Assembly (NCBI GenBank): GCA_002238825.1
Contig: MPNC01000004.1
Span: 131,241-195,240, forward strand
DNA length: 64,000 bases
Origin: SAR202 cluster bacterium bin87
Lineage (GTDB): Bacteria > Chloroflexota > Dehalococcoidia > Lucifugimonadales > UBA3495
Direction of reading: 5' to 3'
Shown here one piece after another: positions 1 through 64,000 of this stretch. The notes under the pieces were generated by a model, which saw nothing but the letters and a program-made list of their open reading frames with translations, was not told the DNA's origin and did not search any database. The stretch's first letter is position 1. Each line of letters opens with the position of its first letter. A program made the position numbers and the translations under genes.

Positions 1-592
1 CCAGGCTCGCCACGATGAGCTTTGCCAGGTCGCCGGCGACGAAGGGGAGCAGGCCGCACTGCCACACGTTGGCGCAGCCCCAGGCCTCCGCCACGTTGGC
101 CGGCAGGAACAGGTTCAGCTGGATCAATCCTGGCACGTAGAGCACGGCGTTGCCCAGCAGCATGGCCGCCAGTATCCAGGGGCGCCGGTTCCATCCCCGT
201 TGGCACAGCCAGCCCACCAGCGCGGCCGCCGGTATGAAGCCGACGATGTATCCGCCCGACGGCAGCAGCCAGAACCAGCCGGAGGCTCCGCCGGCGAAGA
301 AGGGCAGGAAGGCTCCCTCTACGGCGTAGAGCGCCAGCGCCAGGCCGCCGCGCCAGCCCCCCAGCATCGCGCCCACCAGCAGAACGGCAAAGGTCTGCCC
401 GGTGATGGGCACGGGCGTGAACCCCAGGGGTATCTTGATCTGCGCGAATAGCGCGACCAGCAGGCTGCCGGCGACGATCAGGGCAACGTCCCTGGCGATG
501 CGTCGCGCGCCGGCCGATTCGGGCAGAATCAGGTCCGCGAGGGTGCCGGGGAGGGGTGGAGAGGGGAGGGAAACAGCGGTTCGCGTTTGCAT
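1..592 (-). CDS. bioY: Biotin transporter BioY (S component), 3'-truncated by window edge
   Basis: Substrate-binding membrane subunit of a biotin ECF-type transporter. Reading the minus strand from the ATG at 592 gives about 197 residues without a stop before the window begins, so the C-terminus is missing. Family features visible are a variable N-terminus, then the segment IPLGFTPVPITGQTFAVLLV (about residues 50-69), a GGWRGGLALALYAVEG stretch, a Gly-rich FFAGGASGWFWLLPSGGYIV loop, and a C-terminal VAGDLAKLIVAS helix. These match the conserved BioY core (PITGQT, SGGY, KL). Several hydrophobic helices span it. It is divergent from the histidine kinase at 824. I see no biotin-operator palindrome. 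Identification is firm; only the last helix is unseen. Confidence 0.9.
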   Translation of the reverse strand, partial: MQTRTAVSLPSPPLPGTLADLILPESAGARRIARDVALIVAGSLLVALFAQIKIPLGFTPVPITGQTFAVLLVGAMLGGWRGGLALALYAVEGAFLPFFAGGASGWFWLLPSGGYIVGFIPAAALVGWLCQRGWNRRPWILAAMLLGNAVLYVPGLIQLNLFLPANVAEAWGCANVWQCGLLPFVAGDLAKLIVASL

Positions 593-823
593 TTCTCTAA
601 TATCGTACCACTTGCCCCACGCCCGTCAAACGAAACGATTTGTGCATCTCATTCAATTTTGCCGCACCTAAGTCCGCTCTACCGGGAGTATTGCAGTCAT
701 CATGAGTGCCCGGCCGGTACCGTCACACGTTGCTGGCGCAGATTGCTGTGCGATACGAAGAGTGCGGCATATAATTGCGCGTGTATGTCACACCAGCCAG
801 GTTGAGCAAAGGGCGATAAAGCA

Positions 824-2488
824 ATGAGATTTCTGATCAATCGATGGCGTCAGGTCGGCACACGACTCTACCTGGCGCTCGTTTTCGCCGTGGCGCTCAC
901 GCTCCTGTCCAGCGCCGTCGGCATCTATTATTTCGAGCGCAGCGGAGACCTCAGTTACCGGATCCGCTCCGAGTCCGCACCGGCCGTCGACGCCGCGTGG
1001 GCAGCGGCCCTGTCCGCCGAGAAGCTGCGATCATACGGCCGTGAAGTCATCGCCGGTTCCGGCTCTGCCCCCACCGTCGCCGCCGCCTCTCGGGCGGAAG
1101 TGGGAGAACTCCTGACTGAGCTGGAAGATTCGCTGAGCCGGTTGGTTGCGCTGGAGGACATGGAGTTCCTCGCGCTGGCCGTCCAGGACGCCGCATACGG
1201 AATGGCCGGCGTAATTGACCGTTTGACAGCCGGCCCCGCCGCGTCGGAGAGGCCGGCCCTGGTGGCCGAGTTCAACGACAGCAGCGATGCGCTGGACCAG
1301 TCGGTCGGCCTCCTGGTGGACGGCGCCGGCCAGTACGCCGACGTGAACCTCGATGCAACGGTGGGCAGTTTCGACCAGGGGCGCGTATTGCTGGCGACTA
1401 TTTGCGCGATCAGCGTGGCGGCCGCCACCCTCACGGCGTGGATCTGGGTGGGCAACGGCGTGTTGCGCCGCCTGTCCCGCGTGTCGGACCGGATGCGCAG
1501 CATGGCCCAGGGCGACCTGGATACGCCGGTGCCCGAGGTTAGCCGCGACGAAATCGGTGAGCTCGCGCGGGCCCTGGAGGTCTTCCGACAGCATGCCCGT
1601 GAGGTGCAGCGTCTCAACCTGGTGGAACAGCTCTACCAGGAGTTGCGAGAGGCGAACAACGAGCTCCAGACCATGCAGGCGCGGCTGGTGGCGCAGGAGA
1701 AGCTGGCGGCGCTGGGTGAACTGGTCTCCGGTGTCGCCCATGAGATCAGCAACCCGCTGAATTTCGTGACGAACTTCACCCAGGGAGCCACCGAGCTCCA
1801 CAGCGAACTCACCGAGATGCTGGAAACCTACCGCGACGGCATGAAGTCCGAGGACGTTGCCCTGCTGGACGATATCACCAGTGAAATGAGCGACAGCCTG
1901 GGACGGGTGATCACCAATGGCGGCCGGGCGTTGGCTATCGTCGAGCGGATGCAGGGCTTGAGCGTGGATACCCGACCACCGGAACTGGCGGACGTGAATG
2001 CGGAGTTGCGGGACGCCGTCCTGTCGGGCTGCGGTGACTACGACCTGGCTCCGGCATTTGACCTGGACGGCAACATCGGCTCGAGGCCCATCGTCGTCGA
2101 TGAATTCAAGGAAGCGGTGGGCAACCTGGTTACCAACGCGTGCTATGCGATGAACCTGAAAAAGACGGAGTTGGGCGACGATTATGCGCCCGCGCTGTCC
2201 GTATCAAGTCGCCTGGTGAACGGCGTGGTCGAGATCCGGGTGCGGGACAACGGGCCCGGCATCGCTGACGACGTGCGGGACCGGATCTTCAACCCCTTCT
2301 TCACCACGCAGGAGGGCGTGATGGGCGCCGGCCTGGGCCTGACCATCGCCGCCGATGTGGCTCGCCGCGCCGGTGGCGATCTGCAGGTGGACACGGTGCA
2401 CGGCGATTACGCCGAATTCCTGATGACCGTGCCGGTATCCGAGAACGTGGCAGTCGACCCGGACGATGATGACGATGCCCGGTGCTAG
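824..2488 (+). CDS. HAMP-domain sensor histidine kinase
   Basis: Membrane sensor kinase of a two-component system, 554 residues. A first transmembrane helix (about 13-35) and a second (about 187-208) flank a roughly 150-residue helical extracytoplasmic region. A HAMP linker (about 208-262) with RMRSMAQGDLDTPVPE follows, then a coiled coil and a phosphoacceptor region with His306 in GVAHEISNPLNF. The ATPase domain shows the N-box (AVGNLVTNACYAM, about 431-443), the G1 box RDNGPGI (about 474-480), the F-box FNPFFTT and the G2 box GAGLGL (about 501-506). The C-terminus is an acidic DDDDD tail. No response regulator lies beside it, so partner and stimulus are unknown. The HisKA type with NPLNF resembles large PAS/HAMP kinases rather than EnvZ-like ones. 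The ATG start fits the N-terminal membrane helix. Confidence 0.9.
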   Translation: MRFLINRWRQVGTRLYLALVFAVALTLLSSAVGIYYFERSGDLSYRIRSESAPAVDAAWAAALSAEKLRSYGREVIAGSGSAPTVAAASRAEVGELLTELEDSLSRLVALEDMEFLALAVQDAAYGMAGVIDRLTAGPAASERPALVAEFNDSSDALDQSVGLLVDGAGQYADVNLDATVGSFDQGRVLLATICAISVAAATLTAWIWVGNGVLRRLSRVSDRMRSMAQGDLDTPVPEVSRDEIGELARALEVFRQHAREVQRLNLVEQLYQELREANNELQTMQARLVAQEKLAALGELVSGVAHEISNPLNFVTNFTQGATELHSELTEMLETYRDGMKSEDVALLDDITSEMSDSLGRVITNGGRALAIVERMQGLSVDTRPPELADVNAELRDAVLSGCGDYDLAPAFDLDGNIGSRPIVVDEFKEAVGNLVTNACYAMNLKKTELGDDYAPALSVSSRLVNGVVEIRVRDNGPGIADDVRDRIFNPFFTTQEGVMGAGLGLTIAADVARRAGGDLQVDTVHGDYAEFLMTVPVSENVAVDPDDDDDARC

Positions 2489-2515
2489 GGCTGCGATGCG
2501 CGACACAACGACAGG

Positions 2516-2745
2516 CTCACGCGTACCCAGTTTACCGAAGAGGGACAACTTGCATGGATACACGGGATGGATAGGGTGGATGAGAGGGACTCGTCAGCTT
2601 GTTGAGCATCCCATTGGACCCTATTGTGTGCTCGTTCCATCCACTTTCGCTCTTGACTGATGTAGAGCATCTCATCAGTTCGATCATGTCCATCCTGCGC
2701 ATCCATGCAAACTTCGCCTGCTCCGGGAAAGCGGGTACGCGTGAG
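2516..2745. repeat. MITE-like element, family I, with ATCC/CATG interior
   Basis: Perfect 13-bp terminal inverted repeats (ctcacgcgtaccc at 2516-2528, gggtacgcgtgag at 2733-2745). Flanking 9-mers aacgacagg (2507-2515) and aacgaccga (2746-2754) agree at 7 of 9 positions and look like a worn target duplication. Inside lies a second inverted pair, ttgcatggat near 2550 and atccatgcaa at 2701-2710. The element fills most of the 291-bp convergent gap between the kinase and dnaE2. No ORF in it looks coding. Confidence 0.75.
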
Positions 2746-2779
2746 AACGACCGATTGATGCATGCGCGGTGCGGACGCG

Positions 2780-5700
2780 CTACCTCCAGTCGTGTCCGGA
2801 ACTGGCGTGAAATTCCATATCGGCCCGCAGCGGCCACGCCCGTTCCACCACGACGTTGAGCGTGTTGTCCCGGCGGGAAACCTCGCCTTCAATGACGACC
2901 AGCGGCCGCCGCAGCACGTGCTTGAGCGTCTCCCAGCGCTGCTCCCAAACGGCCACCGGTATCAACCCGAATTCGTCCTCCAGGGTGAGAAACACGGCCC
3001 GGGCCAGGGGACGCTGCCGCCTGACGACCCGGCCCGCCACGCGGACCACATCGCCTTCGCGGCAACCCTCCAGGGTGTCGCTGCTATGCACGCCTCTCAG
3101 CTCGTGGCGCGCCAGTTCCATGATGTGACCATCCGGGCAGAGGCCCAGCATGTCGTATTCGTCCAGCATCAGCATGGACCGGTTCTTCGACGCCACCGCC
3201 GCCGGCGCTTCGGCCACCGCCAGGGGTAACGCCAGCTGGCCGCGGCGCGCGTCCGGCACGTAGCCGGCCCCGATCTGCCACAGCGCGCTGCCCCGGTCGG
3301 TGACATCCGGCAGGCTGTCCATTGCGCCGGCGCGGGCCAGGTTCTCCAGGGCCCGGCGCGGCAGGCCGGAGCGCGCCAGCACGTCCGCCAGGCTTCTGAA
3401 TTCGCCGGCCTCCCGCGCGCGCAGCAGAATCTCCCCCAGGCGCCGGTCCACGCCCTTCACAAAGATCAGCCCCAGCCGCAGGGTGCGTTCGCCCTCGGCG
3501 GTGCAGAGCAGATCGGAACGATTGATGTCGGGGTGGGCCACCCGCAGGTTGATCCGGCGGGCGTCCTGCTTCAGCGTGTCCAGGTCCCAGAACCCCATGG
3601 GCTGCTCGTTGAAGAGCGCGACGTAGAACTCCAGCGGGTAATGGCGACGCAGCCAGGCCATCTGGTAGGCGGTGAAAGCGAACGCCAGGGCGTGGCCCTC
3701 GGGAAACATGTAGTGGGGGTTGAACTTCCCGAAGATCGCCTCGGCCGCTTTTTCGGGAACGCCACGCTCGCGGGCTCCCTGCAGGAACCGCTGCCGGTAC
3801 TCCGCCACCAGGGCGGCGCCGTTGCGGCGTCCGAAAGCGCGACGCATGCGGTCCGCGTCGGCGGCGGTGAAACCGCCCACGTCCATGCCCAGCTGCACCA
3901 CCTGGTCCTGGAACATGATTACGCCCAGCGACCTTTCCAGGGCCCCTTGTTCCAGGGGATGAGCATATTCCCAGTCGAACCCCTTGCGCCGGCGCAGAAA
4001 CTCCGCCACGCCGTCATGCGCTCCCACGCCGGGGCGCACCGCCGCGATCTCCAGGGCCAGCTCGTAGATGTCCTGGGGATGCATCCGCACGATGGTCTGC
4101 ATCTGTGCTGCCGACTCCACCTGGAAGACACCCACGGTGTCGCCGCGCCCCAGGTCGTCAAAAACGTCCTGCTCCCGATAGTCGATCCGGCTCAGGTCGG
4201 GCTCAATGCCGGTGCGGTTCCGGACCAGGCGCACCGCCTGCTGCAACTGGGACAGGGCTCCCAGGGCCAAGAGGTCGATCTTCACCATGCCGGCGTCATC
4301 CACGGTCTCCTTGTCCCACTGGCCGATGTAGCGGCCCGCGATGGCGGCCGGCTGCACCGGCATGAAGTCGGTGAGGGCGGTGGAACTCAGCAGCATTCCG
4401 CCCGGGTGCTGCGCCACGCCCTTGGGAAAACCCTGCAGGCTGTCGGCAAGGGCGAAGAGGCGGTCCCAACCCGGCCGCTTCACCAGTTCAGCGTAGCCCG
4501 GCAGATGGGGAAGTTCCGACACGGAGTTGGAATCCAGCCGGCGGGCCACCGCGCCCACCTCGTCAGGCGGCAATCCCAGGGCCTTGCCCAGGCCCCGCAC
4601 CACTCCGCGCGCCTTGTACGTGGGGAACATACCCGTCAACACGGCATGGTCCCAACCCCACTCCTCGATGATGCGCAGTATGAGACTTTCACGTATGTCC
4701 CGGGGAAAGTCCAGGTCAATATCCGGCATGGATGTGCTCTCGGACGACAGAAAACGGTCCAGCGCCAGGCCGTAATCCAGCGGGTCAACGTGAGACAGGC
4801 CAATCAGGTACCCGACCAGCATGGACACCGAGGAGCCGCGCCCCCGCCCCGGAGGGAGCCACTCCAGGGGCGTTTCCTGGTGTCCCCATCCCAGCTCCAG
4901 CATGACCTCGCGGGCCAGTTCCACTACCCGGTGATAGACGAGAAAGAACCCCGCCAGGCCATGCTTCCGGATGAGCCCGAATTCCTCATCCAGGCGTTCT
5001 CTCACCCGCCGGTCGCCGCCGCCGTAGCGTCGCGCTGCCGACTCCTCGCAGAGCCGCTCCAGCCATGATTGGGCGTCGTAGCCCGGCGGGGTGGGCGCCT
5101 CTGGGAAACGATAGCTGCTGGTCACGAAATCCAGCGCGCCGAAATCGGAACACCGCTCCGCCAGGGCAAGTGTGTTGACAAGCGCCTCCGGATATTTGCG
5201 GAAGCGTCGTTCCATCACATTTCTTGCTTGCAGATCATAGTTACCGTTGACCTTAAGACTGTTACGTATCTCGCTTAGCGAAGAGTTCAAGCGCATGGCC
5301 GTAAGCGAGTCGTGCAGCCGTGCGCGGGAGGCGTCGTGATACCAGGGAGCGCCGGTGGCAACGCAGCCCAGGCCACACCGTTCCGCCAACTGCGACATGC
5401 GCTCGTTGCGGGCGGTGTCGCCATGGGCCAGATGCTGTTGCAGCTCCAGAAATACCGAGCCGGCGCCGAACCAGCCGGCGTATCGCTTCGCCCGCTCCTC
5501 CGCCACGCTCCAGCGGCCGGCGGAAATGTCCTCCGCTAGCAGGCCATCGGGGTCCCCCAGCAGCACGATGAGACCCTCGGCGTGGGGCTCCAGGAAGCGG
5601 ACGTCCAGAACCGGCGTGGTGCGTCCGCCCGTCACGTGCGCCAGCGAAATCAATCGACACAGATTGGAGTAACCCGCGCCATTCTCCGCGATAAAGGTCA

Positions 5701-5938
5701 CCGGGCCACTCCGGTCACCCTCGCGTACGGTCAGGTCGGCGCCCAGTATCGCTAGGATGCCGGCGGAGCGGCACTCCTGCACGAAATCCAGCGCGCCGCA
5801 CAGATTGCTCGTATCGGTCACTCCCAGCGCCGGATACCCGTAACAGCCGGCCCGTTCCACCAGCTCTGCCGGAGACGAAGCCCCAGCGCCGAAGGAATAC
5901 CAGGAGTGGGCGCGCAGCTCGATGAAGCCGGTGGACAA
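2780..5938 (-). CDS. dnaE2: Error-prone DNA polymerase III alpha subunit DnaE2
   Basis: C-family polymerase for translesion synthesis, about 1052 residues, the DnaE2 size class. It opens with a PHP domain (FIELRAHSWYSFGAGASSP, then GVTDTSNLCGALDFV). The palm carries the catalytic signature SMPDIDLDFPRDIRE, and GVAQHPGGMLLSS is typical of DnaE2. A C-terminal OB-fold (VVRVAGRVVRRQRPLARAVF) and a final VVIEGEVSRRDNTLNVVV complete it. The frame stays open to 6139, but homology begins at about LSTGFIELR. A TTG at 5938-5936 lies one base after the imuB stop with AGGG about 10 nt upstream, so I start there; initiation inside imuB is possible. It is translationally coupled to imuB. Expected role is damage-induced mutagenesis with ImuB. 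Confidence 0.93.
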   Translation of the reverse strand: MSTGFIELRAHSWYSFGAGASSPAELVERAGCYGYPALGVTDTSNLCGALDFVQECRSAGILAILGADLTVREGDRSGPVTFIAENGAGYSNLCRLISLAHVTGGRTTPVLDVRFLEPHAEGLIVLLGDPDGLLAEDISAGRWSVAEERAKRYAGWFGAGSVFLELQQHLAHGDTARNERMSQLAERCGLGCVATGAPWYHDASRARLHDSLTAMRLNSSLSEIRNSLKVNGNYDLQARNVMERRFRKYPEALVNTLALAERCSDFGALDFVTSSYRFPEAPTPPGYDAQSWLERLCEESAARRYGGGDRRVRERLDEEFGLIRKHGLAGFFLVYHRVVELAREVMLELGWGHQETPLEWLPPGRGRGSSVSMLVGYLIGLSHVDPLDYGLALDRFLSSESTSMPDIDLDFPRDIRESLILRIIEEWGWDHAVLTGMFPTYKARGVVRGLGKALGLPPDEVGAVARRLDSNSVSELPHLPGYAELVKRPGWDRLFALADSLQGFPKGVAQHPGGMLLSSTALTDFMPVQPAAIAGRYIGQWDKETVDDAGMVKIDLLALGALSQLQQAVRLVRNRTGIEPDLSRIDYREQDVFDDLGRGDTVGVFQVESAAQMQTIVRMHPQDIYELALEIAAVRPGVGAHDGVAEFLRRRKGFDWEYAHPLEQGALERSLGVIMFQDQVVQLGMDVGGFTAADADRMRRAFGRRNGAALVAEYRQRFLQGARERGVPEKAAEAIFGKFNPHYMFPEGHALAFAFTAYQMAWLRRHYPLEFYVALFNEQPMGFWDLDTLKQDARRINLRVAHPDINRSDLLCTAEGERTLRLGLIFVKGVDRRLGEILLRAREAGEFRSLADVLARSGLPRRALENLARAGAMDSLPDVTDRGSALWQIGAGYVPDARRGQLALPLAVAEAPAAVASKNRSMLMLDEYDMLGLCPDGHIMELARHELRGVHSSDTLEGCREGDVVRVAGRVVRRQRPLARAVFLTLEDEFGLIPVAVWEQRWETLKHVLRRPLVVIEGEVSRRDNTLNVVVERAWPLRADMEFHASSGHDWR

Positions 5939-5939
5939 G

Positions 5940-7340
5940 TCAGTAACCCTGCTGATACCACTCGCCGGTGGCGAGGTCGCGGTACACCGTGAGCAACTTG
6001 CCTCCGTCCACCACCAGGCGCCAGTACCTCCGGCGGGCCGGATCCGGCATCCACCACTCAGTATCCACTTCCCACAGATCAACCACTTTCCGGACGGAAT
6101 GCGACCCCACTGCCCGCGGCATATTCTGGACCTCGGCAACGGCCACGGAGGCGACCCTGCCCAGCGGCATCAGCTCGGAGCCCAGGGCCCACCGCCGCTC
6201 CGGCAAGGGAGATCCGAGAGCCAACGCCACCGGACGGTCAACCCCGTCAATCGTCGGGACGGCAACACCCCGGCGCTCCGCCAGCCACAGGCCCATCTGC
6301 CGGCCAGCCAAATGCACCAGGCCGGACACCGTGAGCGACAGGTCCGTCAATGCTGCGCAGGGCCAGCGGCCTTGACCCCGGTTGTCCTGGGCATTCAACC
6401 CGGCCAGGATCGTTGACGCCAGACTGTCGGAGGAGCCGGCGGGGGTGCGCAGCCGCCGGTCAAACCGCCAAACGCCATTGGGTGAAAGTTCGCCTTCGAT
6501 CGATACTTCCGTTATCCCTCTGCCCTGAAGGCCGGGAGCCTTCCAGATGCGTTCGGACAACAGGCGAACCCCGGCTTCCCAACCGGAAACCGTATCCACC
6601 GGAAACGGGAACTCCATGCGCTCGTGAAGAACCTCCGGCAGAGCCGCCGGAACCACCGGGTCGTCATCAATGCCCTGGGCCAGTTTCCAGGTACGGTATC
6701 CAACGACACCCAGGAAATCCGCCAGGACGTGCGCCGGCATCGCGGCCACGTTGCCCAGGGTTGCGATGCCAAAACCGCGCAACCGCGCCGTGGTGTCCGG
6801 GTTCAGCGGAAGCCACGACACCGGCCAGGGCGCCAGCCATCGAGCGACGTTTCCCGGGGCCGTGAACCCCTTGCCGACCTTGGCGCTGGCCGCCGCGCAG
6901 TAGGCCGGCAACTTGCCTGACGCCAAACCCAGCCGGGGTTGCAGGCTGGCGTCAACCGCGGACAGGATCGCCGACTCCAGCCCGGATGCTCCACCGTACA
7001 TGGCCGCCATCCCGGTCAGGTCCAGGTAGAAACGACCGTAACCGTCCGGCTCCACCCGATCCACAACCTGAAACAGCGAGAGTGTCAGGTCATCGTTGAA
7101 TGACGACAAATATTGGTCATCTATGGTTAAAACCATCGCCTCAGCACACCGGGACAATGCCTCAGACAACGTCTGTCCGGCGCGGACGTCTCCGGCTTCC
7201 GGCGAGGCGTCCACCACCAGGCGGCGGCCGGAGTCTCCGGTGGCCACGATCAATGCGCGACCAGCCAGATCAGGCCGTCGCGCCAGTTCGGCCTTTACGG
7301 GAAAGTGCGTAACCAGCAGGCATCCGACTGCGGTGTCCAT
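5940..7340 (-). CDS. imuB: ImuB-like Y-family polymerase homologue (probably non-catalytic)
   Basis: Y-family polymerase-like protein of the mutasome, 466 residues from the ATG at 7340. It reads MDTAVGCLLVTHFPVKAELA, where DinB polymerases carry a catalytic Asp in the first strand; here the position is not acidic. The palm motif normally SIDExxLD is reduced to FYLDLTGM, so the catalytic pair appears lost, as in ImuB. Helix-hairpin-helix and little-finger regions follow, ending in the ImuB-like tail PARRRYWRLVVDGGKLLTVY. It lies directly upstream of dnaE2. ImuA/ImuA', which usually completes the cassette, is absent here. It likely bridges DnaE2 to the sliding clamp. An in-frame extension to 7412 has no homology support. 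Confidence 0.87.
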   Translation of the reverse strand: MDTAVGCLLVTHFPVKAELARRPDLAGRALIVATGDSGRRLVVDASPEAGDVRAGQTLSEALSRCAEAMVLTIDDQYLSSFNDDLTLSLFQVVDRVEPDGYGRFYLDLTGMAAMYGGASGLESAILSAVDASLQPRLGLASGKLPAYCAAASAKVGKGFTAPGNVARWLAPWPVSWLPLNPDTTARLRGFGIATLGNVAAMPAHVLADFLGVVGYRTWKLAQGIDDDPVVPAALPEVLHERMEFPFPVDTVSGWEAGVRLLSERIWKAPGLQGRGITEVSIEGELSPNGVWRFDRRLRTPAGSSDSLASTILAGLNAQDNRGQGRWPCAALTDLSLTVSGLVHLAGRQMGLWLAERRGVAVPTIDGVDRPVALALGSPLPERRWALGSELMPLGRVASVAVAEVQNMPRAVGSHSVRKVVDLWEVDTEWWMPDPARRRYWRLVVDGGKLLTVYRDLATGEWYQQGY

Positions 7341-7356
7341 ACGCCACAAGATAACA

Positions 7357-7368
7357 GTACAGACGTTC
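7357..7368 (-). promoter_or_regulatory. LexA-like SOS box upstream of imuB-dnaE2
   Basis: On the minus strand the sequence reads GAACGTCTGTAC, 17 bp upstream of the imuB ATG. It matches the Gram-positive/actinobacterial SOS core GAAC-N4-GTTC at 7 of 8 defined positions. DnaE2/ImuB cassettes are LexA-controlled in characterised bacteria, so position and match make this a reasonable operator. The LexA consensus of this lineage is unknown to me. Confidence 0.45.
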
Positions 7369-7468
7369 TTATGGCATGTCCGGATGTCATGAAAATCCCG
7401 CGCGTTCGCCACATGAGTTGGCGAGGCGCGCGGGCCAGGTTAGCGTTCAGAGCGCTTGGCGCGTCGTT

Positions 7469-8929
7469 TTACGTTGCCCGGGCGTTGCCTGGGCGATTTC
7501 GCAGCAGCCTGGGGATAAAGAGGGACTTCACCTGTTGAGATTCCGAGGACTGATCGGGCGACCCCGGATAGGAGAGCTCAGAGATGACAACTGCGGGCTG
7601 GGCGCCGCTGCCGCTACCACGCCTGTAAATGGCGACGATGAGGTTTCCTCCAATGACGACCACTATGTAGACGAAATTGGACAACGCGACCCAGATAAAT
7701 CCGAGATGCAACTTCTCCAACAACTCGTCCTGGGTGTATCCCAGCGCGGCGAAATCGATATCCCAGGAATACAGAAGGTTGTGGTCCGGCTGGGGCAGCG
7801 AACTGGGCGCCAGGTAGAGCGTCAGGATGCCGGCTCCGCCGAGGGCCGACAGCACGATAATCGCCGTCACCACCGACCAGAGCAGGAACCGCAGGTCGCG
7901 TTCACGCGGTGTGATGACCGGGTCGCGCAGCACCAGCAGGGTGATGAACACGACGCCCAGAACAGGCAGGACGACCGTCAGATGTATCCACGATCCAACG
8001 TTGGAGATAACCATGACGCAGCAATAAACGAAAGCCAGTGGCAAAAGCGCAACCCATGCCGCCCTTTGCGGAGCTCGTTTCTCGCTGACATTTTTGGAGT
8101 ACTGCCATTTCCACAAGAAGTCGAACATCAGCCCTGCGATCAGCGCCAGAGCCAGGTTCACCATAAGGGCCAGCAAACAGGGAATCGGCGTACCCGCGAA
8201 ATCGGCGATGGTGTAGAAACCGTAGTTGTCCATGCGGATCAGGGGCATCTGCAACAAGGGAGTGCTCAGGAGAAAGAACAACGATACGAAGAAGAATTCT
8301 CGCAGTTGATCCCCCTTGCGCATCCGGAGAAATCCCTGGGTCAGCACCAGCCCCATGACGATGGCGATGAAGAAGGTCAGGATCCAGTCTGCCGTCCAGC
8401 CAAGGGAGGCCAGCACATACCCACCGCCGGCGACGCACAGGCCCGGCAACAGGAAGCGAGAGAGGCAAAAACGGATGGAGTCAGACAGATTGGATGAAGC
8501 GATCAATCTGTCCCCGGTGTGCGGGCCGGCGGCGCTGAGATCCGATAACGCATCCGCAGAGTCATCCGCCATGCCAACGTCTGAGAGGTCTGCCGAAGAC
8601 CCTGGGTGAAGCGCGCCGGATCGATCTCGGCCGTCCAAACCCGCCAGGGTTATCAGTCCTTCGACCTCGACCGATGACAATTCCAGAGCTTTGCCGAACG
8701 CTACCAACCGTTGCTGAGTCGGGCGGGTCGCGCCCGACTCCCAGCGGGACACGGTGCTGTGGCTGTAGCGTTCCCCGTACTGACCATCCACATCCGCCAT
8801 GCGGCCCAGCAACTCTTCCTGAGTAAGCCCCTTACGGCCGTCTGGCTGGGTGAAGGACTCGCGATAGGCCCGCATGAGCATCCCCACCTGGGCGGCTCTC
8901 AACCGGCGGTCATCGCGTTCCAATACCAT
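7469..8929 (-). CDS. Membrane-anchored XRE-family transcriptional regulator
   Basis: About 486 residues joining an N-terminal Cro/C1-type helix-turn-helix (about 10-95; LTQEELLGRMADV, then STVSRWESGATRPTQQRLVA) to a C-terminal half with about eight hydrophobic helices (for example WILTFFIAIVMGLVLTQGFL and NFVYIVVVIGGNLIVAIY). The cytosolic HTH tethered to a multi-spanning domain suggests a one-component membrane sensor. I start at the ATG at 8929, preceded by AGAAAG six bases upstream; the frame is open to 9010 but the additional residues look unstructured. It is divergent from the 9126-19054 gene run, which makes that run its likely target. Between them lie a sigma70-like promoter and a palindrome. 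The signal and function are unknown. Confidence 0.8.
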   Translation of the reverse strand: MVLERDDRRLRAAQVGMLMRAYRESFTQPDGRKGLTQEELLGRMADVDGQYGERYSHSTVSRWESGATRPTQQRLVAFGKALELSSVEVEGLITLAGLDGRDRSGALHPGSSADLSDVGMADDSADALSDLSAAGPHTGDRLIASSNLSDSIRFCLSRFLLPGLCVAGGGYVLASLGWTADWILTFFIAIVMGLVLTQGFLRMRKGDQLREFFFVSLFFLLSTPLLQMPLIRMDNYGFYTIADFAGTPIPCLLALMVNLALALIAGLMFDFLWKWQYSKNVSEKRAPQRAAWVALLPLAFVYCCVMVISNVGSWIHLTVVLPVLGVVFITLLVLRDPVITPRERDLRFLLWSVVTAIIVLSALGGAGILTLYLAPSSLPQPDHNLLYSWDIDFAALGYTQDELLEKLHLGFIWVALSNFVYIVVVIGGNLIVAIYRRGSGSGAQPAVVISELSYPGSPDQSSESQQVKSLFIPRLLRNRPGNARAT

Positions 8930-8955
8930 CTTTCTGAACACTATGGCAGCGACAT

Positions 8956-8975
8956 GTGCAAATTGGCTTTTGCAC
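8956..8975. promoter_or_regulatory. Candidate operator palindrome
   Basis: GTGCAA-N8-TTGCAC, a perfect 6-bp inverted repeat centred between the predicted minus-strand promoter (8999-9027) and the regulator start at 8929. The position suits autorepression by the XRE protein. Function is inferred from geometry only. Confidence 0.4.
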
Positions 8976-8998
8976 AGACTCTCGGAAATCTCCCGCTT

Positions 8999-9027
8999 AT
9001 TATCCCGCACTGCCCAACTAGTGGCAA
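8999..9027 (-). promoter_or_regulatory. Sigma70-like promoter of the membrane XRE gene
   Basis: On the minus strand: TTGCCA (9027-9022), 17-bp spacer, GATAAT (9004-8999). This leaves a leader of about 65 nt before the ATG at 8929. Spacing is ideal and the boxes are near consensus. Confidence 0.5.
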
Positions 9028-9125
9028 GTCAAGTTGGCAGGTTGTTCACATCAACATCGTGAAACATCAAGCCACTACTTTGCTCATTCCACACACTTTT
9101 TGACGAAGTCGTTCAATTTTGCCTT

Positions 9126-10172
9126 ATGAAACATCACAACACGTCGTATCGTGAACTATTTATCAATCGTTTGCTCTGGATTTCTGTGGCCGTTGTTGTG
9201 CCGGCGGCGCTGATTTTATGGCTATGCAGTGTTGCTCCGGCAGAAACCAGTCCGGAGGTGATTGGAGCCGCGACGGTTTGGGACTTGGCGGAGCCGGATG
9301 ATTTGCTCGCCACCGCTCAGGGTAACGACACCACGGCTTTTCGGGAAGGGGATGCGGGTTTTTCCGCGCATCACCGGGTGCCCGATCATTTCCAGGAAGA
9401 CGGTCAGGATGACCTCCGCCTCAACGTAATGGCAATCACCGATGCTTTGCTGAAAAAGCCGCACGAAAACGATCACATCCGTCGTGGACCCGGCCGCCAC
9501 ATCGATTCGGGAGCCAATTTCGGCATAGTTGAGCTACTCATGACGGTGACGAGGAACCTCCCCGGCATCGAGTCTCCCCAAGAGGCGCCCAGCCAACAAG
9601 TCACAGTGTACTACGATGATCGCGGGTGGGTCGTGGCCTACTTGCCGGCCGACGCGCCGGCCGCCGGCATCTGGCGGTACGATCCGCAGGAGCAAAACCG
9701 ACAGGTAAACGACCTGGAGCAAAACCTGTTGCTGCTGGCCATCAACGAGGTGTTAGCCGCCGCCAGGCAAGACGTGCCCGAAATCGTCGACGCGGATCAG
9801 GACACGGTCGGCTATTACCACTGGCAGCATCCCGATTACAACGCCTTCGTGCTGTTCGGCAATGCGTCGGACGGTAACCCGTCCGACCCGGTCAGGTTCG
9901 TGGTACCGCCGACCATCGAAAACATCCTGGCGTCGGCGTCAGTATTGATCACCAGTGCTCCGACGCCAGGCCAATCCCCCGTCACTGCCGAGTTGATGGT
10001 GGATGACAGCGCAGTGGTATCGGTACAGCAGCCCACCCGGTTGGCCGTCTCAGGGTTTACTTTGCAACGGACCAGCGACGCCAGTCGGCTCTACGAAGTC
10101 ACGGTCGTCGTCGATGACGGGGCCAACGCGTCCGGAGCGGTCATGTTGGTGTACACCAAGCCTAGCTCTTGA
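9126..10172 (+). CDS. Membrane-anchored extracytoplasmic protein, unknown function
   Basis: 348 residues. Residues about 17-38 (LLWISVAVVVPAALILWLCS) form one membrane anchor or uncleaved signal, so the rest is outside the cytoplasm. The middle has an aromatic segment (VTVYYDDRGWVVAYLPAD, about 159-176) and VGYYHWQHPDYNAFVLFGN. The C-terminal quarter alternates strand-like residues (LYEVTVVVDDGANASGAVML) and may be a beta-sandwich. I recognise no enzyme motif. It is first in a forward run, 46 bp before the giant CARDB gene and divergent from the membrane XRE regulator, so a shared role in a surface assembly is plausible. GC is lower than in neighbouring metabolic genes. Confidence 0.7.
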   Translation: MKHHNTSYRELFINRLLWISVAVVVPAALILWLCSVAPAETSPEVIGAATVWDLAEPDDLLATAQGNDTTAFREGDAGFSAHHRVPDHFQEDGQDDLRLNVMAITDALLKKPHENDHIRRGPGRHIDSGANFGIVELLMTVTRNLPGIESPQEAPSQQVTVYYDDRGWVVAYLPADAPAAGIWRYDPQEQNRQVNDLEQNLLLLAINEVLAAARQDVPEIVDADQDTVGYYHWQHPDYNAFVLFGNASDGNPSDPVRFVVPPTIENILASASVLITSAPTPGQSPVTAELMVDDSAVVSVQQPTRLAVSGFTLQRTSDASRLYEVTVVVDDGANASGAVMLVYTKPSS

Positions 10173-10218
10173 CGTGAGGGACACTTAAAATTTCGGACAC
10201 TCGCTACTGGGTTCGATC

Positions 10219-13200
10219 GTGAACGGCGTTCGTCCGCTTGCACTGATCATGGCGGTGGTAACCGCTTGCGTGGCTTTAGCGCCCTTGTGGCCCCACTTCG
10301 CCGGCGGTCCAGCCTCTCGGCCCGCCGAGGTTGCGGAAGGCGCGGTCTTGCATCAGGACTGCGCTGATGACGTGAGCATCACGATATCGAGTCAGTGGGG
10401 TGTAATTGAGCCAGATACCTATACGCTCAAAACCCCACCGGACTATAAGGCTGGAGACGATATTCGGATTTATTACGACGTTACCAATTCCAGCTGTGAC
10501 AAACCAGTCGACGTTACGGTCAAATTGCGCGGCTCTGAAAGCGATGCGCCAATTCATAACGCCGACGCGACGGATGACATGGCCTGCTTCGAGGGGTGCA
10601 CCATCAACGCCGGCGGGACACTATACGGCAACATCGGATGGGACCTGGGCAAACATCCCAACGCCACCGGCGAAAAGGTAGTCGCCACCGTCACAATAAC
10701 CGCGCCGGACGGTTTTGTTGACGCCGACACGAGCAACAACACCGCCACTTCCGCACAGTCAATAAACATCGTCAACGAGGAACCGGAGCCGGCGCCGGAC
10801 ATTGCCGTCAAGTCAGTCAGCGCATCCAAGACTACCGCCGTAATCGGAGAGACGGTCAATTTCACCGTGTCGGTACAAAACGAGGGCGACGCTGACGCGG
10901 AGGCCGACACCACCGTGACGCTGGACCACGGCGCGGATACCACAGCGCTGGATTCGGACACGGTCTCAGCACTCGCCGTCGACGGAGAGAGTTCGGTCAC
11001 GCTCACGTGGGACACCGACGGGGCGGCGGCGGGAGCGCACAGCCTGCGGGCGCTGGCGCAAACGGAGGGCGACGACAACGCGGACAACGACAGCAAGACG
11101 GAGACTGTGACTCTGGTGGAACGGTCGGTGGACGTCGCCGTCAAGTCCGTCACGGCCTCGGCGACTGAAGCGGTGGTCGGGGATACGGTTGACTTCACCG
11201 TCACGCTCGAAAACGACGGCAACGTTGCGGCGGTGTTGCCCGACGTTTCGCTGTACGACGCGGACGGCCCAGAAGACGCCGGTCCCCTGGCATCCGTGAC
11301 CGCCGGCACCATCGCCGTAGGAGACGAAACCACCGCCGCGATCTCCTGGGACACCGACGCAGCGGCAGCCGGTACGTACAGCCTGCGCGTGGTGGCCGCA
11401 GTTGACGGCGACGACGATTCAACCAATGACAGCGCGACCGCGTCGTTCACCTTGCACGATCCGGTGGACGTGGAGTTGAGCTTCACCAGTTCACTGGCTT
11501 CCTCGGCGGTTCAGGGAAATTCGGTGAGCGTGCTGTTTACCCTGACCAACTCGGGAAAGAACGACACGGGCGAAGTGCTGGTCAATCTGTACGTCGCTGA
11601 AGTCGGCCAAGATCAGACGACAGAGGATGCGGCCTCGGACGGAACTGACGGTGCAGAGGAGGAAGATGACGAACCCACCGCGACTGCGACCATTTCGACG
11701 CTGGCCGTCAATGGATCGACATCTGGCACGCTGACATGGGACACCACTGACGCCGTATTGGGGAATTATGAGCTGGAGTTAGTTGCCGTGACCGCCGGGG
11801 ATATAGACGACACGAACAATTCAACGGTGGACTACATCGAAATACGAAACTGGCTCCTGCTCAAAAACGTCTCCCCGACCGACGCCGAGGCCGTGACCGG
11901 CGATACCGTCAAGTTCACGGCGCAAGTCGAAAACGTGGGGCAGGAAGAGCTGACAGATTTGACGGTTGGTCTGTACGAAACGAGGGGTAACGAAGCACTC
12001 GCTTCCGTGACGATTGACACCGCAGCCGCCGGTGATACGGCTGACGCGGCTTTCCAGTGGGACACGGCCGGCCGGGATGCAGGTCAGGTTCACCTGTTCG
12101 TCTCCGTCGGGGCGGACGGCCAAGTTCTCGATGAAGATGACACTCAGAAAACCAGCGTAATTGTTCGCAATCCCATAGTGTTGTCATCGGCAACGCCGGC
12201 ATCCGAGGACAACGTTGCGGGAATCCCGGTGTCAATCAACGTGGAGGTGCTCAACGAAAGCATTGACGAGGCCACCGGCGTAGAGGTCAAACTGGATGGC
12301 GTCGGGAGTTGCGATGATGAGAATAGAAATAAGGAGAAGGACTGCGCAACGCCCGCAGCAATCGCGGCGATCCCGGCCGGCGAGACGGGCGCGGCCGTCC
12401 TGGAGTGGCATACCGCTAAAGTCGAGCCCGGCGAGCACGCCCTGAAAATCGTAGCCAGCGTGGACGGCTACAGCAGCGACGCGAACGATGTTCTGCCGCT
12501 GACCGTAACTCTCCGGGCGCCGGTGATGGCCGTGGCGCTCACGTCAGCGACGATAAATCGCGACGTGGCCGCCGTCGGTCAATCGGTGGAAGTGACGGCC
12601 ACCATCGCCAACCATGGCGAGGTTCCCGTGGCGACGCCGGTAGCACTTTATCTGGTTGCAGAGCTGGAACAGACGCCGGAGGTAGCGAGGGAAACGTCGC
12701 TACCCATTGAACCCGGAGCCAAAGCAGAGGTGACGCTGCGGTGGGACTCCACAGGGGAAGATACGGGTACGCATACCCTGAAAATCGTCACGGAACTTCC
12801 CGAGGACACCACCGGCGATGACAATGAGGATCTTCTGACAGTCGAGCTCTTCCGGTCGGCTTTCGACGGCGCTCACGATGTGGACAGCTGCGTCGAGGAT
12901 GTCCGGGTGAGAGTCACTGAGATCAAGGACCTGAGCGGTCAAATACGCTCGCCGCCGAACTACCTTGTTGGCGAGCAACTGAAGGCCGCGTACCGGATCT
13001 ACAATTTCAGTTGCCAGACGGACATCACACTCGCCGTCACGATGAGCGGCCCGGAGGATCATGCGATCAGCGATTCCAGGACGCTCTGCTTTGCGAATTG
13101 CGTGGTTCCGTTTGGCGGAAAGGCAGAGGGCGAAATCGCGTGGACAATTCCCACGCTGCCGGCCTTGGGTGACCAGCCGATCAACGCTACAGTCACCATT

Positions 13201-16200
13201 GTAACGCCGGAAGACTTCGTGGATGTCGACGATGCCAATAACTCAAACACATCAGCAGACCGTATGAATATCGTCCATCCTGAGGATTTGGTGGTGCGCC
13301 TCGGGGAACAAAACGACGAAAAGGTCAGCACGCGTCAGTCGTTGACCGGGCCGGAATTCGGGGCAGTGGATGTGCGGCTGGTATCGGTTCATCCGCTACA
13401 GGCCACCCTGCCGTTCGCCGCCGCAACCGTCGAGGTGGCTGTTGCGGTGGCAAACGACGGACCGACAACCGAACCGGCAACCGTGCGGTTTGTCTTGAGC
13501 CCCACGGACGGAACACAACCGCAGGAACTGTACGGACATACGATGGTCATTCCAACGGGCGAAACCAGGACGGAGACCGTGGCAGTTCCACTGCGGGACG
13601 TACTGCCCGGAACTCACAGCATCGAAGTCCTGCTTTCCGCGGCGGTCGACAGGTCCCTGAACAACAACACGCAGGTCATTGAAATCACTCGACGAGAGCC
13701 CCTGGTGGATGTCGAGGTGACGGCCGTCTCCATCTCACCCGAAATGCCGTTTCTCGGCGACGCAGCTACTGTTACGCTGACGGTACAGAACAACAGCGAT
13801 ATCGCGCTCCCGCTGACGGTGAATTTATTCCTGGACAACGCGCTCCAGACACCAGCGGAGCAAGACCTCGGAGAACTGGCTGCCAGCGCTCAGTTGGAAA
13901 AGGTGATTACCTGGAGGTTGCCCGCATCGGGCAAATACTTGGGGCAGCGCACACTGAAATTGGCGCTGATTTCAACAGAATACGGCCGCGTGGTCGAGGT
14001 TAGCCGGGACGTAACACTGCATATCGACGCCGAGATTGTCAGCGTTGACGCTGTGCCTGTAGACACAGCCATGCAGGGTGAAGAGGTCGCCATCGAGGTG
14101 GAAGTCAGGAACAACGGGCCGGCCACCGTCAACGTGCCGGTAGCCCTGCACTTCCCGTCGGAAACCAAGGACCCCGAGACACGCAGCCCCAAGGCGCCCG
14201 CAGGGACAACCGGGACCGCCTCGTTCACTTGGAAAACCACAAATTATGCTGTTGGCGAGCACATGCTGACCGCGACCGTGCCGGAGCAGCACAACATCGC
14301 CAGCGGCGCGACCTCGATGGAGTTGCCGTTCCGTGTCTCTCCGCTGGTGGTCACCGCAACGATCGTGGATGTCTCGGCATACCCCACAACGCCGACGGTA
14401 GGCGAACCGGTGACCATCACAGTGACAGTCCGGAACGATGGCCGGATTGCCGCCAACATCCCGGTCACGCTGCACTTCCCTCCGGGTGGCCGGCAGCCTC
14501 ATAGCAAGAAGCCGCGCCTGGATCCGGGAGAAACCGGGACGGTGGTTTTCGAATGGCTCACCGGCAACTATCAACCGGGGACGCACCAGTTCCTCGTCGA
14601 GGTAGCGGCCGTCGACGCTCCGCAGCAGCGCTTCACGATAGACCTGCTGCCGATCGTGGAAAACGTCGCTCTAGTGGGCATGGGCACATTCCCGGTCGAA
14701 ACCGCGATGGTGGGAGAACCGGTAGAAGTGTGGATCGACGTCCACAACGATGGGCCGGTGGCATTGAACGTTCCGGTTCGGCTCACCTTCCCGTCCGCCA
14801 GCGAGAGCCCGGAGGTCCGGTCGCCGCGGGTGGCGCCAGGCGAAACCGCGAGGGTCTGGTTCGAATGGAAAACCTCAAACTACGAACCCGGCATCCACAC
14901 GCTGCGGGCGGCGATCCTGCTCGCCGGCAACCTCACGCTGGGACGCAGCACCGGGGAAATCAGGTTCACCCTGACGCCCCTGGTGATCAACGCGACAATC
15001 GTTGACGTCGCCGTAAATCCGGAGGAGCCGCGGGTAGGGGAACCGGTGACCATCACGGTGACCGTGCGGAATGATGGCCGGATTGCGGCCAACATCCCGG
15101 TAACGCTGCACTTCCCTCCGGGCGGCAGGCAGCCTGACAGTAAGAAGCCGCGCGTGGAACCCGGCGCCGTCGGCTCAGTTTCTTTCACTTGGCGCACCAG
15201 CCGTTATGAGCCCGGCATGCACGCCTTCCTGGTTGAGGCGCCCGGCGACCCACCGTCGTCGCAACGGTTTGAGATCGGATTGCTCCCGCCCATCGTCGAC
15301 GTTGCCATCGTCGGCATGGGCTCAGACCCCAGCGAGACGGCAGTGCAGGGCCAGGAAGTGAGCATCTGGGTGGACGTGATCAACAATGGCCCGTCGGCCC
15401 TGAGCGTGCCCGTGCAGCTCTCGTTCCCGTCGGGCGACAAGCAGCCGGAACGAAAGTCCTCGCGGATCGAACCGGGAGAAATAGTGCGCATCGAGTTCAC
15501 CTGGAAGACCTCCAACTACGATCCCGGAACTCACACTCTTACCGCCACGCTCCTGGCGGAGTACAACATCACCGAACTGGACACATACGCAACAATTCAG
15601 ATCAGGCTCATCTCCGCCCAGTTGATCGCGTCGATAGTGGAAATATCATGGAACCCCGACTCCCCGGTGGTGGGCGAACCGGTGACGATTACGGTGACGG
15701 TTCGCAACGACGGTATCGTAGCGGCCAACATCCCGGTCACGCTGCACTTCCCTCCGGGTGGCCGTCAGCCTCATAGCAAGAAGCCGCGGCTGGATCCGGG
15801 TGAAACCGGGACGGTGGTTTTCGAATGGCTCACCGGCAACTATCACCCGGGAACGCACCGGTTCCTCGTCGAGGTAGCGGCTGTCGACGGTCCCCAGCAG
15901 CGCTTCACCATTGAGCTGCTGCCGATCGTGGAAAACGTCGCTCTAGTGGGTATGGGCACATACCCGGTCGAAACTGCGATGGTGGGCGAGCCGGTAGAAG
16001 TGTGGATCGACGTGCGCAACGATGGGCCGGTAGCTGTGCGCGTTCCGGTTCGGCTCACCTTCCCGTCCGCCAGCAAGCGCCCGGAGGTCCGGTCGCCGCG
16101 GGTGGCGCCGGGCGAAACCGCGAGGGTCTGGTTCGAATGGAAAACCTCAAACTACGAACCCGGCATCCACACGCTGCGGGCGGCGACCCTGCTCGCCGGC

Positions 16201-17871
16201 AACCTCACGCTGGGACGCACCACCGGGGAGATCAGGTTCACCCTGACGCCCCTGGTGATCAACGCGACAATCGTTGACGTCGCCGTAAATCCGGAGGAGC
16301 CGCGGGTCGGGGAACCGGTGACCATCACGGTGACCGTCCGGAACGATGGCCAGGTTGCGGCCAACATCCCGGTAACGCTGCACTTCCCTCCGGGCGGCAG
16401 GCAGCCTGACAGTAAGAAGCCGCGCGTGGAACCCGGCGCCGTCGGCGCAGTTTCTTTCACTTGGCGCACCAGCCGTTATGAGCCCGGCATACACGCCTTC
16501 TTGGTTGAGGCGCCCGGCGACCCACCGTCGTCGCAACGGTTTGAGATCGAATTGCTCCCGCCCATCGTCAACGTTGCCATCGTCGGCATGGGCTCAGACC
16601 CCAGCGAGACGGCAGTGCAAGGCCAGGAAGTGAAAATCTGGGTGGACGTGATCAACAATGGCCCGTTGGCCCTGAACGTGCCCGTGCAGCTCTCGTTCCC
16701 GTCGGGCGACAAGCAGCCGGAACGAAAGTCCTCCCGGATCGAACCGGGAGAAATAGTGCGCATCGAGTTCACCTGGAAGACCTCCAACTACGATCCCGGA
16801 ACTCACACTCTTACGGCCACGCTCCTGGCGGAGTACAACATCACCGAACTGGACACATCCGCAGCAATTCAGATCAGGCTCATCTCCGCCCAGTTGATCG
16901 CGTCGATAGTGGAAATATCATGGAACCCCGACTCCCCGGTGGTAGGCGAACCGGTGCGCATTACGGTGACGGTACGCAACGACGGTATCGTTGCGGCCAA
17001 CATCCCGGTAACGCTGCACTTTCCTTCAGGGGACAGGCAACCGGAAACGAGGCGGCCGCGCGTAGCGCGTGGGGGCGTCGGCACGGCTTCCTTCACGTGG
17101 CGCACCAGCCGCTACGAGCCTGGAGATCACGTCTTCCGAGTGCAGATCCCCGGCATGGCGGGCGCGACAAGAACGTTCGAGATAGGACTGAGGCCGCCCG
17201 AAGTCGATTTCGCCATTGCCGGTTTCGAGGCTCCGGATCCATCGCATCCCATAGTGAAGGGCGACTGGGTTGAGATGACTGTAGTGGTACAGAATCAGGG
17301 GCCATACGCGGGCCGGGGCACGGTCTACCTGCTCGACAGCGCCAGCCTCGATACGATGTACGAACAAGGCGCAAGCCTGGAACCGGGCGAGTCCAGAGAA
17401 GTGGAATTCACCTGGAAGACCCTGCGGTACCCGGTGGGCGGCTACGAATTGCTGGCTCGCGTCGACGCGGAGTATGACACCGACCCCGACAACGATGAGT
17501 CGGAGCGGGTACACGTCCACCTGCTGACCGACCGCGACATCACGGTCGGGTTTGGCAACAACGTGCGGCCGGCGGTTTTCTCCGAGCCGACGTCGGGAGC
17601 CGACCTGTCGTCGATTCCCCGGTATCGCAACGACATTATGGTCGTCGTCAGGGGGCAAATCCTGATTGATCTGCCGGCTTCTCCGGCCTTGGACTCGCCG
17701 ATGGGCGTATCGCCGAAGCCAACGGGCGGGAATTACGATCCGCCCCGGATGTACTGGCAATGGCGTTCCGCCCAGCTCTCTCCCTGGGAGTGCGCGCGGT
17801 ACCAGGGGACCATCGGTGAGAGCCTGCCGCGCGCGGTGCTGTGTCCCCGTGCGCCCAGCGTGGTTCGCTAA
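10219..17871 (+). CDS. Giant secreted CARDB-repeat protein
   Basis: 2550 residues from a GTG start. The N-terminus (PLALIMAVVTACVALAPLW) is a signal peptide or anchor. The rest is about 19 CARDB-like beta-sandwich modules of roughly 105 residues, each with V(G/Q)xxVxxxVxVxNxG and ending near F(T/E)WKTxxYxPGxHxL. Two further modules (about 48-185 and 891-1035) share four cysteines (C-E/D-DV start, NxSC, CFxxC). Four modules were duplicated in tandem recently (about 14430-16973). The C-terminal 100 residues are unlike the rest and carry no LPxTG or obvious anchor. CARDB domains occur in bacterial and archaeal surface proteins and bind protein or carbohydrate ligands; adhesion or scaffolding is therefore inferred. 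No catalytic domain was seen. Confidence 0.88.
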   Translation: MNGVRPLALIMAVVTACVALAPLWPHFAGGPASRPAEVAEGAVLHQDCADDVSITISSQWGVIEPDTYTLKTPPDYKAGDDIRIYYDVTNSSCDKPVDVTVKLRGSESDAPIHNADATDDMACFEGCTINAGGTLYGNIGWDLGKHPNATGEKVVATVTITAPDGFVDADTSNNTATSAQSINIVNEEPEPAPDIAVKSVSASKTTAVIGETVNFTVSVQNEGDADAEADTTVTLDHGADTTALDSDTVSALAVDGESSVTLTWDTDGAAAGAHSLRALAQTEGDDNADNDSKTETVTLVERSVDVAVKSVTASATEAVVGDTVDFTVTLENDGNVAAVLPDVSLYDADGPEDAGPLASVTAGTIAVGDETTAAISWDTDAAAAGTYSLRVVAAVDGDDDSTNDSATASFTLHDPVDVELSFTSSLASSAVQGNSVSVLFTLTNSGKNDTGEVLVNLYVAEVGQDQTTEDAASDGTDGAEEEDDEPTATATISTLAVNGSTSGTLTWDTTDAVLGNYELELVAVTAGDIDDTNNSTVDYIEIRNWLLLKNVSPTDAEAVTGDTVKFTAQVENVGQEELTDLTVGLYETRGNEALASVTIDTAAAGDTADAAFQWDTAGRDAGQVHLFVSVGADGQVLDEDDTQKTSVIVRNPIVLSSATPASEDNVAGIPVSINVEVLNESIDEATGVEVKLDGVGSCDDENRNKEKDCATPAAIAAIPAGETGAAVLEWHTAKVEPGEHALKIVASVDGYSSDANDVLPLTVTLRAPVMAVALTSATINRDVAAVGQSVEVTATIANHGEVPVATPVALYLVAELEQTPEVARETSLPIEPGAKAEVTLRWDSTGEDTGTHTLKIVTELPEDTTGDDNEDLLTVELFRSAFDGAHDVDSCVEDVRVRVTEIKDLSGQIRSPPNYLVGEQLKAAYRIYNFSCQTDITLAVTMSGPEDHAISDSRTLCFANCVVPFGGKAEGEIAWTIPTLPALGDQPINATVTIVTPEDFVDVDDANNSNTSADRMNIVHPEDLVVRLGEQNDEKVSTRQSLTGPEFGAVDVRLVSVHPLQATLPFAAATVEVAVAVANDGPTTEPATVRFVLSPTDGTQPQELYGHTMVIPTGETRTETVAVPLRDVLPGTHSIEVLLSAAVDRSLNNNTQVIEITRREPLVDVEVTAVSISPEMPFLGDAATVTLTVQNNSDIALPLTVNLFLDNALQTPAEQDLGELAASAQLEKVITWRLPASGKYLGQRTLKLALISTEYGRVVEVSRDVTLHIDAEIVSVDAVPVDTAMQGEEVAIEVEVRNNGPATVNVPVALHFPSETKDPETRSPKAPAGTTGTASFTWKTTNYAVGEHMLTATVPEQHNIASGATSMELPFRVSPLVVTATIVDVSAYPTTPTVGEPVTITVTVRNDGRIAANIPVTLHFPPGGRQPHSKKPRLDPGETGTVVFEWLTGNYQPGTHQFLVEVAAVDAPQQRFTIDLLPIVENVALVGMGTFPVETAMVGEPVEVWIDVHNDGPVALNVPVRLTFPSASESPEVRSPRVAPGETARVWFEWKTSNYEPGIHTLRAAILLAGNLTLGRSTGEIRFTLTPLVINATIVDVAVNPEEPRVGEPVTITVTVRNDGRIAANIPVTLHFPPGGRQPDSKKPRVEPGAVGSVSFTWRTSRYEPGMHAFLVEAPGDPPSSQRFEIGLLPPIVDVAIVGMGSDPSETAVQGQEVSIWVDVINNGPSALSVPVQLSFPSGDKQPERKSSRIEPGEIVRIEFTWKTSNYDPGTHTLTATLLAEYNITELDTYATIQIRLISAQLIASIVEISWNPDSPVVGEPVTITVTVRNDGIVAANIPVTLHFPPGGRQPHSKKPRLDPGETGTVVFEWLTGNYHPGTHRFLVEVAAVDGPQQRFTIELLPIVENVALVGMGTYPVETAMVGEPVEVWIDVRNDGPVAVRVPVRLTFPSASKRPEVRSPRVAPGETARVWFEWKTSNYEPGIHTLRAATLLAGNLTLGRTTGEIRFTLTPLVINATIVDVAVNPEEPRVGEPVTITVTVRNDGQVAANIPVTLHFPPGGRQPDSKKPRVEPGAVGAVSFTWRTSRYEPGIHAFLVEAPGDPPSSQRFEIELLPPIVNVAIVGMGSDPSETAVQGQEVKIWVDVINNGPLALNVPVQLSFPSGDKQPERKSSRIEPGEIVRIEFTWKTSNYDPGTHTLTATLLAEYNITELDTSAAIQIRLISAQLIASIVEISWNPDSPVVGEPVRITVTVRNDGIVAANIPVTLHFPSGDRQPETRRPRVARGGVGTASFTWRTSRYEPGDHVFRVQIPGMAGATRTFEIGLRPPEVDFAIAGFEAPDPSHPIVKGDWVEMTVVVQNQGPYAGRGTVYLLDSASLDTMYEQGASLEPGESREVEFTWKTLRYPVGGYELLARVDAEYDTDPDNDESERVHVHLLTDRDITVGFGNNVRPAVFSEPTSGADLSSIPRYRNDIMVVVRGQILIDLPASPALDSPMGVSPKPTGGNYDPPRMYWQWRSAQLSPWECARYQGTIGESLPRAVLCPRAPSVVR
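14430..16973 (+). repeat. 1272-bp in-frame tandem duplication inside the CARDB gene
   Basis: Landmarks recur at a constant offset of 1272 bp: ccggtcacgctgcac at 14461 and 15733, gttgccatcgtcggcatggg at 15301 and 16573, and tggaaccccgactcccc at 15649 and 16921. The unit is 424 codons, four CARDB modules (PHSKKPRLDPGE, PEVRSPRVAPGE, PDSKKPRVEPGA and PERKSSRIEPGE types). The copies are nearly identical, so the event is recent. Boundaries are approximate. Confidence 0.93.
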
Positions 17872-17942
17872 GGTTATGGACAAAAACGCGGTCAGCAGAT
17901 TAGCATCAGCTAAGCGCCGATGGTGAGCAGCGGGAGAAATTT

Positions 17943-18677
17943 ATGCCGGTACGCGACGAAATTCTAGAAGTGGTCCGCGGCGCGGCCAACAGAGCCCTCA
18001 CCAACTGGAAGGGGGAAAATTCGGCCGGCGGAGCACAGAGACTTTTCGGATACTTCGAGGAGCGTCACCCTGGATACACGGGACGGTACCCAATTCTGGG
18101 TCTGTTGCATGAAATAGAATCTGCCGCTCATGCAGGTAACGGCGGCGCGTCAGCAAACCAGGACGGGATCGATCTGCCTCCGGAAAATTCGATCCTGGGT
18201 TGGGACGAACATCTTGGCGAATTCACAACACCGATGAGCCATGATTGGGCTCGAGCCATCAAGGAGAGTGCTTCGGACGCCACAGGGAGACACTTCCGCA
18301 ATGCGACATCCTGCTTTGAGCAAGACAGGCCCTTACAAGGCGCTGAACACCTGGTCAGTGGGGTGATATGTTCAATAGCCGCCATCGCCGCGTTGAAAGG
18401 CTGGCCTCACTCTGACCGGGAAGACGACCTCAACGCCGTAGTGGGATTGGCCACTGGGCGACTGCCGCAAAACCCCAATCAGGTCTACACGTTGTTGCAG
18501 TCGGCCCCGGCAGAAGGACGGCGCCTGAACAGCGCTTACGCAGCAGCTATGGGACAACCTGATGAGATCAGGTACGGTTTCTTCTACAATGGCGCCGATG
18601 GCTACGATAAGGACGCCACGCTCTTTGCTCAAAGAGCCGTCGAGTTGGCTAGGGAGTTGGCCACCGGATTGCCATGA
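17943..18677 (+). CDS. Unknown helical protein, possible HEPN/PaREP1-like C-terminal half
   Basis: 244 residues, no signal peptide, soluble and largely helical. The N-terminal half (about 1-115) is unfamiliar. The C-terminal half has GAEHLVSGVICSIAAIAALK (about 133-152), followed by an LLQSAPAEGRRLNSAYAAAM helix and a final QRAVELARELA helix. That layout resembles small helical proteins of the HEPN/PaREP1 type, though no clear RxxxxH nuclease motif is present. It starts 71 bp after the CARDB gene, and its last 4 bp overlap the next ORF, which also looks PaREP1-like. A link with the surface protein is contextual only. Confidence 0.6.
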   Translation: MPVRDEILEVVRGAANRALTNWKGENSAGGAQRLFGYFEERHPGYTGRYPILGLLHEIESAAHAGNGGASANQDGIDLPPENSILGWDEHLGEFTTPMSHDWARAIKESASDATGRHFRNATSCFEQDRPLQGAEHLVSGVICSIAAIAALKGWPHSDREDDLNAVVGLATGRLPQNPNQVYTLLQSAPAEGRRLNSAYAAAMGQPDEIRYGFFYNGADGYDKDATLFAQRAVELARELATGLP

Positions 18678-19054
18678 CGCTTGACGATCGCCTGCAGACT
18701 ATCGAGGAATTCGTCAAGCGCTCGGACGACGAATTCGACAACGGCGGCAATGCGATGGTAGCCGCCGAGATTTTATGGGGAGCCCTCGCCCACTGCCTGA
18801 TCGCATTGGCCGAGATCAACGAATGGCGATGCGAAGGCCACCAGGGATACAGGGAAGTCGCCAGGCGCTTGGACAGTGCCGACCAGCCGGGGCGTTGGAG
18901 CTCGGACTTTGCTGCCGGCGAACAATTGCATACGTATTTCTACCAACGGAATCTGCAGCCGGGCGAACTACAGAGCCGTCGCAGCGCTAGCAGGTTCGCA
19001 GTGCGCCAACTCGTTCCGACAATAAGACGACAGATCGGGCTGCAGAATCCCTAA
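18674..19054 (+). CDS. Small PaREP1/HEPN-like helical protein
   Basis: 126 residues; its ATGA overlaps the previous stop by 4 bp, implying translational coupling. The core GNAMVAAEILWGALAHCLIA (about 26-45) followed by a conserved-looking helix GYREVARRL resembles the PaREP1/HEPN fold, where an (A)AExLWGAxxHxxxAL pattern recurs. There is no export signal. Such proteins sit in toxin-antitoxin or nucleotide-binding contexts, but no partner antitoxin of a known type is visible. The ORF ends 43 bp before the convergent oxidoreductase gene. Family assignment is by pattern and moderate. Confidence 0.6.
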   Translation: MTLDDRLQTIEEFVKRSDDEFDNGGNAMVAAEILWGALAHCLIALAEINEWRCEGHQGYREVARRLDSADQPGRWSSDFAAGEQLHTYFYQRNLQPGELQSRRSASRFAVRQLVPTIRRQIGLQNP

Positions 19055-19097
19055 GATCTCGTCGGTGCTTTGGGCCAGCGCACCACAGGCTCTAGCC

Positions 19098-22022
19098 CTA
19101 CGGCATCACCACTGCGTCGCGCAGCACCTCGACCAGGTGGCGGGCGCGGCGGCCGGCGCCGTGCTCCACCTGCTGGCGGCAGGACACGCCCATGACCGCG
19201 ACCTCGGCGTCGGGTTTTGCCTCAATGGCCGGGAAGAGGGAGAGGCCGCCGATCTGCATGGAGATGTCGTAGTGCTCCTTCTCGAAGCCGAAGGAGCCGG
19301 CCATGCCGCAGCAGCCGGCGTTGATCAGCTCTGCCTGATAGCCCGATGGCAGGTTCAGCACTGCCATCGAGCTGGCGGTGCCGACCATGGCCTTCTGGTG
19401 GCAGTGGCCGTGGAACAGCACCTGCTTCTCCAGGTCGGAGAACTCCAGGTCCAGCCGGCCCTCGGATTGGGCGTTGGCGATGAACTCGTCGATGAGGAAC
19501 GCGTTTTCGGCGACGGTGCGGGCGCGGTCGTCCGCCACGAACTCGGGGTACTCGTCGCGGAGGGTCAGCAGGCAGCTGGGTTCGCAGCCGACGATGGGGA
19601 TGCCCTGGCTGGCGTAGGCGTGCAGCGCGTCGATGTTGGCGCGGGCCTGGTCGCGCGCCTGATCCAGCAGACCCTTGGAGATCATGGGACGGCCGCAGCA
19701 GCCACCGTTGACCAATTCCACCCGGTAGCCGGCGGCTTCCAGCACTTCCACGGCGGCGATGCCGATCTCGGGGTAGTTGTAGTTCATGAAGGTGTCGTTG
19801 TAGAGGGCGACCGTGCCGTACTTCGCCTCGCCATGCCCGTTCTGGATGCGCCGGGCGAACCAGTCGGGCAGGGACATTGACGCAAAGGCCGGCTGCTGGC
19901 GTTGGGGCGCGATGCCCAGGAACTTTGACGTCAGCGAGCGGCCCAGCGCGGATCCGGCCAGCCAGTTGGTGAGCGGCGCGTAGCGACTGCCCAGCTTGTT
20001 CAGCCCGTTGATGTTGGCGAAGAATCGGGAGCGCAGGGGCACGCCGTGTTCCTTGTGGTAGTGGTCCAGGAACTCGTACTTGAGCTTGGCCATGTCCACG
20101 CCCGACTCGCACTCGGCCTTGCAGGCCTTGCACTCCAGGCAGAGGTCCAGAGCCTGGTGCAGCCGGTGGTCGGTGATTGAGCTTTCGGCTCCGTCCGGCA
20201 TGCGGCCGGAGAGGGCGGCGCGCAGCAGGTTGGCGCGTCCGCGCGTGGAGTGCTCCTCGTCGCGGGTGGCCATGAAGGATGGGCACATGCTGCCGTCCAG
20301 CTTGCGGCAGGCGCCCATGCCGTTGCACATCTCCACGGCGCCGGCGTAGCCGAAGTCCTGAGAGAAGTCCAGCGTGGTGTCCAGCGCCTCCGGCTGGTAG
20401 GCGACGCCGTAGCGCAGGTTCTCGGTCATGGGCGGCGTGTCGATGATCTTGCCGGGGTTCATGATGCCTTGGGGGTCCCAGGTCTGTTTGAGCTCCCGGA
20501 AGGCGTTGTAGATCTGGTCGCCGAACATCTTGCGGGTCCAGACACCGCGCACGATGCCGTCGCCGTGCTCGCCGCTCATGGAGCCGCCGAACTCCTTGAT
20601 GAGGTCGGATACGGCCTCGCCGATGGACACCATCTTGTCGATGCCGTCCTGGTTCTTCAGGCTGACCAGCGGGCGGATGTGCAGGCAGCCCACGGAGGCG
20701 TGGCCGTAGTAGCCGGCGGTGGTGCCGTGCTCGGTGACGATCTCGTCGAAGCGGCGGACGAAATCGCCCATGACCGACGGGTCGACAGCGGGATCCTCCA
20801 CGAAGGGTATGGGCTTGGCGTCGCCGCGGGTGCTCATGAGCAGGCCGAGACCGCCCTTGCGCAGGTTCCAGACAGCGGCCTGCCCGGCGCGGTCCAGGAT
20901 GTTGACGCAGGCATAGGCGAGACCGATGTCGGCCTTGAGACCGTCCATCTTGGCGGTGAGTTCGCGCTCCGACTCGCCGTAGAACTCGACCACCAGCATG
21001 GCCCCGGGGTCGCCTTCGACAAACCCGGGAAGCCGCGCGGTGCCCATGGCCTCGCGGGAGCGGTCGAGCACCATCTTGTCGATGAGCTCGATGGAGGACG
21101 GTTCGTGGCGCAGGACGCGGGTGGTGGCCTCGCTGGCGTCGTAGATGGTGCGAAAGTGCAGGACGGAAAGGGATGTCATGGTGGGTCGCTGTACCAGGTT
21201 GACCTTGGCCTCGGTGACGACGCACAGGGTGCCCTCGGAACCGACCACCATGCGGGCCAGGTTCACCGGGCCGCCGCGGTGGGCGTCGTCCAGGATGAAC
21301 TCGTCCAGGTTGTACCCGCTGACGCGGCGCTGGATCTTGGCGTAGGTGCGGTCGATCTCGTCCTTCTGCTCGCGGGCGATGCGCAGGACGCCGCGGTAGA
21401 TGTCGCCCTCCAGGCCGCCGGCGCTGACACGGGATTCCAGCTCGGCTGGACTGAGTTCGCCGAAGCGGGCGGTGGAGCCATCGGAGAGCACGACGTCCAG
21501 CTCCTGGATGTGGTCCAGGGTCTTGCCGTAGATGACGCTGTGCGCGCCGCAGGTATTGTTGCCGATGCCGCCGCCGACGCAGGCCCGGTTGGCCGTGGTG
21601 GGATCGGGCGCGTACTGCAGACCGTGGGGACCCATCTGGCGGGTGAGCTGGTCCAGGATGATGCCGGGCTGGACACGGGCCCACTGCTCCTCGGCGTTGA
21701 CCTCGAGGACGTTGTTCAGATACTTGCTGAAGTCCATGACGATGGCGTGGTTGACGGTCTGGCCGGCCAGGCTGGTGCCGCCGGAACGGGGCAGCACGGG
21801 GATGCCCTCGCGGGCGGCGAACTCGACCACGGCCTGCACGTCAGCGGAGGAGCGCGGGATGACAACGCCGATGGGCTCCATCTGGTAGATGCTGGCGTCG
21901 GTGCTGTAGAGCAGGCGGGAGTGAGGGTCGAAACGGACCTCGCCATCCACGCGCCGGCTCAATTCGTCGGCGATCTCCTGGCGTTCGCGGCCGCGAATCC
22001 TGCGTTCCATTACCGTCGCCAT
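19098..22022 (-). CDS. FAD-linked oxidase / Fe-S oxidoreductase fusion (GlcD-GlcF/YdiJ type)
   Basis: 974 residues. The N-terminal half is a PCMH-type FAD-binding domain (PVLPRSGGTSLAGQTVNHAI, about 68-87; CVGGGIGNNTCGAHSV) plus an FAD-oxidase C domain. The C-terminal half has ferredoxin-like cysteine clusters (CNGMGACRKLDGSMCPSF, then CLECKACKAECESG) and two CCG repeats (NGGCCGRPM, GCEPSCLL; HGHCHQK, NAGCCGMAG). It is a D-2-hydroxyacid dehydrogenase such as D-lactate, glycolate or 2-hydroxyglutarate oxidising enzymes, passing electrons through Fe-S clusters to a membrane acceptor. The ATG at 22022 has GGGAGGA six bases upstream, preferable to the longer frame at 22046. The substrate cannot be told from sequence. 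Confidence 0.92.
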   Translation of the reverse strand: MATVMERRIRGRERQEIADELSRRVDGEVRFDPHSRLLYSTDASIYQMEPIGVVIPRSSADVQAVVEFAAREGIPVLPRSGGTSLAGQTVNHAIVMDFSKYLNNVLEVNAEEQWARVQPGIILDQLTRQMGPHGLQYAPDPTTANRACVGGGIGNNTCGAHSVIYGKTLDHIQELDVVLSDGSTARFGELSPAELESRVSAGGLEGDIYRGVLRIAREQKDEIDRTYAKIQRRVSGYNLDEFILDDAHRGGPVNLARMVVGSEGTLCVVTEAKVNLVQRPTMTSLSVLHFRTIYDASEATTRVLRHEPSSIELIDKMVLDRSREAMGTARLPGFVEGDPGAMLVVEFYGESERELTAKMDGLKADIGLAYACVNILDRAGQAAVWNLRKGGLGLLMSTRGDAKPIPFVEDPAVDPSVMGDFVRRFDEIVTEHGTTAGYYGHASVGCLHIRPLVSLKNQDGIDKMVSIGEAVSDLIKEFGGSMSGEHGDGIVRGVWTRKMFGDQIYNAFRELKQTWDPQGIMNPGKIIDTPPMTENLRYGVAYQPEALDTTLDFSQDFGYAGAVEMCNGMGACRKLDGSMCPSFMATRDEEHSTRGRANLLRAALSGRMPDGAESSITDHRLHQALDLCLECKACKAECESGVDMAKLKYEFLDHYHKEHGVPLRSRFFANINGLNKLGSRYAPLTNWLAGSALGRSLTSKFLGIAPQRQQPAFASMSLPDWFARRIQNGHGEAKYGTVALYNDTFMNYNYPEIGIAAVEVLEAAGYRVELVNGGCCGRPMISKGLLDQARDQARANIDALHAYASQGIPIVGCEPSCLLTLRDEYPEFVADDRARTVAENAFLIDEFIANAQSEGRLDLEFSDLEKQVLFHGHCHQKAMVGTASSMAVLNLPSGYQAELINAGCCGMAGSFGFEKEHYDISMQIGGLSLFPAIEAKPDAEVAVMGVSCRQQVEHGAGRRARHLVEVLRDAVVMP

Positions 22023-22199
22023 CTGTAGTCCTCCCGGGTGATCCAAACCGTGCTATTGCGTACGATTTGGAGTAGCAAAGCGGGGCGCAAGCGCCTGGTC
22101 CGCAGTATAGCACGCGCATTCTGCCCGCCTGGTTCGCGCCGCAGTCAGGCCGTTTCCCGGGGAGAGGGCCGTGTTATATTGGCGCAACCATTCTACCCA

Positions 22200-22363
22200 C
22201 CTCATGCGTACCCGGATGCGCACCCGGTTCGTCATTGCGACCCCCGCACTTGATGCGGGGGGTGGCAATCTCGTTGCGGCTAGGATCGTCGCTACATCAA
22301 CGGGATTGCCACGTCGCCTTGCTCTTCGCATTGACAGGTTTGCGGCAACTCGGTACGCGCGAG
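22200..22363. repeat. MITE-like element, family I, GCAATGAC interior
   Basis: Ends ctcatgcgtaccc (22201-22213) and cggtacgcgcgag (22351-22363) are family I inverted repeats with a few changes. Flanking 9-mers ttctaccca (22191-22199) and atcgaccca (22364-22372) match at 7 of 9. The interior is the cgtcattgcga ... tggcaatctcg / gggattgccacg ... cattgacag hairpin. It occupies most of the 364-bp gap upstream of the hydrolase gene; nothing else is visible there. Confidence 0.7.
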
Positions 22364-22386
22364 ATCGACCCACGAAAGGCGGCGAT

Positions 22387-23094
22387 ATGTCCACTCAGTC
22401 CGGCTCGGGCGAGCAGCAACCGGAAAACCGCATCGGCATGATGATCGAGAAGGTGATGGTCGGCCCGCCCCACGAGGGAGAGGCCGGCCAGGGGCTGATG
22501 ATCTGCACCAACCGGGGCGACATTCCGGCCATCCTGCACGCGGCCGAGGAGACCACAAAGGCCGTGGTCTGGGTCTGCGGCGCGCGGGGCGGATTCGGCG
22601 GGCCGGGCAGCGGGCTGTACGCCGAACTGGCTGAGGAGATGACCGGACAGGGGATCACCTCGCTGCGCATGGACTACCGCTATCCCAACGACGTCCAGCA
22701 GTGCGCGCTGGACCTGGTGGCCGGGTGTAACTTCCTGCGGGCCACGGGACACGGGCCGGCCATCGTGGTGGGACATTCCTTCGGGGGCGCCGTGGTGATC
22801 GCGGCCGGCGCGGTGAGCGACAACATCGCCGGCGTGGTGTCCCTGTCGCCTCAGACCTACGGGGCGCAGGGCGCGGGGATGATATCGCCCAAGCCTCTGC
22901 TGGTGGTACACGGCAAGGCCGATACTCGGCTGCCCTTCTCGTGCGCCGTGGCCATCCACGACTGGGCCAAAGAACCCAAGGAACTGGTGCTGTACGAGGG
23001 CGCGGAGCACCGCCTCGACGAATGCCGCGAGGAACTTGGCGACCTGCTGCGCACCTGGATACCCGACCACCTGCCGGCGGCCATCGCCGAATAG
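22387..23094 (+). CDS. Alpha/beta hydrolase (dienelactone hydrolase-like)
   Basis: 235 residues from the ATG at 22387, chosen over the open frame from 22171 because the extra N-terminus is family I repeat sequence and AAGGCGG precedes this ATG. The nucleophile elbow is VVGHSFGGAV (Ser about 125), an Asp follows PLLVVHGKADTRLP (about 185), and His is in YEGAEHRLDE (about 213): a complete catalytic triad in the expected order. There is no lid domain or signal peptide. The substrate is unknown. It stands alone between two repeat-bearing gaps. Confidence 0.85.
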   Translation: MSTQSGSGEQQPENRIGMMIEKVMVGPPHEGEAGQGLMICTNRGDIPAILHAAEETTKAVVWVCGARGGFGGPGSGLYAELAEEMTGQGITSLRMDYRYPNDVQQCALDLVAGCNFLRATGHGPAIVVGHSFGGAVVIAAGAVSDNIAGVVSLSPQTYGAQGAGMISPKPLLVVHGKADTRLPFSCAVAIHDWAKEPKELVLYEGAEHRLDECREELGDLLRTWIPDHLPAAIAE

Positions 23095-23300
23095 ACTGGC
23101 GAGAACTCAACCCCACCTGTCCAACATCGGAGCAATTCTACATCGATAGACCGGATGAAAAGGATGCCTACGACGTTGCCGGATAGTCCGGCCCATGTCA
23201 TCGCGGTTGGACCCGGGCATCTACGATCATCCATCTGATCCTGTTCATCCTGTGCATCGATGTCAAACTCACGCCGAACACGGCTGAACGGACTGACACA

Positions 23301-24107
23301 ATGGACTTCATCGACCGCATTGGCTATGACAGCGGCGCGACTCCGCTGGAGGACTCGCTGGCGTTTGCCGCGGAGCACGGCATCCACTACCTGGACTTCT
23401 CCGCCGAGACCGGCGCGAACCGGGTGGACAACTGGCCCGACGACCGTCTGCGCGCCGTGCGCACGGTGATGGACCGGAACGAGATCGCGGTCACCGTACA
23501 CACTGCTTCGTCGGTGAACGTGGCCGAGTTCGCGCCCCACGTCAGCGACGGCGTGGACGCCTACCTGCGCGGCAACATCTACCTGGCCCGCCGCATCACC
23601 GCGCATGGCGTGGTCGTGCATGGCGGGATGCACTTCAGCTCGGCCATCGACACACGCATGGAGGCGGCCCGGGACCGATTGCTGCGGGCGGTGGACTACG
23701 CCGAGAGCTGCGGGGTTTCGCTCTTCTTCGAGAACCTGAACTGGGAGCCGGACAACGCCGAGGTGCACTACCTGGGGCACACGGTTGAAGAATGCCGGTA
23801 CTTCTTCGACGCCATCCGGTCGGACCGGTTCGGGTGGGCGTTCACTGTGAACCACGCCAACTTGGTGCCGGAAGGGATCAACGGGTTCATTGACTCCCTG
23901 GACGTGGCACGCATCGGGGAGGTGCGCCTGGCCGACAACACGGGCGAGGTGGAGGTCCACTTGCTGCCCGGCCAGGGCAACATCGATTTCCCGGCCACGT
24001 TCCGCCGGCTCGAAGACGCGGGCTACCGGGGCTATTACACGATGGCCTTCGGCTCGCTGGACGAAAAACTGGCGGCGTGGGAGCTGTTCCGGGGATACGG
24101 CATCTAG
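23301..24107 (+). CDS. Sugar phosphate isomerase/epimerase (AP endonuclease 2-type TIM barrel)
   Basis: 268 residues, a full-length xylose-isomerase-like TIM barrel. Strand-end residues fit the metal site: LDFSAE near the start, VVVHGGMHF (about 110-118), SLFFENLNWEP (about 141-151, Glu ligand), FTVNHANL (about 178-185), RLADNTGEVEVH (about 209-220, Asp and His) and a late YYTMAFGS strand, with GQGNIDF characteristic of the family. It probably isomerises or epimerises a sugar or related polyol, or cleaves an inosose-like substrate. The 206 bp upstream hold only an ATCC-type repeat (gatcctgttcatcctgtgca near 23237). Confidence 0.85.
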   Translation: MDFIDRIGYDSGATPLEDSLAFAAEHGIHYLDFSAETGANRVDNWPDDRLRAVRTVMDRNEIAVTVHTASSVNVAEFAPHVSDGVDAYLRGNIYLARRITAHGVVVHGGMHFSSAIDTRMEAARDRLLRAVDYAESCGVSLFFENLNWEPDNAEVHYLGHTVEECRYFFDAIRSDRFGWAFTVNHANLVPEGINGFIDSLDVARIGEVRLADNTGEVEVHLLPGQGNIDFPATFRRLEDAGYRGYYTMAFGSLDEKLAAWELFRGYGI

Positions 24108-24276
24108 GGCGCGTTGACATTTTTCGTCATTCCGGCCTCGAGCCGGAATGACAGTATGCGGTTTCAAAATATCAACACAACCTGACCGCGCCCGCTAATC
24201 CAGGAGCGGGGTCTGTCGCAAGGCCCGATCCGCGGGCTGCCCAACGTCGGTGTGCGAGTTTCAACACGGGTTGGCT

Positions 24277-24455
24277 CCTCGCGCTTCCCCCGTTTGTCAT
24301 CGCGAGGAGCGCAGCGACGTGGCGATCTCGTTCCCACAGTAGAGTTCCTTGCCCTGGCGAGATTGCCGCGCTGCGCTCGCAGTGACGGTTTTGTGAAGCG
24401 AGATTGCCGCGCGTTGCTCGCAATGACGGTTCCGGTGAACGTGGATACGCGTGAG
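24277..24455. repeat. MITE-like element, family I, GCAATGAC interior
   Basis: The right end is ggatacgcgtgag (24443-24455); the left end is a weaker ctcgcgcttccc. The 9-mers gggttggct (24268-24276) and cggttggct (24456-24464) match at 8 of 9 and flank it directly. The interior has two or three copies of the gagattgccgcgc...cgctcgcaatgac unit. This element is the main content of the 472-bp gap 24108-24579. An inverted pair, tcattccggc / gccggaatga, lies near 24127. Confidence 0.7.
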
Positions 24456-24527
24456 CGGTTGGCTCGGCCGGTAGCGACACAAAACGTCTCCTCCTGTTAG
24501 ACTGCGCCCGGTAGCGCCAGTTTTGGC

Positions 24528-24562
24528 GGGTCCGTAAAGTGCCCCGTGGCGGAAACGGACCC
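24528..24562 (+). promoter_or_regulatory. Leader hairpin immediately before the cation transporter RBS
   Basis: gggtccgt (24528-24535) pairs perfectly with acggaccc (24555-24562), with a small inner gcc/ggc pair in the loop. The stem ends one base before GGAGG (24564-24568), so it could influence ribosome access. It does not match a riboswitch consensus that I know. Confidence 0.4.
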
Positions 24563-24579
24563 CGGAGGGATGAAACGAA

Positions 24580-25320
24580 ATGCTGCAAGCCGACGACCTG
24601 CGTCGCACGGCACTGGTTCTAGTGTCCATTGGCCTGGCGTGGAACCTGGTGGAAGCCGGTGTAGCCTTCTGGGCCGGCGCCCGGGTTGGCAGCGTGGCCC
24701 TGATTGCCTTCGGCCTGGACAGCGTCATCGAGCTTTTCGCCGGCGGGGTGCTGGTGTGGCGATTGCGACAGGAAGGCGATGAGCATGAGAGCGAGGCGGC
24801 GGAAAGACGCGCCCAGAGGCTGATCGCCATCTCCTTCTTTGTGCTGGCAGGCTACGTTGGGCTGCACTCCGCGGCCAGCCTGGCCGGGCTGTTGCCCGAG
24901 CCGGAACCGAGCCTGCTGGGCATCGGGATCGCGGTGGCCAGCGCCGTGGTGATGAGCATCCTCTACGTGGCCAAGATGCGGGTTGCCGCACGGATGCAGT
25001 CCCGGGCGCTGCGGGCGGAGGCCGTGGAGAGCCTGTTCTGCGACCTACAGGACCTGACCATCCTGGTGGGGCTGGGCTTCAACGCCCTGTTCGCCTGGTG
25101 GTGGGCGGACCCGGTTGCGGCGCTGCTGTTGATCCCCTTCTTCGTCAAGGAGGGCATGGAGAACATCTCGGGGCACCACGACCACGCTGACGACGAGCAC
25201 GAGCACGAGCACGATCACGAGCAGGAGCACGGGCGCGGGCAAGTGGTGGCGCGGGTCTGCGCCTGCCTGAATTGTTTCATCGGCCTGATAACGTGTCGGG
25301 CCGCCTGCTGCCGAGCGTAG
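24580..25320 (+). CDS. Cation efflux protein (CDF/TMEM163-like) with His/Cys-rich tail
   Basis: 246 residues with about six membrane helices. Helix 2 reads IAFGLDSVIELFAGG (about 42-56) and helix 5 RAEAVESLFCDLQD (about 145-158), carrying the acidic pairs that replace the HxxxD ligands of classical CDF transporters, as in TMEM163-type proteins; WWWADPVAALLL follows. Instead of a cytoplasmic CDF domain it has a metal-binding tail rich in His, Asp and Glu (about 199-217), then six Cys in the last 20 residues (227, 229, 232, 239, 243, 244). It likely exports a divalent metal such as Zn. The start has GGAGG 11 bases upstream, after a leader hairpin. Confidence 0.82.
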   Translation: MLQADDLRRTALVLVSIGLAWNLVEAGVAFWAGARVGSVALIAFGLDSVIELFAGGVLVWRLRQEGDEHESEAAERRAQRLIAISFFVLAGYVGLHSAASLAGLLPEPEPSLLGIGIAVASAVVMSILYVAKMRVAARMQSRALRAEAVESLFCDLQDLTILVGLGFNALFAWWWADPVAALLLIPFFVKEGMENISGHHDHADDEHEHEHDHEQEHGRGQVVARVCACLNCFIGLITCRAACCRA

Positions 25321-25406
25321 TCGCTGCCACGGGGTATCGTCTCTCGTGTCGCGCTGAACCACACCGGGCTCTCGTCGCCGCACTCCGGCGCGCGAGCGCG
25401 AAGCGG

Positions 25407-25538
25407 CAGGGCCTGTGCAAAGTTCGTCCTCCCGCTCATTGTGAGCTTGTCGAACCACGACTCCGGCAACGGCAGCATCCTTCGACCGGCTCAGGATGAG
25501 CGGAAACCAACGAAGCCCATTGCTTTGCACAGGCCCTG
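25407..25538. repeat. MITE-like element, family II, copy 1
   Basis: 132 bp bounded by a perfect 16-bp inverted repeat (cagggcctgtgcaaag / ctttgcacaggccctg). Direct repeats cgaagcgg lie at 25399-25406 and 25540-25547, one base from the right end, consistent with an 8-9 bp target duplication. The interior holds gagcttgtcgaa and catccttcgaccggctcagg segments shared with the copy at 55202. It lies in the 395-bp gap 25321-25715, which holds no gene. Confidence 0.8.
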
Positions 25539-25715
25539 ACGAAGCGGTCACTCTGCTAGACAGTGCCCACACCGTCGGATAAGATGGCGCAGATTTTTCA
25601 CCCCGTTGCCGCGGCGCCATTACCGGCGGCTCCGTGCCAGGTCGGTAATAACAGTCGTACGACGGGGTTTTTGTGTGCGCCTGAAACCCTGAGCTGAGAG
25701 AAATCCGACCGACCC

Positions 25716-27218
25716 ATGCTCATCGCCGTCGCATTCGTCCTGATGGGTGTCATGTTCCTGGCCGGCATGTATGTGGCCGGGGCGCTGGGATCGCTGGCGC
25801 TGATCCTGCTCAGCCTGTTCTCCGACAACCCCGTCTGGAACATCATGGGCAACCGGGCGTGGGAGACCAACACCAACATCAACCTGGTGGCGATCCCGCT
25901 GTTCATCCTGATGGGGGAGATCGTGCTGCGGGGCGGGTTCGCCGACCTGATGTACCGTGCCCTGTCCCGTTGGGTGGACTTCATCCCGGGCGGGCTGATG
26001 CACACCAACATCGCCTCGTGTGCGGTGTTCGCAGCATGCGCCGGCTCCAGCATCGCCACGGCGGCGACGGTGAGCCGCGTGGCGTTGCCCTCGTTCCGGG
26101 CGCAGGGCTACCAGGAGCGGCTGGTGGTGGGCTCGCTGGCGGCCGGCGGGACGCTGGGCATCCTGATTCCGCCGAGCATCCTGCTGGTGCTGTACGGGCT
26201 GACGGTGGGCGAGTCCATCGGGCGGCTGTTCCTTGCGGGGTTCATCCCGGGGATACTGCTGGCGCTGGTGTTCATGCTGATGATCGGCGTGGCGTCGGTG
26301 ATCTGGCCGGCCATTGCGCCCCGGCAGCAGCAGGGACGGTTCTGGACCTGGGAGGGCTGGACGGAGCGGCTGCTGTTCACCGTGCTGATGATCCCGGTGA
26401 TGGCGTTGATTTTCATCGTGCTGGGCAGCATCTACTTCGGGTGGGCGACGCCGTCGGAGGCGGCAGGGTTCGGCGTGGCGGGAGCGATGGCGCTGGCGAT
26501 CATCTACAACTTTGTGCGCCTGTTCGCGGGAGACATCGCGGGGCTGCTGCTGCGGAGCGGCATTGGCGGCCAGTTGTCGCCGGAAGTGCGGGGAACGCTG
26601 GAGGGCTGGCGCGAGCAGTACCGGTTCGACGGCCAGAGTCTGCGGAACTACTGCCGGTTCATGGGCGCTATGACGCTGGAGTCGTGCGGTTCGGCGGCGC
26701 GCTCGTCGGCGATGATCCTGTTCATTCTCATGGCGGCCTTCACGCTGCAGTTCGCCTTCGCGTACCTGAGGATCTCCATCACCATGGCGGAGTGGGTGGC
26801 CAGCTTCAACCTGACCACGGTGCAGTTGGTGCTGTTCCTGGTGGTGTTCTACCTGCTGCTGGGCACGTTCATGGAAGCGTACTCCATGATGCTGACCACG
26901 CTGCCGATCATATCCCCGGTGCTGCGGGCCGCCGAGGTGGACCTGCTGTGGTTCGGGATCATCATGATCATCCTGCTGGAGGCCGCGCAGATCAGCCCGC
27001 CCCAGGGGCTGAGCCTGTACGTGCTGCAGGGAGCACGCCACGACGTGGCCCAACAGGAGGTGGCTGGAACGGGTCAGGTGGCTAAAACGGGCACCATAAA
27101 CGACGTGTACATCGGGGTGCTGCCGTTCATGGCCTGCATGGCGGTGGTGATCGGGCTGATCATCGCGTTTCCGGACCTTGCCCTGTGGCTGCCGGACCAG
27201 ATCAAGGGGCCGCGCTGA
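25716..27218 (+). CDS. TRAP transporter large permease (DctM family), orphan
   Basis: 500 residues, very hydrophobic, about 12 or more helices. DctM features include NLVAIPLFILMGEIVLRGG (about 57-75), a Gly-rich SCAVFAACAGSSIATAATVS pore segment (about 97-116), GGTLGILIPPSILLVLYG (about 147-164) and PPQGLSLYVL near the C-terminus. About 70 additional residues lie in the middle (near 275-330) compared with a 425-residue DctM. It would move organic acids with Na+ together with a DctQ small subunit and a DctP binding protein, but neither is adjacent. An in-frame TGA 18 bases upstream forces the ATG at 25716, which has a weak RBS. Confidence 0.88.
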   Translation: MLIAVAFVLMGVMFLAGMYVAGALGSLALILLSLFSDNPVWNIMGNRAWETNTNINLVAIPLFILMGEIVLRGGFADLMYRALSRWVDFIPGGLMHTNIASCAVFAACAGSSIATAATVSRVALPSFRAQGYQERLVVGSLAAGGTLGILIPPSILLVLYGLTVGESIGRLFLAGFIPGILLALVFMLMIGVASVIWPAIAPRQQQGRFWTWEGWTERLLFTVLMIPVMALIFIVLGSIYFGWATPSEAAGFGVAGAMALAIIYNFVRLFAGDIAGLLLRSGIGGQLSPEVRGTLEGWREQYRFDGQSLRNYCRFMGAMTLESCGSAARSSAMILFILMAAFTLQFAFAYLRISITMAEWVASFNLTTVQLVLFLVVFYLLLGTFMEAYSMMLTTLPIISPVLRAAEVDLLWFGIIMIILLEAAQISPPQGLSLYVLQGARHDVAQQEVAGTGQVAKTGTINDVYIGVLPFMACMAVVIGLIIAFPDLALWLPDQIKGPR

Positions 27219-27264
27219 AACCCGGGACTGCTAAAATACTCATAGAGGACACGCGAAGCAGAAC

Positions 27265-27651
27265 GTGACAACCACCACGGCAGAAGAAAGGGTCAGAGAG
27301 TTATTCGAGGACGCCCGCCATATGCAGGCGCAAGCCCTTGAACGGCTCCAGGCGGGTGACATCAGAGACGCCGCGGAGAAGGCCTGGTGTGCCACCAAGC
27401 GGGCCACCGACGGCCTTATCCTCATGCTCACCGGCGAGGAACCCGTGACAACAGCCGCCACGTCGGATGGCCTGGACAATCTGGCACGAGGACAACCTGA
27501 TACACGTTCGCTACAGGGCCGCTATTATAGCCGGCTCGGGCAATTGCACGGATCCTGCTTTTATGACGGGCGGTGCAACCAGGAAACCGAGCGCCGCATA
27601 CGCGAGACCGCTCAATACATTGACGATGCCGAGACCCTGGCTAGCGGATAA
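27265..27651 (+). CDS. PaREP1/HEPN-like helical protein
   Basis: 128 residues from a GTG. Two long helices: ERVRELFEDARHMQAQALER, then AGDIRDAAEKAWCATKRATD (about 29-48) and GLILMLTGEEP. This gives the amphipathic DAAEKxWxAxKxAxxxLI pattern of PaREP1/HEPN proteins. The last third (CNQETERRIRETAQYIDDAE) is another helix. No antitoxin or nucleotidyltransferase partner is adjacent. It is 46 bp after the TRAP gene, but there is no functional reason to join them. It is comparable in design to the ORF at 18674. Confidence 0.65.
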   Translation: MTTTTAEERVRELFEDARHMQAQALERLQAGDIRDAAEKAWCATKRATDGLILMLTGEEPVTTAATSDGLDNLARGQPDTRSLQGRYYSRLGQLHGSCFYDGRCNQETERRIRETAQYIDDAETLASG

Positions 27652-27740
27652 GCGACGATACGCATCACTACATGGCGCTGTATCGTCCGGCCTCGGACGA
27701 TACAAACAGGGAAAAGGGTGGCGGGGCAGTGAGGCCTGCG

Positions 27741-29162
27741 ATGGCATCATATGACATCGCCATTATCGGAGCCGGTTCCGCCGGGTTGACGGCGGCGCGA
27801 TTCGGGACACGGCTGGGAGCGCGGGTGGCGCTCATCGAGGCCAACCGGGTGGGCGGTGACTGCACGTGGACGGGGTGCGTTCCCAGCAAGGCCCTGCTGC
27901 ACGCCGCGAAGGTGGCGCATACGGTTCGGAACGCAAGCCGGTACGGGATCACCGCCAAAGACCAGCATATCGACTTCGGGGCTGTGATGGGTCGGGTGAA
28001 GGGCGCGGTGGATGAGGTGTACGCTCAGGAGTCGCCGGAAACGCTGCGGGCGGAGGGGGTTGACGTGCTGGAGGGGCGGGCCAAGTTCCAGGATGCGCGC
28101 ACTCTTGCCGTCGGCAATCAGGAGGTCTCGGCGCGGTGCTTTCTGATCTGCACCGGAGCGACGCCGTTTGTGCCGCCGATCCCCGAACTGGAGGACACAC
28201 CGTACCTGACCTACGAGACGTTCTGGGATCTGGCCGCGCTGCCGGACCGACTGGTCGTCATCGGGGGTGGCCCCATCGGGTGCGAGTTGGCGCAGGCGTG
28301 CCAGCGGCTGGGCTCTCGCGTGACCCTGGTGGAAGCGGCGGACCGGCTGCTGCCCAACGACGAACCGGAGGCCGGCCAGGCGGTGGCCCAGGCGCTGCGC
28401 CGAGATGGGATCTGTCTGCGGCTCGCTTCGCCCGTGGAGTCGGTGGGACGCAGCGGCCACGGGCCCGGTGTCCTGGTCAGCGCCGGCGGCGAGTCGATCA
28501 AAGGCGATGCCGTGCTGGTCGCCGTGGGCCGGCGAGCCCGGGTGGACGGGTTGGGACTGGAGCGGGCAGGGGTCGAACACAGCCCGCGGGGGATCGCGGT
28601 GGACGACTATCTGCGGACCAGCGCGAAGCATATCTACGCGGCCGGTGACTGCGCGGGCGGGTTCCAGTTCACGCACTACGCCGGGTTCCAGGGGGCGATG
28701 GCGGTGCGGAACATGCTGCTGCCCGGGCGTTCGCGGGCGCGGCCGCAGCATCCGCCGTGGGCCACGTTCACCGACCCGGAGGTGGCGCACGCGGGGTACA
28801 CGGAGGAGCAGGCGCGGCAGCGGTTCGGCGACAAGGCGCGGGTGTCGATGCTGCCGATGGCGCACGTCGACCGGGCGGTCACCGAGGACGCCACCGAGGG
28901 GTTCATCAAGGTGGTGCGGCGGAGCAACGGGGAGACGCTGGGGGCAACGGTGGTCGGTCAACGGGCGGCGGAAACGCTGCAGGCGTGGACCCTGGCCGGC
29001 GACAATGGGCTCAAGATGGCGGACGTGGCCCGGACAATGCAGGCGTATCCGTCGCTGGCGACCGGCAACCAGCAACTGGCGTGGGACGCGTACCTGGATG
29101 GTCTGACGACGGGGTTTACCGGAAAGGTGGTGCGGTGGTTCGCGGGCTCCGGCAGGAGCTGA
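27741..29162 (+). CDS. Pyridine nucleotide-disulfide oxidoreductase (mercuric reductase-like)
   Basis: 473 residues from the ATG at 27741 (GAGG six bases upstream; the longer frame from 27672 adds non-homologous residues). An FAD Rossmann motif IAIIGAGSAGLTAAR opens it, followed by the redox disulfide GGDCTWTGCVPSKALL (Cys pair about 42/47), an NAD motif VVIGGGPIGCELAQACQRLG (about 173-192), an FAD-closing IYAAGDCAGGFQF and a dimerisation domain with TFTDPEVAHAGYTEEQAR. It lacks an N-terminal HMA domain and the C-terminal vicinal Cys pair of true MerA, so mercury reduction is unlikely. It probably reduces another disulfide or quinone. A strong terminator follows. Confidence 0.88.
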   Translation: MASYDIAIIGAGSAGLTAARFGTRLGARVALIEANRVGGDCTWTGCVPSKALLHAAKVAHTVRNASRYGITAKDQHIDFGAVMGRVKGAVDEVYAQESPETLRAEGVDVLEGRAKFQDARTLAVGNQEVSARCFLICTGATPFVPPIPELEDTPYLTYETFWDLAALPDRLVVIGGGPIGCELAQACQRLGSRVTLVEAADRLLPNDEPEAGQAVAQALRRDGICLRLASPVESVGRSGHGPGVLVSAGGESIKGDAVLVAVGRRARVDGLGLERAGVEHSPRGIAVDDYLRTSAKHIYAAGDCAGGFQFTHYAGFQGAMAVRNMLLPGRSRARPQHPPWATFTDPEVAHAGYTEEQARQRFGDKARVSMLPMAHVDRAVTEDATEGFIKVVRRSNGETLGATVVGQRAAETLQAWTLAGDNGLKMADVARTMQAYPSLATGNQQLAWDAYLDGLTTGFTGKVVRWFAGSGRS

Positions 29163-29181
29163 CGTCGCCAGACGGAAACGA

Positions 29182-29219
29182 GAAAGGGCGCCGCCCGATG
29201 GCCGGCGCCCTTTCTTTTG
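29182..29219 (+). terminator. Rho-independent terminator
   Basis: Perfect 13-bp stem agaaagggcgccg / cggcgccctttct with a 9-nt loop, followed by tttt, 20 bp after the oxidoreductase stop. Confidence 0.85.
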
Positions 29220-29338
29220 GCTACCCGATAGGGCCGTGCGGCCTCCCGGTTGCCGAGTTATATGCTCAACAATCGTCGCGCGGCCTCGACCTCAGCAGCA
29301 CTGAGGATGCGAAAGACGTTGACGCATGTGCGTCGCGG

Positions 29339-29494
29339 CTAGGGGGTAGCTCCTATCCGGAATTTCTTGGTCCCGCAGACAGTGCAAATCGCCTGGGTTG
29401 CGGGGCGGCCGTTCTTCATGGTGACGCCCTGCACATCCTTCGAGTCGGTCTTCGCCTTGCACTTCACGCAATAGATCTGAACTTGAGTCGTCAT
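29339..29494 (-). CDS. DUF5679 zinc-ribbon miniprotein
   Basis: 51 residues, read directly from the minus strand. It starts MTTQVQIYCVKCKAKTDSKD, continues GVTMKNGRPATQAICTVCGT and ends KKFRIGATP. Two CxxC pairs (YCVKC, CTVC) form a zinc ribbon, and the TMKNGRPAT core is the DUF5679 signature. GGAGG lies about nine bases before the ATG at 29494. These proteins are widespread in Chloroflexota and have no known function. The gene stands alone in the gap between the terminator at 29219 and the cyclase gene. Confidence 0.85.
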   Translation of the reverse strand: MTTQVQIYCVKCKAKTDSKDVQGVTMKNGRPATQAICTVCGTKKFRIGATP

Positions 29495-29747
29495 CGACAA
29501 TAACCTCCAATGGTTGCTGGGCTCCTATTGTGAGCCCGTGTTGAGTAATACCCTAGCGCCGCAATGGTGTCAATGGAATGGGACGGCGTTTGGGAGACGA
29601 TTTTGTGCTGCGACCAGTGTAAATGCGCCGTCGAGGCTTCCGGCGATCGGAACGAGGTCGCGGATTGGGTCAAGTGGCGGCTGAACTTACCGTGCGGGTT
29701 CGGATCAGGAAATCAGGTTGTTGGCAGTTTGGCGCGCCCGTTGCCGT

Positions 29748-30701
29748 TTAGAACACCGCAACCGGATTCACTGGAGAGCCGGTGGTGTTCTGGAGGCGCA
29801 GCGGGTTGATGCTGACCATGAAGGTCCAGCGGTTGCGCTCGCGGCAGACTTCGGCGACGTCCTCCAAGTTGGCGTTGTCCAGGATCCACAGTCCCATGGC
29901 GGTGATGGACACCTGGTGAACCGGGTTGGTGAGCTGGCCCGGATACTGGGGAGGGCTGACGTCGTTGCCGGTGTCGGAGCCGAGGACGGCGATATCGCGT
30001 TCCCGGAAGAGGGGCAGGCAGGCGGCCTGGCACGCGGTGGATCCGGCTTCGCGCGGCACGGGGCCCTCGACCATGCGGCGTCGAAGCTGGCCGGTGCGCA
30101 CGAGGAGCACGTCGCCAGGCTCGATGCGGAAGCCGCAGCGCTCCTCGGCGGCCAGGATGTCATCGGGCATGACCCCTTCGCCGCGCTCCACCCAGTCGGT
30201 GCCGCGCACGAAAGGCACATCGACCAGCACGCCGCGGGTGATGAAGCCGTTTTTGGCCTGCTCGACGGAGCACACGGTGGCGCCCAGGCTGGTGGACACC
30301 ATGTGGGCCGGCTTGCCGTTGTAGGTCTTGCCGTTCCAGAAGAAGTGGGCCAGGCTGTCCACGTGCGTCACGGACACCCCGTGGAAGATCATGCCGATGT
30401 AGTCCATGGCCACGGCGGAGGGGCGGTTGGACACCTTGTCTCCGGTGGCCCAGCCCTCGCCGCTCTCGATCATATAGTGCACCGGTGGAGCCGGCACATC
30501 CGGAGCCGGGTCCCAGGTCACATCGCGTGACAGGGAGATGCAGAGGCCTTCCTGAACGGTGGCCAGGGCCTGGCGGGTCTTTTCGGGAGTGATCAGGTTG
30601 GGCGTGCCGAGCTCGTCGTCGTCACCCCATCTACCCCAGTTGGACAGGCTGTCGAACCAGCCCAACACTTCCTGCTCCGACGGAATACCGTCCTGCGGCA
30701 T
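29748..30701 (-). CDS. Cyclase-family metal-dependent hydrolase (kynurenine formamidase-like)
   Basis: 317 residues from the ATG at 30701, which has GGAGGG seven bases upstream; the long open frame above it is repeat DNA. The metal-binding signature is VTHVDSLAHFFWNGK (about 115-129), equivalent to the HxDxxxH motif of the cyclase/KynB superfamily. IEPGDVLLVRTGQL and AVLGSDTGNDV are further family strands. It probably hydrolyses an amide or lactone of an aromatic or organic acid using Zn or Mn. It is larger than KynB (about 210 residues) and matches the longer cyclase-family branch. The substrate is unknown. Confidence 0.87.
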   Translation of the reverse strand: MPQDGIPSEQEVLGWFDSLSNWGRWGDDDELGTPNLITPEKTRQALATVQEGLCISLSRDVTWDPAPDVPAPPVHYMIESGEGWATGDKVSNRPSAVAMDYIGMIFHGVSVTHVDSLAHFFWNGKTYNGKPAHMVSTSLGATVCSVEQAKNGFITRGVLVDVPFVRGTDWVERGEGVMPDDILAAEERCGFRIEPGDVLLVRTGQLRRRMVEGPVPREAGSTACQAACLPLFRERDIAVLGSDTGNDVSPPQYPGQLTNPVHQVSITAMGLWILDNANLEDVAEVCRERNRWTFMVSINPLRLQNTTGSPVNPVAVF

Positions 30702-30870
30702 AAGAATTCCCTCCACCTTGTGGGCATAGGTTGCCCGACAAGTGTGACGAATTATGACGCAGGGCGGGATACGACGCAACGGGGAATTTGGCATGGATGC
30801 CCAGGATGAACTGGATATAGCCGGATGTTGGCGGGCCAGGTCTCGTGGATTTCCGCTTTGGCGGGAAAGA

Positions 30871-31008
30871 CCGCACGCGTACCCAGTTGCACCGGAACGG
30901 TCATTGCGAGCGGAGCGCGGCAATCTCGTGTTGGCAACGGGGTCTCTTCCGGCAACGGGATCGCCACGTCGCTGCGCACCTCGCGATGACAAACCGGGTA
31001 CGCGTGAG
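30871..31008. repeat. MITE-like element, family I, GCAATGAC interior
   Basis: Ends gcacgcgtaccc (30873-30884) and gggtacgcgtgag (30996-31008). The 9-mers cgggaaaga (30862-30870) and cgagaaaga (31009-31017) match at 8 of 9 as a target duplication. The interior is one full hairpin: gtcattgcgagcggagcgcg ... atcgccacgtcgctgcgcac. The rest of the 455-bp gap 30702-31156 contains an ATCC-type repeat near 30790 and a hairpin at 31093. Confidence 0.8.
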
Positions 31009-31092
31009 CGAGAAAGACAGGTTGCGGTGAGCGGGATGCCGGTTGGGGAGGCTCCAAGTATCCCGAGAGACGTGTCGCCGTGCGAAATCGAT

Positions 31093-31122
31093 GCAGCCCG
31101 AGGCGCCATCGCCTCGGGCTGC
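31093..31122 (-). terminator. Strong hairpin, probable terminator of the gene at 31157
   Basis: Perfect 13-bp stem gcagcccgaggcg / cgcctcgggctgc closed by a 4-nt loop, 35 bp beyond the stop of the minus-strand gene. The following minus-strand sequence is only moderately T-rich. Confidence 0.6.
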
Positions 31123-31156
31123 CGGTGTGCGTGGTGTCCGTGAATCGGGCCTGTGG

Positions 31157-31606
31157 CTACGCAGACGCCGGCCCGCCCCAGTGGACCATGGCCTGGATCA
31201 GGGCGTCTTCGGGACGCTCCTGGCCGGCCCTGACGTCCTGATGGTATGCCGTTATGTGGACATAGTGAGGTCCGCGGCCGGCAGCCGGGGCTTCATGGCG
31301 GACCTGTATGGCGTAGTCAGGAGTGTAGTGCCATAGCGAACCGGCCGGAGATCCGTTCAGCTCCCAGGCCTGGACAGCGTCAAAAAGTTGCCGGCGGGTG
31401 ACCGGACCCAACGGTTCGCCCTGTACTAACCGGATGTCGTCGGGGCCGATGCTCGAACCGGCGGCGGGACTGGGGACGGAGCGCATCGTGGCTCTCTGCC
31501 TGACGATGTCCAGGGCCGCCGCGACGTCCTCAGGGGAAGTGTTGCCGATCTCGGTTTCGATCCAGGCTTCGAGCCTTGCGGCGATTTGGTCGGGTCTCAG
31601 CATCAT
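31157..31606 (-). CDS. Hypothetical protein
   Basis: 149 residues, soluble. AGGAG sits eight bases before the ATG at 31606 (a second ATG follows at once). The N-terminus (QIAARLEAWIETEIGNTSPE) is helical. The middle is polar with RRQLFDAVQAWELNGSPAGS, and the C-terminus is strand-like (GPHYVHITAYHQDVRAGQER). I recognise no family. Codon use matches its neighbours. It lies between two strong hairpins (31093 and 31703), so it is probably monocistronic. A stress role is conceivable from its position beside hsp20 but nothing in the sequence shows it. Confidence 0.65.
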   Translation of the reverse strand: MMLRPDQIAARLEAWIETEIGNTSPEDVAAALDIVRQRATMRSVPSPAAGSSIGPDDIRLVQGEPLGPVTRRQLFDAVQAWELNGSPAGSLWHYTPDYAIQVRHEAPAAGRGPHYVHITAYHQDVRAGQERPEDALIQAMVHWGGPASA

Positions 31607-31702
31607 GATGGATACTCCTGGCGGTTGGACGGTGTGGAGAGCCGGGTTCGACGCTTTCAGCAGGGTGATCAGTCGTCGGTGTACCGGCGAAGTGGGCGCA
31701 CG

Positions 31703-31740
31703 TAAATTGGAGGTGGAGAGTCAACCCCACCTCCAATTTA
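31703..31740 (-). terminator. Symmetric terminator hairpin after hsp20
   Basis: Perfect 14-bp stem taaattggaggtgg / ccacctccaattta with a 10-nt loop, 25 bp past the hsp20 stop. A/T-rich ends on both sides would let it work in both directions. Confidence 0.75.
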
Positions 31741-31764
31741 TCACGCGCGGTTTTTCACCGGCGT

Positions 31765-32253
31765 TTAGCAGGCGTCGGCGTTGGACGCGCCGGCAGGGTT
31801 GGAGATCTGCAGGCGGCGGGTCTGGGCGGCCTCGGCGACGGGGACCGTCACGGTGAGCACGCCGTGCTCGAGGGCGACGGAGGCGTCGTCCAGGTTGAGG
31901 TCGCTGGGGAGACGGATGGCGCGGGAGAAGCTGCCGGAGCGGCGCTCGCGCATCAGGTACTCCTCGCCCTCGTGGCTGACCTCCGACTGGCGGGTGGCCT
32001 TGACCGAGAGGATCCGGTCAGGGCTGATGGACACGTCCACGTCATCGGCGGCGAAGCCGGGAAGCGACGCGGTGGCGGTGAGCTGCCGGTCGTTGCGGGC
32101 CACGTCCATGGGGATGGACCAGGCCTCGCCGGCAGTCTCGACGCCGTCCTCCATGGGGTCACCCCAGCGATGGGCCGCCCACAGGGGGCTGTTGAACAGA
32201 CGGTTGAAATGGCGCATCTCGCGGAAGGGGTCAAATCGCTGCATGGTCGTCAT
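31765..32253 (-). CDS. hsp20: Small heat-shock protein Hsp20
   Basis: 162 residues. The alpha-crystallin domain (about 44-140) begins at WSIPMDVARNDRQLTATASL, includes PGFAADDVDVSISPDRILSV and ends with the signature LEHGVLTVTVP (about 129-139); an IxN-like tail (LQISNPAG) follows. It is an ATP-independent holdase that keeps unfolding proteins soluble for the Hsp70/Clp systems. GGAGG precedes the ATG at 32253. It is divergent from dnaJ-hspR-clpC and has a perfect consensus promoter overlapped by a HAIR-like palindrome, so HspR repression is likely. Confidence 0.95.
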   Translation of the reverse strand: MTTMQRFDPFREMRHFNRLFNSPLWAAHRWGDPMEDGVETAGEAWSIPMDVARNDRQLTATASLPGFAADDVDVSISPDRILSVKATRQSEVSHEGEEYLMRERRSGSFSRAIRLPSDLNLDDASVALEHGVLTVTVPVAEAAQTRRLQISNPAGASNADAC

Positions 32254-32324
32254 AATCTATCCTCCAGAGGCATCGGCGCGGTGGCCGAGGGTGTTGTTGG
32301 CCGCTGTTTCCGGCCGGTGATGTC

Positions 32325-32353
32325 ATTATACAAACTTGATGGGTTCTTGTCAA
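32325..32353 (-). promoter_or_regulatory. Perfect-consensus sigma70 promoter of hsp20
   Basis: On the minus strand: TTGACA (32353-32348), 17-bp spacer, TATAAT (32330-32325). Both hexamers and the spacing equal the consensus. The predicted leader to the ATG at 32253 is about 65 nt. Confidence 0.85.
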
Positions 32354-32355
32354 GT
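32334..32355. promoter_or_regulatory. HAIR-like HspR operator
   Basis: ACTTGA-N10-TCAAGT, a perfect palindrome covering the -35 box and spacer of the hsp20 promoter. HspR boxes (HAIR) read CTTGAGT-N7-ACTCAAG, so the outer half-sites CTTGA/TCAAG match exactly and the spacing is one base shorter. hspR lies 1 kb away in the divergent operon. Confidence 0.6.
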
Positions 32356-32380
32356 CTATGGATGGGTTTCAATCAATTTA

Positions 32381-32409
32381 TTGAATATGATCGCATCGTC
32401 TGATATGAT
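32381..32409 (+). promoter_or_regulatory. Sigma70-like promoter of dnaJ-hspR-clpC
   Basis: TTGAAT (32381-32386), 17-bp spacer, TATGAT (32404-32409). The start site would be about 30 nt before the dnaJ ATG. A second inverted repeat, TCAAT-N6-ATTGA (32369-32384), overlaps the -35 box. Confidence 0.7.
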
Positions 32410-32445
32410 GGTGACACGATCATTTTAGTGCAGGCAGGAGCCGCA

Positions 32446-33378
32446 ATGGCTGACTACTACGACATACTGGGCGTACCGCGCAGCGCTGACGAAAAGGAGA
32501 TCCGGCAGGCGTACCGCCGGCTGGCGCGTCAGCATCACCCGGACGTGAATCCCGGGGACGACGCGTCGGCAGAGCGGTTCAAGACCATCAACGCCGCCTA
32601 CGAGGTGCTGTCGGACGCGGACAAGCGGGAAAAGTACGACCGCTACGGCGACCGCTGGGAGCAGGCGGAGCACTTTGACCGGCAGGGGTTTGATCGCCGG
32701 GGGTTTGATCCGCAGGGCGGAGGTGACTTCTCGCAGTTCTTCCGGGGCGGCAACTTCGGCGGCGGGCCGGGCGGGTTCAGCTTCTCCACCGGCGGGGCCA
32801 CGCTGTCGGACCTGCTGGGCGGGTTCGCTTCGGACATGGGCGGCGGCCGGGGCGAGCGGTTTCGGCCGAAGCCGGCGGACGTGCCGGTGGAGATCACGCT
32901 GGAGGAGGCGGACCACGGGACGACCCGCCTGGTCAACCTGCCCGACGGCCGGCGGCTGGAGGTGAAGATTCCGGCCGGCATCGCCGACGGAGGACGGGTG
33001 CACATCGCGGCGGGTAACAGCGCCGGCGGCGAGTTCAACCTGCTGGTGACGGCGCTGCCCCACGAGCGGTTCGACCGCAAGGGAGATGACCTGCACACCA
33101 CGGTGGACGTGCCGCTGGTGGACGCGGTGCTGGGCGGGGTCGCCAAGGTGAGGACGCTGCGCGGGCAGATCGAGCTGACGCTGCCTCCGGAGACGCAGAA
33201 CGGCCGCCGGTTCCGGCTGGCCGGCCAGGGCATGGCGCGGCTGAACGATCCGGACAAGCGGGGCAACCTGTATGCGGAGGTCAACGTGGTGCTGCCCACC
33301 GGGCTCACCGACGAGCAGCGGCACCTCTTCGAGCAGATCCGCGACGGCCAGGCCGCCGCAGAAATGCCCAGCCAGTAA
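32446..33378 (+). CDS. DnaJ-class co-chaperone without zinc finger (CbpA type)
   Basis: 310 residues from the ATG at 32446 (AGGAG five bases upstream). The J domain (about 1-65) starts [20 protein letters not shown] and has the Hsp70-stimulating HPD in [11 protein letters not shown] Gly/Phe-rich linker follows ([20 protein letters not shown]), then two C-terminal substrate-binding domains ([33 protein letters not shown]). The CxxCxGxG zinc repeats are absent, so this is a class B J protein. It is first in an operon with hspR (12 bp) and clpC. dnaK and grpE are not in the window. Confidence 0.93.
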
Positions 33379-33390
33379 GGAGCAACGACA

Positions 33391-33786
33391 ATGATGCAGG
33401 ACGGAAACTTCCCGACCGAACCCTGTTTCGTCATCAGCGTGGCCGCGCGCATGGTGGGGCTGCACGCGCAGACCCTGCGCTACTACGAGCGGGTGGGACT
33501 GGTGATGCCATCGCGCTCGGGCGGACGGCAGCGGCTGTACTCCATGGCCGACGTGGAGCGGCTGCGGAGGATCAAGACCTTCGTCGACGAGCTGGGCGTG
33601 AACCTGGCGGGAGCGGAGGTGGCCCTGAAGCTGATCGACCGGATAACAGAGCTGGAAGGCCAGGTGGAAGCCCTGAGCAACGAAGTGACCCGACTGCGCG
33701 CCGCCGACAACGTGACCAGGAACTCGGCCGGCGACGGCAGTCCTCGCAATAATTCGACCCGCAGGAATAACGCAACCAGGAGGTAA
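33391..33786 (+). CDS. hspR: Heat-shock repressor HspR (MerR family)
   Basis: 131 residues. The N-terminal winged helix-turn-helix reads FVISVAARMVGLHAQTLRYY (about 14-33), then ERVGLVMPSRSGGRQRLYSM, matching HspR more closely than metal-sensing MerR proteins: there are no metal-binding cysteines. A coiled-coil dimerisation helix (LIDRITELEGQVEALSNEVT) and a low-complexity Arg/Asn tail follow. HspR represses chaperone genes by binding HAIR repeats, with DnaK as co-repressor in actinomycetes. It lies between dnaJ and clpC, the usual autoregulated arrangement, and a HAIR-like site lies at 32334. Confidence 0.92.
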   Translation: MMQDGNFPTEPCFVISVAARMVGLHAQTLRYYERVGLVMPSRSGGRQRLYSMADVERLRRIKTFVDELGVNLAGAEVALKLIDRITELEGQVEALSNEVTRLRAADNVTRNSAGDGSPRNNSTRRNNATRR

Positions 33787-33791
33787 CCGAT

Positions 33792-36278
33792 ATGGTGATG
33801 ACCGCGGATAAATTCACGAGACAGGCGCAGGAGGCGTTGCAGCGCTCCCAGGAGCTGGTGCGCAACTACCAGCACAGCCAGTGGGACGTGGAGCACGTGC
33901 TGCTGGCGCTGGTGGCTCTGGAGGACGGGCTGCCCGAGCGCATCTTCCGGGAGCTGGGCGTTGACGTCGAGGCGGTGAAGAGCCGGCTGCACCAGACGCT
34001 GGACTCGGCGCCGAAGGTGGTGTCGGGCACGCAGCAGATCTTCATCACGCCCCGCTTGCAGCGGATGCTGCAGGTGGCGGACGAGGAGGCGCAGCGGCTG
34101 AAGGACCAGTTCATCAGCGTGGAGCACCTGCTGGTGGCCGCCGCGCGGGAGAACACCGGCGATTCGGCGCGGCTGTTCCAGGACCTGGGCGTCAATCAGG
34201 AGATGATGTACCAGGCCATGCAGAAACTGCGGGGCTCGCACCGCGTGGAGGACCAGAACGCGGAGCAGAAGTACCGCTCGCTGGAGAAGTACAGCGTGGA
34301 CCTGACCGAGTTGGCGCGGGTCGGCAAGCTGGACCCGGTGGTGGGGCGCGAGCAGGAAATCCGGCAGGTGATGCAGACGCTGACCCGGCGCACCAAGAAC
34401 AACCCGGTGCTGATCGGCGAGGCCGGCGTGGGCAAGACGGCCATCGCCGAGGGGCTGGCCAGCAAGATCATCTGCGACGACGTGCCGGACTCGCTGCACA
34501 ACAAGCGGGTGATGGCGCTGGACATGGGCCGGCTGGTGGCCGGGGCCAAGTTCCGCGGCGAGTTCGAGGAGCGGCTGAAGTCGGTCATCGACGAGGTGAC
34601 GTCGTCCAACGGCGAGGTGATCGTCTTCCTGGACGAGATGCACACGCTGGTGGGCGCGGGAGCCGGCGAGGGCGGTCTGGACGCCAGCAACATGCTCAAG
34701 CCGGCCCTGGCCCGGGGCGAGCTGCAGGCCATCGGCTCGACGACGCTGGACGAATACCGCAAGCACATCGAGCGGGACCCGGCGCTGGCGCGGCGGTTCC
34801 AGCCGGTGTTTGTCGAAGAACCGACGCCGGAGCAGGCGCTGGACATCCTCATGGCGCTGAAGCCGCGCTACGAGGCCCACCACCGGGTGACGCTCACCGA
34901 CGGGGCCATCGCGGCGGCGGTGCGGCTGAGCGACCGGTACATCACCGACCGCAAGCTGCCGGACAAGGCCATCGACTTCATGGACGAGGCGGGCAGCAAG
35001 GTGCGGATCGACGCCGGGATGCTGCCGCCCAAGTTGCAGGAGATGGAGAACCGGCGGCGGGAGCTGACCGACCTGGAGGAGCGGGCCAACCAGATGTCCG
35101 ACTACGAGCGGGCGGCCCAGTACCGCACGGAGCGGCTGCGCTTGGAAGAAGAGGTGACCGCCGAGCACGAGGCCATCGAGCACACCACCGGGCCCGACCT
35201 GGTGGTCAACGAGAAGGACATCGCCGAGCTGGTGTCCAACTGGACGGGCATCCCGGTGGGACAGCTCATGGAGGGCGAGGCCGAGCGTCTGCTGCACATG
35301 GAGGAGCACCTGCACCGGCGGGTCGTCGGGCAGGAAGAGGCGATCAGCGCGGTGGCAGACACCATCCGCCGGGCGCGGTCGGGTCTCAACGACCCCAAGC
35401 GTCCCTACGGCAGCTTCATCTTCCTGGGTCCCACGGGCGTGGGCAAGACCGAGCTGAGCCGGGCGCTGGCCGAGTTCCTGTTCAACGACGAGGACAGCAT
35501 GGTGCGCCTCGACATGTCGGAGTACGGCGAGCGGCACACTGTGTCACGGCTGATCGGCGCGCCTCCCGGCTACGTGGGATATGACGACGCCGGGCAGCTG
35601 ACCGAGGCGGTGCGGCGGCGGCCCCACCGGGTGATCCTGTTCGACGAGATCGAGAAGGCGCACCCGGACGTGTTCAACCTGCTGCTGCAGATCCTGGAGG
35701 ACGGACGGCTGACCGACGGGCAGGGTCGCACGGTGGACTTCCGCAACACGGTGATCGTCATGACCAGCAACCTGGGCACGGGTGACCTGGGGCAGCGGCC
35801 CTTTGGCCTCAGTCCGACGGCCGACCGGGAGCAGGATGCCGGGAAGGTGTCGGCGGAGCTCTCCCGTTCAGTGCGCGACGCGTTGCAGCGGCAGTTCCGG
35901 CCGGAGTTGCTGAACCGCATCGACGAGACCATCGTGTTCCACCCGCTGAGCCGGGCGCAGATCGGCGAGATCGTCGGGCTGATGGTGGGCGAGGTGCAGA
36001 AGCGGCTGGCGGAGCGGGACATCACCTGCGAGCTGACCGAGGCCGGCTGCGACTGGCTGGTGAACGAGGGGTTCAACGTGACCTACGGGGCGCGTCCGCT
36101 GCGCCGCGCCATCCAGCGGCACCTCGAGAACCGGCTGGCCCAGGGCGTCCTGTCCGGCGAGTTCAACGAGCACGACCACGTCATCGCCGACGTGAACGAA
36201 GCGAGGGACGGGCTGGCGCTGCGGGTGGCTGCTCGCACTGAGGCGGAGGATGAAAGGGAGTTGGCGGGCGTGGTGTAG
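33792..36278 (+). CDS. AAA+ chaperone ClpC-type (ClpB/ClpC family)
   Basis: 828 residues. Two Clp-N repeats (about 6-75 and 82-148), then AAA1 with Walker A GEAGVGKT (209-216) and Walker [21 protein letters not shown] short middle domain (about 410-470) carries a UVR-like [20 protein letters not shown]2 has a second Walker A GPTGVGKT (about 546-553) and a D2-small domain ([14 protein letters not shown]). The middle region is far shorter than ClpB's coiled coil, so I favour ClpC, an unfoldase feeding ClpP, although the operon position after hspR is where actinomycetes often keep clpB. AGGAGG precedes the ATG; the gap to hspR is 5 bp. Confidence 0.92.
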
Positions 36279-36305
36279 GTTCGCTGCGCTGACTGGCTAT
36301 TGGGT

Positions 36306-36343
36306 GCGGCCCTGTCCAGTGGGATGGGGCCGCGCTGTTTTCG
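36306..36343 (+). terminator. Terminator of the dnaJ-hspR-clpC operon
   Basis: Stem gcggccc (36306-36312) / gggccgc (36327-36333) followed by gctgtttt, 28 bp after the clpC stop. Confidence 0.6.
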
Positions 36344-36370
36344 GGCGTGTGGTCGGGCTGCATTTGGTAG

Positions 36371-36889
36371 CTAACCCGCCGGGCTCCATTCGAGCCGAAC
36401 CTCAAGATCACGCAGCATTTCGAACGTGTTGATGCATGGGATGTCGAACTGGCGGCAGAGGTCGGGGAGCTTTATCGTGCTTTGGGACTGGGGAGCTGAA
36501 ACCTCGTTGGTAACGACGACTGCGCCGTGGGCCATCGCGTAAGCCGCCAGCCATCCGTCGGCAACACGTGCAAAATCGGCACGAGCGGCGGTGGTGTATT
36601 GGGGATTGTCCTGAACCCAATCGATCAACTGACGATACGCGTCGGCGACGGGTTGGGTCCCGCTGGTCTCAGGCGAAGAGCCGATTGCCTGTTCCACCCA
36701 TTCGACCAGTTCAGCCGGCGAGACGATCTCGACGAACACTCGGTCAATGATCAACAACCTGCCGGTGGCGATATGATGACTCAGTGAGGCCCAGAAGCCG
36801 GGGCATATTTCCGGCGCGTAGTAATGGCGATAAGCCGCCACCAGAACATTGGTGTCTGGTACGTATATGCGCCCGGCGGGAACCGTCAT
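36371..36889 (-). CDS. DUF4411 PIN-like protein (putative toxin)
   Basis: 172 residues. The N-terminus IYVPDTNVLVAAYRHYYAPE places an Asp at the PIN-domain strand 1 position (VPDTN), and VVVTNEVSAPQS with downstream IKLPDLCRQFDIPCINTFEM gives the second acidic cluster. This is the DUF4411 layout of PIN-like putative ribonucleases. Its ATG overlaps the stop of the upstream XRE/ImmA gene (ATGA, 4 bp), so the two are translationally coupled. DUF4411 genes are repeatedly found paired with HTH-ImmA/IrrE genes as toxin-antitoxin-like modules. Toxicity here is inferred. Confidence 0.8.
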   Translation of the reverse strand: MTVPAGRIYVPDTNVLVAAYRHYYAPEICPGFWASLSHHIATGRLLIIDRVFVEIVSPAELVEWVEQAIGSSPETSGTQPVADAYRQLIDWVQDNPQYTTAARADFARVADGWLAAYAMAHGAVVVTNEVSAPQSQSTIKLPDLCRQFDIPCINTFEMLRDLEVRLEWSPAG

Positions 36890-38052
36890 AGCGAGATGCC
36901 CAGTTTGCTGGGCATGACTTCGAAGGTGTCCCCTTTCAACCCGGTCAGTGCGTACGCTTCACGTTGAGATAGTCGACCGGCCTTCAGAGCGCGTACCACC
37001 GACGCGGCGAAGCGCACGCCGATGCGCCAACGTTGGGTATTCCAAAAATTCCCGCCCTCCGAGCTCGCTGAATTGCGATCACCCTGGGTCCTGTTGCTGG
37101 CGTAAAAGTCGAAAAATGCCGGCCGGTCGATGAGGCCGAGATCCAGCGCCCGGCGGGCGGCAACGATTCGGCTGACCCTGAAGCGCCGGGCGATATCCTG
37201 GAATCGGTCTGCATGTGCGGATACGTGCGGCCATAACGCGCGCAATTCCGCCTCCGGCACAAGGAACTCCGCCGCAATCCCATCACACCGGGTTTCAACC
37301 TCGTGATGGGACGGCAACAGGGACTCTGAGGCGGACACTCCTTCCTGGCCAACGAAAAGATGCGCAAGTTCGTGTGCCACCGTGAACATCTGTGCGGCCT
37401 TGTAGTCCGCGTTGTTGACGAATATCAGCGGGGCGTACTCGTCAACCAGGGCGAAACCCTGAAACTCGTCGGGGCTGAGCCGGCGGCTGGTGTCGTTACC
37501 CACCACGCCGTTGAAAACAACCATCACGCCGGCGGCTTCAATGTGCTCACGAAGCAGGCCGATGGCGTCAGACCACGAATGGGCGTCCGACGCCCAATCT
37601 GCTGCAAGCCCCAAAGCGGCACGCATGGCCTGGGCGGCATCAACGCTGCTTGTGCCCGGTCGGTAGGCGCTGACCAACTGCACCGGCTCGGCGCCGGTAT
37701 CGATCAGTTCGTCCCGCAGCCACGCGCTACGCAGCTGCATGGCGTGGACTGTTTCCAGCAGGTCGACGCTAACCCGAGGCGGTGCGTGGCCGGCGCGCGT
37801 TCGGAAATCGGTGATGGGGAGTGGCTCGTCGGGCGGGAAGGACAGGAACAGGAAACCCAAGGGGCTGTGGGTAGCGGCGGCCAGCCGCTCGGCCCACGCC
37901 ATGCTGATTGCGCCGGAATTCTCCCACTCTTGGACGCGTTCTGCCTTGAGCTTGACTTTGCGGGCCAAGTCTTCGGTGGTGAGGTCGGCGCGTTCACGCG
38001 CCCAGCGCAGCACCGAGGGCCGCAATTGCAGGGTTTCGCGCTGGGTGGTCAT
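36886..38052 (-). CDS. XRE regulator with ImmA/IrrE metallopeptidase domain
   Basis: 388 residues from the ATG at 38052 (GGAG about eight bases upstream). The N-terminal helix-turn-helix (about 8-65) includes LTTEDLARKVKLKAERVQEW. The C-terminal half is an IrrE/ImmA zinc peptidase with the HExxH motif FTVAHELAHLFVGQ (about 222-235) and the downstream third ligand region HHEVETRCDGIAAEFLVP. Proteins of this kind cleave or derepress partner repressors or act as antitoxins to DUF4411 partners. It is encoded just before and overlapping the DUF4411 gene, so together they look like an autoregulated two-gene module. Confidence 0.87.
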   Translation of the reverse strand: MTTQRETLQLRPSVLRWARERADLTTEDLARKVKLKAERVQEWENSGAISMAWAERLAAATHSPLGFLFLSFPPDEPLPITDFRTRAGHAPPRVSVDLLETVHAMQLRSAWLRDELIDTGAEPVQLVSAYRPGTSSVDAAQAMRAALGLAADWASDAHSWSDAIGLLREHIEAAGVMVVFNGVVGNDTSRRLSPDEFQGFALVDEYAPLIFVNNADYKAAQMFTVAHELAHLFVGQEGVSASESLLPSHHEVETRCDGIAAEFLVPEAELRALWPHVSAHADRFQDIARRFRVSRIVAARRALDLGLIDRPAFFDFYASNRTQGDRNSASSEGGNFWNTQRWRIGVRFAASVVRALKAGRLSQREAYALTGLKGDTFEVMPSKLGISL

Positions 38053-38112
38053 TTGGTGGGCTCCACTCGGCACGATGTTAGCCAAAGGGCGATTACCAGG
38101 TCAAATCAGCGA

Positions 38113-38871
38113 CTAGCGGAACAGGTCTTTATCGGGGTCGCGGACGATGTCGCGGGAGTCGGCGTTTTCCATGGGTTCGTAGGGGTAGCCCTTGACCAGG
38201 GCTACCGGGACGCCCAAGAGCTTGCCGGTGACCAGCTCGGCGGTGGCGGCCAGTTCGTCGGCGACGGCGATGGTGGTGGTGTGCAACTCGTTGCCGTGGG
38301 GGTCGAACTCGCCGATGTAGCTGATGACGGGGTTGAAGCCGGCCACGCCGATGGACACGTTGATGGCCCCGTTGCGCCAGGGGCGGCCGAAGGTGTCGGA
38401 TACCAGGACGGCGACGTCCACACCCAGACGCTCACGGATGCTGTCGCGGATGCGGCGGGCCGAGGCGTCGGGGTCCACGGGCAACAGGCAGATGGAGTCG
38501 GAGCCGGGGATGTTGGAGGCGTCGATGCCGGCGTTGGCGCAGATGTAACCGTGGTAGGTCTCGCTGATGATGACGCCGCGGTCCATGCGGACGACGCGGC
38601 GGCTCTCGCGCAGGATCATCTCGGTGTGGCGCGGGTCGCGGCGGTGCCCCTCGGTGATGGCGATGGCCAGTGGCGAGGCCTCGACCTCGTCGATGGTCAT
38701 GACGCGGCCCTCGGCCTTGCTGACGATCTTCTGGGTGACCACGACCACGTCGCCGGCCTCGACGGGCGTGCCCTGGGCGTCGGCGGCGTCCATGATCTGG
38801 GCGGCCAGGTCGTCACCGGCCTGGACCTCGGGCAGTCCCTCGATTCCTACGGCGCGAATTTCCGGCGGCAT
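38113..38871 (-). CDS. cofE: Coenzyme F420-0:L-glutamate ligase
   Basis: 252 residues. CofE adds glutamates to F420-0 with GTP. Family segments are IEGLPEVQAGDDLAAQI near the start, GDVVVVTQKIVSKAEGR (about 40-56, metal/GTP site), ETYHGYICANAGIDASNIPG (about 104-123), LVSDTFGRPWRNGAINVSIG (about 156-175) and the late LGVPVALVKGYPY. It is the stand-alone archaeal-type length without the FbiB nitroreductase domain. The nitroreductase-fold gene at 39377 is nearby but is BluB, not the FbiB half. Its presence implies an F420 pathway in this organism; PPOX-type proteins at 46972 and 60571 may use the cofactor. Confidence 0.92.
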   Translation of the reverse strand: MPPEIRAVGIEGLPEVQAGDDLAAQIMDAADAQGTPVEAGDVVVVTQKIVSKAEGRVMTIDEVEASPLAIAITEGHRRDPRHTEMILRESRRVVRMDRGVIISETYHGYICANAGIDASNIPGSDSICLLPVDPDASARRIRDSIRERLGVDVAVLVSDTFGRPWRNGAINVSIGVAGFNPVISYIGEFDPHGNELHTTTIAVADELAATAELVTGKLLGVPVALVKGYPYEPMENADSRDIVRDPDKDLFR

Positions 38872-38975
38872 GGCGCACCTCCCGTTGTGGCGGTGGGGTG
38901 TTGATTACTATTGTGGGATGGTTCCAGTTTATCACCGCGCCGCCAACCGGCATGGCGACGGACGGTGGTAAATCT

Positions 38976-39262
38976 TACCGGGATAAACAGGATGAACGGG
39001 ATGGACAGGATACGGTTCGGTTGATCCGCCAATCAATTTTCGGGCCTCACGCGTACCCAGTTTGTCATCGCGAGGAGCGTAGCGACATGGCGATCTCGTT
39101 CCCGCAGCAGTGTTCCTTGCCCCAACGAGATTGCCGCGCTTCGCTCGCAATGACGCTCTGATGGCACAACGAGATTGCCGCGCTTCGCTCGCAATGACAG
39201 TTCCAGTGAAACTGGGCACGGCGAGATTGCCGCGCTTCGCTCGCAATGACGGTTTGATGGCA
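38976..39262. repeat. Compound repeat block (ATCC-type plus family I)
   Basis: The 505-bp gap 38872-39376 holds an ATCC-type repeat (accgggataaacaggatga near 38980), a family I left end (ctcacgcgtaccc at 39046-39058) and four units of gagattgccgcgcttcgctc followed by gcaatgac in tandem up to about 39250. No clear right end or target duplication was found, so this copy may have rearranged. No gene is seen in the gap. Confidence 0.7.
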
Positions 39263-39376
39263 AGTGGTTATCCGTGCGCGGCGCTTCTGGCGTAACCCCG
39301 ACCGCGTGGGTATGATGGCGACACGCGGGACCGTCAGAGTCCGGCAAGCGCAGCAATCGGCTTTGGCGGGGGGCGG

Positions 39377-40147
39377 ATGGAACAACACAGGAACCAACCA
39401 GACGATATTTCCGTAAACGGGATACCAGCGAACGGGTCATCGCTCGCCTTTCCGGAGGCGGAGCGGGAGGCGGTGTACCGGGCGATCTACCAGCGGCGCG
39501 ACATCCGCAACTTCCGCCCCGACCCGATACCCGACGAGGCTCTGGCGCGCATCATCCGGGCGGCGCACCACGGGCCGTCGGTGGGGTTCATGCAGCCGTG
39601 GGACTTCATCCTGGTGAAGGACCAGGAACGCCGGCGGCGGATAAAGGACCTTTTTGACCGGGAACGGGCCGCAGCCTCGTGCTTTTTCGACGAGCCGCGC
39701 CGGTCGGCATATCTTTCGCTGAAGCTGGAAGGCATTCTCGAAGCGCCGGTGAACCTGTGTGTCACCTGCGACCCGACCCGAGCGGAGGTGGTGCTGGGGC
39801 GCAACTCCATGCCGGAGACCGACGTGTATTCCACCTGCTGCGCGGTGCAGAACCTCTGGCTGGCGGCGCGGAGCGAGGGCGTCGGCGCGGGTTGGGTGAG
39901 CATTCTCAAGCTGCCGCAGCTGCGGGGGATCCTGGGGATACCGCCGCACATCATCCCGGTGGCCTACCTGTGCCTGGGCTACCCGGTGGAGTTCACCGAC
40001 GAGCCGGTATTGCAGCGGGCCGGCTGGCGCGACCGGCTGCCCGTGGAGGACCTGCTGCACTTCGATGACTGGAACGGGTCGACGGGCGATGGCGATTGGA
40101 AGGGTCTGCGGGATGCGCTGGGGTCCCAAGCCAATCGCGAGGCATGA
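39377..40147 (+). CDS. bluB: 5,6-dimethylbenzimidazole synthase BluB (nitroreductase fold)
   Basis: 256 residues. BluB turns FMNH2 and O2 into dimethylbenzimidazole, the lower ligand of B12. The match is specific: YQRRDIRNFRPDPIPDEALA (about 37-56), then RAAHHGPSVGFMQPWDFILV (about 61-80) where BluB, unlike other nitroreductases, carries PSVGxMQPW, and VGAGWVSILKLPQLRGILGI (about 171-190). About 30 additional N-terminal residues are polar. A cobalamin riboswitch was looked for upstream and not seen. It stands alone between repeat DNA and the 40287 gene. FMN binding is expected; other cobalamin genes are not in the window. Confidence 0.88.
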   Translation: MEQHRNQPDDISVNGIPANGSSLAFPEAEREAVYRAIYQRRDIRNFRPDPIPDEALARIIRAAHHGPSVGFMQPWDFILVKDQERRRRIKDLFDRERAAASCFFDEPRRSAYLSLKLEGILEAPVNLCVTCDPTRAEVVLGRNSMPETDVYSTCCAVQNLWLAARSEGVGAGWVSILKLPQLRGILGIPPHIIPVAYLCLGYPVEFTDEPVLQRAGWRDRLPVEDLLHFDDWNGSTGDGDWKGLRDALGSQANREA

Positions 40148-40286
40148 AGGGCGACGACGGCCGAATCGCAGCGCGGGGCCTCGTGTGTGACGATTTCAGC
40201 CGTTAAGATTGTATAATCGGGTCAAAGCAGCCGGCTGAACCGGCAAAGGGTGGCAATTCGACCTTCACCAAGGGAGGGATGAAGAA

Positions 40287-40727
40287 ATGACGCAACAGAT
40301 GCACGCACAGATGGGCGGAAGCACCGGCGGCGGCGAGGAGCTGATCCCGGCCGGCGCGGTGACCTTCGGGCTCGTGTACCGCACCGATGTGGGAGCCATG
40401 AACGACGAGGGCATCTGCATCCACGTCTATGGCAACGACGTTGAGGGCGACGACAAAGAGCTGCTGCGGTTCGACTGCTTCCGCATCGGCCCGCACTACC
40501 ACTACCGCAACGGCCCCATCGGCCAGAACGACCGGCTGGAGCTGGACTTCACCGCCGAGGGCGACCCGCTGTCGTGGACGCTGGACAAGATCCGCAACCG
40601 GCTTCCGATCATGCTGATGCGCTGCCAGGCGGACAGCACGGCGCGCAACGTCGACCAGCGGGACGTTGACGCAGCGATCCCGCACATCATGGCGTGGGCG
40701 GAGACCAAGACGCACAACCGCGGATAG
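40287..40727 (+). CDS. Conserved hypothetical protein, single-domain paralogue of the 62230 gene
   Basis: 146 residues. The core ICIHVYGNDVEGDDKELLRF followed by DCFRIGPHYHYRN (about 46-79) recurs almost exactly in the C-terminal domain of the protein at 62230-63081 (LAIHVLSDLAGN, then FDCFRDEPHYHYG), and more loosely in that protein's N-terminal domain. A later WTLDKIRNRLPIMLMRC helix also aligns with GWCLDQFKTGKLKAML. The His-rich PHYHY motif suggests metal or ligand binding, but no function is known to me. GGGAGGG lies 8-14 bases before the ATG. A terminator follows. Confidence 0.75.
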   Translation: MTQQMHAQMGGSTGGGEELIPAGAVTFGLVYRTDVGAMNDEGICIHVYGNDVEGDDKELLRFDCFRIGPHYHYRNGPIGQNDRLELDFTAEGDPLSWTLDKIRNRLPIMLMRCQADSTARNVDQRDVDAAIPHIMAWAETKTHNRG

Positions 40728-40763
40728 CTGCCTGGTTCACACGAACCGGCGTGTAGAAGGTGA

Positions 40764-40797
40764 GGGCCCGGCGATGCAGACGCCGGGCCCTTGCTTT
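40764..40797 (+). terminator. Rho-independent terminator
   Basis: 10-bp stem gggcccggcg / cgccgggccc with a 7-nt loop and a ttgcttt tail, 37 bp after the 40287 gene. Confidence 0.8.
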
Positions 40798-40906
40798 GAC
40801 GATTTACGAATGTGGGTACGCGTGGGACCGGACCGCTCTGGACGGTCACGCGCCAGCGGAGTATCTTGCAGGCCACTACACTCACCCGTCCTGAGGTGTC
40901 GGCAAC

Positions 40907-41086
40907 ATGAGCCAGAGCAACGACTTGGAGCGAATCTACCAGGAGCTGCGCCGGAGGGCGGTGGCCCAGTTCGGCGAGGACCGCGCGGTGGAGCTGGAAT
41001 CGTACCTGCGAACCGCGGCGGAGCAGGTCCACGCCGTCGAGGGCGCCGAGGTGCATCCGGACCTGGAGCCGCTGAACCAGGAGTAA
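40907..41086 (+). CDS. 59-residue helical protein, possible small partner of the amidase
   Basis: ATG at 40907, TAA at 41084. The protein (SNDLERIYQELRRRAVAQFG, then RAVELESYLRTAAEQVHAVE) is two or three amphipathic helices. Short helical ORFs of this size sit before amidase-signature genes and act like GatC/AtzG small subunits. The amidase starts 309 bp downstream, with repeats inserted between. Coding support comes from length, composition and frame; the partner role is inferred. Confidence 0.55.
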   Translation: MSQSNDLERIYQELRRRAVAQFGEDRAVELESYLRTAAEQVHAVEGAEVHPDLEPLNQE

Positions 41087-41117
41087 CCGCAACCCGACCC
41101 CGAGCACGTACCGGCGC

Positions 41118-41320
41118 ACGAACGAGATTGCCGCGCTGCGCTCGCAATGACATAGGACCTACGCAGTTGGGCGGCATAACAACCGTCATTCCCGCGAAAG
41201 CGGGAATCCAGTGACCGAAATCGTTAACAGTGTTCCAGATGCGTTCACAGGAAAGTCTATTGATTCCTGCGAAAGCAGGAATAACGGGTTTGTAATTTCG
41301 AGGGCGTAACTCCTATTACA
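41118..41320. repeat. GCAATGAC unit followed by family III element
   Basis: A gagattgccgcgctgcgctc unit ends in gcaatga at about 41150 and is followed at once by a family III element: left end cataggacctacgcagttg (41151-41169), right end agggcgtaactcctattac, with inner hairpins cattcccgcgaaagcgggaat and attcctgcgaaagcaggaat. It fills the 308-bp gap 41087-41394 between the small ORF and the amidase. Confidence 0.75.
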
Positions 41321-41394
41321 GTTGGATCTGTAGACCGTATCGGCGAACGGCGAAGCACCTGCGGCATCCGTGCTGCATCCTACGAGGTTGAACC

Positions 41395-42756
41395 ATGCCT
41401 GAACTTCATGAGCTTTCGGTGGCGGAAGCCGCCGCGCAGATCCGCGAGGGAACCGTGTCGCCGGTGGCGCTGGCGGAGTCACTGCTGGCGCGCATCGACG
41501 TGCTGGACGCCGACCTGCAGGCCTGGGTCACCATCGACCGCGACGCCGTGTTGTCGGCGGCCCGAGAGCGCGAGGCGGAAGTCCAACGTGGCGACCCGCT
41601 GGGCCCGATCCACGGAGTGCCCGTGGGCCTGAAGGACATCTTCTACACCGAGGGGATGCTGACCGCGTGCGGCTCCAGGGTGTACTCCGACTTCGTGCCG
41701 GATTTTGACGCGACCTCGGTGGCCAAGATCAAGGCGGGCGGCGGGATCATCCTGGGCAAGGCGGTCACCACCGAGTTTGCTACCTCCGATCCCTCGCCGA
41801 CGCGCAACCCCTGGAACCTGGAGCACACGCCGGGAGGGTCCAGCAGCGGATCGTCTGCGGCGGTGGCGGCCCGGATGGTTCCGGCTGCGCTGGGCTCGCA
41901 GACGGGCGGGTCGACGTGCCGGCCGGCGGCCTACAACGGAATCGTGGGTGTGAAGCCGACTTACGGACGGATCAGCCGGTACGGTGTGGCGCCGGTTAGC
42001 TGGTCGCTGGACCACGTGGGCATCCTGACCCGCACGGTCGCCGATGCCGCGCTGATGCTCACCGTGCTGAGCGGCGAGGACGACAACGATCCCGGCAGCC
42101 TGCGCGAACCTGTACCCGACTTCGTGGCGCAGATGGTGGAGTACGACCGGCCGCCGCGCATCGGGCTGGTGCGGCAGTACTACCAGGACTATGCGACGCC
42201 CGAGATGTGGGCCCACACGGAGGCAATCGCCAACCAACTGGCCGAAGCGGGAGCTGAAGTCGAGGAGATACCGCTGCCTGATAGCTTCGCCGTGGTGCAC
42301 AACTTCCAGCGCATCGTGATGAACGTCGAGTGCGCCGGTTTCCACGAGGTGAACCACCGCGTCCGCGCCGCCGACTACGGCCCGCGCATACGCGCCGGCA
42401 TGGAGATGGGCATGATCATGCCGACTTCGGCGTACCTGAAAGCCCAGCGGCTGCGGCGGCAATTCCGCGCCGACATGAGCGAGATGGTCGCCAAGGTGGA
42501 TGTGGTGATGACGCCGGCGATACCGGCGCCGGCCCCCCGGGACCTGAACACGACGGGGGATGCGGCGTTCCAGGTGCCGTGGACTGCCGCCGGCCTGCCC
42601 ACGGTGGTGGTCTCGACCGGCCTGAGCGAGCTGGGCATGCCGATGGCGGTGCAGTTCGGCGGGCCGTGGGCGCAGGAGGGCCGGGTGCTGGGAGCGGCGC
42701 AGTGGTGCGAGCGGATAGCGGGGCTGGGGGAGGCGCCGCCCATTGGGCAAGGTTGA
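41395..42756 (+). CDS. Amidase-signature hydrolase
   Basis: 453 residues. The Ser-cisSer-Lys triad is visible: Lys in VPVGLKDIFYTEG (about 79), cis-Ser in the Gly/Ser-rich GGSSSGSSAAVAARMVPAAL (about 145-164), and the nucleophile in LGSQTGGSTCRPAAYNGIVG (about 164-183). Family length is normal. It hydrolyses a C-N bond of a linear amide; GatA-type function in Gln-tRNA formation is possible, but gatB and a full gatC are not adjacent and the sequence is closer to general amidases. The next ORF starts 20 bp after its stop. Confidence 0.9.
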   Translation: MPELHELSVAEAAAQIREGTVSPVALAESLLARIDVLDADLQAWVTIDRDAVLSAAREREAEVQRGDPLGPIHGVPVGLKDIFYTEGMLTACGSRVYSDFVPDFDATSVAKIKAGGGIILGKAVTTEFATSDPSPTRNPWNLEHTPGGSSSGSSAAVAARMVPAALGSQTGGSTCRPAAYNGIVGVKPTYGRISRYGVAPVSWSLDHVGILTRTVADAALMLTVLSGEDDNDPGSLREPVPDFVAQMVEYDRPPRIGLVRQYYQDYATPEMWAHTEAIANQLAEAGAEVEEIPLPDSFAVVHNFQRIVMNVECAGFHEVNHRVRAADYGPRIRAGMEMGMIMPTSAYLKAQRLRRQFRADMSEMVAKVDVVMTPAIPAPAPRDLNTTGDAAFQVPWTAAGLPTVVVSTGLSELGMPMAVQFGGPWAQEGRVLGAAQWCERIAGLGEAPPIGQG

Positions 42757-42776
42757 TGGCTCACGGAGGAGTTCAT

Positions 42777-43379
42777 ATGCACGCGGGAAAATTCGCTGAT
42801 TCCTACGACTACGCTAAGCGCACATTGATCCATGCAATAGCGGACCCAGGTGAATGGATCGTTCACCCGATGTTGTTACGTAGCAAAGGCGGAGGGCCAA
42901 AAGGTGGTGGACTCTGCATTCGTAAGTATGCGAATTTTCTTGGATTGCCCTTCTGCGCTGTGCTGCCTGGCAACACACGAACGAGAACCAAAATTGTGGA
43001 TGACGTAGCCTGTTATCACGATCTCTATCTGTTCTTTGACCCCGACACAGGGATCGCTGAGAAAGGAGACACCGAACACGTAACCATACTCCAGTTGACC
43101 CAGATCACCAGAGCAAGGACAGGCAAGATCGTGCTCGTATTTGATCACGCCTTCCCTGATGGAGGCGATCCGAGATACAAGGTCAAGAAGAAATTGGAGT
43201 CGATTTGCAAACGCGAAAAATGCAAACCAAATCTGTTTAGCGGTGCCGTCATCGTTCGTGAACATCGCTGCGTTTGCTTCATATGGCTGTCCACAGAAAA
43301 GAAAGAAGTAGAACGAGTCAATCAGAAACTGCAGTACAATCTATCCATTCCCAAAGAGAGGCTTGTGACATTTCCGTGA
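42777..43379 (+). CDS. Uncharacterised protein of foreign composition (FFDPDTG motif)
   Basis: 200 residues from the ATG at 42777, with GGAGGAG about five bases upstream; an ATG at 42756 overlapping the amidase stop is an alternative. GC is visibly lower than in both neighbours and codon use differs, which suggests acquisition. Visible motifs are DLYLFFDPDTGIAEKGDTEH (about 81-100) and KIVLVFDHAFPDGGDPRYKV (about 114-133). The pairing of an FxDPDxG strand with a later hydrophobic strand ending in an acidic or His residue resembles a family of ~200-residue accessory proteins of unknown role. Lys-rich C-terminal helices could bind nucleic acid. No function assigned. Confidence 0.7.
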   Translation: MHAGKFADSYDYAKRTLIHAIADPGEWIVHPMLLRSKGGGPKGGGLCIRKYANFLGLPFCAVLPGNTRTRTKIVDDVACYHDLYLFFDPDTGIAEKGDTEHVTILQLTQITRARTGKIVLVFDHAFPDGGDPRYKVKKKLESICKREKCKPNLFSGAVIVREHRCVCFIWLSTEKKEVERVNQKLQYNLSIPKERLVTFP

Positions 43380-43517
43380 TATAAGGGGGCTGGAAGACAT
43401 CCACGTCTGCCTCCCTTGTGCCCCTGCCGATATCGCCAGGCACACGCTGCCACGGTTTCAGTCGCCAAGTGCAGCACGGTTGCGCGGGGGCGGTGGCGCT
43501 GCTAATCTTGCGCCGCT

Positions 43518-44477
43518 ATGTTTTCGATCTTCAAGCGGAACCGGGACGCCGTCAACCGGGAGCAGACCGACGCCGGCGTGAAGCGGAGCCGGGACAGCTG
43601 GTTCGGGCGCATCCGGAACCTGTTCGCGTCGCGGGCGTTGGACGACTCGGTGTGGGACGAGATCGAGGAGATACTGATCTCGGCGGACGTCGGGGTGGAC
43701 ACCACCATGACGGTGCTGGACGAACTGCGGGCGGAGGTACGGTCGGGGCGCGTTGCGGACGGCGAGGGCGCGTTTGACCGGCTCAAGGAGCTGATCGCAG
43801 CGGAGTTGTCGGCATCGGATAACCCGGATGCCTGGCTGGACGACGATGCCGTGGCGTCTCCCTACGTGATACTGATGTGCGGCGTGAACGGGGTGGGCAA
43901 GACCACCAGCATCGCCAAGCTGGCGCACCACTTCACCGGCGCGGGCAAGAAAGTCATCCTGGGCGCGGCCGATACCTTCCGCGCCGCCGCCGAGGAGCAG
44001 TTGGAGATCCTGGGCGAACGGGTAGGCGTGGACGTGATCAGCCACCAGCACGGCGCGGATCCCGGGGCGGTGGCCTACGACGCCTGGCAGGCGGCGCGGG
44101 CGCGTGGCGCGGATATCCTGATCGTGGACACGGCGGGACGGCTGCACACGCGGCAGAACCTGATGGACGAACTGCGCAAGGTGCGGCGGGTGATCAACGG
44201 GCTGGATGAGGCGGCGCCGCACCAGGTGCTGCTCACGCTGGACGCCACCACCGGGCACAACGGCCTGACGCAGGCGCAGGCGTTCACCGACGCCGTGGGC
44301 TGCACGGGCATCTTCCTGGCCAAGCTGGACGGCACTGCGCGGGGCGGGATTGTACTGTCGATACGGCGGGCGCTGGGCGTGCCGATCCTGTTCATTGGCA
44401 CCGGCGAGGGGTTGGACGACATCGCGCCCTTTGATTCTCGCGAGTTCGTGGACGCCATGCTGTCGTCGGCCGCCTGA
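43518..44477 (+). CDS. ftsY: Signal recognition particle receptor FtsY
   Basis: 319 residues. FtsY docks SRP-ribosome complexes at the membrane. A short acidic/basic A region is followed by the N domain ([20 protein letters not shown], about 44-63) and the SRP-type GTPase: G1 [16 protein letters not shown] (121-136), the FtsY-specific [21 protein letters not shown]3 [20 protein letters not shown] and G4 [11 protein letters not shown]. It ends with [20 protein letters not shown], the standard FtsY C-terminus. The A region is short, as in many non-enteric bacteria. The DUF2298 gene starts 21 bp downstream and is probably co-transcribed. Confidence 0.96.
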
Positions 44478-44498
44478 CGACGCGGCCCGACCATAGCC

Positions 44499-46949
44499 GT
44501 GCAGGACGTTCTCGCCTGGCTCATCGCCCTCTGGGCCCTGTCGCTGGTCGGGTTCCCCATCGCATCCACGCTGTGCGGGCTGGGGCGGCTGGCCGATCGC
44601 GGGTGGGCGGTATCGCGAGTCCTCGCGCTGCTGGTCCTGGCGTGGGTGACCTGGATAGGCGGCACGATTGGCATCGTGCCCAACTCGGCGGCGGGCATCG
44701 GCGCCCTTCTGGTGATCATGGGCATCGCGGCGGCGTGGCTGGCCTACCGGCAGCGCGCCGAACTGGCGGACTTCTTCCGCCGGCGCTGGGCGGTGGTGGC
44801 GGTCACCGAGCTGACCTTCCTGGCCATCTTCGCGTTCTGGGCGCTGGTGATCAGCGAGGCGCCGGGGATCAGCCACACCGAAAAGCCGATGGACTTCGGC
44901 ATCCTCAACGCCGTGGCGAACGCGGACGGCTTTCCGCCGGAAGACCAGTGGCTCTCGGGGCACAGCATCGCCTACTACTACGGCGGGCACTACGTGGCGG
45001 CGATGCTGTCGACCCTGACCGGCGTGGCGACGGACAAGGCGTACAACCTGGCCGTGGCCACGATTCCGGCCCTGCTGGCCGCCGGGATACTTGGTTTGGT
45101 ATACAACGTGCTGCGGCTGGCCGGAGCGCGGGCGTTTCCGGCGTTGGGAGCGGGATTGCTGACAGCGGTGGGCGTGACGATGCTGGGCAACCTGTCCGGC
45201 GTGCTGGAGTTGGCCTACGTTAGAGGTGTGGGCGGAGAATGGTTCTGGAATTGGGTGGCGGTAAAGGGACTGGAGGCTCCGGCCGGCGGCGACGGCTGGC
45301 TGCCCGACGGGTTCTGGTGGTGGTGGCGCGGGACCCGGGTGATCGACACCCTGACGGAAACGGGGGCGTCGCTGGACTACACCATCACAGAGGTTCCTTT
45401 CTTCAGCTTCCTGCTGGGCGACCTGCACGCGCACGTATCCGCGCTGCCCTTCGTGACGCTGGCGCTGACCTTGACGCTGGCGCTGCTGGTGTCGCCCATC
45501 GCGCCCGGGCTGCGCTGGCTGCGCCGGCGACCGGGCGAGGCGGTGGCGCTGGCCCTGACCCTGGGTTCGCTGGCGTTCATCAACGCCTGGGACTTCCCGC
45601 TGTACCTGGCGATAGTCGCGATGGCGGCGGTGGCGTGCTGGTCGGCGTGGCGGATCAACCGGTCGGAACCGGAGACGAGCAGCAGCAGCGCGGCGTCCAC
45701 GGCCGCGCTGGGGCGGGCAACGGGGAGGGCCGCGCTGCTGGCCCTCGGGTTGGTGGCGGTGGGGGTCGCGCTGTTTCTGCCCTTTTACCAGTCCTTCGAC
45801 AGCCAGGCGGGCGGCATCCTGCCCGTCACCGGGCCGGCGACGCGTCCGTTCCTGTTCCTGGTGGTGATGGGAGTGCCGGCGTTCCTGGCCGGGGCGCTGG
45901 TGGGCAGATCGCTGCTGGCGCTGGGATCGCCCACATCGGGCAAGCGTCTGCTGGTATGGCCGGTGGCAGCGTTCAGCGCCGCGCCGTTCTTCGTCTGGTT
46001 GCTGGCGGTAGCGGCGCTGGTTTCCCTGCGTCCGGAGGAGACCACGCTGGCCGATGGGTTGGTCTGGCACCGGTTGGTGCTTGCGGTTCCCCTGCTGACC
46101 ATGGGCGGGCTGGCCGCCTACTGCGCCCTGGTGCTGGCGGCCAACCGGCGGCCGATGCAATGGCTGGTGTTTGCGCTGATCCTGGCGGCGGCGGGGTTCT
46201 ACCTGCTGGCCGGCGCGGAGCTCTTCCGGATCGTGGACCTGTTCGGCAACCGGATGAACACCGTGTTCAAGGTGTACTACCAGGCCTGGGTGCTGCTTGG
46301 GATTGCCGGCGGGGTGGGCATCTATTACATTGTGGCCGGTCCATACCGGCTGCGGCCGGGGGACTACCGAGCCCCCCTGTTCCGGGCGTTGGGGATCGCG
46401 TGGGCCAGCCTGGCGGTGGGACTCATCATGGCTTCGGCGTACTATCCCGTGGCTGCCGCGCTGGAACGAACGGGGTGGTTCCAGGACGGCGGGGGCATTG
46501 GCGATAACACCCTGGCCGGCCTGGAATTCCTGCGACGGAGTGACCCCGGGGAGTACGATGCAATCGTGTGGCTCAACAGCGAAGCCGAACCGGGTCGCAT
46601 CCTCGAAGCGGTGGGCGATGGTTACAGTAACTACGGACGCATCTCCGGCGCTACGGGCCGGGCGACTGTCCTCGGCTGGGAGGGACACCAACGGCAATGG
46701 CGAGGCGACGACAGCGCGTTCGCCGGCCGCAGCCACGACGTGGAGACGATCTACCAGGGAACCGACGGGGCGGAAACCCGGCGCCTGCTGGGAGTCTACG
46801 GCGTCCGCTGGCTCATCGTGGGCCCCCGGGAGCGGGACGCCTATGGAGAAGAGGTGGATGAAAGGGTCGAAGAATGGGTCGACAAAGGCTGGCTGGAGCG
46901 GGCCTTCTCATCCCATGATGTGGCAATCTACGAAGTAATCGGCAACTGA
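44499..46949 (+). CDS. DUF2298 (Chlor_Arch_YYY) multi-spanning membrane protein
   Basis: 816 residues from a GTG, with roughly 14-18 membrane helices. The diagnostic YYY loop is SGHSIAYYYGGHYVAAMLST (about 154-173), preceded by MDFGILNAVANADGFPPEDQ. Later loops SFLLGDLHAHVSALPFVTLA and GNRMNTVFKVYYQAW are further family marks. The soluble C-terminal 150 residues include a VLGWEGHQRQWRGD segment. The DUF2298/YYY family is known from Chloroflexota and Archaea and has the topology of GT-C-like lipid-linked sugar transferases, but no activity is proven. It is coupled to ftsY upstream and followed by a PPOX gene 22 bp downstream. Confidence 0.92.
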   Translation: MQDVLAWLIALWALSLVGFPIASTLCGLGRLADRGWAVSRVLALLVLAWVTWIGGTIGIVPNSAAGIGALLVIMGIAAAWLAYRQRAELADFFRRRWAVVAVTELTFLAIFAFWALVISEAPGISHTEKPMDFGILNAVANADGFPPEDQWLSGHSIAYYYGGHYVAAMLSTLTGVATDKAYNLAVATIPALLAAGILGLVYNVLRLAGARAFPALGAGLLTAVGVTMLGNLSGVLELAYVRGVGGEWFWNWVAVKGLEAPAGGDGWLPDGFWWWWRGTRVIDTLTETGASLDYTITEVPFFSFLLGDLHAHVSALPFVTLALTLTLALLVSPIAPGLRWLRRRPGEAVALALTLGSLAFINAWDFPLYLAIVAMAAVACWSAWRINRSEPETSSSSAASTAALGRATGRAALLALGLVAVGVALFLPFYQSFDSQAGGILPVTGPATRPFLFLVVMGVPAFLAGALVGRSLLALGSPTSGKRLLVWPVAAFSAAPFFVWLLAVAALVSLRPEETTLADGLVWHRLVLAVPLLTMGGLAAYCALVLAANRRPMQWLVFALILAAAGFYLLAGAELFRIVDLFGNRMNTVFKVYYQAWVLLGIAGGVGIYYIVAGPYRLRPGDYRAPLFRALGIAWASLAVGLIMASAYYPVAAALERTGWFQDGGGIGDNTLAGLEFLRRSDPGEYDAIVWLNSEAEPGRILEAVGDGYSNYGRISGATGRATVLGWEGHQRQWRGDDSAFAGRSHDVETIYQGTDGAETRRLLGVYGVRWLIVGPRERDAYGEEVDERVEEWVDKGWLERAFSSHDVAIYEVIGN

Positions 46950-46971
46950 AACTGCAACACTGGAGGCAATC

Positions 46972-47406
46972 ATGGAATTCAGCGACGTGCGCAACTTTTT
47001 CAGCAGCAACCACCGGGGGGTGATCAACACCTTCCGCCGGGACGGATCGGCGCAGACCAGCATCGTGGTGGCCGGGGCGTCGCCCTTCGAGGGAGATGAC
47101 GGACCGGTGTTTGTCATCGTGCGGGGCACCTCCGCCAAGGCTCGCCACCTCAAGCGGGACAACCGGTGCAACGTTATGGCGGTGGCAGACGACTGGCGGC
47201 AGTTCGCCGTGGTGGAAGGGACCGTCACGCTGCACGACTACCAGAATACCGACGCCGAGGAGATGCGGCAGATGCTGCGGACGGCGTTCCGGGCGTGCGG
47301 CGACCACGAGCACCCGGACTGGGAGGAATACGACCGGGCGATGGTGCAGCAGGACGCGGTGATCGTGCGCGTGCAGCCGAATCGAGTCTACGGGCTGATA
47401 CGGTAG
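46972..47406 (+). CDS. PPOX-class (F420- or FMN-binding) split-barrel protein
   Basis: 144 residues. The split-barrel flavin fold begins with FSDVRNFFSSNHRGVINTFR, then SAQTSIVVAGASPFE, a GPVFVIVRGTSAKARHLKRD strand-helix (about 43-62) and NRCNVMAVADDWRQFAVVEG (about 63-82). The KARHLKRDNR stretch is typical of PPOX-class probable F420-dependent enzymes of the Rv1155 type. TGGAGG precedes the ATG. cofE in this window makes F420 use plausible. The substrate is unknown. It lies 22 bp after the DUF2298 gene, so may share its transcript; a terminator-like hairpin follows. Confidence 0.85.
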   Translation: MEFSDVRNFFSSNHRGVINTFRRDGSAQTSIVVAGASPFEGDDGPVFVIVRGTSAKARHLKRDNRCNVMAVADDWRQFAVVEGTVTLHDYQNTDAEEMRQMLRTAFRACGDHEHPDWEEYDRAMVQQDAVIVRVQPNRVYGLIR

Positions 47407-47422
47407 TACGACAGGAACCGAC

Positions 47423-47463
47423 CGGGCCGGCCGCCCCGTTGATGGCAGCCGGCCCGTAGCCAT
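47423..47463 (+). terminator. Terminator-like hairpin after the PPOX gene
   Basis: 9-bp stem cgggccggc (47423-47431) / gccggcccg (47448-47456), loop 16 nt, followed by tagccatttt. Confidence 0.55.
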
Positions 47464-47651
47464 TTTGTCACCGCGAGGGGCAAAGGGACGTGGCGATCTC
47501 GTAACCCACGCGGCACTCGTTCATCGACGAGATTGCCACGCTGCGCTCGCAATGACATAGGACTTACGCAGTTGGGCAGCCTAACAACCGTCATTCCCGC
47601 GAAAGCGGGAATGACGGGTTTGTAATTTCAAGTGCGTAATTCCTCTGACAG
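47464..47651. repeat. Family I-type interior followed by short family III element
   Basis: A gcgatctcg ... gagattgccacgctgcgctc unit ends in gcaatga at 47565 and is joined directly to cataggacttacgcagttg. The family III copy is short (about 80 bp), with one inner hairpin cattcccgcgaaagcgggaat, ending tgcgtaattcctctg. The 329-bp gap 47407-47735 holds this and the terminator only. Confidence 0.75.
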
Positions 47652-47735
47652 TTCCGGCGGATACAGGCGCGATCACCCGTCGATGAAGGCTCGGGTACTC
47701 TGCACTCCCGGTGCCACCGCCGTTTTGCAGCGCAA

Positions 47736-49070
47736 TTATGGCTTGGCGCCCACCGCGCAGTGGAAGGGGGTGGAGATGAAGAAGGTGCCGTCGGCCTGGG
47801 CCTGCTCCGCTGCCGCCCGCCACTCGTCGGCCTCCTCGGCGTTGAGGGTGGGCAGGATGCCGCCCTGCATGAATTGCAGCCGGTCCGGCTCCGAAAAGGT
47901 GCTGATGAAGGGGAACATGCGGGTGTTCTCCAGGCCCAGCCCGGCGAAGCGCTGGTAGAGCGAGGCGTTGTCACAGCCCTGGGGATGGCCCGGGTCGTCG
48001 ACCCACGGCGGCGACTCGATCCGCGTCTTGAGGTCCGGGCGCAGGGGCAGGTTGACCCAGCGGTTCATGTCGTGGGCGTGGCCCAGCACCGCGATCCGGC
48101 CACCGGGCTTCACGACGCGCTTCAACTCCGGCAGCATCAGGTCCGCGTTCACGCGCTGGATAACGGTGCTGGAGAAGACGACGTCGAAGCTGTTGTCGTC
48201 GAAAGGCAGGGCCTCGGCGCTGCCCTCGTGGAAGCTCACCAGATCGTCCATGCCCTCGCGCCGGGCAATGTCCGCCGCCTCGCGCAGGAAGTAGGTGTTG
48301 ACGTCCACGCCGGATACGGGATTCTGGCGGTTGGTGCGGCGGGCCACCCAGCGGCAGAGCACGCCGGTGCCGCACCCGGCCTCCAGGACGCTTTCGCCGG
48401 GCTGGATCTGCGCGGCGTCGATCAGGCTGCCCACGGCGGACAGGTAACCGGGAGTGCGGCCCCGACCCTCCAGGCTACCGACCATGCCCAGCACCGGGCC
48501 GGTGAGGGTGATGACGCAGTATCGCTCGGTGAAGGCCGCGAGGATTGGATCCCATTGGGCTGGAGCCGCGCCCAGCGGCAGCAGGACCAGCGGCGGGCCG
48601 GATCCCTGGACGCGGAAGTAGATGTCGTCGACCTCGCCTTCTTCGATTGAAGGAGACACGCTGGGCAGGCTATTGGCGGAACCCACGCCGGCCAGGAAGT
48701 CCAGTACGGCCGGGGCGATCCTTTCGCCCTGCTCGACGCCGATGTCCGCGTAGTTGTTGGGATAGCCGTAGTCGGCCAGGGTGACGCTTGCGGCCGACGG
48801 GAGGCCGGCCAGGTTGCGGTCTATGGTTTCGGTGGCGCCGCCGCGGTCGGCGTTGAATACCAGGAGCCGGTCGCCCAATGGTGCCAGCGACTGGGAATCG
48901 AATCCCAGGGGGCAGACCAGGGTCATCGAAGCGATGGCGTCCGGAAAATTGACCGTCAGTCCGCGCCAGTCGCCCAGATTGCGGGATGCGAAGTGGGCGC
49001 GCTCGATGCCGAGCTGCCGCAACACACCTACTATCCTCTCGTCAACGGGAGCTTCTACCTGTGTCGTCAT
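47736..49070 (-). CDS. Fusion of alpha/beta hydrolase-like domain and SAM methyltransferase
   Basis: 444 residues from the ATG at 49070 (GGAGGAC upstream). Residues about 1-210 resemble an alpha/beta hydrolase in order: LTVNFPDAIASMTLVCPLGF, LLVFNADRGG, then FRVQGSGPPLVLLPLGAAPA and ITLTGPVLGMVGS, but the GxSxG nucleophile is replaced (GPVLG), so hydrolase activity is doubtful. Residues about 225-400 are a class I methyltransferase: motif I SVLEAGCGTGVLCRWVAR, the acidic loop VSGVDVNTYF, SAEALPFDDNSFDVVFSSTV and LKRVVKPGGRIAVLGHAHDM. The two-domain layout appears complete in one frame. The substrate is unknown; related fusions occur in Chloroflexota and other lineages. Confidence 0.8.
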   Translation of the reverse strand: MTTQVEAPVDERIVGVLRQLGIERAHFASRNLGDWRGLTVNFPDAIASMTLVCPLGFDSQSLAPLGDRLLVFNADRGGATETIDRNLAGLPSAASVTLADYGYPNNYADIGVEQGERIAPAVLDFLAGVGSANSLPSVSPSIEEGEVDDIYFRVQGSGPPLVLLPLGAAPAQWDPILAAFTERYCVITLTGPVLGMVGSLEGRGRTPGYLSAVGSLIDAAQIQPGESVLEAGCGTGVLCRWVARRTNRQNPVSGVDVNTYFLREAADIARREGMDDLVSFHEGSAEALPFDDNSFDVVFSSTVIQRVNADLMLPELKRVVKPGGRIAVLGHAHDMNRWVNLPLRPDLKTRIESPPWVDDPGHPQGCDNASLYQRFAGLGLENTRMFPFISTFSEPDRLQFMQGGILPTLNAEEADEWRAAAEQAQADGTFFISTPFHCAVGAKP

Positions 49071-49372
49071 GCTGTCCTCCCGGCCGGGTCGGCCACTCAG
49101 TCTGCTGGCCTCTGATCTGCGTACACAGCCTTTGATCGCGGTCGGCTTATGTACACGCAGGATAGTAGCATTCCTGCGAGTACTCTGCCCCGGCTGAGAC
49201 TGCCTTCTGTAATTCAAGCGTGACGTTGTGATGCAATAGATAGGCAGAACAGGCAACCCGAAGAGGCGCCTGGGCAGCTTGGCACGGTTTGACAGCTGAG
49301 GCGGGGCTTACCTATGATTACGCGGCCGCACTCGGCGGCAATGGTAATGGTCGGCCCGGTTGAGAGAGAAGC
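49071..49372. other. Divergent intergenic region without recognised elements
   Basis: 302 bp between the divergent fusion gene and the low-GC pair. I see no repeat of the three families, no RNA gene and no convincing promoter hexamers. It is more A/T-rich toward 49300, where composition shifts to that of the following low-GC genes. Confidence 0.5.
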
Positions 49373-50005
49373 ATGAACTCGCGAAATGCACAACCGCTCC
49401 AAGCCACTTTTATGTCATTGGAAAACGCGCCCCTAGTTGATGCGCCCGAATTACCGCCCGACTTCAAGGTAAACGGTTTCTGGCACGTCAACGGTGAGAT
49501 AAAAGGAGGGACTCTACGGCGTAAAGGACTAGCAAGTCCGACGGCGTATTTCCTGGTGAACCATCCGCCCTTACCCGCCCAAAAATCCCCATTCAGCGAG
49601 CCTACGAAAGTAAAGATCGAAACTCGCGATGGTCTTAACGTGACCGGGTTAGTGCAGGAGTACACAGACCGCAAAGACGCCAGTAAACAAAGTATATGCA
49701 CTGAATACCAACCCGACGGCAAGCGGTGCGAGAAAAAACGTTTTTGGAAAACTTTGTGCAGAAACCATGCTGAAGCCGCAGGTTACGAAATAACTGACGG
49801 CGGGCAAGTCTGCACCGGCAAGAAAGGGAACGGAGAGGCCTGCACCCATCGAGCCAAAGTAAGCGGTTATTGCGCCCAACACGGTGGTGGAAGGGCACCT
49901 TTAGAAAAAAAGACGTTCCTTTATGAATTCCCCATCGTGATCATTGAGCTGATAGAGCAACCAGTGAAGAAATCATCGCGGGGAAGGAGAAATGATCATG
50001 CCTAG
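49373..50005 (+). CDS. Protein with two tandem C-x9-C-x9-C-x2-H zinc knuckles
   Basis: 210 residues, low GC and unlike neighbouring genes in codon use. Residues about 26-100 form an unfamiliar N-terminal domain (GFWHVNGEIKGGTLRRKG). Two putative zinc sites with identical spacing follow: Cys109, Cys119, Cys129, His132 and Cys147, Cys157, Cys167, His170, of the general form CxxxxxxGxxCxxxxxxxxxCxxH, reminiscent of small DUF5763-like zinc knuckles. The last 13 bp overlap the next ORF, so the pair is coupled. The C-terminus is basic (KKSSRGRRND). Nucleic-acid binding is plausible but not shown. Probably horizontally acquired. Confidence 0.7.
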   Translation: MNSRNAQPLQATFMSLENAPLVDAPELPPDFKVNGFWHVNGEIKGGTLRRKGLASPTAYFLVNHPPLPAQKSPFSEPTKVKIETRDGLNVTGLVQEYTDRKDASKQSICTEYQPDGKRCEKKRFWKTLCRNHAEAAGYEITDGGQVCTGKKGNGEACTHRAKVSGYCAQHGGGRAPLEKKTFLYEFPIVIIELIEQPVKKSSRGRRNDHA

Positions 50006-50354
50006 CACCGTGCCGGGCGCACAATCTTATAGGACTATAGAGACAGCATCAAAGCGTACGGGCGAGTTATACGTGATCAAATTGTATAGCGACGCCTCCG
50101 CTGTCTGTTCATGCGCTTTTGGAGTGCGCGCCGGAGTCCAGATTGAAGGCAAAACCAGAGCTTGCAAGCATGTCAAAACCGTCTGGCTCGACAATGCCAA
50201 GACTGACCAAGAAAACTCAATCCAGATAACTTGCACGACTATCGAACAAGATCGCTGGCAGGTTGCCGCCGACTTTCTGGATTTGCAATTGGATGACTTC
50301 ATGCGTTATGCCGCCAATGAATTGGCCGAACGCGTCGAGCGTGGCAATTGGTAG
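49992..50354 (+). CDS. SWIM-type zinc-finger protein
   Basis: 120 residues, overlapping the previous gene, with GGAAGGAG before the ATG. A SWIM-like CxCx(n)CxH site is formed by Cys39, Cys41, Cys58 and His60 (SAVCSCAFG, then RACKHVKTVW). The C-terminal helix (DFLDLQLDDFMRYAANELAE) is amphipathic. SWIM fingers bind nucleic acids or partners in Rad51-related and transposase-related proteins. Together with the preceding double-knuckle protein it makes a compact low-GC zinc-protein pair, 1 bp from the ligA stop on the opposite strand. Function unknown. Confidence 0.7.
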   Translation: MIMPSTVPGAQSYRTIETASKRTGELYVIKLYSDASAVCSCAFGVRAGVQIEGKTRACKHVKTVWLDNAKTDQENSIQITCTTIEQDRWQVAADFLDLQLDDFMRYAANELAERVERGNW

Positions 50355-50355
50355 T

Positions 50356-53640
<3,285 letters not shown>

Positions 53641-53645
53641 ATGGG

Positions 53646-53688
53646 CCTTCTTGCGCCGGAAGTACAAGGGGATGGGCTGGCGCCGGCA
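53646..53688 (+). pseudogene. Duplicated 3' end of the DinB-like gene
   Basis: About 43 bp closely resembling the last codons of the gene at 52774 (53261-53303). The 20-mer gtacaaggggatgggctggc is identical at 53277 and 53662, 385 bp apart. The second copy has lost the stop and encodes nothing. Confidence 0.7.
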
Positions 53689-53720
53689 GGGCGGCCGGGC
53701 AAACCCAGTCTGAATAGCGG

Positions 53721-54185
53721 CTAGCCCCGCCGGGGGCGGCCGCGGTCGGCGCTGTCGACCATGATGGTGACTGGGCCGTCGTTCTGCAGGCTGACTTGCA
53801 TGTAGGCCTGGAACTCGCCGGTGGCCACGGTTAGGCCGGTGTCGCGGAACATGGCCACGGCCCGTTCGTAGAGGCGGTTGGCCGTTTCGGGGTCGGCGGC
53901 CGCGGTGAAGTCAGGGCGGCGACCGCGGCGGGTGTCGGCGTGCAGGGTGAACTGGGACACCACCAGGAAATCGCCGCCCGTGTCGAGGGCTGAGAGGTTG
54001 AAACGTCCCTGATCGTCGGCGAAGATGCGCATGTTGACGATCTTGTCGACGAGGTAGCGCGCGTCGGATTCGTCGTCGCCCTCCGCAACGCCGAGGAGCA
54101 CCACCAGGCCGGTACCGATGCGTCCCACCTCGGCGTCGTCGATGGTGACGCAGGCGGAAGTCACCCGCTGGATGAGGGCGCGCAT
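53721..54185 (-). CDS. dtd: D-aminoacyl-tRNA deacylase
   Basis: 154 residues from the ATG at 54185, the normal Dtd length. It hydrolyses D-amino acids mischarged on tRNA. Signatures: MRALIQRVTSACVTIDDAEV at the start, LVVLLGVAEGDDESDARYLV, the catalytic SQFTLHADTRRGRRPDF segment (about 78-94) and the Gly-cisPro loop QNDGPVTIMVDS near the C-terminus. All active-site segments are intact. It lies downstream of fmdB on the same strand with a hairpin between them, close to rpsU: a small translation-related neighbourhood. Confidence 0.94.
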   Translation of the reverse strand: MRALIQRVTSACVTIDDAEVGRIGTGLVVLLGVAEGDDESDARYLVDKIVNMRIFADDQGRFNLSALDTGGDFLVVSQFTLHADTRRGRRPDFTAAADPETANRLYERAVAMFRDTGLTVATGEFQAYMQVSLQNDGPVTIMVDSADRGRPRRG

Positions 54186-54211
54186 GGTGTGGGACGATGG
54201 GTTACGGGCGA

Positions 54212-54245
54212 TGCAAAGGCCGCACCCTGGAGCGCGGCCCTTTTG
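54212..54245 (-). terminator. Hairpin between fmdB and dtd
   Basis: Minus strand reads AAGGGCCGC, a 10-nt loop, GCGGCCTTT with one bulge. It follows the fmdB stop by about 22 bp and could terminate or attenuate before dtd. Confidence 0.5.
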
Positions 54246-54267
54246 GTGGTATGGCCGAGGGGTTCGA

Positions 54268-54609
54268 TCAGGCCGAATCGCCGGCGGCCGCGGCGGCCGG
54301 AGCGGGTGAATCCGAGGAGGATGACCCGGAGTCGCTGGACGAACTGTCCCCACCGCTGCTGCCGTTGGTTGAAGTGGACGCGGGTTCGGTGGTGGACTCT
54401 TTGCTGTCTTCCTTCTCGACCGGGCGCTTGGGACGGCCGTAGTCGGTGGTGTAGAAGCCGCTGCCCTTGTAGATCACCGGCACGGCGTGGAACACGCGCT
54501 GGCCGGCGCCGCCGCACAATGGGCACTCTCCCTGTCCGGCCTCGCTGAATTTCTGAACCAACTCGAACTCGTTTGAGCACTCCGTACAGCGGTAATCGTA
54601 GCGCGGCAA
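54268..54609 (-). CDS. FmdB-family zinc-ribbon protein
   Basis: 113 residues. The N-terminal zinc ribbon reads MPRYDYRCTECSNEFELVQK (1-20) with a second pair in GECPLCGGAGQRVF (two CxxC). Next comes GSGFYTTDYGR, the common FmdB tail signature. The last 45 residues are a Ser/Ala-rich disordered extension. FmdB proteins are putative regulators first linked to formamidase and amidase genes; their activity is unproven. The gene precedes dtd on the minus strand. Confidence 0.88.
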   Translation of the reverse strand: MPRYDYRCTECSNEFELVQKFSEAGQGECPLCGGAGQRVFHAVPVIYKGSGFYTTDYGRPKRPVEKEDSKESTTEPASTSTNGSSGGDSSSSDSGSSSSDSPAPAAAAAGDSA

Positions 54610-54754
54610 AACTACCCTCCCTGGTATGACGAATGCCGCCGGGCCTGTTCATGCCCCGTGCGGCGCATTCCATTTGTGACGCGGGCGGAGTCTAGCACTG
54701 CGCCCGCAACCGGTCAATTTGCGAAAGCTGACCGCGGGTCAGCGTCGCGATGGC

Positions 54755-54940
54755 CTACCGCCGCTGCCGTCGCCGGCGGCGTGCTGCCCGCTGGGCTGCC
54801 AGGCGCTCCTTTTGGGCCTTGGAGCGGAAGAACCGGCGGTCCTTCAGTTCGCGCAGGATGCCGGCGTGCTGCACCGACGCCCGGAATCGATTCACCAGGC
54901 TCTCTGGGGTTTCGCCATCTCGCGGCGTTACGTAAGCCAT
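54755..54940 (-). CDS. rpsU: 30S ribosomal protein S21
   Basis: 61 residues: MAYVTPRDGETPESLVNRFR, a helix with GILRELKDRRFFRSKAQKER and a poly-Arg C-terminus (RRRRRQRR). Length and pattern are those of bS21, which helps mRNA selection on the 30S subunit. GGGAG lies about five to six bases before the ATG. It is monocistronic on the minus strand, upstream of fmdB and dtd. Confidence 0.93.
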   Translation of the reverse strand: MAYVTPRDGETPESLVNRFRASVQHAGILRELKDRRFFRSKAQKERLAAQRAARRRRRQRR

Positions 54941-55057
54941 GCAATGCTCCCGATTACGTGTTTCCGAATACTTCCAAGTAGGGCTGACTATAACATGCCC
55001 GTGAGGAAGGCCGCAAACGACGGGCGAAGCAGCAACTGTTCAGAGTTGCGGGGAAAG

Positions 55058-55168
55058 TGTCATTGCGAGCGCAGCGCGGCAATCCCGTTGGCGCAAGGGA
55101 GTCCTTCGAGACAAGCGTGGCTGCTACGGCGTCGAGATTGCCACGGCGCAAGCGCCTCGCAATGACAA
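55058..55168. repeat. GCAATGAC hairpin repeat
   Basis: One full unit: tcattgcgagcgcagcgcgg ... gagattgccacggcgcaagc ending gcaatgac. Terminal family I repeats are not recognisable. It lies with a family II element in the 436-bp gap 54941-55376, which has no gene. Confidence 0.65.
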
Positions 55169-55201
55169 CCTCCTGAATTCTGAACAGTTACGCGAAGCAA
55201 T

Positions 55202-55352
55202 CAGGTCTTGTGCAAAGTCGCCTTATAGCCTTTTACCGCTCATCCTGAGATTGTCGTATCATCCTGAGCTTGTCGAAGGATGCTTCCTGCAATTCGGAGG
55301 ATGGCTCGACAGGCTCACCATGAGCGGATGAAACGACTTTGCACAGGCCCTG
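55202..55352. repeat. MITE-like element, family II, copy 2
   Basis: 151 bp between caggtcttgtgcaaag (55202-55217; two changes from the family end) and ctttgcacaggccctg (55337-55352; identical). The interior repeats tcatcctgagcttgtcgaag and related segments, as in the copy at 25407. No target duplication is evident. Confidence 0.75.
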
Positions 55353-55376
55353 TTGGAGCAGTACGCGTGATCGCAG

Positions 55377-56081
55377 TCAGCCATCCGGCGCGCCGTCGAC
55401 CGAGGCGATGCGCCCGTCGGCCATCTGGAGGCGGCGGTCGGCCATGTCGGCCAGCAGCAGGTCATGGGTGGCGGTGACGACGGTGACGCCGCGACTGGCG
55501 CCGATGTCGCGCATGATGCCGCCGATGGTCTGGCCGGTGACGCTGTCGAGCTCGCCGGTGGGTTCGTCCGCGAAGAGGACGGATGGGTCGGCGACCAGGG
55601 CGCGGGCGATGGCGACGCGCTGCTGCTCGCCGCCGGAAAGCTCGTAGGGTCGATGCCCGGAGCGGCCGGTGAGTCCGACCAGATCCAAGGCCTCGTTGGC
55701 GCGGCGGCGGCGGTCCCGCCAGGACACGCCGGCGATGTGCAAGGGAAGCTCCACGTTTTCGAAGGCCGACAGCAGGGGGATCAGTCCGAAGGACTGGAAC
55801 ACGAAGCCGATCCGGTCGCGACGGAGTCCGACCAGGTCGCGCTCGGGCATCTGGGAAAGCTCGCGTCCCTCGAACCAGACCTTGCCGGAGCTGGGGCGAT
55901 CCAGTCCCGCCAGCAGGTTGAGCAGGGTGGTCTTGCCGGAGCCGGAGCGGCCCACGAGGGCAACGAACTCGCCAGGGGCGATATTCACCGTGACCTCGTT
56001 GACGGCGCGGACGGCGCTTTCGCCTTCGCCGAACTCGCGGACGACCGAGTCTGCGGCCAGGGCCGCCGTTATTTCTGCCAT
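55377..56081 (-). CDS. ABC transporter ATPase (LolD/MacB type)
   Basis: 234 residues. Walker A GRSGSGKTTL (about 43-52), Q-loop FVFQSFGLIPLLSAFENVEL (about 93-112), signature YELSGGEQQRVAIARALV (about 146-163), Walker B VLFADEPTGELD (about 168-179) and H-loop VVTATHDLL. DEPTGELD and the NVELPL segment mark the LolD/MacB/FtsE group, which works with FtsX-like permeases in lipoprotein or peptide handling rather than nutrient uptake. No permease is adjacent. It lies 88 bp after the other ABC ATPase; its start region contains a 17-bp tandem repeat of the initiation sequence. Confidence 0.92.
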   Translation of the reverse strand: MAEITAALAADSVVREFGEGESAVRAVNEVTVNIAPGEFVALVGRSGSGKTTLLNLLAGLDRPSSGKVWFEGRELSQMPERDLVGLRRDRIGFVFQSFGLIPLLSAFENVELPLHIAGVSWRDRRRRANEALDLVGLTGRSGHRPYELSGGEQQRVAIARALVADPSVLFADEPTGELDSVTGQTIGGIMRDIGASRGVTVVTATHDLLLADMADRRLQMADGRIASVDGAPDG

Positions 56082-56169
56082 GGGGTTATTTCTGACATGG
56101 AGTCACGTCTGCCATAGGATTACTTCAGCCAAAGGACTGGGGCGCCTCGCGATATCTGCGGCGGAGCGC

Positions 56170-57420
56170 TTAGTCGTCGGCAATGGTCTCCCACCGCTCC
56201 CGGCTGCGATGGGGGGCCGTGGCCGGGCGCAGGGTGATGGAGCCGGTATCCTCGTCCAGGCCGGCGGTGGCCAGTCCCTCCAGGGAAAGCTGCTCCACGT
56301 ACTCGCGGGGCAGTTGGAGGCGGCCGGCGCGATCAACCACCAGGTACTCCTCCTCCTGGCCTTCGCCGCCGCGATAGGAGGACATGAGATATGACTCGGA
56401 GCCGATGCGCCCGTCTCGAATGCGCACCACCCGGTCAACCCAATTGGCGATGCCGGCATAGTGGGTAACGATGATGATGGTGACGCCGAACCGCCGGTTG
56501 ATGCGCTGGAGCATCCGGAAGACGTCCTCGGCCATGTTGGTGTCCAGCTCGCCGGTGGGCTCGTCGGCCAGGAGCAGCGGCGGGTTGTTGGCGAGGGCAA
56601 CGGCGATGGCCACGCGCTGCTGTTCGCCGCCGGAAAGCTCGGAGGGGTAGCGGCGGCCCTTGTCGGACATCTGGAGGGCTTCCAGCAGTTCCTCGGCGCG
56701 TTCGCGGCGCTGCCGCTTGCCAACGCCGGCGATGGCCTGGGGAAGCTCGATGTTGTCGCGCACGCTCAGGTAGGGCACGAGGTTGCGTCCGGTGGCTTGC
56801 CAGACGAACCCGACCTCGCGGCGGCGATAGGCCACCAGGTCCTGGTCGGTGATGTCCAGCAGGTCGCGCTCGCCCACGCGGATGCGGCCGGCCGAGGGCC
56901 GTTCGAGTCCGGCGAGGATGTTCAGCAGGGTGGTCTTGCCGGAGCCGCTGGCGCCGACGATGCCGATCAGTTCGCCGGCCCGCACCTCTAGGTCGACGCC
57001 GCGCAGGGCGACCACTTCCAGGTCGGCCGGCTTGTAGATCTTGAAGAGGTCGTTGGCCTCGACGTAGGCCGGCGCGATCTCCTCGTCGTCGGCGTCCTGC
57101 CACGGCTCGGGCGCCGGGGCCGGCGCGACAGGCCGGGCGCCGTTGTCGGATGCAGGACGTGGCGGCGGCGCTTGGGCCACCGGGACCTCTTCCGGCACGT
57201 CCGGAGACGCATCGTCAGCTACCACCGGAGCGTCGGCGATTTCCTCTACGGATGCGGGAGGCGCATCTACTGCGGGCGTCGGAACGGCGTCTGCCACCGC
57301 TACGGTTTCCTCCACGGCTTCTGCCGCGGTTTGTTCAGGCGCCAACCGGGCGCGGCGCTCGGGCGGCATGAACTGGCGAGCGTACTCGTCTGCGGCGCTA
57401 TTTTGAGGAGCTTCGGACAT
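56170..57420 (-). CDS. ABC transporter ATPase with disordered N- and C-terminal extensions
   Basis: 416 residues from the ATG at 57420 (an in-frame TTG lies at 57435). Residues 1-120 are Ala/Pro/Glu-rich and probably disordered. The ATPase domain (about 122-345) has Walker A GASGSGKTTLLNIL, a Q-loop FVWQATGRNLVPYLSVRDNI, signature PSELSGGEQQRVAIAVALAN, Walker B LLLADEPTGELDTN and H-loop IIIVTHYAGIANW, placing it in the LolD/MacB group. The last 75 residues (EEEYLVVDRAGRLQLPREYV) have an AbrB/SpoVT-like strand pattern. It is first of two ATPase genes; they may pair as a heterodimer with a permease encoded elsewhere. Confidence 0.9.
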   Translation of the reverse strand: MSEAPQNSAADEYARQFMPPERRARLAPEQTAAEAVEETVAVADAVPTPAVDAPPASVEEIADAPVVADDASPDVPEEVPVAQAPPPRPASDNGARPVAPAPAPEPWQDADDEEIAPAYVEANDLFKIYKPADLEVVALRGVDLEVRAGELIGIVGASGSGKTTLLNILAGLERPSAGRIRVGERDLLDITDQDLVAYRRREVGFVWQATGRNLVPYLSVRDNIELPQAIAGVGKRQRRERAEELLEALQMSDKGRRYPSELSGGEQQRVAIAVALANNPPLLLADEPTGELDTNMAEDVFRMLQRINRRFGVTIIIVTHYAGIANWVDRVVRIRDGRIGSESYLMSSYRGGEGQEEEYLVVDRAGRLQLPREYVEQLSLEGLATAGLDEDTGSITLRPATAPHRSRERWETIADD

Positions 57421-57529
57421 TCTGGACCATCTCAACCGGCGTCTTGCGCGAAATCCACGGCATTATAACGCGCATTGGTGGGGTGTGGCAGCGTTCAAAT
57501 GGGAAAGGCAAGGCCTTTCACTTCTCCCT

Positions 57530-57780
57530 GATGTCATTGCGAGCGCAGCGCGGCAATCTCGTTGCGGCCAGGATCGTCGTTACGCCAACGGGATTGCCGC
57601 GTCGCTTCGCTCCTCGCAATGACAACCGAAAGATCCTGATGGGAAAGGCCTGGCCTTTCCGAAGTCCACGCCTGCAGCCCTTGCGGTGCAAACTGGCATT
57701 ACCGCGAAAGCGGTAATCCAGAAGGTCTCGGTTCACGGGAGCCTCTGGATTCCTGCTTTCGCAGGAAAGACGGGGCAACT
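57530..57780. repeat. GCAATGAC hairpin plus CGAAAGCG hairpins
   Basis: A full hairpin unit (tcattgcgagcgcagcgcgg ... attgccgcgtcgcttcgctc, ending gcaatgac) is flanked by ggaaaggc / gcctttcc palindromes near 57500 and 57640. Two inverted hairpins follow, attaccgcgaaagcggtaat and attcctgctttcgcaggaa, which are family III interior sequence without its ends. It occupies most of the 435-bp gap 57421-57855. Confidence 0.7.
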
Positions 57781-57795
57781 TTGGAAAGGGCCTAT

Positions 57796-57831
57796 GGGAA
57801 AGGGCGAGCCGTTGGGCCCGCCCCTTTCCTG
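57796..57831 (-). terminator. Probable terminator of arsM
   Basis: Minus strand: ggaaaggggcgggcc pairs with ggctcgccctttcc (two mismatches or bulges), 25 bp past the arsM stop. Confidence 0.6.
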
Positions 57832-57855
57832 CAGCCTGCCGGAGTATCGACGGGA

Positions 57856-58731
57856 TTACTGCGGCTTGCGGGCCGATACCTTGACGCTGGCGACGTTCAG
57901 AGGAACATCGTCCTCGTCGCAGCGGATCGACTCGTCGATGGTGTTGATATCGACGAATCCGGCCGATTCCATGCGGTCCAGGTAGGTGCCACGATACTCG
58001 GCGCCGCCGATGCATGAGGCCCAGGACTCGGCGTCGGTCAGGCGGGGGCCATCCTCGCTCAGGGCCAGCATGTCAGAGACGTGGAGACGTCCGCCCGGCG
58101 CGAGCACGCGGAATGCTTCCCGGAACACGGCGTCCTTGTCGGGAGACAGGCAGATGACGCAGTTGCTGATCACGACGTTGACGCTGGCGTCGGGCAGGGG
58201 AATGTCCTCGAGATGGCCCTGCACGAACTCGACGTTGTTGACACCCATGCGGTCGCGGTTGGCGTTGGCGAGGGCCAGCATCTCGGGGGTCATGTCCAGG
58301 CCGAAGACCCGGCCGGACTCGCCCACCTGCTCGGCGGCGATGAAGCAGTCGATGCCACCGCCGGAGCCGAGGTCGAGCACGGTTTCGCCGGGGCGCAGGT
58401 CGGCCAGGGCGGTGGGGTTTCCGCAGCCGGCGGAGGCAGCCATCGCCTCCACGGGCAGGCCCTGGAGCTGCGCTTCGTTGTACAGCGCCATGGCATGCTC
58501 GGTGTCGGCGGGACTGCAGCAGGCGGCGGCGGTGGTGTCGCCGCAACCGCAGGCTTGCGCGTCGTGGCCGCAATCGTCACCGCCGCAGGTGCCGTGGCCG
58601 CAGTTTTCGGCGCCGCAACCCTCGCCCTGGGGCGTGACATCGGTCAACTGGATCACACGCGAGGCGCGCTGGCCATAGTGTTCCTGGACGGCCTGGCGGA
58701 TTTCGTCGGTCTGATTTGGAGTGGTCGTCAT
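57856..58731 (-). CDS. arsM: Arsenite S-adenosylmethionine methyltransferase
   Basis: 291 residues. ArsM methylates As(III) with SAM and reduced thiols. An unusually Cys-rich stretch (about 39-71; [20 protein letters not shown] and then ACGCG, ACC) precedes the methyltransferase core: motif [19 protein letters not shown] (about 114-131), the family motif [20 protein letters not shown] and [12 protein letters not shown], which supply the conserved arsenic-binding Cys residues. GGGAGG precedes the ATG at 58731. No ars operon repressor or pump adjoins it. The N-terminal Cys/His cluster could deliver or sense metalloid. Confidence 0.92.
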
Positions 58732-58869
58732 CAGCGCCTCCCGGGTGTTTGGAGTAAGTGCGTGGCTGGGGTAATGCTACGCCGGCTGGGGGCAGGCGTC
58801 AAACGGGCGCGGATAGTTCGGGTTATAATTGCCTGGCGTTACGAAAAACAACCTTGGGAGTACATCCTC

Positions 58870-59955
58870 ATGAGAATTACCGGCGGCACCACGCGCGTTC
58901 TGCAGACACCGGCGGACAACCCGCTGGTGGTGGGCATCGACCAACCGGGCACCCGCGAATTCGTCACCCTGGAACTGCACACCGACGAGGGGATCAACGG
59001 CATCGGCCTGACCTTCTTCGGGGGGCCGCTGGTGCATGCGCTGCGGCGGGCGGTGGACGACCTGGTGCAACTGGCGGTGGGCGAGGATCCGATGAACCCC
59101 GAGGCCGTGTGGGGCAAGCTGATGGACGCCTGCGCGTCGGCGGGGCCGGAGGGCATCCTGTCGCTGGGGCTGGCGCCCATCGACATGGCAGTGTGGGACA
59201 TCAAAGGTAAGGCGCTGGACCAGACCGTGTGCGGCCTGATGGGCGGCTACCGGGACCGCGCGCCCACCTACGCCAGCGGCGCGCTGATGCGGCCGATGGG
59301 CCTGGAGTACCTGGCCGAGGCCGGCCCGCGGCTGGTGGAGCAAGGGTTCCGCCAGATGAAGACCCAGATGGGCGCGGAGCCCACCGCCGCCCTGGAGGTG
59401 GCGCGGATGCGCACCCTGCGTGATGCCATCGGGCCCGACATCGACCTGATGTGCGACATCAACCAGCTCTGGAACGTGAACCAGGCCATCCAGATCGGCA
59501 GCATGGTCGAAGAGTACCACCTGTTCTGGCTGGAGGACGTGGTGGCGCGGGACGATTACCAGGGACTGGCTCGAGTGGCCGACGCGCTGACGACTCCCAT
59601 CGCCGCCGGCGAGTACGTCTACGGCATCCGGCCCTTCCGGCACATGGTGGAGCAGCGCAGCATCGACATCGTGATGGTGGATCTGCTGCGGGCCGGCGGG
59701 ATCACGCCCTTCCGCAAGATCGCCGGCATGGCGGAGGCGTTCAACCTGCCGGTGGTGTCCCACCTGATACCCGAGGTGCAGGTACACACGATATCGGCCA
59801 TACCCAACGGGCTGACGGTGGAGTATATGCCGTGGACGCTGCGCCTCTTCGACGAGACGCCGGACATCGTGGACGGGGACCTGGTGGTGCCCGACCGGCC
59901 GGGGCTGGGGCTGTCCTTCAGCCAGGACGCCATCGCCCAGTACCAGGTCGCCTGA
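58870..59955 (+). CDS. Enolase-superfamily enzyme (mandelate racemase/muconate lactonizing type)
   Basis: 361 residues from the ATG at 58870 (GGGAG upstream). The barrel has the catalytic KxK-like FRQMKTQMGAEP (about 161-172), metal ligands in LMCDINQLWNVNQAI (Asp), FWLEDVVARDD (Glu) and IAAGEYVYG (Glu), and a His general base in PVVSHLIPEV (about 295-304), as in the mandelate racemase subgroup. It abstracts the alpha proton of a carboxylate, for acid-sugar dehydration or racemisation. The substrate is undetermined. A longer open frame from 58081 is antisense to arsM and is not coding. Confidence 0.92.
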   Translation: MRITGGTTRVLQTPADNPLVVGIDQPGTREFVTLELHTDEGINGIGLTFFGGPLVHALRRAVDDLVQLAVGEDPMNPEAVWGKLMDACASAGPEGILSLGLAPIDMAVWDIKGKALDQTVCGLMGGYRDRAPTYASGALMRPMGLEYLAEAGPRLVEQGFRQMKTQMGAEPTAALEVARMRTLRDAIGPDIDLMCDINQLWNVNQAIQIGSMVEEYHLFWLEDVVARDDYQGLARVADALTTPIAAGEYVYGIRPFRHMVEQRSIDIVMVDLLRAGGITPFRKIAGMAEAFNLPVVSHLIPEVQVHTISAIPNGLTVEYMPWTLRLFDETPDIVDGDLVVPDRPGLGLSFSQDAIAQYQVA

Positions 59956-59971
59956 CCGACCGACAATTTCG

Positions 59972-60030
59972 CGTGGATGCACAGGATATTCAGGATAGAA
60001 TAAATTATCCTGTTTATCCTGTTCATCCAT
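59972..60030. repeat. ATCC/CATG-type palindrome
   Basis: gtggatgcacaggatattca and tgtttatcctgttcatccat form an imperfect long hairpin. The same hexamer-phased sequence occurs near 2550-2710, 23237, 30790 and 38980. Confidence 0.7.
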
Positions 60031-60073
60031 GCAATACCTTATTTGCAGCACAATTACTTACGGAGGCTAATCG

Positions 60074-60385
60074 ATGGCTACCTACCAGTTGCGCATCTAC
60101 ACCATCAACCGGGGCATGATGGACTCGTGGCTCGGCCTGTTCAACGAGCACATCAGGCCGCTGCATGACCGCCTGGGGATTCCGGTGGTGTCCAGCTACG
60201 TGAACGCCGACCGCACGGAGTTCATCTGGGTGCGCCGGTTCGACAGCGCGGACCAGATCGCGGAGAAGGAAGCGGCCTACTTCGCGTCGCCGGAGCGCTC
60301 GGCCCTGGGCGACCGTCCCACCAGCCACATCGCGAAGATGGAAGTGCGGGTGATGGACGGTGTGGAGGAGGCGGCGGCTGCCTGA
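60074..60385 (+). CDS. NIPSNAP-family protein
   Basis: 103 residues, a single ferredoxin-like barrel domain. MATYQLRIYTINRGMMDSWL at the start, FNEHIRPLHDRLGIPVVSSY (about 23-42), FIWVRRFDSADQIAEKEAAY (about 50-69) and HIAKMEVRVM at the end match the NIPSNAP pattern (xLRxYxxxxG, FxWLRxFxS). GGAGG precedes the ATG. Bacterial NIPSNAP proteins are small dimeric proteins of unclear role, often near catabolic genes; the enolase-superfamily gene is 118 bp upstream. Confidence 0.9.
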   Translation: MATYQLRIYTINRGMMDSWLGLFNEHIRPLHDRLGIPVVSSYVNADRTEFIWVRRFDSADQIAEKEAAYFASPERSALGDRPTSHIAKMEVRVMDGVEEAAAA

Positions 60386-60405
60386 CCCTCAGCCACACGG
60401 CAGAG

Positions 60406-60542
60406 TTCACACGTGCCTCTTTGTCATCGCGAGGAGCGCAGCGACGTGGCGATCTCGTTCCCGCAGCGGTGTTCCTTGCCCCAGCGAGATTGCCGCGCTA
60501 CGCTCGCAATGACAATTCCAGAGAAAATGGGCATCTGTGAAC
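60406..60542. repeat. Family I-like element with variant ends
   Basis: Ends ttcacacgtgcc and gggcatctgtgaa are inverted repeats of a variant type. The 9-mers acggcagag (60397-60405) and acggcgggg (60543-60551) match at 7 of 9. The interior holds gcgaggagcgcagcgacgtg and gagattgccgcgctacgctc, ending gcaatgac. Confidence 0.65.
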
Positions 60543-60570
60543 ACGGCGGGGGGCGGATGATCATTCGCCC

Positions 60571-61083
60571 CTACGCGGGTTGGGACGGCGCCGGCTCGGC
60601 GTGGCGTTCGTGCCAGCCCGCGTTGATGTTGCCCCAGTAGTCTTCCCAGTTGCGGCGGGTGTCGGCCTCGGTGGCGCCGCCCCAGTAGCCGGGGGACACC
60701 AGGGGCAAGGCCTGTTCGATGCGGATCAGGACCACGGCGCGCACGCTGTCGGCCAGGCCGGTCACGTTGGACGCGCCGTTGCGCATCCGTTCCTTCACCG
60801 TGGCCTCAAGCTCGTCGCCGGAGTGGACGGCCACGGCGCCCTTGAACCGGTAGCCCTTGCGGGCGAACTGATCCACGACGTTGATCTCGATGGAGGGGTT
60901 GTGCTGCAGGTTACGCATGGTGCCCGGTGAAGCCAGGTCCGTGAACAGGATGTGATCGTCGTCCCAGATCATGGTGGTGGCCTTGGGCGACAGGTTGGGG
61001 GTGCCATCCGGGCAGACGGTGGCGACGAAAATGAGCCGCTGTTCGGTCAAGGCTCGTTTCATGTCATCGGTGAGAATTCCCAT
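60571..61083 (-). CDS. Pyridoxamine 5'-phosphate oxidase-family flavoprotein
   Basis: 170 residues. Split-barrel features are LTEQRLIFVATVCPDGTPNL (about 12-31), SPKATTMIWDDDHILFTDLA (about 32-51), MRNLQHNPSIEINVVDQFAR (about 56-75) and a GYRFKGAVAVHSG strand. This is the general PPOX flavin-binding group, not PdxH itself. The C-terminal YWGGATEADTRRNWEDYWG tail is additional. The flavin or F420 preference cannot be read. It is followed on the same strand by no close partner; the GNAT gene lies 20 bp upstream. Confidence 0.87.
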   Translation of the reverse strand: MGILTDDMKRALTEQRLIFVATVCPDGTPNLSPKATTMIWDDDHILFTDLASPGTMRNLQHNPSIEINVVDQFARKGYRFKGAVAVHSGDELEATVKERMRNGASNVTGLADSVRAVVLIRIEQALPLVSPGYWGGATEADTRRNWEDYWGNINAGWHERHAEPAPSQPA

Positions 61084-61103
61084 GCGTGGTGTGCCTCCGG
61101 TTG

Positions 61104-61556
61104 CTACAGTTCCTTGACCATTTCGCGGTGGGAGATGCCGGCTTCCTCGAAGATGTCGCCCACTTCCCGGTAGCCGTGGCCGGCGTAGAAGGACTTGACG
61201 TATTCCTGGGCGTGGAGGGTGATCTGCCGGAAGCCCCGGGCGCGGCCCTGGTCTTCCAGGAAGTTCAGCACCTGGCCACCGATGCCGTCGCGTCGCCGGT
61301 CCCGCTCCACGGCCATCCGGCCGATGTGTGGCCCCTTGCCGTCGACGTCGGGCAGGAGCCGGCCGGTGCCGATGATGACCCCGTTATGCAGGGCCACGGC
61401 GTGGACGGTGCCAGGGTCGGTGTCGGCCTCGTCCACCTCGATGTCGGCGGGGACGCCCTGCTCGCCCACGAAGACGCGGATGCGCAGGCTGAAAGCGCCC
61501 TCGAGCTCGGCGGGGGTTTCGATCAGTTTGACGGTGATGTCTGAATTAGACGGCAT
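61104..61556 (-). CDS. GNAT N-acetyltransferase (ElaA-like)
   Basis: 150 residues from the ATG at 61556; a GTG at 61571 is an alternative. The N-terminal FSLRIRVFVGEQGVPADIEV (about 17-36) is the (x)LRxxVFxxEQ motif of this GNAT group, with acetyl-CoA-binding GRMAVERDRRRDGIGGQVLN (about 83-102, R/QxxGxG/A type) and a QEYVKSFYAGHGYREVGDIF strand-helix at the end. The substrate is likely a small amine. It is encoded 23 bp after the RelE-type toxin gene and 20 bp before the PPOX gene on the same strand, so it may be co-transcribed. Confidence 0.85.
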   Translation of the reverse strand: MPSNSDITVKLIETPAELEGAFSLRIRVFVGEQGVPADIEVDEADTDPGTVHAVALHNGVIIGTGRLLPDVDGKGPHIGRMAVERDRRRDGIGGQVLNFLEDQGRARGFRQITLHAQEYVKSFYAGHGYREVGDIFEEAGISHREMVKEL

Positions 61557-61579
61557 GTCGAGTGGGCTCACGTCATCTG

Positions 61580-61846
61580 CTACATTAGTCGGTACACTTC
61601 GCTGCGGTGTGCCACTGCCCTAACGATGATACGGCGAGTTTGCCGGTCCAGTATGTACAAAATCCGGTAGTCCCCGACCCTTGACCGGAACAAACCTCTC
61701 AGCGGACCCGTCAATGCACGGTGACGAATAATTTCTGCGTCGGCGGCTAATTCATCAAGCTTGTCGCGCACTCGCCTGGCTGGCTCCGTGTCCAAACGCG
61801 CTAAATCGTCGGCAGCGCTATCCTCAAATTCTACCGAGTACGGCAC
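61580..61846 (-). CDS. RelE/ParE-family toxin
   Basis: 88 residues from a GTG. MPYSVEFEDSAADDLARLDT at the start and GLFRSRVGDYRILYILDRQT (about 51-70) followed by IIVRAVAHRSEVYR are the RelE/ParE fold hallmarks, including RxGxYRxxY and a C-terminal HRxxxY. It probably cleaves mRNA on the ribosome (RelE type). The GTG overlaps the antitoxin stop by one base (TAGTG), the usual antitoxin-toxin order. Confidence 0.9.
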   Translation of the reverse strand: MPYSVEFEDSAADDLARLDTEPARRVRDKLDELAADAEIIRHRALTGPLRGLFRSRVGDYRILYILDRQTRRIIVRAVAHRSEVYRLM

Positions 61847-62058
61847 TAACCCAACCCCAACCGTCGATACACGTCGGCAGCCGGGATCGTTTTTCTTTCA
61901 CCGGCGAGGCGTCTTTCCATTTCGGCCACAAATTCTTCGCGGAATTCCAACCCTTCGTCCGGGTCGTCCAGCATCTCGGCGACGACCTCGGCGACGGTCT
62001 CGCGGATCAACGCGCGGAATTCGTCTATGGTGAGTTCGCCGATTGTTTGCGCGGCCAT
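61846..62058 (-). CDS. Type II antitoxin partner of the RelE-like toxin
   Basis: 70 residues from the ATG at 62058, preceded by GGAGG. The N-terminus (TIGELTIDEFRALIRETVAE) and the acidic middle (MLDDPDEGLEFREEF) are followed by RRLAGERKTIPAADVYRRLG, a helical toxin-binding tail. No clear DNA-binding motif of the MazE or RHH type is apparent. The 1-bp overlap with the toxin makes its role clear. It follows a strong hairpin at 62161-62194 belonging to the upstream gene. Confidence 0.82.
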   Translation of the reverse strand: MAAQTIGELTIDEFRALIRETVAEVVAEMLDDPDEGLEFREEFVAEMERRLAGERKTIPAADVYRRLGLG

Positions 62059-62160
62059 GTTTCCTCCGGTCGGGAGTGTTGCGACGGGCAAGGGCTTCAT
62101 GCAACCGGCGCGGGGTCGAGTCTAACACCGTGCGTTTGACAGCGGCAAACCGGGAAAACG

Positions 62161-62194
62161 CTACCGCCGCCGGCAGGATCGCCGGCGGCGGTAG
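62161..62194 (-). terminator. Strong terminator hairpin
   Basis: Perfect 14-bp stem ctaccgccgccggc / gccggcggcggtag with a 6-nt loop, followed on the minus strand by cgtttt. It separates the 62230 gene from the toxin-antitoxin genes. Confidence 0.8.
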
Positions 62195-62229
62195 AAGAAG
62201 TCCAGGATGCCTCGATTGGCGCGGTGTGG

Positions 62230-63081
62230 TTACCGTACCAGGTTGGGCGTGACTTCAGGGGGAATTCCGCCGGCTTCCATCTCGCGGCCGCGGGATTCCA
62301 CCTGGGGGATCACCGAGGAGAGGAGGTCCTCGTCCAGGTCAGCGGCGACGCCGGGGTAACCGGCGCGCTCCAGCATGGCCTTGAGCTTGCCGGTCTTGAA
62401 CTGGTCGAGGCACCAGCCCAGCGGGTCCGGAACCAGGGTCTTGTCCCAGAAGATCCGGTGGTTCTTGTTGCGCGGGCCGTAGTGGTAGTGCGGCTCGTCG
62501 CGGAAGCAGTCGAAGGCCAGCAGCTCGGTCTCTTCCGTGAACACGCGGCCGGTGTTGCCGGCGAGGTCGCTGAGGACGTGGATGGCCAGCCCGCCGTCGC
62601 CGGAGGCCTGGCGGCGCATCTCGAGGCCAAAGCGGATGTTGCCGGCTTCGATGATGTCAGTGCCGCGGTTGTGCTTGACGGTGTTGCGCTCGGCGGCGAA
62701 CTTGGCCCGCGCCGTACTGTCCACCTCGGCCAACGCAGCATTGACGGCGTTCATATCCACGGCGCCGGCGGCGTCGGCGTAGCCAGCTGAGGTCAGCATG
62801 GCGGCCAGGTTGTTGCGAATGGTCTTCACGGACCAGCCGATGGGGTTGCCGTCGACGGTGTGGTCCATGCGGTACTGGACGTTCTTGCCGTCGGGCGCGT
62901 AGACGTAGCTCTTCTCGATGTCGAAGCAGTTGAAGCGCAGAGCGGTCTCGCCACCAACGTCAACCAGGATAACCACGCCCTGGTCGGAGTGGTCCTGGAT
63001 GTTGCCGTCCCACAACTCGTGCTGGACGATGAAGGTAACGTTGCCGGCCTCAAATCGAGCCCTTCCCGTCTGAGTGGTCAT
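62230..63081 (-). CDS. Two-domain conserved hypothetical protein, paralogous to 40287
   Basis: 283 residues from the ATG at 63081 (GGAGG about eight bases upstream). Two related domains. The N-terminal one (about 5-115) has AGNVTFIVQHELW, GVVILVDVGGETALRFNCFD and a GWSVKTIRNNLAAML helix. The C-terminal one (about 142-260) has AGNIRFGLEMRRQ, GGLAIHVLSDLAGN, LLAFDCFRDEPHYHYG and GWCLDQFKTGKLKAML. The single-domain protein at 40287 matches the C-terminal copy most closely, including PHYHY. Internal duplication is therefore clear. No enzyme motif or export signal was seen. Confidence 0.78.
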   Translation of the reverse strand: MTTQTGRARFEAGNVTFIVQHELWDGNIQDHSDQGVVILVDVGGETALRFNCFDIEKSYVYAPDGKNVQYRMDHTVDGNPIGWSVKTIRNNLAAMLTSAGYADAAGAVDMNAVNAALAEVDSTARAKFAAERNTVKHNRGTDIIEAGNIRFGLEMRRQASGDGGLAIHVLSDLAGNTGRVFTEETELLAFDCFRDEPHYHYGPRNKNHRIFWDKTLVPDPLGWCLDQFKTGKLKAMLERAGYPGVAADLDEDLLSSVIPQVESRGREMEAGGIPPEVTPNLVR

Positions 63082-63161
63082 ATTCGATTTCCTCCCTTTT
63101 CTTGAACGAAAGTAAGGGAAATATAACCGTGCGGTTTCGTGGGTGTCAAACGGGCGCCGCC

Positions 63162-63321
63162 GCTCACGCGTATCCATTCTGTCATCGTGAGGAGCGATGC
63201 GACGTGGCGGTCTCATTCCCGCAGCAGTGTTCGTTGCCCCAGCGAGATTGCCGCGCTTCGCTCGCAATGACAGTACCGGCGAGTTCGCAGTGACAGTGCC
63301 GGCGAAGCGGGTACGGGTGAG
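63162..63321. repeat. MITE-like element, family I, with perfect 9-bp target duplication
   Basis: Left end ctcacgcgtatcc (63163-63175), right end gggtacgggtgag (63309-63321). The 9-mer ggcgccgcc flanks it at 63153-63161 and 63322-63330 with no mismatch. The interior holds gaggagcgatgcgacgtggc and gagattgccgcgcttcgctc, ending gcaatgac. This copy best shows that the family inserted as a unit. Confidence 0.85.
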
Positions 63322-63335
63322 GGCGCCGCCGGGGA

Positions 63336-63833
63336 TCACATCCCGAGGGCATCACGGATGGCGCGGAGTTGGTTGAGGTGCTCGCCCCAGTGCCGTTCCA
63401 GGCCGTCGATGAACGACTGCGCCGTGCGTGGTTCGTGGATCTCGCGGTGCGGCAGGTGGGCCATGGCGGTTCGTTCCTCGAAGTCCCCATCGCCGGCGTT
63501 GGCGATGGCGTCCTCGGCGGTTTGCAGGATGGCCAAGGGTCCCGCCAGGGCATCGTCGATTTCGGCGGCAAGGCGATCCGGCGTCATGTTGCTGATGTCG
63601 GGCAGGATGGTGACCTCTTCAAGATTGCCGTTCAATACGCCGGCGATAACGCTGCCGATGCCCCCTTCGGGAGTGTCCACCAGGTGGTAAAGGACCTCGC
63701 GGGCGCACCATGGATCAGCGTCGGATCCGGAGGCGTCCTTCCAGTCCAGGCAGTAGTCCATGCCGTCCAGAAGCGTGGTCAGTTCCTCGCGGACGCGGCG
63801 GACGGTGGCGAGGTTAGTAGCGCGGTCGGCCAT
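63336..63833 (-). CDS. DinB/maleylpyruvate isomerase-like four-helix protein
   Basis: 165 residues from the ATG at 63833 (GGAGAG eight bases upstream). The four-helix bundle has a metal-site helix DPWCAREVLYHLVDTPEGGI (about 40-59) where WxxxxxLxH is the family motif, and a C-terminal SFIDGLERHWGEHLNQLRAI (about 140-159) with the second and third His. Only weakly similar to the DinB-like protein at 52774. It probably binds a divalent metal; thiol-dependent chemistry is possible. The 3' part of a membrane-protein ORF overlaps its start by 20 bp on the same strand. Confidence 0.8.
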   Translation of the reverse strand: MADRATNLATVRRVREELTTLLDGMDYCLDWKDASGSDADPWCAREVLYHLVDTPEGGIGSVIAGVLNGNLEEVTILPDISNMTPDRLAAEIDDALAGPLAILQTAEDAIANAGDGDFEERTAMAHLPHREIHEPRTAQSFIDGLERHWGEHLNQLRAIRDALGM

Positions 63834-64000
63834 ATTCGTACTCTCCGGTTGCGTTTTGAGGGGCATCGTCGGCGTCGAGGGTCGGCGCTGGCGGCTTGAG
63901 CCGGCCGGCGACCAGCCATATTCCGCTCACGACGAGCCAGGCGAGGAAGGCAATGCCCGACACGCGGTGCATGGCGGTGGCGGCGTCGACCCAGATGAAC
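63814..64000 (-). CDS. C-terminal fragment of a membrane protein (truncated by window edge)
   Basis: About 61 residues read from the window end to TAA at 63816-63814: FIWVDAATAMHRVSG, a membrane helix IAFLAWLVVSGIWLVAG and a polar tail rich in Pro and Asp. One hydrophobic helix and a short cytoplasmic tail resemble the end of a multi-spanning protein. The stop lies 20 bp inside the next gene, an operon-like overlap. The family cannot be told from this fragment. Confidence 0.5.
   Translation of the reverse strand, partial: FIWVDAATAMHRVSGIAFLAWLVVSGIWLVAGRLKPPAPTLDADDAPQNATGEYEYGRPRY

Follow-up and report, generated by a model that had tools for sequence, protein, structure and literature searches.

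The window analysed here, a 64,000-nucleotide stretch of the host genome (G000:C9:131241-195240; genome of 4.96 Mb in 67 contigs), holds several dispersed segments with inverted ends, which raises the question of whether they are mobile elements or ordinary intergenic palindromes. A first-pass annotation had read them as non-autonomous elements mobilised in trans, with 9-bp target duplications. We found common ends, target duplications, sites that are empty in relatives, an autonomous partner and common cores, and by structure the assignment of the window elements to IS4-mobilised MITEs is close to settled. The full reading, to which we give a probability of roughly 0.93, is that they are MITEs with IS4 ends that an IS4 transposase would have mobilised in trans, with palindrome cores as probable passengers; we infer both the mobilisation in trans and the passenger relation of the cores from sequence comparison.

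Family I elements and their target duplications

All five annotated family I elements are present in the sequence. The starts given for four of them (22200, 24277, 30871 and 63162) each lay one base too far left, and moving them to 22201, 24278, 30872 and 63163 turned their flanking repeats into 10-mers. The element at 2516-2745 (230 bp), which has a GGATNNACAGGAT-type interior, is flanked by AACGACAGG and AACGACCGA with a 9-mer agreement of 7/9. Flanks agree at 8/10 for 22201-22363 (163 bp; TTCTACCCAC and ATCGACCCAC), at 9/10 for 24278-24455 (178 bp, with ATTGCGAG cores; GGGTTGGCTC and CGGTTGGCTC) and for 30872-31008 (137 bp, the modal type, with two inverted cores; CGGGAAAGAC and CGAGAAAGAC), and at 10/10 for 63163-63321 (159 bp; GGCGCCGCCG on both sides). 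Given the base composition of the window, the chance of such a match per pair is 5.9e-5 for at least 9/10, 7.5e-4 for at least 8/10 and 2.2e-3 for at least 7/9. The variant copy announced near 60406 lies at 60405-60542 (138 bp) and combines a family I interior with altered ends (GTTCACACGTGCC and GTTCACAGATGCC), and the partial copies expected near 39046 and 52573 are one-ended: 39046-39154 retains the left end and cores, while 52572-52700 is degenerate. Rfam gave zero matches within the 64-kb window. An unrelated feature of the window is a 2,550-aa ORF at 10219-17871 with five 636-bp tandem repeats, which are 61-85% identical to the reference copy.

The genome-wide search with the 13-bp ends returned 231 CTCACGCGTACCC ends in the host genome versus 3 for a reversed-pattern control (at most one mismatch). 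Within the window, the end 13-mer alone was not enriched (24 matches versus 31 expected at up to three mismatches), and the signal needs either pairing or genome scale. Most CTCACGCGTACCC ends belong to paired elements with a modal length of 137-138 bp. For statistics on the target-site duplications (TSDs), we used 84 paired family I elements from the fetched part of the host genome after removal of duplicates; these are short, non-coding and bounded by terminal inverted repeats (TIRs) with the consensus CTCACGCGTACCCAGTTT.

At k=10, flank identity among the 84 elements was 0.575, as opposed to 0.282 for shuffled partners, so that random pairs do not agree equally well. At most one mismatch in ten (9/10 or better) was found for 25 of the 84 versus 0.36 expected, a second duplication class with five perfect matches appeared at k=9, and the signal was absent relative to shuffles at k of 8 or less and of 11 or more. 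The best-fitting length was 10 bp in 25 elements, 9 bp in 10 and 8 bp in one. The remaining 48 had no clear duplication, which is expected of old copies but is no proof of age; the mixed preservation fits the age spread suggested by decayed ends. The flanking repeats of the first-pass annotation therefore stand, and their length has to be changed from 9 bp to a constant 10 bp with a minority of 9 bp.

To look for empty sites, syntenic stretches from nine sister species were compared with the window. In relatives, the element and exactly 10 further bp were missing at 22201 (G010, G012 and G013), 24278 (G013) and 63163 (G010). In G012 and G013, the empty site at 22201 reads GGCGCAACCA-ATCGACCCAC-GAAAGGCGG, with a single copy of the 10-mer. 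The element at 2516 is likewise absent from relatives, where the orthologous intergenic sequence has diverged too far for an empty-site comparison (length offset also -10 in G013, and -13 in G010), and the flank of 30872 does not align in relatives. For nine younger elements outside the window, we joined the flanks minus one duplication and searched the genus. Four of the nine joins were spanned uninterrupted in one or more relatives (L020 in G010, G012, G003 and G013; L052 in G012; L003 in G003; L064 in G013), with a nearly full span of the L064 join also in G012. Empty sites are thus present for window elements as well as for younger copies, which answers the objection that relatives might lack them.

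An IS4-family partner with the same ends

The window had been described as free of a transposase, and none with these ends occurs there, all IS matches of the host lying on other contigs. The proposed search for an insertion sequence with matching ends did identify a partner: a 1,181-bp IS4-family element that encodes a 360-aa transposase, has 18-bp ends (CTCACGCGTACCC[AG][CG]TTT) identical to those of family I and is intact in a sister species (OX638345.1). This complete chromosome, G010, carries three copies with identical transposases, and G013 and G004 have one intact copy each, the latter with an insertion near its left end. Intact copies are flanked by 9-10-bp TSDs (CATATTGACG, CCCGCAACC, ATCCTCACG and AATGCTCAC). 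The transposase (P0001) matches the profiles NF033591 IS4 with 157.2 bits (cut-off 152) and PF01609 with 46.7 bits, and contains the full YREK motif (Y-2-R-3-E-6-K) as YRKRMQPEQYFRDGK. IS4 sensu stricto is defined by a complete YREK motif, direct repeats of about 10 bp and TIRs of 10-40 bp (PMC2266710); the partner has 9-10-bp TSDs in seven IS copies and an 18-bp TIR. In one G013 locus (L120, 1497-2826), an intact IS4 copy lies right beside a family I MITE, and its duplicated 9-mer AATGCTCAC abuts the MITE end.

In the host genome, only one of the PF01609 loci (L093) is flanked by family I ends; it is a frameshifted relic of 1,199 bp (G000:C64:128-1326), and beyond a 5' fragment on contig C19 no further copy, and no intact one, was found. 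The family I copies would thus date from past activity or rely on an IS that is missing from the assembly. Within the genus, 11 of the 14 species, the host among them, have exact ends, and 6 of 14 have the IS protein. G003 and G012 have many ends and no detected IS, so that the two are not found together in every species. The MAGs are incomplete and contigs may break at IS copies, as for G004 and G008, where contigs end within IS4. Outside the genus, the exact end was matched only once in the sampled family and order, and the IS protein was absent from all 36 genomes from other genera of the family. Named relatives sharing this IS are MAGs of uncultured Dehalococcoidia. A 62%-identical transposase from another Dehalococcoidia MAG has kept the family I ends together with 9-10-bp TSDs (ATTACCCCC, TGATTTTGGG and GTACAATAAT), and a plasmid collection contained no relative of the IS4 partner.

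The similarity between the MITEs and IS4 is restricted to the ends. They have no interior in common, and we therefore rejected the idea that the MITEs arose from the IS by internal deletion; sharing only the ends with an autonomous IS is usual for prokaryotic MITEs (PMC3852290). Also rejected as an IS was a G008 locus (L098) with a 1,191-bp end pair, which consists of two MITEs flanking a non-transposase gene that by eye is methyltransferase-like. We propose that the MITEs are non-coding segments bounded by the 18-bp IS4 TIR CTCACGCGTACCCRNTTT, that the transposase from an autonomous copy would bind these ends in trans and excise the element, and that insertion by a staggered cut of 10 bp, sometimes 9 bp, would produce the flanking repeats. 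The interiors are REP-like palindromic dimers (GTCATYGCGAG...CTCGCRATGAC, and others) that do not derive from the IS.

Palindromic cores within several end families

The palindromic core GTCATYGCGAGCGNAGCGNGGCAATCTCG, mostly as an inverted pair, was found in 66 of the 84 family I elements. Another 18/84, among them 22201, whose core is only degenerate, were scored as having ACAGGAT-type interiors of several lengths, and there are a few others; family I ends thus also enclose unrelated interiors. A 29-nt core was present in 63/84 family I, 20/27 type II and 20/20 type III elements, in total 103/131; the 2,620 shuffled elements all lacked it. In the fetched part of the host genome, type III elements have GTAACTGTTCAGA ends, a length of 160 bp and 8-bp TSDs (15/20 perfect, 20/20 within one mismatch), and type II elements have CAGGGCCTTTCCAAAGT ends, lengths of 144-145 bp and 9-bp TSDs (10/27 perfect). 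TSD length thus follows the end type in all three families despite common interiors. The offset of the core from the end is 28 nt in family I (44/63), 24 nt in type II (20/20) and 27 nt in type III (19/20).

Both additional families are represented in the window. A type III MITE at 55032-55191 (160 bp) has IS66-type ends (GYAACTGTTCAGA), an 8/8 TSD (GCGAAGCA) and the same core as family I. A type II MITE with CAGGGCCTNTNCAAAGT ends at 25407-25538 (132 bp) is without the ATTGCGAG core; this copy and those with the same ends at 55202-55352 and 57649-57794 contain other palindromes, of the CATCCTGAGCTTGTCGAAGGATG type or dRS3-like. Beside an IS4 copy in OX638345.1, we came by chance upon an IS66 element bounded by type III ends (L179:795-2274); it matches PF03050 with 139 bits and has the 8-bp TSD ACAAACGC. 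The host genome has type III MITEs but no IS66. The CAGGG ends of type II are presumably ISAs1-type, and among the fetched loci we found no ISAs1-type autonomous partner for them.

In the sister species G012, from which smaller stretches were fetched, core-bearing elements likewise have ends of family I and of type III. Other Chloroflexota genera also have the core, in stand-alone inverted pairs that lack these ends (17/301 genomes, host included). In a MAG from another Chloroflexota class, a 3.4-kb contig carries a family I element with core (L206, G136:C4, 270-450), which may reflect recent transfer or misbinning. End and core sequences had no match in the literature searched.

A fourth type consists of 163-bp elements with TAGGACTTACGCA ends and dRS3-like CGTC palindromes, nested in cores at TGACA. 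In the window, type IV copies at 41153-41315, 53424-53586 and 47558-47645 are all inserted at one and the same TGACA site of the ATTGCGAG core and are apparently site-preferring. CGTC-tagged REPs are characterised by a CGTC/TGTC tag, an AT-starting stem of 8-9 bp, a loop of 4-5 nt and a CCA tail (PMC3733652). The type IV interior has this organisation (CGTCATTCCCGC-GAAA-GCGGGAATCCA at 41188, similar at 53457). Core A (ATTGCGAG) has T or C before GTCAT in most copies and a bulged stem (5+3 bp) that starts with AT, and is without the CCA tail.

Alternative explanations and known systems

Two other explanations of the window elements were weighed. They might be REP/BIME-type palindromes that owe their spread to a RAYT-like tyrosine transposase or to slippage during replication, with the CTCACGCG ends merely a part of the palindrome. 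Such an origin would account for interiors that are REP-like inverted dimers and for core pairs without IS ends in other Chloroflexota genera, but the TSDs of fixed 10 or 9 bp abut the CTCACGCG ends and not the core, IS4 is bounded by the same CTCACGCG ends, and unrelated interiors lie between them, which makes this origin very improbable. Still harder to credit is that the ends form a bidirectional terminator or protein-binding palindrome under selection at orthologous sites, with flank matches due to chance. The family I elements are indeed intergenic and fold well (z = -2.8 for 30872-31008), yet orthologous sites are empty in relatives, the TSD statistics far exceed those of shuffles and the ends are shared with an autonomous IS.

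The IS4-mobilised MITE reading leaves room for two accounts of how the cores came to be shared. Their presence also in IS66-type (8-bp TSD) and CAGGG-type (9-bp TSD) MITEs suggests that the palindromes act as interchangeable passengers. A mobile REP dimer could instead have been captured once per MITE family by a founder MITE, followed by three independent amplifications, which is compatible with the MITE reading and rivals core exchange only. The one preferred core offset per family is as expected of single founders; against this, several further types of interior are seen in family I and two or more in type II, so that more than one interior was taken up under one end pair. We consider single capture a serious possibility, at a little below even odds.

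The MITE finding alone is ordinary, and the modularity of the core across end families is the more unusual part. The first-pass annotation had placed trans-mobilised MITEs behind much of the anonymous palindrome DNA; this holds for the host genome, where 103 of the 131 elements of the three end families carry the core. Our data suggest that CGTC-type REP palindromes spread as passengers of IS ends. We tentatively extend this to the whole CGTC superfamily in bacteria, as interchangeable cargo in 'end-core-core-end' units moved by IS4, IS66 and others with ends and cores re-assorted, an extension somewhat more likely wrong than right. CGTC-tagged REPs, including Neisseria dRS3 and Rickettsia RPE, are described from five phyla as elements that 'apparently lack a dedicated transposase', one hypothesis being that a wide range of transposases mobilises them (PMC3733652). 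With ends, TSD lengths, empty sites and partners visible in one genus, this hypothesis, as stated there, becomes testable. As a practical rule, IS ends should be sought about 18-28 nt outside orphan palindromes.

Compared with known systems, the partner shares with the IS4 family a DDE transposase, the full YREK motif, a TSD of about 10 bp and short TIRs with CT ends (PMC2266710). Among its subgroups, IS10 comes nearest in its CT ends and its size, but its listed duplication is 9 bp (PMC2266710), and the present TIR is CTCACGCGTACCCRNTTT. REPINs and RAYT-mobilised REPs are likewise high-copy, intergenic, paired palindromes; they have a GTAG tag and tyrosine-transposase junctions, whereas the present cores have TGTC/CGTC, no GTAG and DDE-type TSDs. 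The TGTC/CGTC tag, the AT-starting stem and the inverted dimers are common to CGTC-tagged REPs, among them dRS3 and RPE-4/6 (PMC3733652), with type IV having CGTCATTCCCGCGAAAGCGGGAATCCA. While those REPs are reported there without a transposase link, the present palindromes are bounded by IS ends with IS-specific TSDs. Bacterial MITEs such as NEMIS, Nezha and ERIC (PMC3733652) share lengths of 70-300 bp, TIRs, TSDs and the lack of an ORF; the present elements differ in that their REP-like palindromic interiors recur, within one genome, in MITEs whose ends are unrelated.
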